DNA from: Verrucomicrobiaceae bacterium
GTDB taxonomy: Bacteria; Verrucomicrobiota; Verrucomicrobiia; Verrucomicrobiales; Verrucomicrobiaceae
DNA length: 35,015 nt
Direction of reading: 5' to 3'
NCBI GenBank assembly: GCA_027487315.1
Contig: JAIYDW010000063.1
Location: forward strand, 1-35,015
The translations under genes and the position numbers were made by a program. Numbering within the stretch: the first letter of the stretch is position 1; each line of letters opens with the position of its first letter. The notes below the pieces were generated by a model, which saw nothing but the letters and a program-made list of their open reading frames with translations, had not been told where the DNA came from and did no database searches. Below are positions 1 through 35,015 of the stretch, in pieces.

Positions 1-172
1 ACCCTTGCCGTCTCCGAACTTTCTGCGCTAATCTCGAAATGTTGTGATTCACCCTAATAGTCACAAAAACCGTCTGATACCTTTGGTTCTACCACAGGCA
101 AAAAAAAGACGGATCGAAGGGCGCCTCGTCAAATGGCCCCAATTCACCCCCAACCACACACCCAACCTACCC

Positions 173-1735
173 ATGGATCGCGACGACCACACCTCGCTCA
201 CTGCCCCTACCCTGCTACCCTCCAAGGAGTTCTCCCGCTCCGCCGCCCTCAAAGCCGGTGACCAGCGATCTCGATCCAAAAAAGGTGCCCCCAGCACCGC
301 CCCCGCCACCCCCAAACGCGTCGGCGTCCGCACCTTCATCCTCGACACCAACGTCCTCCTCCACGACCCCGCCTGCATCAACCGCTTCGCCGAACACGAC
401 GTCTGCATCCCCGTCGACGTCCTCAGCGAACTCGACAAATTCAAAAACGAAATGACCGAACGCGGCGCCAACGCACGCGAGGTCCACCGCACCCTCATGA
501 AGGTCTTCACCGCTGACGGCTCCGTCACCGGTGGCGTCAAAACCCCCGGTGGTGGCACCGTCCGCGTCGTCGTCTATGACCCCGCCCGCGCCACCAAGAC
601 CCCCAGCGTCATGGAGTTCGGCCGCGTCTTCCCAGGCCTCGACAAAATGGATCACCGCATCCTCGCCTGCACCCTCTGGCTTAAAGACCAGATCCGCGAC
701 GACGTCACCCTCGTCTCCAAAGACCTTAACATGCAGCTCAAAGCCCGTGCCGTCGGCATCGGCTGCGAAGACTACCTCCATGACAAAGTCGAACCCCGCG
801 AAGTCTCCAACATGGACATCGCCCGCATCGACGTCAGCCCCCACGAACTCCAGCGCTTCGCCAGCTCAGGTGCCCTCAAAATCGCCCCCGCACGCCTCGC
901 CGGTGTCGTCGTCAACGACTACGTCCTCCTCGTCGCCGCCGAAAAAACCTCCATGCCCGCGAAAATGAATTCGGCCGGTGAACTCGTCCGTCTCCTGCAC
1001 GTCCCCGAGTCCATCAAAGCCGGCCATGGCCGCACCATCAAACCCATGAACCTCGGCCAGGCCTGCCTGCTCGACGCCCTCCTCGACCCCGAAATCAACC
1101 TCGTCACCTGCTATGGGCAAGCCGGCACCGGCAAAACCCTCCTCGCCGTCGCCGCCGGCCTCCAGCAGGTCATGAACCACACCTACACCGGCATCACCGT
1201 CAGCCGCCCCATCGTCGCCATGGGCCAGACCGTAGGCTTCCTCCCTGGCAGCCTCCAGGACAAAATGCGCCCCTGGCTCCAGCCCATCTACGACGCCCTG
1301 GATCTCCTCATGCGCCCTATCTCCAAGGCCACCCCCACCGCCAATCAAAAACAACAGCGCCCCCGCAATCTCGCCGAAACCGACTCCAGCGTGGCCGCCG
1401 CCCCCTACGACCACCTTATCCAGGCCGGCATCATCGAAATCGAAGCCCTCTGCTACATCCGCGGCCGCTCGATCCCCGACCGCTTCTTCGTCCTCGATGA
1501 AGCCCAACAACTCACCCCCCTGGAGGCCAAAACCGTCGTCACCCGCATGTCCCGCGGCTCCAAACTCGTCCTCGTCGGCGACCCCGCGCAAATCGACAAC
1601 CCCTACGTCGACAGCCGCTCCAACGGCCTCGTCTACACCCGCCAGCGCATGCGCGGCCAACCCTTCGCCGCCCACGTCCCCCTCGTCAAAGGCGAACGCA
1701 GCGCCCTCGCCGAAGCCGGCGCCCGCCTCCTCTAA
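173..1735 (+). CDS. PIN-PhoH family ATPase (PhoH2/YlaK type)
   Basis: This 520-residue protein joins an N-terminal PIN nuclease-like domain to a C-terminal PhoH P-loop ATPase, the PhoH2-type architecture linked in other bacteria to RNA unwinding and cleavage. The PIN domain starts near residue 54 with FILDTN, which carries the first metal-binding Asp, and runs to about residue 200. The ATPase has Walker A GQAGTGKT near residue 315 and Walker B FVLDEAQ near residue 438, followed by the usual GDPAQID segment. The open frame extends upstream to a GTG at 44, but those 43 residues look unlike a domain, so I chose the ATG at 173. It is followed by transaldolase on the same strand after a hairpin. 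The coding strand is very rich in C-ending codons. Family assignment is firm; the RNA-processing role is inferred from relatives. Confidence 0.9.
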   Translation: MDRDDHTSLTAPTLLPSKEFSRSAALKAGDQRSRSKKGAPSTAPATPKRVGVRTFILDTNVLLHDPACINRFAEHDVCIPVDVLSELDKFKNEMTERGANAREVHRTLMKVFTADGSVTGGVKTPGGGTVRVVVYDPARATKTPSVMEFGRVFPGLDKMDHRILACTLWLKDQIRDDVTLVSKDLNMQLKARAVGIGCEDYLHDKVEPREVSNMDIARIDVSPHELQRFASSGALKIAPARLAGVVVNDYVLLVAAEKTSMPAKMNSAGELVRLLHVPESIKAGHGRTIKPMNLGQACLLDALLDPEINLVTCYGQAGTGKTLLAVAAGLQQVMNHTYTGITVSRPIVAMGQTVGFLPGSLQDKMRPWLQPIYDALDLLMRPISKATPTANQKQQRPRNLAETDSSVAAAPYDHLIQAGIIEIEALCYIRGRSIPDRFFVLDEAQQLTPLEAKTVVTRMSRGSKLVLVGDPAQIDNPYVDSRSNGLVYTRQRMRGQPFAAHVPLVKGERSALAEAGARLL

Positions 1736-1760
1736 GTGTGCGCCTCAGCCCAGCCACGAC

Positions 1761-1792
1761 CCCTACCTGGCACCTTCGCCGGGTAGGGTTCC
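1761..1792 (+). terminator. Hairpin after the PhoH gene, possible terminator
   Basis: An 11-bp stem (1761-1771 with 1778-1788, one G-T wobble) closes a six-base loop 25 bp after the PhoH stop codon. Only two T residues follow directly, so it is a weak intrinsic terminator at best and could be a structural element in the transaldolase leader. Confidence 0.4.
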
Positions 1793-1864
1793 AGCTTGCG
1801 TCCCCGCCTTCCAGGCCTACCTTGGCGGCCCCTATCGACACGTAAAAACTGACCCCATTCGATC

Positions 1865-2821
1865 ATGAACCAACTCGACCAGCTCAAACAACACACCACC
1901 GTCGTAGCCGACACCGGCGATTTCGAGGCCATGAAGGCCTACAAACCCCAGGACGCCACCACCAACCCCTCCCTCATCCTCCAGGCCTCCCAAAAAGACG
2001 AATACAAGTCCCTCGTCGAAAAAGCCGTCGCCGACAGCAAAGCCGCCGCCCTCTCCGGACCCGCCCTCCTCGACGGCGTCATGGACCGCCTCGTCGTCGC
2101 CTTCGGCCTCGAAATCCTCAAAATCGTCCCCGGCCGCGTCTCCACCGAAGTCGACGCCCGCCTCTCCTTCGACACCCAGGCCAACATCGACAAAGCCCGC
2201 CACCTCATCGGCATGTACGAAAAAGCCGGCATCTCCCGCGAGCGCATCCTCATCAAAATCGCCTCCACCTGGGAAGGCATCAAAGCTGCAGAAGTCCTGC
2301 AAAAAGAAGGCATCAACTGCAACTTGACCCTCCTCTTCTCCCTCGCCCAGGCCGTCGCCTGCGCCGAAGGCGGCATCAAACTGATCTCCCCTTTTGTCGG
2401 TCGCATCCTCGACTGGTACAAAAAAAGCACCGGCAAGGACTACACCGCCACCGAAGATCCCGGCGTCCAGTCCGTCACCCAAATCTACAACTACTACAAA
2501 CACTTCGGCTACACCACCGAGGTCATGGGCGCCAGCTTCCGTAACAAAGGCGAGATCACCGAACTCACCGGCTGCGACCTCCTCACCATCTCCCCCGGTC
2601 TCCTCGGCGAACTCCAAGCCGCCGATGAACCACTCGTCAAAAAGCTCAACGCCGACAACGCCAAATCCCTCAAGATCGACCGCATCGGCAGCGACGAAAA
2701 AACCTTCCGCTGGCTCCTCAACGAAGACGCCATGGCCACCGAGAAAACCTCCGAAGGCATCCGCAACTTCGCCAAGGACATCGTCAAACTCGAAACCCTC
2801 GTCACCAGCCTCATCGGCTAA
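1865..2821 (+). CDS. tal: Transaldolase (TalB type)
   Basis: Transaldolase moves a dihydroxyacetone unit between sugar phosphates in the non-oxidative pentose phosphate pathway, in the cytoplasm. The 318-residue length matches the classical TalA/TalB subfamily (about 317 residues) and not the short fructose-6-phosphate-aldolase-like forms. Recognisable family segments are the N-terminal VVADTGDF, the substrate-region DATTNPSLI, the Schiff-base lysine segment ILIKIASTW near residue 130, and CNLTLLFS just after it. The start at 1865 gives the standard N-terminus, MNQLDQLK. No clear Shine-Dalgarno sequence precedes it. A strong intrinsic terminator follows, so the gene appears to end a transcription unit. 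Confidence in the function is high. Confidence 0.96.
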
Positions 2822-2848
2822 TCGAGTTCCCAAAGGCACCCCTCCTCA

Positions 2849-2884
2849 CCCCCGCTCCGGCAACGCCCGGACCGGGGGTTTTTC
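2849..2884 (+). terminator. Rho-independent terminator of transaldolase
   Basis: A GC-rich stem of 12 bp with one mismatch (2849-2860 with 2867-2878) is followed at once by a T run at 2879-2883. It lies 27 bp after the tal stop codon. It is oriented for the plus strand only: the minus-strand side has no T run. Its end touches the stop codon of the convergent beta-lactamase-fold gene. Confidence 0.8.
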
Positions 2885-4022
2885 ATGCCCTCGACGCATG
2901 CCCGCCCAGCACCTCATACAGCGCCCGCGAATCCGACTTGGGGTCCGTCTCATGCAGTCGATTGCTCAAAAACACAAAGAACGCCTTCGCCCCCGGATCA
3001 AGCCACACACAGCATCCCGTAAAACCCGTGTGTCCAAAACTCCTGCCCACCGGAAACCCTCCTCGGGGTCGACTGAACTTCGTGTCCACATCCCAACCCA
3101 GCGCCCGCAGATCGACCATCCCGCTTGGCGTCGCCACACCCGTCATCAGCTTCACCGTCTCAGCCTGCAGCACCCTGTTACCCTCCAACTCACCTCCGGA
3201 AATCACGCACCGCGCATAGCGCGCCACGTCCCGCACCGTGCTGAACAATCCCGCATGCCCCGCCACCCCACGCATCCGTCGTGCCGTCGGATCGTGCACC
3301 ACCCCGCACAGCATCACCCCGGCCTCATCCTTCTCCGTTGCCGCAATCCGTTCGCGCAAGGCCCCATCCGGCCGGAACCCCGTATCCTCCATCCCCAGCG
3401 GCCCAAACACCACCTCCTTGGCAAACACCTCCAACCCCTTCCCCGTCACCTGCTGCACCAACTCCCCCAGCAAAATAAAATTGATGTCACTGTAACAGAA
3501 CACCTCGTCTGGCATCTCCAAAGGCACCGTCTCACACGCCATTCGAATCCCCTCATCATACCCGCTCCAAGCCTCCACTCGCGACAACCCAGGCCTCAAC
3601 CCCGATGTATGCGTCAGCAACTGGCGCACCGTGATCCGCTCCCTCCCCTCCCCCTCAAACGCAGGCACGTAAGCCTTCACCGGCGCCGTCAAATCCACCG
3701 CCCCAGCCTCCACCAATCGCATCACACATGGCGTCGTCGCCACCACCTTGGTCAGCGATGCCACATCAAAAATCGTCCCCTCCTCCACAAGCCGCCTCTC
3801 CTCCTCCGGCACCTTCACCGCCTCCCCGCTCACTCCATTCACCGACACTCCGCCCCGCTCCACCCACCACGCCCCACCCGCGATCACCCGATCCCTCACC
3901 GCCTGATCCACCGCCGCCTGAAAGGCCTCCACCGATTCCTCCCTCAACTCCTCTCCCCTGCCAACAGTCGCCGCAGCCATGCCCAAACTTGTCATCATGA
4001 ATCGCCTCCGTGTGAAAACCAT
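2883..4022 (-). CDS. Beta-lactamase-fold serine hydrolase (class C / esterase-like)
   Basis: A serine hydrolase of the class C beta-lactamase/PBP4*/esterase superfamily, about 379 residues. The nucleophile motif SLTK (residues about 89-92) is present. The usual YxN motif appears as YSD (about 177-179), and HTG (about 331-333) takes the place of KTG; an AGHAGLFST segment lies between them. The N-terminus carries an RRRF motif and a hydrophobic stretch, suggesting Tat or Sec export. The start is the ATG at 4022; the longer reading opens with TTG. It lies 48 bp after the HDAC-family gene on the same strand and may be cotranscribed with it. The HTG and YSD variants favour an esterase or peptidase over true beta-lactam resistance. 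The substrate cannot be told from sequence. Confidence 0.85.
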   Translation of the reverse strand: MVFTRRRFMMTSLGMAAATVGRGEELREESVEAFQAAVDQAVRDRVIAGGAWWVERGGVSVNGVSGEAVKVPEEERRLVEEGTIFDVASLTKVVATTPCVMRLVEAGAVDLTAPVKAYVPAFEGEGRERITVRQLLTHTSGLRPGLSRVEAWSGYDEGIRMACETVPLEMPDEVFCYSDINFILLGELVQQVTGKGLEVFAKEVVFGPLGMEDTGFRPDGALRERIAATEKDEAGVMLCGVVHDPTARRMRGVAGHAGLFSTVRDVARYARCVISGGELEGNRVLQAETVKLMTGVATPSGMVDLRALGWDVDTKFSRPRGGFPVGRSFGHTGFTGCCVWLDPGAKAFFVFLSNRLHETDPKSDSRALYEVLGGHASRA

Positions 4023-4070
4023 TCTCAAATGCTACCTCCCACCCGATCAATTCACAAGCTCTCGCTGCGC

Positions 4071-5012
4071 TCAGTCTCCCAGCAACGCCCGCACATGACT
4101 GCAAACACCTGCCGCCAGACCTCCCAAATGATACCCTCCCTCCATCACTGACACCACCCGCCCCCCGCAGGTCTCAGCCGCAAACTGCATCAGCCACTTC
4201 GTCAGCACCGCAAAGTCCGCATCCGTCAGCTGAAACTGCCCCAAAGGATCTCCCACCCGCGAATCAAACCCCGCCGAAATCATCACCAAATCCGGCTTGA
4301 ACGCCTGCGCCGCCGGAATCAACCCATCCAAAAACGCCGCGCCAATCTCCTTCATCCCCGACCCCGCAGGCAGTGGCCGGTTCATGATGCAGCCCTTTCC
4401 CTTCCCCTCACCCACCTCCTCCGCATGCCCCGTGTAAGGATACCACGGACTCTGGTGCACACTGAAAAAAAGCACACTCCCATCCTCATTGAAAATGTCC
4501 TGCGTCCCGTTCCCGTGATGCACATCCCAGTCCACGATCATGACCTTCTCAGCCCCATGCTTCCGCTGCGCATGCCTCGCCCCGATCGCCACATTGTTGA
4601 ACAAACAAAAGCCCATCCCCTGCGCCGGCCTCGCATGATGCCCGGGCGGCCGCACCGCGCAAAACGCCCGATTCAATCGCCCGCTCATCACCCCGTCCAC
4701 CGCATTCAAAACCCCGCCCACCGCCCGCGACGCGATCTCGAACGACTTCCCACACACCTGCGTGTCCCCGGTGCTCAGCTCCGTCGCCCCGGATCTCACA
4801 TCACGCTCAGCCGTCTCCAGATACGCCTTCGTGTGACACAATAAAAGCTCATCCCGCTCCGCCATCCGCTGTTGGATCGGCAGCGTCTCATCCGCGATCC
4901 CCTGCTTCGTCAATGCTTCCATCACCGCGCGATATCGCGCCGCCGATTCAGGATGCCCCTCACCCGTGTCGTGACCCCGAAACACATCATCCAAAAGAAG
5001 ACCCGTATTCAT
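4071..5012 (-). CDS. Histone deacetylase superfamily protein (AcuC/HDAC-like)
   Basis: A 313-residue zinc-dependent deacetylase of the arginase/HDAC fold. The catalytic pair is in RPPGHHA (about 121-127). Expected zinc ligands are Asp163 and His165 in [10 protein letters not shown] and Asp250 in SAGFD. The transition-state tyrosine is in EGGYH (about 291-295). All key residues are intact. Bacterial members remove acetyl groups from protein lysines (AcuC acting on acetyl-CoA synthetase), from polyamines, or from other amides; the sequence does not separate these. I chose the ATG at 5012 because the longer reading starts with TTG. It is downstream of and co-oriented with a Pat-like acetyltransferase fusion, across a 170-bp palindrome, which makes a protein-deacetylase role attractive but unproven. 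Confidence 0.92.
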
Positions 5013-5062
5013 AATCGCATTACAATTCAAAACGCCTCAAGAACAAGCAAACAACACACCTC

Positions 5063-5232
5063 ATCCTAGAAACGGAAATGGAAAGGGATGAAGATGGCGT
5101 CGTGCTTGGTTCCACAAGGCTTCCCGGTTCGCAGCGGTTGCATCGATAAAGTGATGCCACCCGAGAAGCGGGGAGCCTTGTGGGGCCAATGACGGCGGCA
5201 GATTCGCCCTCAGCCATTTCCGTTTTTAGGAT
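5063..5232. repeat. 170-bp imperfect palindrome (large hairpin element)
   Basis: The whole gap between the Pat-like gene and the HDAC gene folds on itself. The outer arms, 5063-5081 and 5214-5232, match at 18 of 19 positions. An inner block, 5112-5125 with 5171-5184, is also nearly perfect, and the segments between them align without gaps at lower identity. The centre, near 5147, is closed by GCATC and GATGC. Six arm mismatches (for example at 5069, 5109-5110 and 5121) would be G-U wobbles in plus-strand RNA but A-C mismatches in minus-strand RNA. The outer edge touches the stop codon of the upstream gene. It could be a MITE or REP-like element, or a structured RNA. No second copy was seen in the window. 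Confidence 0.8.
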
Positions 5233-7979
5233 CATGGCTTCAGCCACATCTCGGCCCGGCAATCCCCCTCCCCATCCGTCCTCACCTTAAACCCGACCTT
5301 CTTCGCCACTGCCCGCATCCCCGCATTGTCAGCCAAAATGTCCGCACTGATCCGCTCCAGCCCCTCATCCCTCCCAATCTGCACCAGCCGCCGCAGCAAC
5401 TCCGTCCCCAGCCCATGTCGCTGCCACGCATCGCTGATCGTCATGGAAAACTCCGCCGCCTTCAGTCCTGGCACCTGACTCAAACGACCCACCGCAATGA
5501 TCTCAGGCTCACCCTCCTCACCCATCCGCTCCACCACCAGCGCCATCTCACGATCGTAATCAATGAAGCAAATCCGCGCCAGCCGGTCATGCGCGATGCG
5601 CTGATCCAACTGCATCGCATTGAAGTAACGGTAATACACACTGCGCTCCGATAGCGTGTAATGAAACGCCCGAATCATCGGCTCATCCTCAGGCCGGATC
5701 GGCCGAATCACCGCCTGGGATCCATCCCGCAGGCTCCAGTCTGTCACATACTGCGCCGGATACGATCGAATCACCGACTTCGGCAAAAACTCGTCCGCCA
5801 CCTCCGCCCCATGCAACACCATCCGCACATCCAAAGCCACAAACCCCTCCGGCGTCGCCAACAGCGGATTGATGTCGATCTCCTTGATCCGCCGTTGCTC
5901 GACAACCAATTCGCTAAACCTCACCAGCAACTGCTCCAGCGCCTCCATATCCATCGGCGCCCGCCCGCGCACCCCGCGCAGCGCCGTCGCAATCTTCGTC
6001 CGCTCAATCATCCGCCGCGCCAGCGTGCCATTCAACGGTGGCAACCCCAGCACCGTGTCCTTGAAAACCTCTACCAACTGCCCGCCCGCCCCAAACAACA
6101 ACACCGGCCCGAACGACACATCGTCTTTGCTCCCCAAAATCAATTCATACCCATGCCCGCCCGTCACCATCGGCTCCACCGTTACTCCCAAAAAATCCCC
6201 CTCAGCCACCCCACTCCGAATCGCCTCAAACGCCCGCCGCACCGCCGCCTCATCCCCCAGGTTCAGCTTCACCCCTCCCACCTCCGTCTTGTGCGTCACG
6301 GTCGCCGAATGCAGCTTCAACACCACCGGCCAACCCATTCCCTCCGCCCGCTCCACGGCCTCCTCCACCGTCACCGCCAAAGCTACTGGCAGACTCGGAA
6401 TGTCATAAGCCGCCAGCACCGCATTGCAGTCCATCTTCGACAAAAAAGTCACCCCCGCATCACACGCCGCCCGAATCATCCGACCCGCCTCCGCACGCCG
6501 ATCCCGACTCGCCTTCGCACCCGCCGCCAAAGTCGGCGTCTCATACAGCGCCCGCAAATTCTGCCCATGCTGCCACATCAGCGCAAACACCCGCGCCGCC
6601 ATGTCCGGATAATCAAAGGTCGGTATCTTCGCCTCATTTAAGAGCACCCTCCCCACCGCCACATCATCCGCTCCCATCCAGCTCGTCAGCACCGGCTTCC
6701 CCGTCCCCTTCGCCGCCACGACCACAGCCCGCGCACACGCCGTCGGATCCGTCATCGCCTGCGGCGTCAAAATCACCAACACCCCATCGCAACCCTCATC
6801 CTCGATCGCCGCCCGCACCGCCACCTCATACCGATCCGCCCCCGCATCCCCCAACACATCGATCGGATTCCCATGACTCCACAAAGGCGGCAGCACCCCA
6901 TCCAGCAACGCCCGCGTCGCCTCCGACAACTCCGCCAACACCCCGCCACTGCTCACCAGCAAATCCGTCGCCAGCGCCCCCGGCCCGCCCGCATTCGTCA
7001 CAATCGAAAGCCTCGGTCCCCTCGGACGCGGCTGCTTGCTCAGCACCTCCGCCATGTCGAACAACTCCCCAATCGTCTCCACCCGCAGCACCCCCGCCCG
7101 CCGAAACGCCACCTCCAATACCGCGTCACTCCCCGTCAGCGCCCCCGTGTGCGACGCCGCCGCCCGCGCCGCCTCCTCCGTTCGCCCCACCTTGATCACA
7201 ATCACCGGCTTCGTCTGCGCCACCTCCCGCGCCGCCGACAAAAACGCCCGCGGATCCCCGATCGACTCCATGTAAATCAAAATGCTCTGCGTCATCGGAT
7301 CATCCCCCAGCCAGTCAATCAAATCTCCCCACCCCACATCCGACATCGACCCGATCGATACAAACGCACTGAACCCCACCTGATCCCGGCGGCTCCAATC
7401 CAAAATCGCACTGCACAACGCCCCGCTCTGACTGATGAACGCCACCCTCCCCGGCGCCGCCTCATGCGCCGCAAAAGTCGCGTTCAACTTCACATGCGGC
7501 GACATCACCCCCAGGCAATTCGGCCCCACAATCCGCATCCCTCCCCGCGCCGCCTCCCGCATCACCTCCCGCTCCAGCGCCACTCCCGCTTCCCCGATCT
7601 CCTTGAACCCTGCCGAAACAATGATCGCCGCGGTCACTCCCGCCTCCACACACTCTTTCACCGCCCCCAACACCGACCCCGCTGGCGTCGCGATCACCGC
7701 CAAATCCACCCGCTCCGGCACCTTCAGGATCGACGAAAAAACCTCCCCTCCCATCACCGTCTTCTGAAACGGATTCACCCAAAACACCTTCCCTCCGAAC
7801 GACCCCAGATTCCGCGCCAAAGCCGCCCCCACACTGTGCTCGCGCTCACTCGCCCCGATCAATGCCACCACCCTCGGCCGGAAAATCGCATCCATCGGAT
7901 TCCTCCGCATCTGATTCAAAATGTCATGCGACCGCTCCGCCCGCGCGACTTTGTCTTGGGTAACTTGGGCCTTTTTCAT
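5232..7979 (-). CDS. Acyl-CoA synthetase (NDP-forming)/GNAT acetyltransferase fusion, Pat-like
   Basis: A 915-residue protein with the architecture of the bacterial lysine acetyltransferase Pat/PatZ/YfiQ. It has a CoA-binding Rossmann domain (about 29-123, with VVALIGAS), two succinyl-CoA-synthetase-like domains (about 150-440), an ATP-grasp domain (about 508-728, with THKTEVGGV) and a C-terminal GNAT domain (about 755-915, with the acetyl-CoA loop RHGLGT). Pat enzymes acetylate acetyl-CoA synthetase and other proteins on lysine. The SHTGALTG segment keeps a histidine (His277) at the position I recall as the phospho-histidine of active ADP-forming acetyl-CoA synthetases, so the synthetase half may be active. 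I chose the ATG at 7979 over a TTG at 8000. It lies 90 bp after the VF530-type gene and upstream of the HDAC gene. Confidence 0.92.
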
Positions 7980-8068
7980 ATCCGCCAATAAGGCCCCCAA
8001 GCTAGCCTGCCCTTCACCTCAATACACCACCAATCTTGGTCAAAACCTCTCCTCCCAGAGCACCCCGC

Positions 8069-8299
8069 TCACCGCTTCGCAAACTCCGCAATGTACCACG
8101 CCTCCACTTTCTGACGCGCCCACGGCGTCTTCCGCAGAAACGTCAGACTCGACTTGATCGAAGGATCAAACTCAAAACACCGAATCCGAATCCGCCGCCC
8201 CATCTCCTCCCACCCATGCTTCTCCACCAACTGCGTCAACAAATGCTCCAAAGTGATCCCATGCAAAGGATCGCGCGGATGAAATTCAGGATTGGGCAT
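8069..8299 (-). CDS. VF530 family small DNA-binding protein (DUF2132)
   Basis: A 76-residue cytoplasmic protein matching the VF530/DUF2132 family from memory. Diagnostic segments are DPLHGITLE near the start, the central [10 protein letters not shown], and [16 protein letters not shown] near the end, which are near-invariant in this family. VF530-type proteins are small helical proteins proposed to bind DNA; the biological role is unknown. The start is the ATG at 8299, since the slightly longer reading begins with GTG. It sits 90 bp upstream of the Pat-like gene on the same strand and could share its transcript. Confidence 0.88.
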
Positions 8300-8366
8300 C
8301 CCCACTCATAAAACCAAAATCACAAATGGAAAAGGAGGAAGAAAAGACCGCCTCCGCTTCCGGCTA

Positions 8367-9320
8367 TCAGCCTGAAACTTCAGTTGAAGAAGGATCAGCC
8401 AGCGCATGAACCCGAACCAGCTGATTCTTGCCCTTGAGCTGGTGCTCGCCCAGGTCAATGAGCTTGGGAGCCGGGTTCAGCATGGCCGCGAAGTCCTGGG
8501 AAAGGATCAAATCCTGCCCAAGCTGTTTCATCACGGATTCCAACCGGAAAGCCGTGTTGACCGCATCGCCAATGATGGTCGCATCGCGCTGCGCAACCAG
8601 GCCAATGTTACCGCAGTTCACCGGACCAAAATGCAGGGCAATCCCGACCCGAAAAGGCTGCGTCATTCCAGGCCATGTCCGGTTCTTCGCCGTGATCAGA
8701 AGTTTTTCAGCGACCTCGAGCGCCGTATTGCACGCCCCTCCCGTTGCCGCCGGCTCCTGCGGCTCGATCCAATAGGACAGGATCGCATCCCCAATGAACT
8801 TGTCGACAGTCCCGCCCGACAGATTGACCGCGTTTCCAGCATCCGCAAACCAGCTTCCCAACACGCGGGCCAGCGCATCCGGCTCCAGATCTTCTGACAC
8901 CGTGCTGAATCCCCGAATGTCACAGACCAAAATCGCCACATGCTGCAGACTGGAATTCGAGCCGCCCGAAGTGTTGGCCACCGTGAAATCCAAACCCTCC
9001 CCGCCTTCATGGTGCTCCTCCTCGATCATCTCAAAATGGATTTCCGTGCCGGAGATATGAATGACCGATCCATTCTCCAAAGTCACCGGTGTCACCACCC
9101 GCCGATCCCCCACGTAGGTGCCATTGCGGCTGCCCAGGTCCATGATCTGGTATTGAACGCCATTAAAGCAGCGGATGAGCGAGTGCTGCCTTGAGATCCG
9201 GGCATTCCCGGACAGGCAAATGGTGTTCTCCGGCGTGCGGCCAATGCTGGCGGTGTTGCCGATCACGATCTCCTGGGGAGGAGTGCCGTCGTTGGATAGG
9301 ATGCGAACTTTGGCTGCCAT
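8367..9320 (-). CDS. FHA domain-class III adenylate/guanylate cyclase
   Basis: A 317-residue soluble signalling protein. The N-terminal FHA domain (about 1-100) binds phosphothreonine peptides and keeps the key residues: Arg28 in SIGR, RISRQHS at 41-47, and DLGSRNGTYV at 61-70. A class III nucleotide cyclase domain follows (about 125-305). Its two metal-binding aspartates are Asp134 in CDIRGFS and Asp178 in FIGDA; the purine-recognising Lys174 and the transition-state Asn255 and Arg259 in DAVNTAFRLE are also present. Thr248 occupies the second base-selecting position, common in bacterial adenylate cyclases, so cAMP is the likelier product. All catalytic positions look intact. It is divergent from a Ser/Thr kinase gene 75 bp away, suggesting the FHA domain reads that kinase's phosphorylation. 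The link is inference. Confidence 0.93.
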   Translation of the reverse strand: MAAKVRILSNDGTPPQEIVIGNTASIGRTPENTICLSGNARISRQHSLIRCFNGVQYQIMDLGSRNGTYVGDRRVVTPVTLENGSVIHISGTEIHFEMIEEEHHEGGEGLDFTVANTSGGSNSSLQHVAILVCDIRGFSTVSEDLEPDALARVLGSWFADAGNAVNLSGGTVDKFIGDAILSYWIEPQEPAATGGACNTALEVAEKLLITAKNRTWPGMTQPFRVGIALHFGPVNCGNIGLVAQRDATIIGDAVNTAFRLESVMKQLGQDLILSQDFAAMLNPAPKLIDLGEHQLKGKNQLVRVHALADPSSTEVSG

Positions 9321-9395
9321 AATCGCGGATGATAGCGCACTGTTGGAAAGTTTCTAGTTTCAATGAGGCTGATCCGAGTTTCATTGGCGCCTGCA

Positions 9396-11651
9396 ATGGC
9401 CGAGCCGGAAAAATTTCAACATTACGAAGTTCTGCGCAAGCCTGACGGCGCGCTTCACGAACTCGGCCGCGGTGCGATGGGGGTCACCTACAAGGCCTTC
9501 GACACGAACCTGCGCTTCCATGTCGTGCTGAAAGTGATCAACCCGGCTTTCCTCGACAGCGAGGTGGTGCGCCAGCGTTTCCTCCGGGAAGCCCGCGCCG
9601 CCGCAGGCCTGCGCCACGCCAACGTCGCCTCCGTGTTCCACCTTGGCAACGAGGACGACACCTATTTCTACGCCATGGAATTCGTCGATGGCGAAACCGT
9701 CGATGCCCGCCTTCGCCGTGACGGACCCCTGCCCGTGCGCCTGGCTCTCGACATCGCGCTGCAAGTGACACGTGCGCTCGTTGCCGCTGACAAACAAAAA
9801 CTGGTCCACCGTGACATCAAGCCCGCCAACATCATGCTCCATGAAGAGGATGATGGCGGCATCGCCGTGAAGGTCATCGATTTTGGCTTGGCGAAAGCGG
9901 TGGATGGTGACGGATTGGGTGAGATGACCCTGACTCAGGGGGGCTTCCTCGGCACACCCCACTTCGCCAGCCCGGAGCAACTGGAGGAAAAAGAAGTCGA
10001 TATCCGGTCAGACATCTATTCCCTCGGGGTGACTCTCTGGAGCATGCTCACCGGCAAAGCGCCATTCTCAGGTTCGATGGCTCAAGTGATGAGCAAGCAT
10101 CTCTACAAAGAGGTGCCGGTTGAGCAACTGGCAGGCATGCCCGCTTCCGTGGTCAAGCTGCTCAAACACATGCTCGAAAAACAGCCGGATAATCGCCCGC
10201 AAGTGAGCGAGCTGCGGCGGGAAATCGAGTCCGTCCTGTTCAGCCTGCCCGCCGATGACTCGGTCCCCCCACCCACGCCCAGCCCGGCAGTGGAGGAAAT
10301 GGACCCCATGGCCACCATCTTCGACGAACCCGTCACAATGGCCGGTCCGGTTTCGCTTCCGCCGAAACCCTCTCCCCAGCCCCCTCCTGTTCCCGCCGCA
10401 CTCCCTCCCCCGATCCCGCCCGCCAATCCGATTGCGACCCCGCCTCAGCCAGCCAAACCGCGCTCAAAGCTGCCGCTCATCCTCACTCTCGGAACCTTGA
10501 TCGTATTGGCAGGTGGCGGAGCTCTTTGGTATCAATCGACCCGCCCCGGCACAACCCCTGTCGCAACACCCGAGCCAAAGCCCCTGCTTTCCACCACGCC
10601 AACACCTGAGCCCAAACCCGCAACCGAACCCCCCAAGGTCGCCAAAGTCGAGACGCCAACCGTCACGCCTCCCGCTCCCGAGCCAATGGTGACGACACCT
10701 GCTCCTGTCGAACCCAAACCCGAACCGCCAAAACCTCTCCCCATTCCGGTGCCAAAACCCAATCCTCTGGCAACCGGTCTCGAAGAAGCGCAGAAACTCG
10801 CCACCGCGGAAGACTGGCGTGGAGCCATGGTGGCTCTGGTCGCCTTGGCCAAACGCTTCCCTGATGAGCAGGAACCAAGACGCCGGTTGGAAGCCATCTG
10901 CGCCCGTTTCATTCGCGATGAAAAACCCGCCGACCGTGAGGCCTTCGAAATGATCCAGGTTCCGCTCGAAGAGGCCGCCGCGCTTCACGTCACCAGTGCG
11001 ATCGTGCTGCTCGCCGAAAACATCAGAAGCACGGATCCTGTTCGTGCCGTGGGCTTGTATGAAGAGGCCGCTGCCGAAGAAAACATCATCGCCATGCGCC
11101 AGGGCGGACTCGTCTATTCGAATCGCAAAGCCCCGGGTGACATGGCCCGCGCCATCGCCTGGTTCGTGCGCGGTGCCGCCAAGGGAGACGCCGCTTGCGC
11201 CTACCTAGCTGGAGAGAGTTACTTGCTCGGCAAAGGCGTGGCCAAGGACACCACCATGGGTCTGGACTATCTGAATCAAGCCGCCGCCAAAGATTATCCC
11301 GCCGCGATTGATCGCTTGGGCGACTACTACTACAAGGAAACCAAAGAGTATGCGAAGGCCCTGTCCCACTTCGAACGCGCGCGCTCCCTGGATTGGGCCC
11401 CCAGCTACGGCAACCTCGGTGTGCTGCACATGAACGGGGCGGGCGTCCCGGAAAATCCGGCCACGGCAGCAGTGCTCTTCCGCCAGGGAGCCGAACGGGG
11501 GGATCCCACCAGCATGTTCTTCTATGCCCAGTGCCTCGAAGGAGGTCTCGGCGTGCCCGCGGATGCAACGGCAGCTCGCGAGTGGTACCAGAAGGCCGCC
11601 ACCGAGGGGGAACCGCGAGCCGCAGCCAAGTTGCAAAAGGCCGCAAAGTAA
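9396..11651 (+). CDS. Ser/Thr protein kinase with TM segment and Sel1 repeats
   Basis: A 751-residue transmembrane protein kinase. The kinase domain (about 10-285) has the glycine loop LGRGAMG, Lys46 in VVLKVI, HRDIKPAN at 138-145, DFG at 162-164 and GTPHFASPE, so it should be active. A proline-rich linker (about 290-355) leads to one hydrophobic segment (about 358-380). A second proline/threonine-rich stretch (about 385-460) is followed by Sel1-like tetratricopeptide repeats (about 550-735), recognisable by alternating YLAGESYLLGKGV and YNLG-like helices. Kinase is therefore cytoplasmic and the Sel1 array probably periplasmic. I chose the ATG at 9396 because the kinase N-terminus MAEPEKFQHYEV begins there; an ATG at 9363 would add 11 residues. 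It is divergent from the FHA-cyclase gene. Confidence 0.92.
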   Translation: MAEPEKFQHYEVLRKPDGALHELGRGAMGVTYKAFDTNLRFHVVLKVINPAFLDSEVVRQRFLREARAAAGLRHANVASVFHLGNEDDTYFYAMEFVDGETVDARLRRDGPLPVRLALDIALQVTRALVAADKQKLVHRDIKPANIMLHEEDDGGIAVKVIDFGLAKAVDGDGLGEMTLTQGGFLGTPHFASPEQLEEKEVDIRSDIYSLGVTLWSMLTGKAPFSGSMAQVMSKHLYKEVPVEQLAGMPASVVKLLKHMLEKQPDNRPQVSELRREIESVLFSLPADDSVPPPTPSPAVEEMDPMATIFDEPVTMAGPVSLPPKPSPQPPPVPAALPPPIPPANPIATPPQPAKPRSKLPLILTLGTLIVLAGGGALWYQSTRPGTTPVATPEPKPLLSTTPTPEPKPATEPPKVAKVETPTVTPPAPEPMVTTPAPVEPKPEPPKPLPIPVPKPNPLATGLEEAQKLATAEDWRGAMVALVALAKRFPDEQEPRRRLEAICARFIRDEKPADREAFEMIQVPLEEAAALHVTSAIVLLAENIRSTDPVRAVGLYEEAAAEENIIAMRQGGLVYSNRKAPGDMARAIAWFVRGAAKGDAACAYLAGESYLLGKGVAKDTTMGLDYLNQAAAKDYPAAIDRLGDYYYKETKEYAKALSHFERARSLDWAPSYGNLGVLHMNGAGVPENPATAAVLFRQGAERGDPTSMFFYAQCLEGGLGVPADATAAREWYQKAATEGEPRAAAKLQKAAK

Positions 11652-11725
11652 CGGGGCCCTCATTTCTGGCTTGCCTAATTCGGTCTGGTTCGGTACCTTC
11701 GTAAGTCAGAAACGGTAATCTCCCC

Positions 11726-12259
11726 ATGAACACCAAAACCATTCAGACCACCGCCTGCGTCCTCACCGCAGGGATCTTCCTCTCCAGTTGTGAAGGCTTG
11801 TCACCCGAGGCCAATGCCGCCCTCTTTGGCGGATTGAGCGGGATCGGAGCCGGCTCCATCGCCAGTGCCGCCGGGGCCAGTGGCCATGAATCAGCCGTCA
11901 TCGGCCTCGCTACGGGCGCCGTCGTGGCCGCCACCGTTTACATCGTGAGCAAGCGCAAAGCGACCGAGCGCCAGCGTCAAGTGGCTGAAACTCGCGCCCG
12001 CAATGCCGCCGCCCAGCTTGAAGCCAAACGGCAGCGTGACCTCGCCGCCAACCGCGCCAAGAAAAGCAAAGCCCGCTACATCGCTGTGGACACCGTCAAG
12101 GACAGCAACAGCACCGGCTCCAAGTCCGTGATGATTTTCGACACCAAGTCCCAAGAGATTGTCGGCAACAACGTCTATGACGTGAAGGACGCCCCAGCCA
12201 AAGGGACCGTGGCAAAATTTGATACCTATTCAGCCGAGTACGTCGGCACCGGAGCCTAG
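11726..12259 (+). CDS. Small lipoprotein with glycine-rich segment, unknown function
   Basis: A 177-residue predicted lipoprotein. The signal peptide ends in a lipobox, FLSSC, at about residues 19-23. A glycine/alanine-rich stretch (about 34-75) includes a hydrophobic segment and resembles glycine-zipper proteins of the envelope. A charged helical region (about 78-115, rich in Arg, Lys, Gln and Ala) follows, then a C-terminal part of about 65 residues with no family I recognise. It starts 74 bp after the kinase gene on the same strand, so cotranscription is possible. The role is unknown; envelope location is the only supported statement. Confidence 0.8.
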   Translation: MNTKTIQTTACVLTAGIFLSSCEGLSPEANAALFGGLSGIGAGSIASAAGASGHESAVIGLATGAVVAATVYIVSKRKATERQRQVAETRARNAAAQLEAKRQRDLAANRAKKSKARYIAVDTVKDSNSTGSKSVMIFDTKSQEIVGNNVYDVKDAPAKGTVAKFDTYSAEYVGTGA

Positions 12260-12290
12260 AAAGCTTAAACAATGGGTCCGGCCGATTTTG

Positions 12291-12309
12291 GGTCGCACCT
12301 GAAGCGACC
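12291..12309. repeat. Hairpin between convergent genes
   Basis: A six-base perfect stem (12291-12296 with 12304-12309) with a seven-base loop lies between the lipoprotein gene and the convergent esterase gene. A second pair, 12259-12265 with 12324-12330, could close around it. There is no clear T run, so its role as a two-way terminator is only possible. Confidence 0.3.
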
Positions 12310-12335
12310 GGTCACGGAGAGACAGCTTTCATGCA

Positions 12336-13274
12336 TCACTCCAGATGCAGTTTCATGAAGGCTGCCGTCTTGTCCATGATCTTCTCAAGTGCCGGACTCA
12401 GCGGGCCACCGACCTCACGCCAGTTGTGCCCGGAGTTTTTGACAATGAAGACCTCCACAGGTGCTTTGAAGGCATCACCACGCTCCTTCATGTAATGCGC
12501 GTGTTGCACGGGAATGGTCGGGTCATTGTCACCTTGCATCATCAGCAGCGGCGGACTGTCAGAACGGAGATAATTCAGAGGACTCACCTCGCGATACGCG
12601 GCGAGCTTCGCCTTTTCATCCGCACCCGGTTTGAGAATGCGCGCGCCAAAGCGATCGCGCACGCCGGTGCCGCCAGGAGGTGTGAACAGATCCAGCTTCT
12701 CGAAATCGCAAGGTCCATACCACGACACGCCCGCAATCAGACGATACTTGGCATCCGCAAGCGTCGGATCGCCGGGAAACGAATCCGGCGGCGACAGCAG
12801 CAGCATCTGCGCAAGGTGTCCTCCCGCCGAGTCCCCCCAGGTGAACACATGCTCGGCATCGATCGCGAATCTCGCCGCATGCTTCGCCAAAAACCGCAAG
12901 GCATCCTTCGCGTCGGTCACACAATCGCGCACGGTGATGTAGCCCCCCTGGGTGCAAAGTCGATACTCCACCGATGCCACGCAAAAGCCCTGCTCATTCA
13001 GCGACTGCACGCCCATAAATCGCACTCCGCGATCTCCAATCGTCTTCGTACCCGCCGCCCAGCCGCCGCCATGGGTGAAAAGTACCAACGGAAACTTCGC
13101 CCCGGCCTTCGGTGCCTCCGGGTAATGCAGATCCAGCTTCAACGGCCCTTGTTCCGTCGATTTGTAAACCACATCAAGCTGGGTCGTGACCACAGCGGAT
13201 GATTCAGCAATTGCGTCGGTCAGCAGTGCCAAAAACAGCAGGCTCGTAAGGAAGAAGGAGGTGGAAAAATGCAT
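12336..13274 (-). CDS. Secreted alpha/beta hydrolase (BD-FAE-like carboxylesterase)
   Basis: A 312-residue secreted esterase of the alpha/beta-hydrolase fold. The signal peptide covers about residues 1-23 from the ATG at 13274; an upstream start at 13307 would bury it. The oxyanion motif HGGGW is at about 68-72, the nucleophile elbow GDSAGG puts Ser149 at the active site, Asp251 in GDNDPTIP is the likely acid and His283 in SGHNW completes the triad. Similar enzymes remove acetyl or feruloyl groups from plant or algal polysaccharides. It is the last gene of a three-gene minus-strand run with a sulfatase and a HEAT-repeat protein. A role in polysaccharide breakdown is inferred from that context; the substrate is unknown. 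Confidence 0.88.
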   Translation of the reverse strand: MHFSTSFFLTSLLFLALLTDAIAESSAVVTTQLDVVYKSTEQGPLKLDLHYPEAPKAGAKFPLVLFTHGGGWAAGTKTIGDRGVRFMGVQSLNEQGFCVASVEYRLCTQGGYITVRDCVTDAKDALRFLAKHAARFAIDAEHVFTWGDSAGGHLAQMLLLSPPDSFPGDPTLADAKYRLIAGVSWYGPCDFEKLDLFTPPGGTGVRDRFGARILKPGADEKAKLAAYREVSPLNYLRSDSPPLLMMQGDNDPTIPVQHAHYMKERGDAFKAPVEVFIVKNSGHNWREVGGPLSPALEKIMDKTAAFMKLHLE

Positions 13275-13338
13275 TCGCAGGGAAGTAAGGCCGAAAAGGT
13301 TAAACACGCCGCAAGCGTTGAACTTTCGCTCTTCTTAG

Positions 13339-14958
13339 TCACTGCCTCATGAAGCCCGCCGGGTTTTGATCCACCATGTTGAAGGCCTGATTGAGATCGT
13401 AGGACACTGCCTTTTGAGCTGCGGCACGATACGCCCTCGCACGGTCCGTCATGTCCCGTTGCAGGTAAAACGCATACAAGTCCCGTTGCTCGGCGGAGCC
13501 CGTCGAGTAGCCTTTTTCCAGCGCATCCAGATGACGGTCAAAAGTGCCCTCACGAATCGCACGCGCAGGTTGGGTCTGGAGGTATCTGAATAGAATGTTC
13601 CAGGCAGTGAATGCGGGGATCTCTCCTCCCGGCCAGTTCTTTGGCTCAGTCTTTTGCTCCACTACTTGGGCAAGAGGTTCCAGATAAGTTTCAGGCTGCT
13701 CACCCGCAAGGGCGTTCAGAAAAAGCGGACTGAACTCTTCGTTGTCGAGATTCGCACGAAACACTTGCTCGACCTCGTGGTGCTTCGGTGAAAATGAAAG
13801 CAGGCTAAGGGACGCAGCTCGGCGGACTTTGGCATCCGGGTCCGTGAGCAAGGTGCCCAGCGTGCCGGCTAGCTCGACACGCTGAATGTAACCGATGCCA
13901 TAAGCCGCGCACATCCGCACTTCGGGCGCAGCATCAGCGGCTAACTTGGGGAGATGCTTCAAGGTATCATCTTGAGGGAAATCAGTCAGGAGCAACGTGG
14001 CCGAAGCGCGCACTGCTGGCTCGGTGTCCGCGAGCCAGCGGCTTACTGCCTCTAAAAAAGCAGGGTTCCGTACCCGTCCGAGAGATCGGATCGCCAACGC
14101 CCTCGTCTCTGCCGGCGCTTTCCCATCCGCAATACGGATCAGTTCCTGCCAGTAGCGCTCGCCACCTAGATTCTTCATGTTGAGATCCATCTTCCCAAGC
14201 CCAGGCACCACCGCGCTTCCAACGGTTGCTAACCAATAGGGTGCGCTTTCATCTTTCAGATAGGGATTGTCCGAACCAATCACCGTGATAGCTGCCTTCA
14301 CGATGGCGGGATCGGCATGGCTCAACAAACCTCCGACCGCCTTGATGACCTCAGCACGCTCAAAATCCTTGGTAAACTCGTATCGATCCGGCATCTCACT
14401 CATCTGATCGATTTGCCGAATGCCGTAGATCGTATCCTCGGCGTTAGGGCTTTGCAGCAATGCCAGGAGTTCCTTCCACAGAATCTCCCGCACCCCTGGA
14501 GAGGCGGGTGGAACATCGTTTGCGCACAGCAGAACCCCTTGATCACTTTTACCCGTATGATGAGTCCAAAGCTGTCGAAACTCACCCGCCGTGTCAGTCT
14601 GTTTGGCAAACACCAGATAGCTCCGTCCTGACTCAAAGTGGTAGAACTGCGGTTGGTAAGCCATGAACACCGGCGGCCTTCGACTGTTGTCGTAATGGCG
14701 AAAGCGAAGTGTTTGCTCCGATTTCACGCCTTTGATAACTGTAATCACTCTGAACTCGGTTTCCCATGCCTCGAAGCCAGTGACAGGCTTGAACCAGGCA
14801 TCCTCGACCGCAGCACTAGAGACCGCGGTGGCTTTAAAGATGATGTCCGCCTCTTCGCTGAGCTTCTCCAGATTGACCGCCGGTCCCACCAAATAGGCTT
14901 CTGCCTCATGCAACAAACCCAACAGGCCGATGGCAACAAATAGCAGGTGAGCGCGCAT
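13339..14958 (-). CDS. Secreted HEAT-repeat protein, unknown function
   Basis: A 539-residue exported protein. A signal peptide covers about residues 1-21. The N-terminal part (about 25-175) resembles a small beta-rich domain: it has the pattern ADIIFKATA followed by FRVITVIKG, often seen in secreted proteins of unknown function. From about 190 to 430 there are HEAT-like helical repeats, with recurring ALAIRSLG, VRASATLLL and VRRAASLSLL patterns. The remaining 100 residues are helical without a clear motif. HEAT repeats usually bind other proteins. It lies 74 bp after a sulfatase gene and 64 bp before the esterase gene, all on the minus strand, so a shared transcript is likely. Function is unknown. 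Confidence 0.8.
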   Translation of the reverse strand: MRAHLLFVAIGLLGLLHEAEAYLVGPAVNLEKLSEEADIIFKATAVSSAAVEDAWFKPVTGFEAWETEFRVITVIKGVKSEQTLRFRHYDNSRRPPVFMAYQPQFYHFESGRSYLVFAKQTDTAGEFRQLWTHHTGKSDQGVLLCANDVPPASPGVREILWKELLALLQSPNAEDTIYGIRQIDQMSEMPDRYEFTKDFERAEVIKAVGGLLSHADPAIVKAAITVIGSDNPYLKDESAPYWLATVGSAVVPGLGKMDLNMKNLGGERYWQELIRIADGKAPAETRALAIRSLGRVRNPAFLEAVSRWLADTEPAVRASATLLLTDFPQDDTLKHLPKLAADAAPEVRMCAAYGIGYIQRVELAGTLGTLLTDPDAKVRRAASLSLLSFSPKHHEVEQVFRANLDNEEFSPLFLNALAGEQPETYLEPLAQVVEQKTEPKNWPGGEIPAFTAWNILFRYLQTQPARAIREGTFDRHLDALEKGYSTGSAEQRDLYAFYLQRDMTDRARAYRAAAQKAVSYDLNQAFNMVDQNPAGFMRQ

Positions 14959-15032
14959 TTCCGGAAAGCATACCCTGACACGTTAGGTATCCGCAAGAAA
15001 GTGCTGCTCCAAGATGCCTGTTACCAGGAGAA

Positions 15033-16547
15033 CTAAGGTCTCGCCTTTTTGCCCTTCTTCGTCGCCTTCGCTTCCGGCGGTTGCTTGAATGCCTGCACAG
15101 GAAAGGTTTCACGAAGTCGCTTGCTAAGAGCTTCGATGACTTTTTCATGCTCAGGCTTAGCGGCCACGTTTTGATTGTTCTCCGGATCGTTCTCCATCTG
15201 ATAAAGCTCGCGGACAGTCTCAGCGCCGGGCTTCGTCCATTCGGTGTAGCGCCATCTTTCCGTGCGCATCGTGACGCCAAGGTAACCCTGGCCCTTCGGA
15301 TACCAACTGAAGGCGGCATCGTTCACCTTGGCATTCGGATCCTCAAGCACGGGCTTGAGACTGCGCCCCTGAAAGCCGCTGTTAGCCGGCAGTCCGCACA
15401 GCTCGCTGAGTGTGGGTGCAAGATCGACGCTCTGGGCGAGGGCTTCAGTGCTTTGACCCGCGGTCTTTTGGTCCGGTGCAGCGATGATGAGTGCGTTCCG
15501 CGTGGCCCCCTCATAGTTGTTGTGCTTGGCACCCCACCAAGTGTGCTCGCCCATGTAGTAGCCGTGATCACTCCAGAACACGATGATGGTGTTTTTGGAG
15601 AGGCCCGTCTCCTCAAGCGTTGCAAGCAACCGACCGACCTGGGCATCCACGTAGCTGATCGCGGCATAGTAACCATGCAGGCACTGCCGTTTGAAGGTCT
15701 CCGGCAGCTTGTCACCCGTGACCTGAGGCACGTCCCGATACCAAAAGAAATCCGCGCCACTGGTGGCGGCGAAATCAGGCGCGTCCTTTGGCAGGAACTC
15801 ATTGCTTGCCAGCGTGAACTTCGCCGGATCGTAGAGGTCCCAGTATTTCTTCGGTGAAATCCAAGGCACATGCGGATTGGCAAACCCGACAGCAAGAAAA
15901 AAGGGCTGCTCGGGGTTCTTCGCATGCTCGCGCAGTTGCTCAACGGCATTCGCAGCCGTGTCGCCATCCAGCAACTCTTCATCAGCGCACTCGACCGCTT
16001 CAAAAGCAGGAACGGCGCTGTTGCGACTGCCTTTGCCCTTCTGCGGAATCGTGATGCCTTTGGCTTTCGCTTCTGCGATGAACTGACTCACCGCCGCTTG
16101 CGTGGCGGCGCTGATGCGCGGCGCTTTGCTATGCCAGGCCGGCACGGTCCAAGAAGCTTCGTCGTCGATGCCCACATGATAGATTTTGCCGAGGCTGCGG
16201 GTGTGGTAGCCGTTGTTCTTGAAGTGCTGCGGCATGGTGGTGATGTCGGGCATGGTGGTGCGCAGGGTTCGACCGATCTCGAAGATGCCCGTGGTGGCCG
16301 GATACCGCCCGCTGAGCATCGAAATCCGCGAAGGCGAGCACAGCGCCTGCTGCACATAGCTGCGCTGGAAAACCATGCCACGCTTGGCCAGCGCGTCGAG
16401 GTGGGGCGATTTCACCGTCGTATCCCCATAGCAACCGAGCTGGGGACGCATGTCATCGCTGGCGATAAAAAGCACATTGGGCCGGTCGGCCGCGAAGGAT
16501 GAATGAAGAAGGCCGAAGGACAAAAAGAGAGGCAGGAAGCGCTGCAT
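15033..16547 (-). CDS. Secreted sulfatase (iduronate-2-sulfatase-like)
   Basis: A 504-residue type I sulfatase. The catalytic motif CSPSRISMLSGR has Cys70, which a formylglycine-generating enzyme must convert to formylglycine. The N-terminal metal ligands Asp31 and Asp32 follow PNVLFIAS, and a second metal site lies in the FWSDHGYYMGEH segment near residue 320. The overall pattern (DMRPQLGCYGD early, FFLAVGFANPHVPW in the middle) is that of the iduronate-2-sulfatase group. The start at 16547 gives a signal peptide of about 20 residues; the longer reading from 16577 adds 10. It is the first gene of a likely operon with the HEAT-repeat protein and esterase. The natural sulfated glycan is unknown. 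Confidence 0.92.
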   Translation of the reverse strand: MQRFLPLFLSFGLLHSSFAADRPNVLFIASDDMRPQLGCYGDTTVKSPHLDALAKRGMVFQRSYVQQALCSPSRISMLSGRYPATTGIFEIGRTLRTTMPDITTMPQHFKNNGYHTRSLGKIYHVGIDDEASWTVPAWHSKAPRISAATQAAVSQFIAEAKAKGITIPQKGKGSRNSAVPAFEAVECADEELLDGDTAANAVEQLREHAKNPEQPFFLAVGFANPHVPWISPKKYWDLYDPAKFTLASNEFLPKDAPDFAATSGADFFWYRDVPQVTGDKLPETFKRQCLHGYYAAISYVDAQVGRLLATLEETGLSKNTIIVFWSDHGYYMGEHTWWGAKHNNYEGATRNALIIAAPDQKTAGQSTEALAQSVDLAPTLSELCGLPANSGFQGRSLKPVLEDPNAKVNDAAFSWYPKGQGYLGVTMRTERWRYTEWTKPGAETVRELYQMENDPENNQNVAAKPEHEKVIEALSKRLRETFPVQAFKQPPEAKATKKGKKARP

Positions 16548-16605
16548 GAAGGCAACAACTGCCACACACCAAGACATCTATCGGATTTCTTCCGCTCGTG
16601 GACAC

Positions 16606-16625
16606 AGCATCGGACTACCGATGCT
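16606..16625. repeat. Perfect hairpin between divergent genes
   Basis: An 8-bp perfect inverted repeat with a four-base loop (16606-16613 with 16618-16625) lies in the divergent region between the sulfatase and the DUF6600-type lipoprotein gene. It sits about 60 bp before the sulfatase start and 120 bp before the lipoprotein start, so it could be an operator or a leader hairpin. No promoter elements were clear. Confidence 0.4.
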
Positions 16626-16746
16626 CGATCCAGAATTCCAAATGGCCGAAGACCAGTAAAAAGCCGCAAGGCGTGAAGCAGAAAATGACGACTGAGTGAA
16701 TACTTCGCCCCCGGTGACGTCAGACTGGAGTCCCAACTCCACGCCC

Positions 16747-19362
16747 ATGCACACCTGCCTCCGCTCCCTTTCGATTTTCGCCGCCCTTCTCTCCCTGACC
16801 AGTTGTGACAAGCCGGGTCCGCTCACTGACCGTTCTCCTTTGCCCGTTAACGAGTCGTCGGAGACGGAAAATCAACTCGTCGAGGCACGCGATGCCTTGC
16901 AGCGCCAGGCCTTGGAGATCGAGACTAAGACCGCTCTGATGGACAAACAACTCGCCGAGATGGAGCAGGCGCTGAAGGATCGGGAGAATGACGAGCTGCG
17001 GGGTTCTTTGGAGGCTTTGAAACAACAAAACCAAGCCCTTCGAGCGAAGGCCGAAACGGTGCGGCGCCAGAGCGATGCGATCACGCGGCGGATCGCCACC
17101 ACCACTCCTCCGGCGAGTGTGACGCCGTCAACTTTGACCCCACGTGATCACTCGGTCTTTTATGAGAAGCTCGCCCCCCACGGTCGCTGGATGGAGGTGA
17201 AGGGCTATGGCTACTGCTGGAGGCCACGCGTCACGACGGTGGGCTGGCGCCCGTATGGGGATGGCTGCTGGGTGTGGTCTTCCATGGGCTGGACTTGGCA
17301 GTCGAACGAGCCGTTTGGCTGGGCCACTTACCACTATGGCCGCTGGATGAATCTCTCGCGTCACGGCTGGGTCTGGGTGCCCGGCAACGAATGGGCACCT
17401 GCCTGGGTGTCATGGCGTCAGAGCCGTGATCACATCGGCTGGGCGCCGCTTCCTCCAGACCGTGGCTCCAGCCGCGCGGTGTATCGCGATTGTGACACGC
17501 GGTATAACCTTGGCCCCTCCAGCTACACCTTCATCAACACGACGCATTTCGTGCGGCCGAGCTACACCACGGTGTTTGCTCCCGTGACACAAAACATCAC
17601 GATTTTTCAGAGCAGTGTGAACGTCACCCAAATCGTCCGTTGTGATGACCGCGACCACTGCGGCCTGTTCAAGCACCACGGCGGGCCGTCTCTTGAACAG
17701 ATGGAAAGCGTCTGCGCCCGTCCTGTGCCCCAGATTCAGGTGCAGTCTGTGTCAGCCAGCCAAATCCGGCCAACACCCGACGGATACCGACCCGGAGGCT
17801 CTCTGGCCAATCCCGTATTGGTCGAGCTTCCGGTAGCGAGAACCGGAGTGCCAGTCAGACTTCCCCCCTTGGCCGAGCGCATTGAGGAGCCAAGGCTTGT
17901 GGACGCTTTTGAGGGCGTGCCGCAGCGCGAGGCGGTGGAGATTCGTGAGATGATCTCCGCCGAGGGGCAAACGGCTGCCGTTCAGCGGCCCGTGGCGGTG
18001 ATTGGACCCCAAGCGCCAACCTTCACCGCTCCAACTGCGGAACCGCCTGCTCCTTGGGTCAATGCGCCAGCGGTCGAGTCAGTCGCTACCGAGACTGTGC
18101 GTCCAATCGTGGCCAATGAGGAACAACCGATGATCCAGCCTGCGCCCACCGTCGCCGCAACCGACGTCACGACCGCCGCACCCACGGTTCAGCCCGACGT
18201 CGCCGCACCAGCAATGCCGCCTGTGGCCGCTGCGACCGATCCGGAAGAAACCACACCTCCGACCCCCGTCGTGATGCCTGCGGAGCCGACGGTTCCAGTT
18301 CCAACCGCTGTGGCTGAAAGCGCGCCGCCTGCCGTCCCACCTGTTTCAGGCGACATTCCCGCCCCTCAACCACCCGCGCAGCAAGCCCAGCCGACCGCAC
18401 CCGCAATGGCTGAGTCACTCGTTCCCCAACAGGAAGAACAACTCGCCCAGCAACGCGCTGCGGAAGCAAGAATGGCGCTCGAGCAGGCGGCAGCCGCAGA
18501 GCAACGCGCCATGTCAGAAAAAGCGGAAGCGGATCGAGCCATGGCCGCTGCCGAGGCTGAACGCGCCCAACTGCAAGCAAATGCAGAGGCCATGCAGCAA
18601 CGTCAGCAGGAAGAACTGGCCGCCCAACAACGTGCCATGGCCGAAGAGAGGGCCGCCGCTGAGGCCGAACGCGCTCGTCAAGAGGCCGAAGCTGTCGCGA
18701 TGCAACGGCAGCAGGAAGACGCCCTGCGCCAGCAACAAGAAATGGCGCAACGCGAAGCCGAAGAACAAGCCCGCCGCGCCGCCGAAGAACAAATGCGCCA
18801 ACAACAAGAAATGGCCCAACGTCAGGCCGAAGAGCAAGCCCGCCGCGCCGCCGAGGAGCAAATGCGCCAACAACAAGAAATGGCCCAACGTCAAGCCGAG
18901 GAACAAGCCCGCCGCGCCGCCGAAGAACAAATGCGCCAGCAACAGGAAATGGCCCAACGTCAAGCCGAGGAACAAGCCCGCCGTGCCGCCGAAGAACAAA
19001 TGCGCCAGGAACAGGAAATGGCACAACGCCAGGCCGAAGAACAAGCCCGCCGCGCCGCCGAAGAACAAATGCGCCAGCAGCAGGAAATGGCCCAACGTCA
19101 GGCCGAAGAACAAGCCCGCCGCGCCGCCGAAGAACAAATGCGCCAGCAACAAGAAATGGCCCAACGTCAAGCCGAGGAACAAGCCCGCCGGGCCGCCGAG
19201 GAACAAATGCGCCAACAACAAGAAATGGCCCAACGTCAGGCCGAAGAGCAGGCCCGCCGCGCCGCCGAAGAGCAAATGCGCCAGCAACAGGAAATGGCCC
19301 AACGTCAGGCCGAAGAACAAGCCCGCCGCGCCGCCGAAGAAGCCGCTCGCAGGCAACCTTAG
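16747..19362 (+). CDS. DUF6600-type Trp/Tyr-rich lipoprotein with long repetitive coiled coil
   Basis: An 871-residue predicted lipoprotein. The signal peptide ends in LSLTSC, giving a lipidated Cys20; this decided the ATG at 16747 over the one at 16696. A short coiled coil (about 30-90) comes first. A tryptophan- and glycine-rich domain (about 140-240) follows, with the repeated pattern WRPYGDGCW, GWATYHYGRW and WVPGNEWAPAWVSW ending in GWAPLPP, typical of the DUF6600 group as I recall it. A long Pro/Ala/Thr/Val-rich region (about 370-560) leads to a Gln/Glu/Arg/Ala coiled coil to the C-terminus, built largely of nine 23-residue repeats. The coiled coil could span the periplasm. It is divergent from the sulfatase gene. 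Function is unknown. Confidence 0.85.
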   Translation: MHTCLRSLSIFAALLSLTSCDKPGPLTDRSPLPVNESSETENQLVEARDALQRQALEIETKTALMDKQLAEMEQALKDRENDELRGSLEALKQQNQALRAKAETVRRQSDAITRRIATTTPPASVTPSTLTPRDHSVFYEKLAPHGRWMEVKGYGYCWRPRVTTVGWRPYGDGCWVWSSMGWTWQSNEPFGWATYHYGRWMNLSRHGWVWVPGNEWAPAWVSWRQSRDHIGWAPLPPDRGSSRAVYRDCDTRYNLGPSSYTFINTTHFVRPSYTTVFAPVTQNITIFQSSVNVTQIVRCDDRDHCGLFKHHGGPSLEQMESVCARPVPQIQVQSVSASQIRPTPDGYRPGGSLANPVLVELPVARTGVPVRLPPLAERIEEPRLVDAFEGVPQREAVEIREMISAEGQTAAVQRPVAVIGPQAPTFTAPTAEPPAPWVNAPAVESVATETVRPIVANEEQPMIQPAPTVAATDVTTAAPTVQPDVAAPAMPPVAAATDPEETTPPTPVVMPAEPTVPVPTAVAESAPPAVPPVSGDIPAPQPPAQQAQPTAPAMAESLVPQQEEQLAQQRAAEARMALEQAAAAEQRAMSEKAEADRAMAAAEAERAQLQANAEAMQQRQQEELAAQQRAMAEERAAAEAERARQEAEAVAMQRQQEDALRQQQEMAQREAEEQARRAAEEQMRQQQEMAQRQAEEQARRAAEEQMRQQQEMAQRQAEEQARRAAEEQMRQQQEMAQRQAEEQARRAAEEQMRQEQEMAQRQAEEQARRAAEEQMRQQQEMAQRQAEEQARRAAEEQMRQQQEMAQRQAEEQARRAAEEQMRQQQEMAQRQAEEQARRAAEEQMRQQQEMAQRQAEEQARRAAEEAARRQP
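18718..19338 (+). repeat. Nine in-frame 69-bp tandem repeats
   Basis: A 69-bp (23-codon) unit is repeated nine times inside the lipoprotein gene. The first copy is diverged (it encodes EDALRQ in place of EEQMRQ) and the other eight are nearly identical in protein, with synonymous changes scattered among them. The unit encodes EEQMRQQQEMAQ followed by RQAEEQARRAA, a Glu/Arg/Gln coiled-coil heptad pattern. Copy number probably varies between strains. The repeats also create long antisense open frames that are artefacts. Confidence 0.95.
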
Positions 19363-19484
19363 GCTTTCCCACTCACCTAACAGAAACAAGCTGGAACGGT
19401 CTCACTCAAATGGTTACCTAACCGAGAACGAAGCAGGAAGTTTTAACAACGCCTCCGGATCAGTGACAGCGGTTGCAGGCGTCC

Positions 19485-22352
19485 TCATTGGGCCAGACGC
19501 ACGACTTCTTCTGCGCCATTGCGGCCCTTGATGATGACCACGATGCTTCCGTCTGAGGCGATGACTTGCCCAAGGCCACGCCCGCCGACGCCTCCGGGGT
19601 CCAGCGTGAGTTTTAGGGCGATGCTGGTGATGGTGTCAGTGATGCTGGAGGCGGTGTGATAGGCTTGGCCTTTGCGAAGGATGACATTGGGCAAGCGAAG
19701 TCCGGAGAGAAGGGTGTCGTTGCCAAAGGAGGTTCGTCCGCTGAGCAAAGCTTGGGCGGAAGCTGCAGGCACACCGCTGAGGCTGGCGAGGATAACGTAG
19801 CGGCTGCTGATAGGGTCCGCATCCACGCCGGAGAGGCTCCTCAGACGGCAGCCTGGAGGCATGCCAGGGCATTGGCTGCCGGTGCGGGCAAGGACTTGGA
19901 AGGCGCCGCTGGCAGGCTTGCAGAGTACGGCCTGATTGTTGGCTTGGCTCACTCCGGTGCCTGCGAGCACCGCGTGGATGAGCAATTGATTGCTATCGGT
20001 GCCCCAAACACGAAGGAGCCTGGCCAGCTTCACCCCGCCCCCGATGTCATCGCCCTTGCGAACAAGCAGAGCACCCGTCTGGCTCCACACACCTTCGTTG
20101 GTGGTGCTGGGGCTGCCGGTCAGCGTGGCACGGATGATGGATTCGCTGCCTCGGCGGGTGATGCCGGTGAAGGTGCCGTAACGCTCGCCTGCGGTGGTGC
20201 CGCCTGCCACGTCACCCTGGAGTGGCACATGCCGGGTGCTGAGACCAAAAAGAGCATCTTTGGGCGTCTCTCCAGAGGAGGCGATCCACTTGGCCTGATA
20301 GCTGAAGAAAGTCCCGTCATAAGTGCTGCGGACGAATTGACCCATTAAACCACCGCCCGGTGCTGCGGTTCCCTCCCGAAAGCTGGAGAGGATGATGGCA
20401 CCCACGTGATTGAGCATGACGAGCCCGGTGTCAGCATCTGGAAGCACGCCCCCGCCGAGGCGATAGATCAGCGACAGGCGATCCAAACTGTGTGCCTGCA
20501 CCAAGTCCAGGAACTGATCCGGCACACCCACACTGCCGAGCTGGAGGCCGGTGCGATACAGCGGTGAAACATGCGTTCCATAGTCCACAAACAGCACCTT
20601 GTTGTTGGCAGCGGTGATGCCCTTGCCGCTCAGGGTGCCCAAGAATACGCTACCAGCACTGGCGTGATTGGCTGAGAGTCGCGAGATGCTGCTCACTCTG
20701 GCGGTGGCGGGCAGTCCCATGGCACCGCCCATGAAGGTGCCGGTTTGCATGACCATTTCTGTTGTCCCCTGCAACTGGGAGAACAAACCGGTGCCACCCC
20801 CATTGGCCGCTCCTTTGCCGGTGAGTTGGCTGGAATACAAGATATTCTCACCTGGACCGACGGCGGTCTCCCTGGCGTTGCCAAAGGCGATGTCCACGGC
20901 TCCGGGAGCAGGTAGCCGCGCTTTGCTTGATCCGGTGATCGTGGCCCCTGAGGGATGCACAAATCCGCAGCCTGCATTGGTGGCCCCCGCGCTGTATTCC
21001 TCCGAGTTTGGGCCTTGGATGGAGCTGCTGTCATCACCTTCCGCCCCTACGAGCAACCAGTTTTCACCCAAGGCCACAGCATTGCCGAGTGCATCGCCGA
21101 CGTTAGGATCCACATGGCTGATGGTCTTCTGCCATGTCCACAAACCTCCCCTGCGAAGAAACAATTCCGCGTTGCCCGTGCCAGCAGGATCCGCCGGAGC
21201 GCCCACCAGTACTTTGTCACCGTGGAGGCTGACCGCCGTTCCAAGGTAACCGTTCATCAGGGGTGTGGGGGCTTTCAAGTAACTCTCCTGCGCCCAGGTG
21301 GCTCCGGTGCGGGTGAAGATGTAGGCCGCGCCGGCGGATGAGAGGCTGTCATCATTTTGATTGCCGTTGATGGCCGGGGTGCTGCTGTCCTCTCCGCGTG
21401 CTCCCACCGCAATCGAGTCGCCGAAAATGCTGACGCTCCAACCGAAGTAGTCCAAAGCATCAGGCGCAGCGGCTTTCAGTTTGGCCTGCTGGCTCCAGGT
21501 GCTGCCCGTGCGGACAAAGACATAAGCGGCGCCGGAGTCACTGCCGCTAACGTCATCCTGATAGGCGCCCGCTACGATTGTGTTGCCGGAGATGGCCACG
21601 CTCAGGCCGAGCGAATCGCCGCCAAGGGGCGTGGCCGCTTTGAGGTAGGCCTGCTGGCTCCAAACGGAACCCTTTCTGACAAAAACGTAAGCCGCGCCGG
21701 AACCGGGCTGGCTTTCGTCACTGCTGTTTCCATTGACTCCGCCTATACCGCCGTCCTCACCGTAGGCCCCAATGACCGCGGTGTTGCCATCGATGGCCAC
21801 GGACTGGCCAAACAGATCGAATGCCTGGGCGTTGGAAGCTTTGAGGTAGGCCTGGAACACCCATGAGTTGGCGACACGCTGGTAAACATACGCCGCGCCT
21901 GCTGAGGTCGCGCTGTTGTTCGTCTGGCTGCTGCCATTGCTCCTCTCTAGTGAGGCCCCCACGATGAGGGTGTCTCCGGAGAGTGCCACGGCATTGCCAA
22001 AGCCGTCTCCGGCTTCGGCATTCGGAGCCTTGATGTAGGCCTCGAGCCGCCAGCTTGAAGGATCCAGCAAATCTCTGACATACACATAGACCGCTCCAGA
22101 GTCGCTGGCGGTCCCGAGCGCCTGGTTGCCGTTGATGCCGGTGGCGCTGTTATCTTCCTTCGGAGCCCCAACTGCCAGAGTGGAGCCAGAGACGGCAACC
22201 GCGCGGCCAAAGAAGCTGTCCGCAGCCGTGTTGGTGGCTTTGAGAAAGGGCTCGTCGTTGGCGTAAACAGGTTCAAACCCATGCAGCTGCGTCACGGTGC
22301 TCGTGAGCGGCAAGACCAGCAGCAAGCGGATGAGTGGGGCAAGGGTCTTCAT
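19485..22352 (-). CDS. Secreted FG-GAP repeat protein (paralog A)
   Basis: A 955-residue secreted protein with a signal peptide at about 1-25. The N-terminal half (about 35-440) holds seven FG-GAP-like repeats, each with the pattern YLKA, then FG and VAVSG, then VGAPKED, so a seven-bladed integrin-alpha-like beta-propeller is likely. The acidic D/N-rich loops fit calcium binding. The C-terminal half (about 450-955) has a different repeat: R-x-P-APG, a stretch with GENILYSSQLTGKG, then a tryptophan-free linker, occurring several times. Similar repeats appear in secreted surface proteins of Planctomycetes and Verrucomicrobia. The next gene upstream is a full-length paralog. No C-terminal sorting domain was recognised. 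Adhesion or surface binding is plausible but unproven. Confidence 0.88.
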   Translation of the reverse strand: MKTLAPLIRLLLVLPLTSTVTQLHGFEPVYANDEPFLKATNTAADSFFGRAVAVSGSTLAVGAPKEDNSATGINGNQALGTASDSGAVYVYVRDLLDPSSWRLEAYIKAPNAEAGDGFGNAVALSGDTLIVGASLERSNGSSQTNNSATSAGAAYVYQRVANSWVFQAYLKASNAQAFDLFGQSVAIDGNTAVIGAYGEDGGIGGVNGNSSDESQPGSGAAYVFVRKGSVWSQQAYLKAATPLGGDSLGLSVAISGNTIVAGAYQDDVSGSDSGAAYVFVRTGSTWSQQAKLKAAAPDALDYFGWSVSIFGDSIAVGARGEDSSTPAINGNQNDDSLSSAGAAYIFTRTGATWAQESYLKAPTPLMNGYLGTAVSLHGDKVLVGAPADPAGTGNAELFLRRGGLWTWQKTISHVDPNVGDALGNAVALGENWLLVGAEGDDSSSIQGPNSEEYSAGATNAGCGFVHPSGATITGSSKARLPAPGAVDIAFGNARETAVGPGENILYSSQLTGKGAANGGGTGLFSQLQGTTEMVMQTGTFMGGAMGLPATARVSSISRLSANHASAGSVFLGTLSGKGITAANNKVLFVDYGTHVSPLYRTGLQLGSVGVPDQFLDLVQAHSLDRLSLIYRLGGGVLPDADTGLVMLNHVGAIILSSFREGTAAPGGGLMGQFVRSTYDGTFFSYQAKWIASSGETPKDALFGLSTRHVPLQGDVAGGTTAGERYGTFTGITRRGSESIIRATLTGSPSTTNEGVWSQTGALLVRKGDDIGGGVKLARLLRVWGTDSNQLLIHAVLAGTGVSQANNQAVLCKPASGAFQVLARTGSQCPGMPPGCRLRSLSGVDADPISSRYVILASLSGVPAASAQALLSGRTSFGNDTLLSGLRLPNVILRKGQAYHTASSITDTITSIALKLTLDPGGVGGRGLGQVIASDGSIVVIIKGRNGAEEVVRLAQ

Positions 22353-22404
22353 GAAGAGGAGCGGTGATTCGGATGTGACAAAGGTGCCTTCAGTCGGCTC
22401 GGAG

Positions 22405-22441
22405 CGCTATCAGACCAAGGGCGTAGGACTTTAGTCGGATG
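22405..22441 (-). promoter_or_regulatory. Conserved 37-bp upstream motif, copy 1
   Basis: This segment matches the one at 25428-25464 at 31 of 37 positions. It begins 52 bp upstream of the start codon of FG-GAP paralog A. On the coding strand it has TCCGAC and an imperfect GTCTGA separated by 18 bp, an operator-like arrangement. The two copies have almost the same distance to their genes, which argues for a shared regulator or promoter. The regulator is unknown. Confidence 0.55.
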
Positions 22442-22447
22442 CGTGCG

Positions 22448-25378
22448 TTAGAAGGCGATGCGCAGCAGTTCCTGGGCGCCAGTGCTGGTGGTGACGACGG
22501 CCGCGGCAAACCCTGCGTTGACCTGGCGACGTTCGCCGTAGTTGCCGACACCGCTAGGATGGAGCACCGGGCGGATGGAAATGCTGGTCACGATGCTGCT
22601 AGGCGTTGAGGCGGTATGGAGTTTGTCCCCTTTCCGCAGCAGCAACTGGGGACGGCGCTCGAAGGCATAGTTCAGGTTGTCGCCCAAGACCGTCCGCCCA
22701 GCCAGCAGGACCTGGTTGGTCGAAGAGGGTCCGCTAATCGTAGCGAGCACCATGTAGTGCCCCCCTGCTGACGCGGTGTCGATCGCGCTGATGCTGCGCA
22801 CTTTGAGCGAGGGATCGGAAATGCCCGGCACCGGGAATCCGGTACGAACGAGGATTTGGAAGTTGGGGCTGGAGTGCGGCTTAAGCAGCAGGGCCACATT
22901 GTTGGCTGCGGTGACGCCTGGACCGCTCAGCACGACGTGCAGCAAGTAGTGCGGCGCATCATTGGCCCACACGCGGATGAAACGTGCAATCTTCACTCCG
23001 CCGCCGATGTCCTGGCCCTTGCGTGCGACAAGGACGCCGTTGTCAAGCCACAAGCCTTCATTGCTGGCCACCGGGCTGTTGCTCAGCGTGGCTTTGACCA
23101 GGCTGAATGCCCCCATGGTTCCGATGCCGGTGAGGGTCCCGTAGCGCTCGCCCGCAGTGGTGTCGCCAGCGGGATCGCCTTGAATCGTTGTCATGGCTTG
23201 GGTGAGTGAGCACACCGTGTCCTTGGCGGCCTGTCCATTTCCGGGGAGCATCTTGACGATGCAGCGTGGACCGCCGAACCCACGGGCCACGCGCACCATC
23301 TGGCCAAATTTGGCCGTGCCCATGCCAAAGAAGCTGCCGCCTTCACGCAGTCCGGCATTGAGCACCGCACCCGTGTGATCCATCGTGATCAATCCGCTGT
23401 CCGTCGCTGAGGTGACGCCGCCGAGTTTGTAGTGCACGGCCAGTTCAGACTCGCCGCTGGCGGGCAGCAGATCCTGGATGGTGGATATGCTGGCGTTGTT
23501 CAAGGCAGGCATCGGCATCCCGGTGCGGAAGACCGGCTGCACCGTGGCGCCATCATCCATGAACACCACTTTGCTGGTGCCCACCTGGGCCTGATAATAG
23601 GCATGATGGTAAGCCCCAATGTTCACGGGGTTGGAAAAAGCGGATACCTTCGCCGTGGAGGGCAGGCCCAGGATTCCCCCAACGTGGCTGCCGGTGCGCA
23701 TGGACATCCACAACAGGCCGGAAAGAAACTCCACATCAAACACCGCCTGCGTTTGGCCTGCTAAAGCGCCGGGGCCGGTCAAGCTCGATTGAAACAGCAC
23801 CTGGCCAAGCGCAGACCCATCCATGCAAACTTGGCCAAACTTGCCGAAAGCAATGCTCGGCCCTCCGGGAGCGGGCATTCCTGACCGGGCAATGCCCTCC
23901 ACCTGCGGACCCACAAGGAAAGTGTACACCGCTCCGGAATCTGTTTCACCCGCGAGACTGGGGTCACCCTGCGTGCCTTTGGATCGGCTATCCTCGTTGG
24001 GCGCGCCCACCACGGCGAAATTCTCCGATATCGCCACGGACTCCCCGAACTCATCGTAGTAGTAGCCCGAGTAGGTTGGCCGCTTGGGATAAAGCTCGCT
24101 CACGTATTTCCAATTCGCGTCTTGCCTCTGATACAGGAAAGCCGCACCAATGTCCGTGTTATTGGGAACCTCCTGATTGTAGTTAGGGCAGCCCACCACC
24201 ACGCGCTCACCGCAGATGGCCACACTGGTGCCGAACTTGTCCAACTCGTTACCCGAATCCAACTCCCAAAACAAAACGCCGCCCAACTTCAGGTAGGCCT
24301 GACGACTCCAGGTCGTGCCCTGACGATGGAACACATACGCCGCCCCTGAGACTTGAACTGAGTTGTCATATTCCGGTCCATTGACTTTGGTGCCTTTGCC
24401 ATCCTCTCCCGGTGCACCCACGACGACCGTGTCCTTCGAGATGGCCACGCTGAAGCCGAACTGATCGAGCGTATCCGAGTATTGACCGGCTTTCACATAG
24501 GCCTCCTGCTTCCACCCTGCCGAAGGGTCTCTGGCGAAAACATACACGGCGCCATTCTGGTTGCCGTTGTTGTCGGTTGGGTCGGTGCCGCGACTTTCCT
24601 CAAACGGCGCACCCACCGCCACGGTCGCTCCGGAGATGGCGACCGAGTGACCAAACTCGTCACCCATGTCCGCATTGGCCGCTTTCAAGAAGGCCTGCTG
24701 TGCCCAGGTGGCACCGCTGCGGGCAAAAACGTACACCGCGCCGCTGTTGCTGCCATTGTTGGTGGATTGGTCGCCATTGATCTCACGGCCGGAGCTGTCC
24801 TCCTCTGGCGCACTCACAATGACGAGGTTTCCATCCACCCCCACGGAGAATCCAAAATCGTCTCCCTCGCCTGGATTAGAGGCTTTCAGGTAAGCCTGCT
24901 GCACCCAGCTGTTGCCCTGGCGCACAAACACATAGGCCGCGCCCGAATTGCTCAGCGTGTTGTCCGTTTGATCTCCAGCGACCCCGCTGGCGTTGCTGTC
25001 TTCCCCCGGTGAGCCAATCACGATGGTGTCCCCGGAAATGGCCACACTGGCACCGAAATGATCGTCGCTGTTGTATTGGGAGGGCTTCAGGTAGGCCTGC
25101 TGCACCCACTCCGTGCCCACGCGAACAAACACGTAGGCCGCCCCCACATCATTGCCATTGAAGTTGTCCTGGTTCCCATTGACGCCCGTGCTAGCCCCAT
25201 CTTCGTAGGGAGCGCCCACCACCATCGTGCTGCCTGACATGGCCACCACCTGGCCAAAGTAGGAGCCGAACCGGGTGTTGGAGGCCTTCAGATAACCATC
25301 AACCTTGGGATCAATGGCGAAAGCTGAAGCGGCCAGAAAAAGGAACGCAGCGGGCTTGAGGAGTGAGGACGTGTTCAT
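22448..25378 (-). CDS. Secreted FG-GAP repeat protein (paralog B)
   Basis: A 976-residue secreted protein, a full-length paralog of the next gene downstream. The start at 25378 gives a signal peptide of about 21 residues (MNTSSLLKPAAFLFLAASAFA trimmed to its hydrophobic core); the longer reading from 25399 would add seven charged residues. Seven FG-GAP-like repeats fill about 25-470, with acidic loops such as VGAPYED and IGSPGED that could bind calcium. The C-terminal half repeats the pattern SGMPAPG, then GQVLFQSSLTG, and ends with QELLRIAF, close to the EEVVRLAQ end of paralog A. Domain order and both termini match paralog A, so the pair arose by tandem gene duplication. Substrate or partner unknown. 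Confidence 0.88.
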   Translation of the reverse strand: MNTSSLLKPAAFLFLAASAFAIDPKVDGYLKASNTRFGSYFGQVVAMSGSTMVVGAPYEDGASTGVNGNQDNFNGNDVGAAYVFVRVGTEWVQQAYLKPSQYNSDDHFGASVAISGDTIVIGSPGEDSNASGVAGDQTDNTLSNSGAAYVFVRQGNSWVQQAYLKASNPGEGDDFGFSVGVDGNLVIVSAPEEDSSGREINGDQSTNNGSNSGAVYVFARSGATWAQQAFLKAANADMGDEFGHSVAISGATVAVGAPFEESRGTDPTDNNGNQNGAVYVFARDPSAGWKQEAYVKAGQYSDTLDQFGFSVAISKDTVVVGAPGEDGKGTKVNGPEYDNSVQVSGAAYVFHRQGTTWSRQAYLKLGGVLFWELDSGNELDKFGTSVAICGERVVVGCPNYNQEVPNNTDIGAAFLYQRQDANWKYVSELYPKRPTYSGYYYDEFGESVAISENFAVVGAPNEDSRSKGTQGDPSLAGETDSGAVYTFLVGPQVEGIARSGMPAPGGPSIAFGKFGQVCMDGSALGQVLFQSSLTGPGALAGQTQAVFDVEFLSGLLWMSMRTGSHVGGILGLPSTAKVSAFSNPVNIGAYHHAYYQAQVGTSKVVFMDDGATVQPVFRTGMPMPALNNASISTIQDLLPASGESELAVHYKLGGVTSATDSGLITMDHTGAVLNAGLREGGSFFGMGTAKFGQMVRVARGFGGPRCIVKMLPGNGQAAKDTVCSLTQAMTTIQGDPAGDTTAGERYGTLTGIGTMGAFSLVKATLSNSPVASNEGLWLDNGVLVARKGQDIGGGVKIARFIRVWANDAPHYLLHVVLSGPGVTAANNVALLLKPHSSPNFQILVRTGFPVPGISDPSLKVRSISAIDTASAGGHYMVLATISGPSSTNQVLLAGRTVLGDNLNYAFERRPQLLLRKGDKLHTASTPSSIVTSISIRPVLHPSGVGNYGERRQVNAGFAAAVVTTSTGAQELLRIAF

Positions 25379-25427
25379 GAAGAATCTCAGATTTGCCATC
25401 CTTATCCTGCGTCACACGGCGCCTGAC

Positions 25428-25464
25428 CGCTATCCGACCAATGGAGTAGGACCAAAGTCGGATG
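25428..25464 (-). promoter_or_regulatory. Conserved 37-bp upstream motif, copy 2
   Basis: The partner of the motif at 22405-22441, beginning 49 bp upstream of the start of FG-GAP paralog B. In this copy the inverted arms TCCGAC and GTCGGA are perfect and separated by 18 bp. The equal spacing in both copies also supports the chosen start at 25378. Confidence 0.55.
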
Positions 25465-25653
25465 GAAGTCGGCTTCTCAGTTTCAATGGTCGACACCATC
25501 CCGGGTCCTCGGATTGGAAGGTTTAGACAGTGGCCAGGAAGCGATGGCGCGCCACATCGCTCCAATTGGCGCGACGATTTCTTGGTCACCCCACCTTCAT
25601 GAGTAGGCTGGGGCACGAACGTTGCCTCTTGTTCATCTGCTTTGCTGTGCGTC

Positions 25654-26502
25654 TCAACGGGTTTGTTTGAAATGCTGCTCCACTTCCTGGAGCAGCTTGG
25701 CGTTTCCGGCGAGCAAACGCAGCAACTGTCGCTCCAGGGTTGCGGCGCGGATCTTGTCGCCGGCTGTCTTCAGGGCGGTGATGTGGCCTAGAAGTTCGCT
25801 TTGCTGAACGGTGAGGCCGGTGATTGCTGAAGCTGGAGAGACGGGGGCGCCCTCGCGTTCACCGCCGAAGATGTTTTCGAGCTCGATGAGCCATGCCTCT
25901 TGTCCATCGCTACCGAAGACGGCCCAGACGGTTTTGCCCTGAAGCTGCGCTTCGATCACGCGATCTCCGGCGACGGTGCCGGTCATTTTTTCGATCTTCC
26001 AGCTTTGATCGGGCTGCTGCACGGCGAGTTCGAGCTGAGTGCCGCTCCAGCGGAGTTGAGTGGCATGGAGGCCGCGCTCATCTTTGACGAGTTGGTAGGC
26101 CACACCGGTGACATCGTCCGGAAAGCGCTGCACCGGACGTGGGGCCTTGCCCTCTCCAAGTTCGAAGACGAGTTCGGTCGAGACGGTGCAGGGTGTGATG
26201 AAGCGAAGGCCCGCATCGAAGAAATACCAGCCGGTGTTGTTTCCGGTGAAATCCAGCCGCACGATGCCCACATCGATGAAGGACGTGTCGTAGGCCGTGC
26301 CCTCCCGACCGTTTTGACCGACCGGATGCATCGCTTCCCCATCAAAGCGGAGCTTCTTGAGGCTGTTCGTTCCGAGAAGGTTCCACGTGATGCCTTCCAG
26401 TTTTTCCGCGAAGGCCATGATGGCAGGTGTTGGCTCATCCACAGCGCGTGCTGGCGACAAACCTGCAAGAAAAAGCGGGAACAGAACGAGCAGGCGTTTC
26501 AT
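25654..26502 (-). CDS. Secreted protein of unknown function
   Basis: A 282-residue exported protein; the ATG at 26502 gives a signal peptide ending near ARA (about residue 20), whereas the longer reading to 26574 would bury it. The middle (about 25-200) is rich in beta-like segments and aromatic residues (for example GWYFFDAGLRF and AVFGSDGQ). The last 70 residues are helical (for example LLGHITALKTAGD and LERQLLRLL), possibly a coiled coil. I recognise no family. It is divergent from the small membrane protein gene to the right and is preceded on its own strand only by intergenic DNA. Confidence 0.75.
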   Translation of the reverse strand: MKRLLVLFPLFLAGLSPARAVDEPTPAIMAFAEKLEGITWNLLGTNSLKKLRFDGEAMHPVGQNGREGTAYDTSFIDVGIVRLDFTGNNTGWYFFDAGLRFITPCTVSTELVFELGEGKAPRPVQRFPDDVTGVAYQLVKDERGLHATQLRWSGTQLELAVQQPDQSWKIEKMTGTVAGDRVIEAQLQGKTVWAVFGSDGQEAWLIELENIFGGEREGAPVSPASAITGLTVQQSELLGHITALKTAGDKIRAATLERQLLRLLAGNAKLLQEVEQHFKQTR

Positions 26503-26729
26503 GGCTGTCGGGAAAGTGCGTTGAAGAGACTTGGGGGAGAGATGAAAAGGACAGCCTTCAGGACGCCATTTCAATGGTAATGCGTCTGGTTGTTCTCTTT
26601 GGTAGGCCGCGATTTTTTCGCTTAAAGGCGCTTAAAGGGACAGACACTTCGTCCACCATGGCTTGAATCTATTTGAGAAGTAGTTAGGTTCGCGGGCTCC
26701 GCTTGAACGCATGTCGGGAGTACATCCTC

Positions 26730-27296
26730 ATGAAGCCTGAGTCATTTCCGAGCCTTGAATCGCTTTGCGGACAGTTGCGAATGAATGGCAAGTTGGTGGT
26801 GGAGCGAACCGTCAACCGAGTCACCTTGAGGGTGCGCTACTACCCTTTTTGGACGGCGCTATGGTGTTATGGTCTTATGGGATCAATCGGTTATTTTGTC
26901 ACCAGCCATTCCAGCGACCGTGAATTCAATCAGATGTTTGTTTTTGGTGGCCCCATCCTTGCAACCCTATTTGTCGTCATCGCTTGGCACCTTGACCGCC
27001 AACCTCCCTTGTTGGTGCATGAAACTGGCACCGACCACCTGACTGTCCCTCGATTGAATGCCCAAGTGCCAACATCCGTGAAGAGCCCCATCGGATTCGG
27101 TGAACTCTTCATTCGGCGAGTTAACTCGCGGACGACAGCCCGAGCACTCTACGTCACATGGTCCACACCCCAACAGGCGGTTCCCGTTTTTGTGCATCAT
27201 GTTCCGGGTCAGATGGCGAAAACTCTCACAGAGTTTGCCTCCATCACCGGCCTGAAAAGCTTCCAATTACCCACAGCTTCACTCGATCTGGAGTAG
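26730..27296 (+). CDS. Small membrane protein, unknown function
   Basis: A 188-residue protein with two closely spaced hydrophobic segments (about 40-58 and 67-85) that could form a membrane hairpin, followed by a soluble part of about 100 residues. I recognise no family. The ATG at 26730 is used because the longer reading begins with TTG at 26703. It is divergent from the secreted protein on its left and convergent with the esterase on its right. Base composition is a little lower in GC than the genes at the left end of the window. Confidence 0.65.
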   Translation: MKPESFPSLESLCGQLRMNGKLVVERTVNRVTLRVRYYPFWTALWCYGLMGSIGYFVTSHSSDREFNQMFVFGGPILATLFVVIAWHLDRQPPLLVHETGTDHLTVPRLNAQVPTSVKSPIGFGELFIRRVNSRTTARALYVTWSTPQQAVPVFVHHVPGQMAKTLTEFASITGLKSFQLPTASLDLE

Positions 27297-27500
27297 CTTG
27301 CAGCTAGGGACTTGCGTTTGCGGGTGCTGAGCGGGGCAAATGAAGGTGCAATGATGAATGTTGAACCAATGCCCCGAATGGAGAGCCATGGAGGGACAGT
27401 TACTTTGTTCATCCGAAGGTGTATTTTGGCATCGGGTTTTTGCCCGGCTAAAGGTGCACGGTGGCGGCTCAGGCGGAGCGCGTGGGATCAATCGGCCCAT

Positions 27501-28340
27501 TCACCACATCGTCTTCCGCAGCCATTCGATGAGCTTGGATTTATAGGTCGTGTCCCCTTTTTCCCAAGTCACCATACCGTGACCGGCGCCTTGCACGAGG
27601 AGGAGGTCGCAGGGTGTGCCAACGGCTCGAAGTTTGGTTTGGAACTGTCTTGATTGCTCGACGGCGACGCGGGTGTCGCCGGTGCCATGCACCAGGAGGA
27701 AAGGCGGCAATCCAGCGACAATGTGTGTGCTAGGTGAGGCCTCGCGGATCACTTTCATCGCAGCGTCGTCCATGGTCGTGATGCCAAACAACGCGGTGGC
27801 CCAGGCGGGTGTGCGGAGGTTGCTGCGGGCCTGGAGTTCGAGGTCGTTCGGCGAGTAAAATGCCACCACGGCGGCCACGCGAATGTCGGCTTGGGCCCGA
27901 ACGGTGGCCAGCGACACGAGATGCCCGCCGGCGGATTCGCCGATGAGGGCGATGCGCTTTGGATCGATGTTGTAGTCAGTGGCGTGTGCTTTGACTGAGC
28001 GGATGGCCGTTTCCACATCCTCCACACAGGCGGGGTAGCGATGTTTCGGCGCGAGTCGGTAGTTGATGGAAATCCACGCGAAGCCTGCCTCGCTGAGCGG
28101 AGTGAGGAGCGTGCGGAAGTTGTTGTGCTTGTCGCCCTGCACCCAGCCGCCGCCGTGGACGAGGATACACACAGGAAAGGGTCCCCTGCCCTCCGGCGTG
28201 AAGGCATCCAGCAGCAGCTTTTCGCCTGCAGCCTCACCATACACGACATCAGTCTTCAGATCGGCTCGCGCGGTGATCGCGAGCAGGCCGACAAAGAAGG
28301 CAATGAGCAGGGCGAGCTGATGGGGAGGCTTCGGTGGCAT
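27501..28340 (-). CDS. Secreted alpha/beta hydrolase (BD-FAE/esterase-like)
   Basis: A 279-residue esterase of the alpha/beta-hydrolase fold with a signal peptide (about 1-26). HGGGW (about 62-66) forms the oxyanion hole, GESAGG (about 134-139) gives nucleophile Ser136, Asp222 in GTGDTRV is the likely acid and His254 in GAGHGM the base. The ISINYRLAP and DPKRIALIG segments are typical of the hormone-sensitive-lipase and BD-FAE groups. It lies 77 bp downstream of a sulfatase gene on the same strand, so cotranscription is likely. It resembles the esterase at 12336-13274 in both fold type and neighbourhood. The pair suggests removal of sulfate and acyl groups from a polysaccharide; the substrate is unknown. 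Confidence 0.88.
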   Translation of the reverse strand: MPPKPPHQLALLIAFFVGLLAITARADLKTDVVYGEAAGEKLLLDAFTPEGRGPFPVCILVHGGGWVQGDKHNNFRTLLTPLSEAGFAWISINYRLAPKHRYPACVEDVETAIRSVKAHATDYNIDPKRIALIGESAGGHLVSLATVRAQADIRVAAVVAFYSPNDLELQARSNLRTPAWATALFGITTMDDAAMKVIREASPSTHIVAGLPPFLLVHGTGDTRVAVEQSRQFQTKLRAVGTPCDLLLVQGAGHGMVTWEKGDTTYKSKLIEWLRKTMW

Positions 28341-28417
28341 GAGAAAAGGCGTGTGGGTTTAACTTCGACAGGCTGGCTGCCTTGCGGAGACAGCGTGTTG
28401 GTGGTGCTAGCCGTGCC

Positions 28418-29824
28418 TTACGGCTTCTTGTAAGGCGCTCGCTTTACCTCCTCGACGACGGGAACCTCCTTGTTCATCGCGGCGTAAGCGGCTTGGAGGC
28501 GCTTGACCTCATCGGGATGCTTTGATGCCACATCGACTTGCTCGCCCGGATCAGCTTGAAGGTCGAAAAGGAGGCCTGCGGCCCCTTCGACGCCTGTTTT
28601 GAGTCCAGGGGGAGCGTCGAGGTTGTATTGTTCGAAGGGGGCGAGAATGGTGACGCCATCAGGAAGGCGTGGATCGAGCCATTTGCCATCCGCACCGGGT
28701 TTGAAATTCATTTCGCGGGAGGGAAGCAGGTGAAGCTTCCAGCGGGCATCGCGGATGGTGACGAGTTTGGGTCCTTGATGACCGAAAACGAACTCGTGGG
28801 GTGATTTGCCATCGCCTGCGAGGACCGGCATCAGATCACGACCATCCAGCACGCGGTTATCGGGCATCTTCGCGCCAGAGGCGGCGAGCACGGTGGCGAA
28901 AAGATCCATCATGATGGTGAGTTCGTTGTTCACTCGGCCTGCTGGAATCTTGCCAGGCCAGCGAGCGATCATCGGCACGCGGTAGCCACCTTCCCAGCTT
29001 GTGCCTTTCATGCCGCGAAGCCCGCCGCAACTGCCACCAAACCACGCGCCGTTGTCACTGCTGAAGAGCACCAGCGTGTTTTCATCGACGCCGTTTTGCT
29101 TCAACGCATCCAGCACCGCCCCCACGCTGTCATCGAGATCCGCCAGTGCGGCGCCATAGAGCCCACCGGAGGCCTTGAGGTAGTGCTTCTCTGATGCTGC
29201 GAGGGGTTTGTGCGGCATCGCTTCGGCGAAGTAGAGGAAGAAAGGCTTCTTGGCATTGCGTTGGATGAAATCGGTGGCGCGTTTTGCATAGCGCGTGGTC
29301 AGCGTGGCCTGCACGACGGGATACTCGGCCACTTCGGTGCCTTCAAGGACCTGCACAGGGCGCATGTCATTCGAGTAAGGGATGCCGAAGTAGTCATCGA
29401 AACCTCGATCGGTGGGAAGTGAGCCGGCTTGGTGGCCCAGGTGCCACTTGCCCACCATGCCTGTGGCATAACCCGCTGACTTCAGGACCTGAGCGAGAGT
29501 GACTTCGCTCCTTGGCAGCGACAGCGCATCCGCCTCGGGACCGCCATCGGGTGCGGGATTCTGCGTCATGCCGCAGCGGAAAGGATAGCGCCCGGTCAAG
29601 AGCGACGCCCGCGTGGGAGCGCAGAAGGGCGCAGGTGTGTTGAACTGCGTCATCTTCACGCCCTCTGCAGCCATTTGATCTATGCGTGGGGTTTTGAACT
29701 TCGGATGCCCGTAGCAGCCGAGATCGCCGAAACCGAGGTCGTCCGCCAGAATGATGACAACATTGGGCGGCGCGGCGAGCAGCAGTGGAACAAAGACGAA
29801 GAGGGCAAAAACGAGGACTTTCAT
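28418..29824 (-). CDS. Secreted arylsulfatase family enzyme
   Basis: A 468-residue type I sulfatase with a signal peptide of about 18 residues. The catalytic motif CAPTRASLLTGR has Cys68 as the formylglycine precursor. Metal ligands Asp28 and Asp29 lie in IILADDLGFGDLG, and FSSDNGAW (about residue 255) provides the other half of the calcium site. KWHLGH near residue 125 carries the conserved lysine and histidine. The whole matches arylsulfatase A/GALNS-like bacterial enzymes rather than the iduronate-sulfatase-like enzyme at 15033-16547. It requires a formylglycine-generating enzyme, which is not in this window. The esterase gene follows 77 bp downstream. Confidence 0.93.
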   Translation of the reverse strand: MKVLVFALFVFVPLLLAAPPNVVIILADDLGFGDLGCYGHPKFKTPRIDQMAAEGVKMTQFNTPAPFCAPTRASLLTGRYPFRCGMTQNPAPDGGPEADALSLPRSEVTLAQVLKSAGYATGMVGKWHLGHQAGSLPTDRGFDDYFGIPYSNDMRPVQVLEGTEVAEYPVVQATLTTRYAKRATDFIQRNAKKPFFLYFAEAMPHKPLAASEKHYLKASGGLYGAALADLDDSVGAVLDALKQNGVDENTLVLFSSDNGAWFGGSCGGLRGMKGTSWEGGYRVPMIARWPGKIPAGRVNNELTIMMDLFATVLAASGAKMPDNRVLDGRDLMPVLAGDGKSPHEFVFGHQGPKLVTIRDARWKLHLLPSREMNFKPGADGKWLDPRLPDGVTILAPFEQYNLDAPPGLKTGVEGAAGLLFDLQADPGEQVDVASKHPDEVKRLQAAYAAMNKEVPVVEEVKRAPYKKP

Positions 29825-30501
29825 GCGTGCAGGGGAACGTCAGGCAAACCTCCACTTTGCATCGCCATGCCGTTCCTTTGCTTTCTTTTGTCGAGCTCAC
29901 CCAGGCGGCGGGGCGACACAACGACCGCTAGGAAATGGCTTTTGAGGGGGTCGGTTCGAGTTTGACGAGGGGAGTTTGAAGGCCGAGGCGAGAGGCATGA
30001 CGCGTCAATTTGCTTTATCTGCTATCTTTTTCTTGGCGTCTTTTTTGATCCTTCATGCGGAGACAGATGTGCTGGGGAGTTTTTGGAGCAGAACGCGCCG
30101 ATGCTCTGGAGGCTTAGCCCGGGGAACCTCGGTCGCCTTTTGTTGACGCAATCGCCTGATCCTCAAAAAGTTGGAGTGGACCGAGGCCATTCCTGTCGAA
30201 TGGCTAACACCGAAAATGCCTGGCATCTTTTTCCCGCCAGCTTGCATCCGGGGCCGAGCCGCTCTCTGAGGATCCCTTCTTCGGGGTCGATGATAGCGAG
30301 CTTTAAGCGGCTAATTTCGACCCATTACGGGGATGCCCGTCGGCAGAAAGGAGTGCTCTGATTCTGTATTCACTTCCTCATTGAGCGAAACGACACGACT
30401 TTGTTCCGACGACATTTTGTCAGCCAGTTGCAGCCTAGCCCCGTTTCCTCGGGTAAAATACGGGGAATGCTAATTCGGTGTGCAGCAAGATGGGGGAATT
30501 A
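29825..30501. other. 677-bp stretch without an intact gene
   Basis: Between the sulfatase and the outer-membrane protein gene there is no convincing intact gene. It contains a possible decayed secreted-protein gene (29998-30330, listed separately) and a hairpin-forming segment, CCCCGT at 30439-30444 with ACGGGG at 30460-30465, which has no T run. No RNA gene or promoter was clear. GC content drops in this stretch, marking the left edge of the lower-GC segment. Confidence 0.6.
29998..30330 (+). pseudogene. Possible decayed secreted-protein gene
   Basis: An ATG at 29998 opens a good signal-peptide-like segment (about residues 1-22, hydrophobic run FALSAIFFLASFLIL). The frame reaches a TGA at about residue 52. 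Past that stop the same frame continues with protein-like sequence (LEWTEAIPVEW, TPKMPGIFF) to another TGA. Beyond that, a different frame reads AEPLSEDPFFGVDDSEL. This pattern fits a gene broken by one stop and at least one frameshift. No family is recognised and the signal may be coincidence, so this is a low-confidence call. Confidence 0.3.
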
Positions 30502-31893
30502 TTAATAGCGAATTTCGACACCGATGGTGAACAGGTCGATGGCTTGGTCGGCCACTGGGGTTTCGCCCTTCTGATATTCTGCGGTGATTCCAGCATAGTC
30601 GTTGAGCCAAACAGAAAGGGATGCCTTCAAGTAATCGGAATAACCACCTTGGCCGGAGAAGGTGTCCATAAAACGATGTGAGAAAGAGAGAATGATGGGC
30701 AGTTTTTTCGCGCTATAGTCGTAAAGTCCAATGTCGAAGGCGGTTTCCACGCCGTACCGAGTCCAGTCATCATTTAACTGCCTCTGTGTAAACGGACTCG
30801 TTTGGCGGACTTCGCTGTAATCCAGGAGTCCGGTTGCACGGATCCTCCAATCGAGGTTTCGGTTTCCGATCGTTGCAAGGGGCCTGAAGTTACCAATCTG
30901 GCCCAGCCAACTGTCTCCGCGATATTCGAACCCGGCGGTGATGCCCATGATCTGTGCGTCAAAATGAGAATCGGTGTGCAAATAGGGTTCCAGTTGCGAA
31001 ATGATCTGTCCGCGTTTCGGCATCCAATCTTGCTGAATCACTGCCGCTATAGGTAGGCCGAATCGCAGTTCATCCACACTTGCCTGCCCGATTTTCTGAG
31101 GGTTTTCGTTCTTCCAGGATGTGGCAAAGCCAGCGTGCAATAGGAGGGAATCTGTTGGATTGGGCTCATAGATGCCATGGAAAGGCCAGATCAGAGCACC
31201 TTCCGTGCTCCATGCTCCATTCCCCCCGAGCAAATAATTGTTCGAGTAACCGATACGAGCCCCTTTGATGGACGTGAGGCTCTGGGTGTCCTGCCCATTT
31301 TCCATTTCTACCCAAGTGTCCATGATCGGCCACGTCGAGCGTCGGAGGCGCAAAGGTCCCCAGCTCTGTGTCGAACGGGGAATGGCCGATATAGATCCGT
31401 CTGAAGGCAGAGTTTCGGTATACGCTTTCTCTTCCTTCATCACACTGCCGGGGGTGCCTGCAAATTTTTTCAGATAGGAACCTGTCTCCGATTTGTACTC
31501 CACAATTTTTTGCACAATTGGCGCGGTAACCATCGGGATTTTCTGCCACTTCTCTTTCTGTTCATATTTTTGCAAAGGACTTGGGTTCACGGGCAATGCA
31601 CTCTCCAATTCTTCCACCGTGTAAGGTGCTTCATGGCCTGTCCGGCGGCTCAAGAACCACAAATGTTCTTCGACAGCGAGAGCCTTGCTGTCGAATGTTG
31701 GTTGTCCGAATTTCGGCGCGATCTTGCTCAAGGGAACATCAAAACGGTAGACCAAATACTCGACTGTTTCCTCATAGGTGAGACTCAAACCTTGGCGGGC
31801 AAAGTCTTTTGCCTTGAAGGTTTCGTCCGCGAGAGAAGTCCCGATAACTGCGAGGAAAATGCTAGAGCGAATAAAAAGTTGAGAACTAGACAT
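30502..31893 (-). CDS. Predicted outer-membrane beta-barrel protein
   Basis: A 463-residue exported protein with a signal peptide of about 22 residues (MSSSQLFIRSSIFLAVIG as its core). The N-terminal part (about 25-160) is mixed helical with YEETVEYLVYRF and EEHLWFLSRR. From about 200 the sequence alternates polar and aromatic/hydrophobic residues (for example AQIMGITAGFEYRG and ASLSVWLNDYAGITAEY) and ends in FTIGVEIRY, with a C-terminal aromatic residue as in outer-membrane barrels. No specific transporter or porin family is recognised. It starts 29 bp after the gene for a small lysine-tailed protein on the same strand. GC content is lower than in the left half of the window. Confidence 0.72.
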   Translation of the reverse strand: MSSSQLFIRSSIFLAVIGTSLADETFKAKDFARQGLSLTYEETVEYLVYRFDVPLSKIAPKFGQPTFDSKALAVEEHLWFLSRRTGHEAPYTVEELESALPVNPSPLQKYEQKEKWQKIPMVTAPIVQKIVEYKSETGSYLKKFAGTPGSVMKEEKAYTETLPSDGSISAIPRSTQSWGPLRLRRSTWPIMDTWVEMENGQDTQSLTSIKGARIGYSNNYLLGGNGAWSTEGALIWPFHGIYEPNPTDSLLLHAGFATSWKNENPQKIGQASVDELRFGLPIAAVIQQDWMPKRGQIISQLEPYLHTDSHFDAQIMGITAGFEYRGDSWLGQIGNFRPLATIGNRNLDWRIRATGLLDYSEVRQTSPFTQRQLNDDWTRYGVETAFDIGLYDYSAKKLPIILSFSHRFMDTFSGQGGYSDYLKASLSVWLNDYAGITAEYQKGETPVADQAIDLFTIGVEIRY

Positions 31894-31921
31894 GGGGTAA
31901 AGTAGTTGTTGAGATTCCCAT

Positions 31922-32377
31922 TTAGTTTGGGGGACTCTTGTGCCAGGTGAGAATGGAAATCCAGATCGCTGTTGTAAACATACTGAAGGTATTCGCCGCG
32001 CTGAGTGCCGACACAGACACCTGTGATTCTACATCGTTGAAATAGCGACCATTGATTAATCCACGCATTGCTTGTCGAACTTGAGGACCAAACATGTGAG
32101 GAGGAAATTGGGTAGTTGGCGTGTTTGGGGGCTGGAGAGGATCGAATCCCACTTCCCAAATGATCATGGCGTGCGCACGATCTCGAACATCGTTTTTTGT
32201 GACCACGATATTTCCATTCGTGCCGATGTGACTTGTTTGATGTTTCAAAACGGCGATTTGTTCCGGTGTTCCCGTAAGAACGTTATTTGGAAGAACGCCA
32301 GCAGCCTTTTTCGCGACAGCCTTTTTCGCGACAGCCTTTTTTGCGACAGCCTTTTTTGCGACAGCTTTTTTTGCCAT
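31922..32377 (-). CDS. Small protein with histone-H1-like KAVAK tail
   Basis: A 151-residue protein whose first 27 residues are five copies of the pentapeptide AKKAV, a strongly basic, alanine-rich tail of the kind found in histone-H1-like and other nucleic-acid-binding proteins. The other 120 residues carry no family I recognise; they include TPEQIAVLKHQ and a hydrophobic last segment (about 130-147, with FTTAIWISILTW) that could insert into a membrane. The ATG at 32377 starts exactly at the tail; an upstream start at 32446 would add 23 residues. The outer-membrane protein gene follows after 28 bp. Nucleic-acid or anionic-surface binding by the tail is inferred from composition only. Confidence 0.7.
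   Translation of the reverse strand: MAKKAVAKKAVAKKAVAKKAVAKKAAGVLPNNVLTGTPEQIAVLKHQTSHIGTNGNIVVTKNDVRDRAHAMIIWEVGFDPLQPPNTPTTQFPPHMFGPQVRQAMRGLINGRYFNDVESQVSVSALSAANTFSMFTTAIWISILTWHKSPPN
32299..32376 (-). repeat. 15-bp tandem repeats encoding AKKAV
   Basis: Five 15-bp units make up the start of the lysine-tailed gene. On the plus strand each reads as GCGACAGCC followed by a T-rich run. The copies are almost identical, so copy number could change by slippage, altering tail length in whole five-residue steps without loss of frame. Confidence 0.85.
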
Positions 32378-32446
32378 AGTATTTTGGGGTTTATTTTTGA
32401 AAGGTATTATGGATGATTTACTTTGTTTTGGGCGGTTCAAGCTCAT

Positions 32447-32964
32447 TAGGCGAAGAACGGTTCTTCAGTTGGTACTGCATTATGTTAGACGGCGGTCTTT
32501 CGAGCAGCCGGACGAACATCTCGACAAGCAATTCAAGAAAATTTTGGGGCGAACAAGTCTTCTTGGCCTTTAGAACGAGTGTGAGGGAGTTAGAGAAATG
32601 ATGAAGAGCATCGGCGTGCTGCTAGCCTGCTGTAATAATGGAAGTCCAACTCGCATGGGCACAAGTTTCCTGTCCGCAGAGCCATTCTTCAGAGCTAATG
32701 TGCAGATGCCATGAGTCAATTCGCACGACGTCAGAAGGTGCGGTTGAACGTCCATCAAACCTGAGTGCTGGAGTTTCCCAGTGCTGTGAGGGCGTTTCTA
32801 AACTCAAAGCTTCGAGCATGGCCCTAAAAAGTTACTTAAATGATCGATTAGTCAATATTTTTTGGGCGAATTTTGGGTATTCCTCGATTCACATGGGCTT
32901 ACCGCAGATTTTATCGATACGTACTGCCAGGAGAACGCAAAATGGGCTCCACCGGACACGGGTT
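32447..32964. other. 518-bp stretch without a supported gene
   Basis: Between the lysine-tailed gene and the end of the ATPase-TOPRIM gene there is no convincing gene. It holds the 15-bp palindrome and one short minus-strand open frame, 32622-32819 (65 residues, with HWETPALRFDG and RIDSWHLHISS), that has no recognised family or ribosome-binding site. It may be a decayed gene or a cryptic small protein. The stretch is AT-rich compared with the left half of the window. Confidence 0.55.
32452..32466. promoter_or_regulatory. 15-bp palindrome upstream of the lysine-tailed gene
   Basis: GAAGAAC and GTTCTTC form a perfect inverted repeat around one base, 75 bp upstream of the ATG at 32377. The size and symmetry suit a dimeric repressor site. 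No promoter boxes were clearly identified beside it. Confidence 0.35.
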
Positions 32965-34782
32965 TCAAGTCGCTTTTGTGCCCGGGCGGACGAACGCAAA
33001 TTCTTCAAGTTCTTTAATCAACGCCTTGAGCTGTTCAGGTACTTCGCCTGCCTTCATCTGATCAATTATTGCAGTTGGGCTCACAGAGATTCCATACCGC
33101 GTCTCTAGGTTCTGGTTGATTTTGGCAAGGGCGTCCTTCCCTGGAAGTAAGTGGTATCGGCTCTGCTCGCTTTGCCATAAACCTTCAAATTCAGCAAGTG
33201 CAGTCTCAGTGAAATGCGATTCGTCAAAGCCTGGTCTGTGGAGTTTTCCAAATCGCTTTGCGGAAGTGATGAATTGTGATGCGATGTAGTTCTTTTTTTC
33301 GTCGGCGTAAGCATCCAATAATTCTTGAGCACACTCAACGTAGACAACTTTTTTTCCCGACCGTTTTGACCGATCTGCAAGTCTATGCGCAGCAGCACGA
33401 TCAATTGCTTTAGGACACAGGAGAAAATTCTCAATTTCTTTACACCCGTGAACGCTCACAAAACGGCAAAATTTGCGGCACTCCTCGGAGATAGAATCAC
33501 ATTCGAGTTGAGATCGAAAATCTCGGTCGAAAATCGCGGTAGCCGCGATCTCTCCTCCTAAGGTAGTTTCGATCCCTTTCTTGAGGGTGCGAATTCGCTC
33601 AGGGTTAAACCCTTCTACGGGAATCACAGCAAAATCTGACCGGCTCGAAACCTTATTGAACTCTAGCTTCCTTGCAATTTTCCCAATGATTTGAAAGTCG
33701 TTGCCTTCCACAAAAATTGCACGGCGTGTTTTAGCAAGTTGGGTGAGGATCGGGTTCAGATTTGATCCAAGAAGAAGGAAAATCTCAGATAACTCAGAAG
33801 GCTGTTTAATTCGCCGTGCGCTCTTCCGCTTTTTGTTCACCAAAACAATATCGTCTGCTTCGGCTTCGGTAATAATTTCGGTGGAATGTGTGGCGATGAT
33901 AATGTCGGGACCGAGATTTCGGAGCAATACAAGCAGTTGCCTCTGTAAATCTGCGTGAAGATAAATGTCGGGTTCATCTATCAAGAACAGAGCTTTGTCT
34001 TTCGATTGAACCAAATGCGTCAACATTTGGCACCAAACCTGAAATCCAAAGCCTGCCCAGAAAATCTCGCGCGGTATCCGTTCCTCAGGGCAAAACATGT
34101 GGAGTCGCGGTTTGCCGCTCGAATAGTCCACTTTGGGAGGTTCGATGTCCATTCCAGGCCACGACTCGTTGAGCATTTGCCTGAATTCAGGGAAGCGGTC
34201 ACGATAATGGTGCCAAATGTTGCGGAAATTCCTGGCTGCGGTGTAATTGAAGAGGGCCAGTCTAGCAGCTTCTTCTTGGTACAACAGTTCATCATGGTCG
34301 ACAGGTCCTAGAATTGGAACAAAGCCGACTGGGCAATTAAACAGCTGCTTAAACGACTTGGTACTTCGTGGAGGTGCACCACCGGTCTCAGGGATCAGAT
34401 AACAGCGTTCACGCTCGGGGAAAAAGAGAACTAACTTATTGCCGTTAGATAGCGTGAATTTGACAGACGCGGGGGTCGTGTTGTCGTAATTGTAAAATAG
34501 ATTTTCTTGAGCAACTGAAATACCATTTAGATCTATGGAATAGCCAAAAGTTTCCCCCCGTGGTCCAGGAATTAGTTCAGGATTTCTCGAACTAGCTTTT
34601 CGGTGGGCCGCAGCCAGAATTCGGAAAGCTGCTAATATTGTAGATTTGCCGGCATTGTTTGGGCCGACAAGGATATTAAATGAACGCAGATGAAGGGTGA
34701 AACGCTCAAAGGCCTTGAACAGGGTGAAATCAACTCGGACAAAATGGTGCAGCTCTTCTGGACCATTATTGTTAGCTTTCAT
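32965..34782 (-). CDS. ABC-type ATPase/TOPRIM fusion, candidate anti-phage protein (PARIS- or OLD-like)
   Basis: A 605-residue protein joining an ABC/SMC-type ATPase to a C-terminal TOPRIM/DUF4435-like domain. The ATPase has Walker A GPNNAGKS (about 40-47), Walker B LFLIDEP (about 265-271) followed by DIYLH, and the switch histidine in ATHSTE (about 297-302). The second domain has the TOPRIM glutamate in FVEGND (about 357-362), the DxD pair in FDRDF (about 418-422) and CKEIENFLL (about 447-455), typical of DUF4435 proteins. PARIS systems have the ATPase AriA and the DUF4435 protein AriB, and fused forms are known; OLD nucleases have the same order. I chose the ATG at 34782 over the one at 34824. 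No partner gene is visible. Confidence 0.82.
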   Translation of the reverse strand: MKANNNGPEELHHFVRVDFTLFKAFERFTLHLRSFNILVGPNNAGKSTILAAFRILAAAHRKASSRNPELIPGPRGETFGYSIDLNGISVAQENLFYNYDNTTPASVKFTLSNGNKLVLFFPERERCYLIPETGGAPPRSTKSFKQLFNCPVGFVPILGPVDHDELLYQEEAARLALFNYTAARNFRNIWHHYRDRFPEFRQMLNESWPGMDIEPPKVDYSSGKPRLHMFCPEERIPREIFWAGFGFQVWCQMLTHLVQSKDKALFLIDEPDIYLHADLQRQLLVLLRNLGPDIIIATHSTEIITEAEADDIVLVNKKRKSARRIKQPSELSEIFLLLGSNLNPILTQLAKTRRAIFVEGNDFQIIGKIARKLEFNKVSSRSDFAVIPVEGFNPERIRTLKKGIETTLGGEIAATAIFDRDFRSQLECDSISEECRKFCRFVSVHGCKEIENFLLCPKAIDRAAAHRLADRSKRSGKKVVYVECAQELLDAYADEKKNYIASQFITSAKRFGKLHRPGFDESHFTETALAEFEGLWQSEQSRYHLLPGKDALAKINQNLETRYGISVSPTAIIDQMKAGEVPEQLKALIKELEEFAFVRPGTKAT

Positions 34783-34859
34783 ACAAGCGCAGAGCGTTGC
34801 TTCCTTTGGCGCACAAATCAGCAACCAAACCGAATCGGGTTTTGTGATGCTCTCAATTC

Positions 34860-35015
34860 CTACTGGCAGGCTTCACACTCCCCGCCGTTGCGCATCGCCT
34901 CGATGGAGCAGGCGAGTTTTTCTTCGGCGGTGAATTTGGCGGCGGCGGCGACGGAGGCGGCGTGGGTGCCGACGATGCCGCGCTTCTCTTTCTCGACTTC
35001 GCTGGTGGCTTTTTC
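34860..35015 (-). CDS. C-terminus of a probable ribonucleotide reductase alpha subunit (partial)
   Basis: The last 51 codons of a minus-strand gene that enters from beyond the right edge. The sequence ends ACSIEAMRN, then GGECEACQ and a stop. A C-terminal CxxC after a flexible, alanine-rich stretch matches the swinging redox tail of class I ribonucleotide reductase large subunits, which reduces the active site for deoxynucleotide synthesis. The GC content is high again, unlike the neighbouring ATPase gene. The call rests on a short tail and memory of the family, so another cysteine-tailed protein is possible. Confidence 0.5.
   Translation of the reverse strand, partial: EKATSEVEKEKRGIVGTHAASVAAAAKFTAEEKLACSIEAMRNGGECEACQ

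What the first reader, a model, noticed from the sequence alone, without database searches (positions are those of the whole stretch)
32965..34782. Single-gene ATPase-TOPRIM fusion in low-GC DNA: a possible fused PARIS or OLD-type defence gene
Seen: Walker A, Walker B, switch histidine, TOPRIM Glu and DxD, and a DUF4435-like CKEIENFLL, all in one 605-residue frame. Known: PARIS pairs an ABC ATPase (AriA) with a DUF4435 protein (AriB), sometimes fused, and Gabija and OLD proteins share the ATPase-TOPRIM order. Inference: with no helicase or second gene beside it, this is either a stand-alone fused form or an uncharacterised branch. Its low-GC setting beside a probable housekeeping gene fits a defence locus.
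Basis: partly seen in the sequence, partly recalled or inferred. Interest (0 to 1): 0.65.

Follow-up and report, generated by a model that had tools for sequence, protein, structure and literature searches.

The report
Stand-alone ATPase-TOPRIM probable phage-defence gene
One gene, moved between distant bacteria, makes an ATP-driven sensor joined to a nucleic-acid-cutting domain; it resembles known anti-phage proteins (PARIS, OLD, Gabija) but forms its own branch, so it is probably an untested single-gene phage-defence system.

Summary
A 605-residue minus-strand gene (32965-34782) encodes an ABC ATPase followed by a TOPRIM domain. All named motifs are conserved in 43 full-length sequences (homologues 38-67% identical to the window protein) from at least eight bacterial phyla. 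The predicted structure is confident (pLDDT 89; TOPRIM half alone 95). The TOPRIM half best matches AriB of PARIS (Z 10.5), then class 2 OLD proteins (8.3); the ATPase half matches PtuA- and AriA-type ATPases. It is a stand-alone gene: 61 loci share no neighbouring gene. It is patchy (1 of 4 genomes of its genus, no full-length copy in the other family genomes sampled) and lower in GC than its flanks in 39 of 40 loci. It sits 77 bases behind nrdA, where two congeners carry other genes. This is the profile of a mobile defence gene. It is not simply a fused PARIS: controls score 364-635 bits on PADLOC's AriAB models, this protein 64. A tree places the family, with a sister group of similar single-chain proteins, outside PARIS/AriAB (AU p 0.003) and OLD/GajA (p 1e-68). 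Best reading: an uncharacterised branch of the OLD/PARIS superfamily acting as a one-gene abortive-infection nuclease. Substrate (tRNA favoured over DNA) and trigger are inferred, not shown.

The parts
32965..34782 (-). the gene: 605-aa single-chain ABC ATPase-TOPRIM protein
   Evidence: open frame; 43 full-length sequences aligned; model pLDDT 89
33763..34782 (-). N-terminal ABC ATPase half, residues 1-340
   Evidence: AAA_21 2.9e-24; PtuA Z 21.9, AriA Z 17.3
34639..34665 (-). Walker A GPNNAGKST, residues 40-48
   Evidence: G40, N42, N43, G45, K46, S47, T48 invariant in 43
33955..33990 (-). Walker B and following LFLIDEPDIYLH, residues 265-276
   Evidence: D269, E270, P271, Y274, L275, H276 invariant
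33880..33894 (-). switch histidine ATHST, residues 297-301
   Evidence: A297, T298, H299, S300 invariant
32968..33762 (-). C-terminal TOPRIM half with helical tail, residues 341-605
   Evidence: domain model pLDDT 94.8; AriB Z 10.5 and class 2 OLD Z 8.3
33694..33714 (-). TOPRIM motif 1 FVEGNDF, residues 357-363 (catalytic Glu E359)
   Evidence: F357, E359 invariant
33520..33528 (-). TOPRIM DxD (DRD), residues 419-421
   Evidence: D419 invariant, D421 in 90% or more
33418..33441 (-). KEIENFLL, residues 448-455, DUF4435/AriB-like third acidic motif
   Evidence: E449, E451 invariant, N452 in 90% or more; same motif type in 6 of 6 AriB and in the sister group
33127..33144 (-). PGKDAL, residues 547-552, C-terminal GK motif, similar to AriB GKD
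   Evidence: G548, K549 in 90% or more; AriB sequences
34860..35015 (-). 3' end of nrdA (ribonucleotide reductase large chain), 77 bases upstream of the gene, same strand; not part of the system, marks the insertion site
   Evidence: 100% overlap with G000 contig C165, which holds more of nrdA

Best explanation
A stand-alone, horizontally spread anti-phage gene. One protein is both sensor and effector. The N-terminal ABC ATPase half pairs with itself around ATP and holds the C-terminal TOPRIM nuclease in check. An infection signal changes the ATPase state and frees the TOPRIM active site (E359, D419/D421, E449/E451, two Mg2+), which cuts nucleic acid and stops infected cells. By analogy with AriB and P2 Old, cellular tRNA is the most likely substrate and DNA the alternative. 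It belongs to the OLD/PARIS superfamily but to a branch of its own. Shown here by computation: fold, conserved active sites, stand-alone gene, mobility, separate branch. Inferred: defence role, on/off control, substrate and trigger.
For: Active sites invariant in 43 sequences. Confident fold with the TOPRIM half nearest to AriB, then OLD, and the ATPase half nearest to PtuA and AriA. Profile comparison of the TOPRIM half with fused AAA-DUF4435 proteins gives E 1.8e-7. No shared neighbour in 61 loci. Patchy: 1 of 4 in the genus, no second full-length hit in 96 genomes of the relatives set, about 1 in 400 sampled genomes of another phylum. GC lower than flanks in 39 of 40 loci. The nrdA-downstream site holds other genes in two congeners. 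Closest sequences come from a deltaproteobacterial bin and Gallionella. Distant members sit in two predicted proviruses, one near an integrase and a transposase. Some immediate neighbours are known defence genes: Disarm-, BREX- and MADS-type, restriction-modification. Published single-gene ATPase-TOPRIM proteins stop phages: IbfA/HEC-04 (PMC12111858), YbjD (PMC13261556).
Against: No member was found with experimental data. No dedicated defence model exists for it. Class 5 OLD (Cran1) shows that a relative can serve the cell cycle instead (PMC12796447). Enrichment of defence genes around it is modest and was not tested formally. In YbjD the TOPRIM half is dispensable for the phage phenotype (PMC13261556), so a nuclease effector cannot be taken for granted.
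Confidence: 0.7

Rival explanations
1. It is a single-gene (fused) PARIS: an AriA-like ATPase joined to an AriB-like DUF4435 TOPRIM, triggered by anti-restriction proteins and cutting tRNA.
For: TOPRIM half closest to AriB by structure (Z 10.5). DUF4435 profile matches 4 of 43 members, best 5e-5. Same IEN motif as AriB. Single-gene PARIS fusions are described (PMC9122126).
Against: PADLOC AriAB scores 64 bits against 364 and 635 for fused controls. DUF4435 score below the curated cut-off in the members checked. Family plus PARIS/fused as one clade is rejected, AU p 0.003.
Confidence: 0.15
2. It is a class 1 OLD nuclease in the usual sense (like P2 Old or YbjD): isolated gene, DNA or tRNA nuclease.
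For: Isolated gene, ATPase then TOPRIM, which is the working definition of class 1 (PMC13261556). PADLOC Old model 71 bits; OLD-like TOPRIM weak in 7 of 43.
Against: P2 Old itself scores 712 bits on the Old model. Grouping the family with the OLD/GajA rows is rejected, AU p 1e-68; P2 Old and YbjD fall with the OLD rows in a second tree.
Confidence: 0.08
3. A cellular repair or cell-cycle ATPase-nuclease with no role in defence (as Cran1 in Sulfolobales).
For: Cran1 shows that OLD relatives can be recruited (PMC12796447). The gene follows nrdA, a DNA-synthesis gene, on the same strand.
Against: Absent from most relatives, foreign GC, no fixed neighbours, other genes follow nrdA in congeners.
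Confidence: 0.07

Closest known systems
PARIS (AriA/AriB, and fused AriAB)
   Same: ABC ATPase plus DUF4435-type TOPRIM; AriB is the best structural match of the TOPRIM half; shared IEN and GK motifs
   Different: one 605-aa chain; scores far below fused AriAB controls on their models; separate branch in the tree; trigger unknown
OLD class 1 (P2 Old, YbjD)
   Same: stand-alone gene, ATPase then TOPRIM
   Different: P2 Old and YbjD fall with the OLD/GajA rows; low score on the Old model; third acidic motif differs
Gabija GajA (OLD class 2)
   Same: same domain order; Foldseek's top whole-chain match (8sm3, E 7.9e-14)
   Different: no helicase family shared as a neighbour among 61 loci; grouping with the OLD/GajA rows rejected
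IbfA / HEC-04
   Same: single-gene ATPase-TOPRIM with proven anti-phage effect
   Different: 518 aa, no meaningful sequence similarity beyond Walker A; not on this branch in the tree
Sister group of 580-610-aa single-chain proteins (own genome contig C147 = L002; L067; L136 and others)
   Same: ABC ATPase plus IEN-type TOPRIM in one chain, nearest relatives by tree
   Different: distant (32% identity over part of the chain for L002); itself uncharacterised here

Membership tests
PARIS (two-gene or fused) | AAA_15/AAA_21 ATPase domain | tested here: met
   AAA_21 in 43 of 43
PARIS (two-gene or fused) | DUF4435 (PF14491) over its cut-off of 27 bits | tested here: not met
   best members seen 23.6-25.7 bits; none for the window protein. 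The fused control L092 itself has only 24.6, so the test is weak
PARIS (two-gene or fused) | match to PADLOC AriAB at the level of true members | tested here: not met
   64 bits against 364 and 635 for controls
PARIS (two-gene or fused) | falls among PARIS/AriAB in a tree | tested here: not met
   AU p 0.003; trees
PARIS (two-gene or fused) | AriB-like TOPRIM fold | tested here: met
   8ux9_A Z 10.5 over 213 residues, rmsd 7.5, top of the list
PARIS (two-gene or fused) | response to Ocr-type triggers; tRNA cleavage | not testable with these tools
   needs experiment
OLD superfamily (broad) | ABC ATPase joined to TOPRIM with E and DxD | tested here: met
OLD class 1 | isolated gene | tested here: met
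   no neighbour shared widely among 61 loci
OLD class 1 | groups with known class 1 proteins | tested here: not met
   AU p 1e-68 against grouping with the OLD rows; P2 Old and YbjD lie with those rows
Gabija | GajB helicase beside the gene | tested here: not met
   no shared neighbour family; immediate neighbours in the window are not a helicase
Retron (class 3 OLD) | reverse transcriptase and ncRNA beside the gene | tested here: not met
   no shared neighbour; no Rfam match in the window
HEC-04 / IbfA | sequence relation to IbfA | tested here: not met
   only 16 residues around Walker A align; no HEC-04 model match at 1e-20 while IbfA gives 9e-42
OLD clades U1-U11 of PMC12796447 | membership in one of the unnamed clades | not testable with these tools
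   sequence lists are in a supplement that could not be read

The most novel reading that the evidence does not exclude
The family and its sister group are a separate, unnamed class of one-gene ATPase-TOPRIM immunity, in which an AriB-type tRNase is covalently tied to its sensor and is switched on inside the chain instead of being released.
Probability: 0.35. Interest if true: 0.6.

Novelty: new variant of a known kind. Interest (0 to 1): 0.45.

Why it matters
Sensor-nuclease proteins of the OLD/PARIS type protect bacteria against phages, and PARIS releases its nuclease on triggering. A compact one-gene branch with an AriB-like nuclease would test whether release is needed at all, and which TOPRIM features go with tRNA or DNA cutting. 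It is also a defence candidate that the PADLOC models used here score only as a generic ATPase.

Tried and rejected
SMC, RecF or repair ATPase: weak matches only, mostly at the P-loop. Partner gene: all-against-all comparison of 888 genes from the loci and window gave no cluster shared by more than 4 loci besides the gene itself. Retron ncRNA or tRNA: none in the window. DUF4435 proteins in the window's phylum: none in 145 genomes. Phage records: no match; plasmids: two Cupriavidus megaplasmids, one copy decayed. Profile comparison with six AriB alone was weak (E 0.005), probably because the set is small and diverse. An attempt to use the IEN motif as a sharp mark against OLD proteins was given up: OLD proteins have an analogous IE or DIE motif, and the loose pattern also hits other sites. 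The whole-chain structure list says little about the C-terminal half, so that half was folded and searched alone. The two 2024 structural papers on PARIS are not held.

Full report
Observation. The motifs are as described. Aligned with 42 full-length homologues it shows invariant Walker A, DEP, switch histidine, TOPRIM glutamate, first DxD aspartate, and both glutamates of KEIENFLL. The most conserved block, WAGFGFQVWCQMLT (residues 242-255), stands where ABC ATPases carry their signature (inference).

Family. A search of 84,980 species genomes with this protein found 61 loci (close relatives only, so a lower bound). Hosts include Gallionella, Legionella, Mesorhizobium, Rhizobium, Nitrospira, Pirellulaceae, Bacteroidota, Acidobacteriota and one archaeal bin. 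A profile search over 398 genomes of Legionella's phylum, a sample that included two known hosts, gave one further member at 499 bits and then nothing above about 75 bits. The family is therefore rare and sharply bounded.

Stand-alone and mobile. Comparing 888 genes from these loci and the window, no other gene family is shared by more than four loci. The gene is missing from three congeners, and none of the other relatives in a set of 96 genomes has a full-length copy. Its GC lies below that of its flanks in 39 of 40 loci, by 10.8 points on average. The window ends inside the 3' end of nrdA; contig C165 of the same genome overlaps it exactly and holds more of nrdA. The gene starts 77 bases after the nrdA stop. 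In two congeners the same nrdA end is followed by other genes, so this is a variable site. Two distant members lie in predicted proviruses, one near an integrase and a transposase. Among 150 immediate neighbour proteins, matches to 123 PADLOC models were seen, including MADS, Disarm, BREX and restriction-modification; 150 more distant neighbours matched 56 models. The models overlap, so this is only a hint.

Fold. The whole protein is predicted at pLDDT 89 and the C-terminal half alone at 94.8. Whole-chain Foldseek ranks GajA and Thermus OLD first. The ATPase half matches retron and Septu PtuA (Z about 19-22) and AriA (Z 17.3, 20% identity), among SMC and Rad50 heads of similar Z. The C-terminal half alone matches AriB (8ux9 Z 10.5 over 213 residues at rmsd 7.5; 8v46 Z 9.8), then class 2 OLD C-termini (Z 8.3, 165 residues, rmsd 4.4) and GajA (Z 6.0). 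The high rmsd with AriB suggests that the helical tail is placed differently.

Is it PARIS or OLD? Profile models cannot tell: AriA, Old, GajA and AriAB all match at 64-80 bits. Controls show what real members score: AriAB 364 and 635, GajA 631, P2 Old 712, IbfA on HEC-04 141 bits. DUF4435 matches a few members just below its cut-off. By hhalign the TOPRIM half is nearest to fused AAA-DUF4435 proteins (E 1.8e-7), then OLD (2.3e-5), then AriB (0.005).

Tree. In a tree of 58 full chains the family is one clade (100/100), sister (99/99) to single-chain proteins that include one from the same genome (contig C147). That pair lies outside PARIS/fused and outside OLD/GajA. Forcing the family with PARIS/fused is rejected (p 0.003), and with OLD/GajA strongly so (p 1e-68). 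A second tree with P2 Old, YbjD and IbfA agrees. Long branches among the PARIS rows make their exact order unsure, and the groups were named after the first tree was seen, so the p values are somewhat generous.

Literature. Single-gene PARIS fusions are known (PMC9122126). OLD proteins are sorted into classes 1-5, with unnamed clades U1-U11 (PMC12796447). AriB cuts tRNA, probably with a two-metal site (PMC12409363). P2 Old is reported to cut a host tRNA, and YbjD, a solo OLD, gives phage phenotypes (PMC13261556). IbfA is a single-gene ATPase-TOPRIM that aborts phage infection and is related to HEC-04 (PMC12111858). So the kind is known and the branch appears undescribed; it may be one of U1-U11, which could not be checked.

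Mechanism. Most likely the ATPase half senses infection and restrains the tethered TOPRIM nuclease, which then cuts tRNA, or DNA, by a two-metal mechanism. Fold and active sites are computed results. The sensing, the restraint, the substrate and the defence role are inferred from relatives and from distribution.

Verdict. A real, conserved, mobile one-gene ATPase-TOPRIM family; a probable anti-phage system; a new variant of a known kind.

Noticed in passing
34860-35015 (and G000 C165, G003 C266, G001 C357): The site just behind nrdA carries a different gene set in each of three congeners (this gene; two short genes that look like DUF4160/DUF2442 by eye; a 266-aa protein of four-helix-bundle type by eye), so it may be an insertion hotspot.
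   Followed up: partly
31922-32446, repeat at 32302-32385: A 174-aa minus-strand protein carries repeated AVAKK units made by 15-base direct repeats, weakly like histone H1-like HC2.
   Followed up: no
30502-31893: A 463-aa minus-strand protein without any Pfam match, looks like an outer-membrane barrel by eye, also in lower-GC DNA (about 50%); it may belong to the same foreign stretch.
   Followed up: no
L002 (G000 contig C147): The same genome holds a second single-chain ATPase-TOPRIM protein (609 aa, 32% identity over part) from the sister group.
   Followed up: partly
L134-L139: A well-conserved 580-aa sister subfamily (RKNIENYLLVP, DGKRILF) in single-chain form in other genomes; the one tested (L136) has no plasmid match and no high-scoring PADLOC model.
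   Followed up: partly
L141:1306-2862: IbfA, a proven single-gene ATPase-TOPRIM defence protein, is found in 390 of 5426 complete E. coli genomes, almost always on plasmids.
   Followed up: no
1-8000: Strongly negative GC skew (-0.3 to -0.47) over the first 8 kb, ending near 9 kb.
   Followed up: no
18001-19000: Local AT skew of 0.46 inside a long plus-strand frame (16696-19362), out of line with the rest of the window.
   Followed up: no
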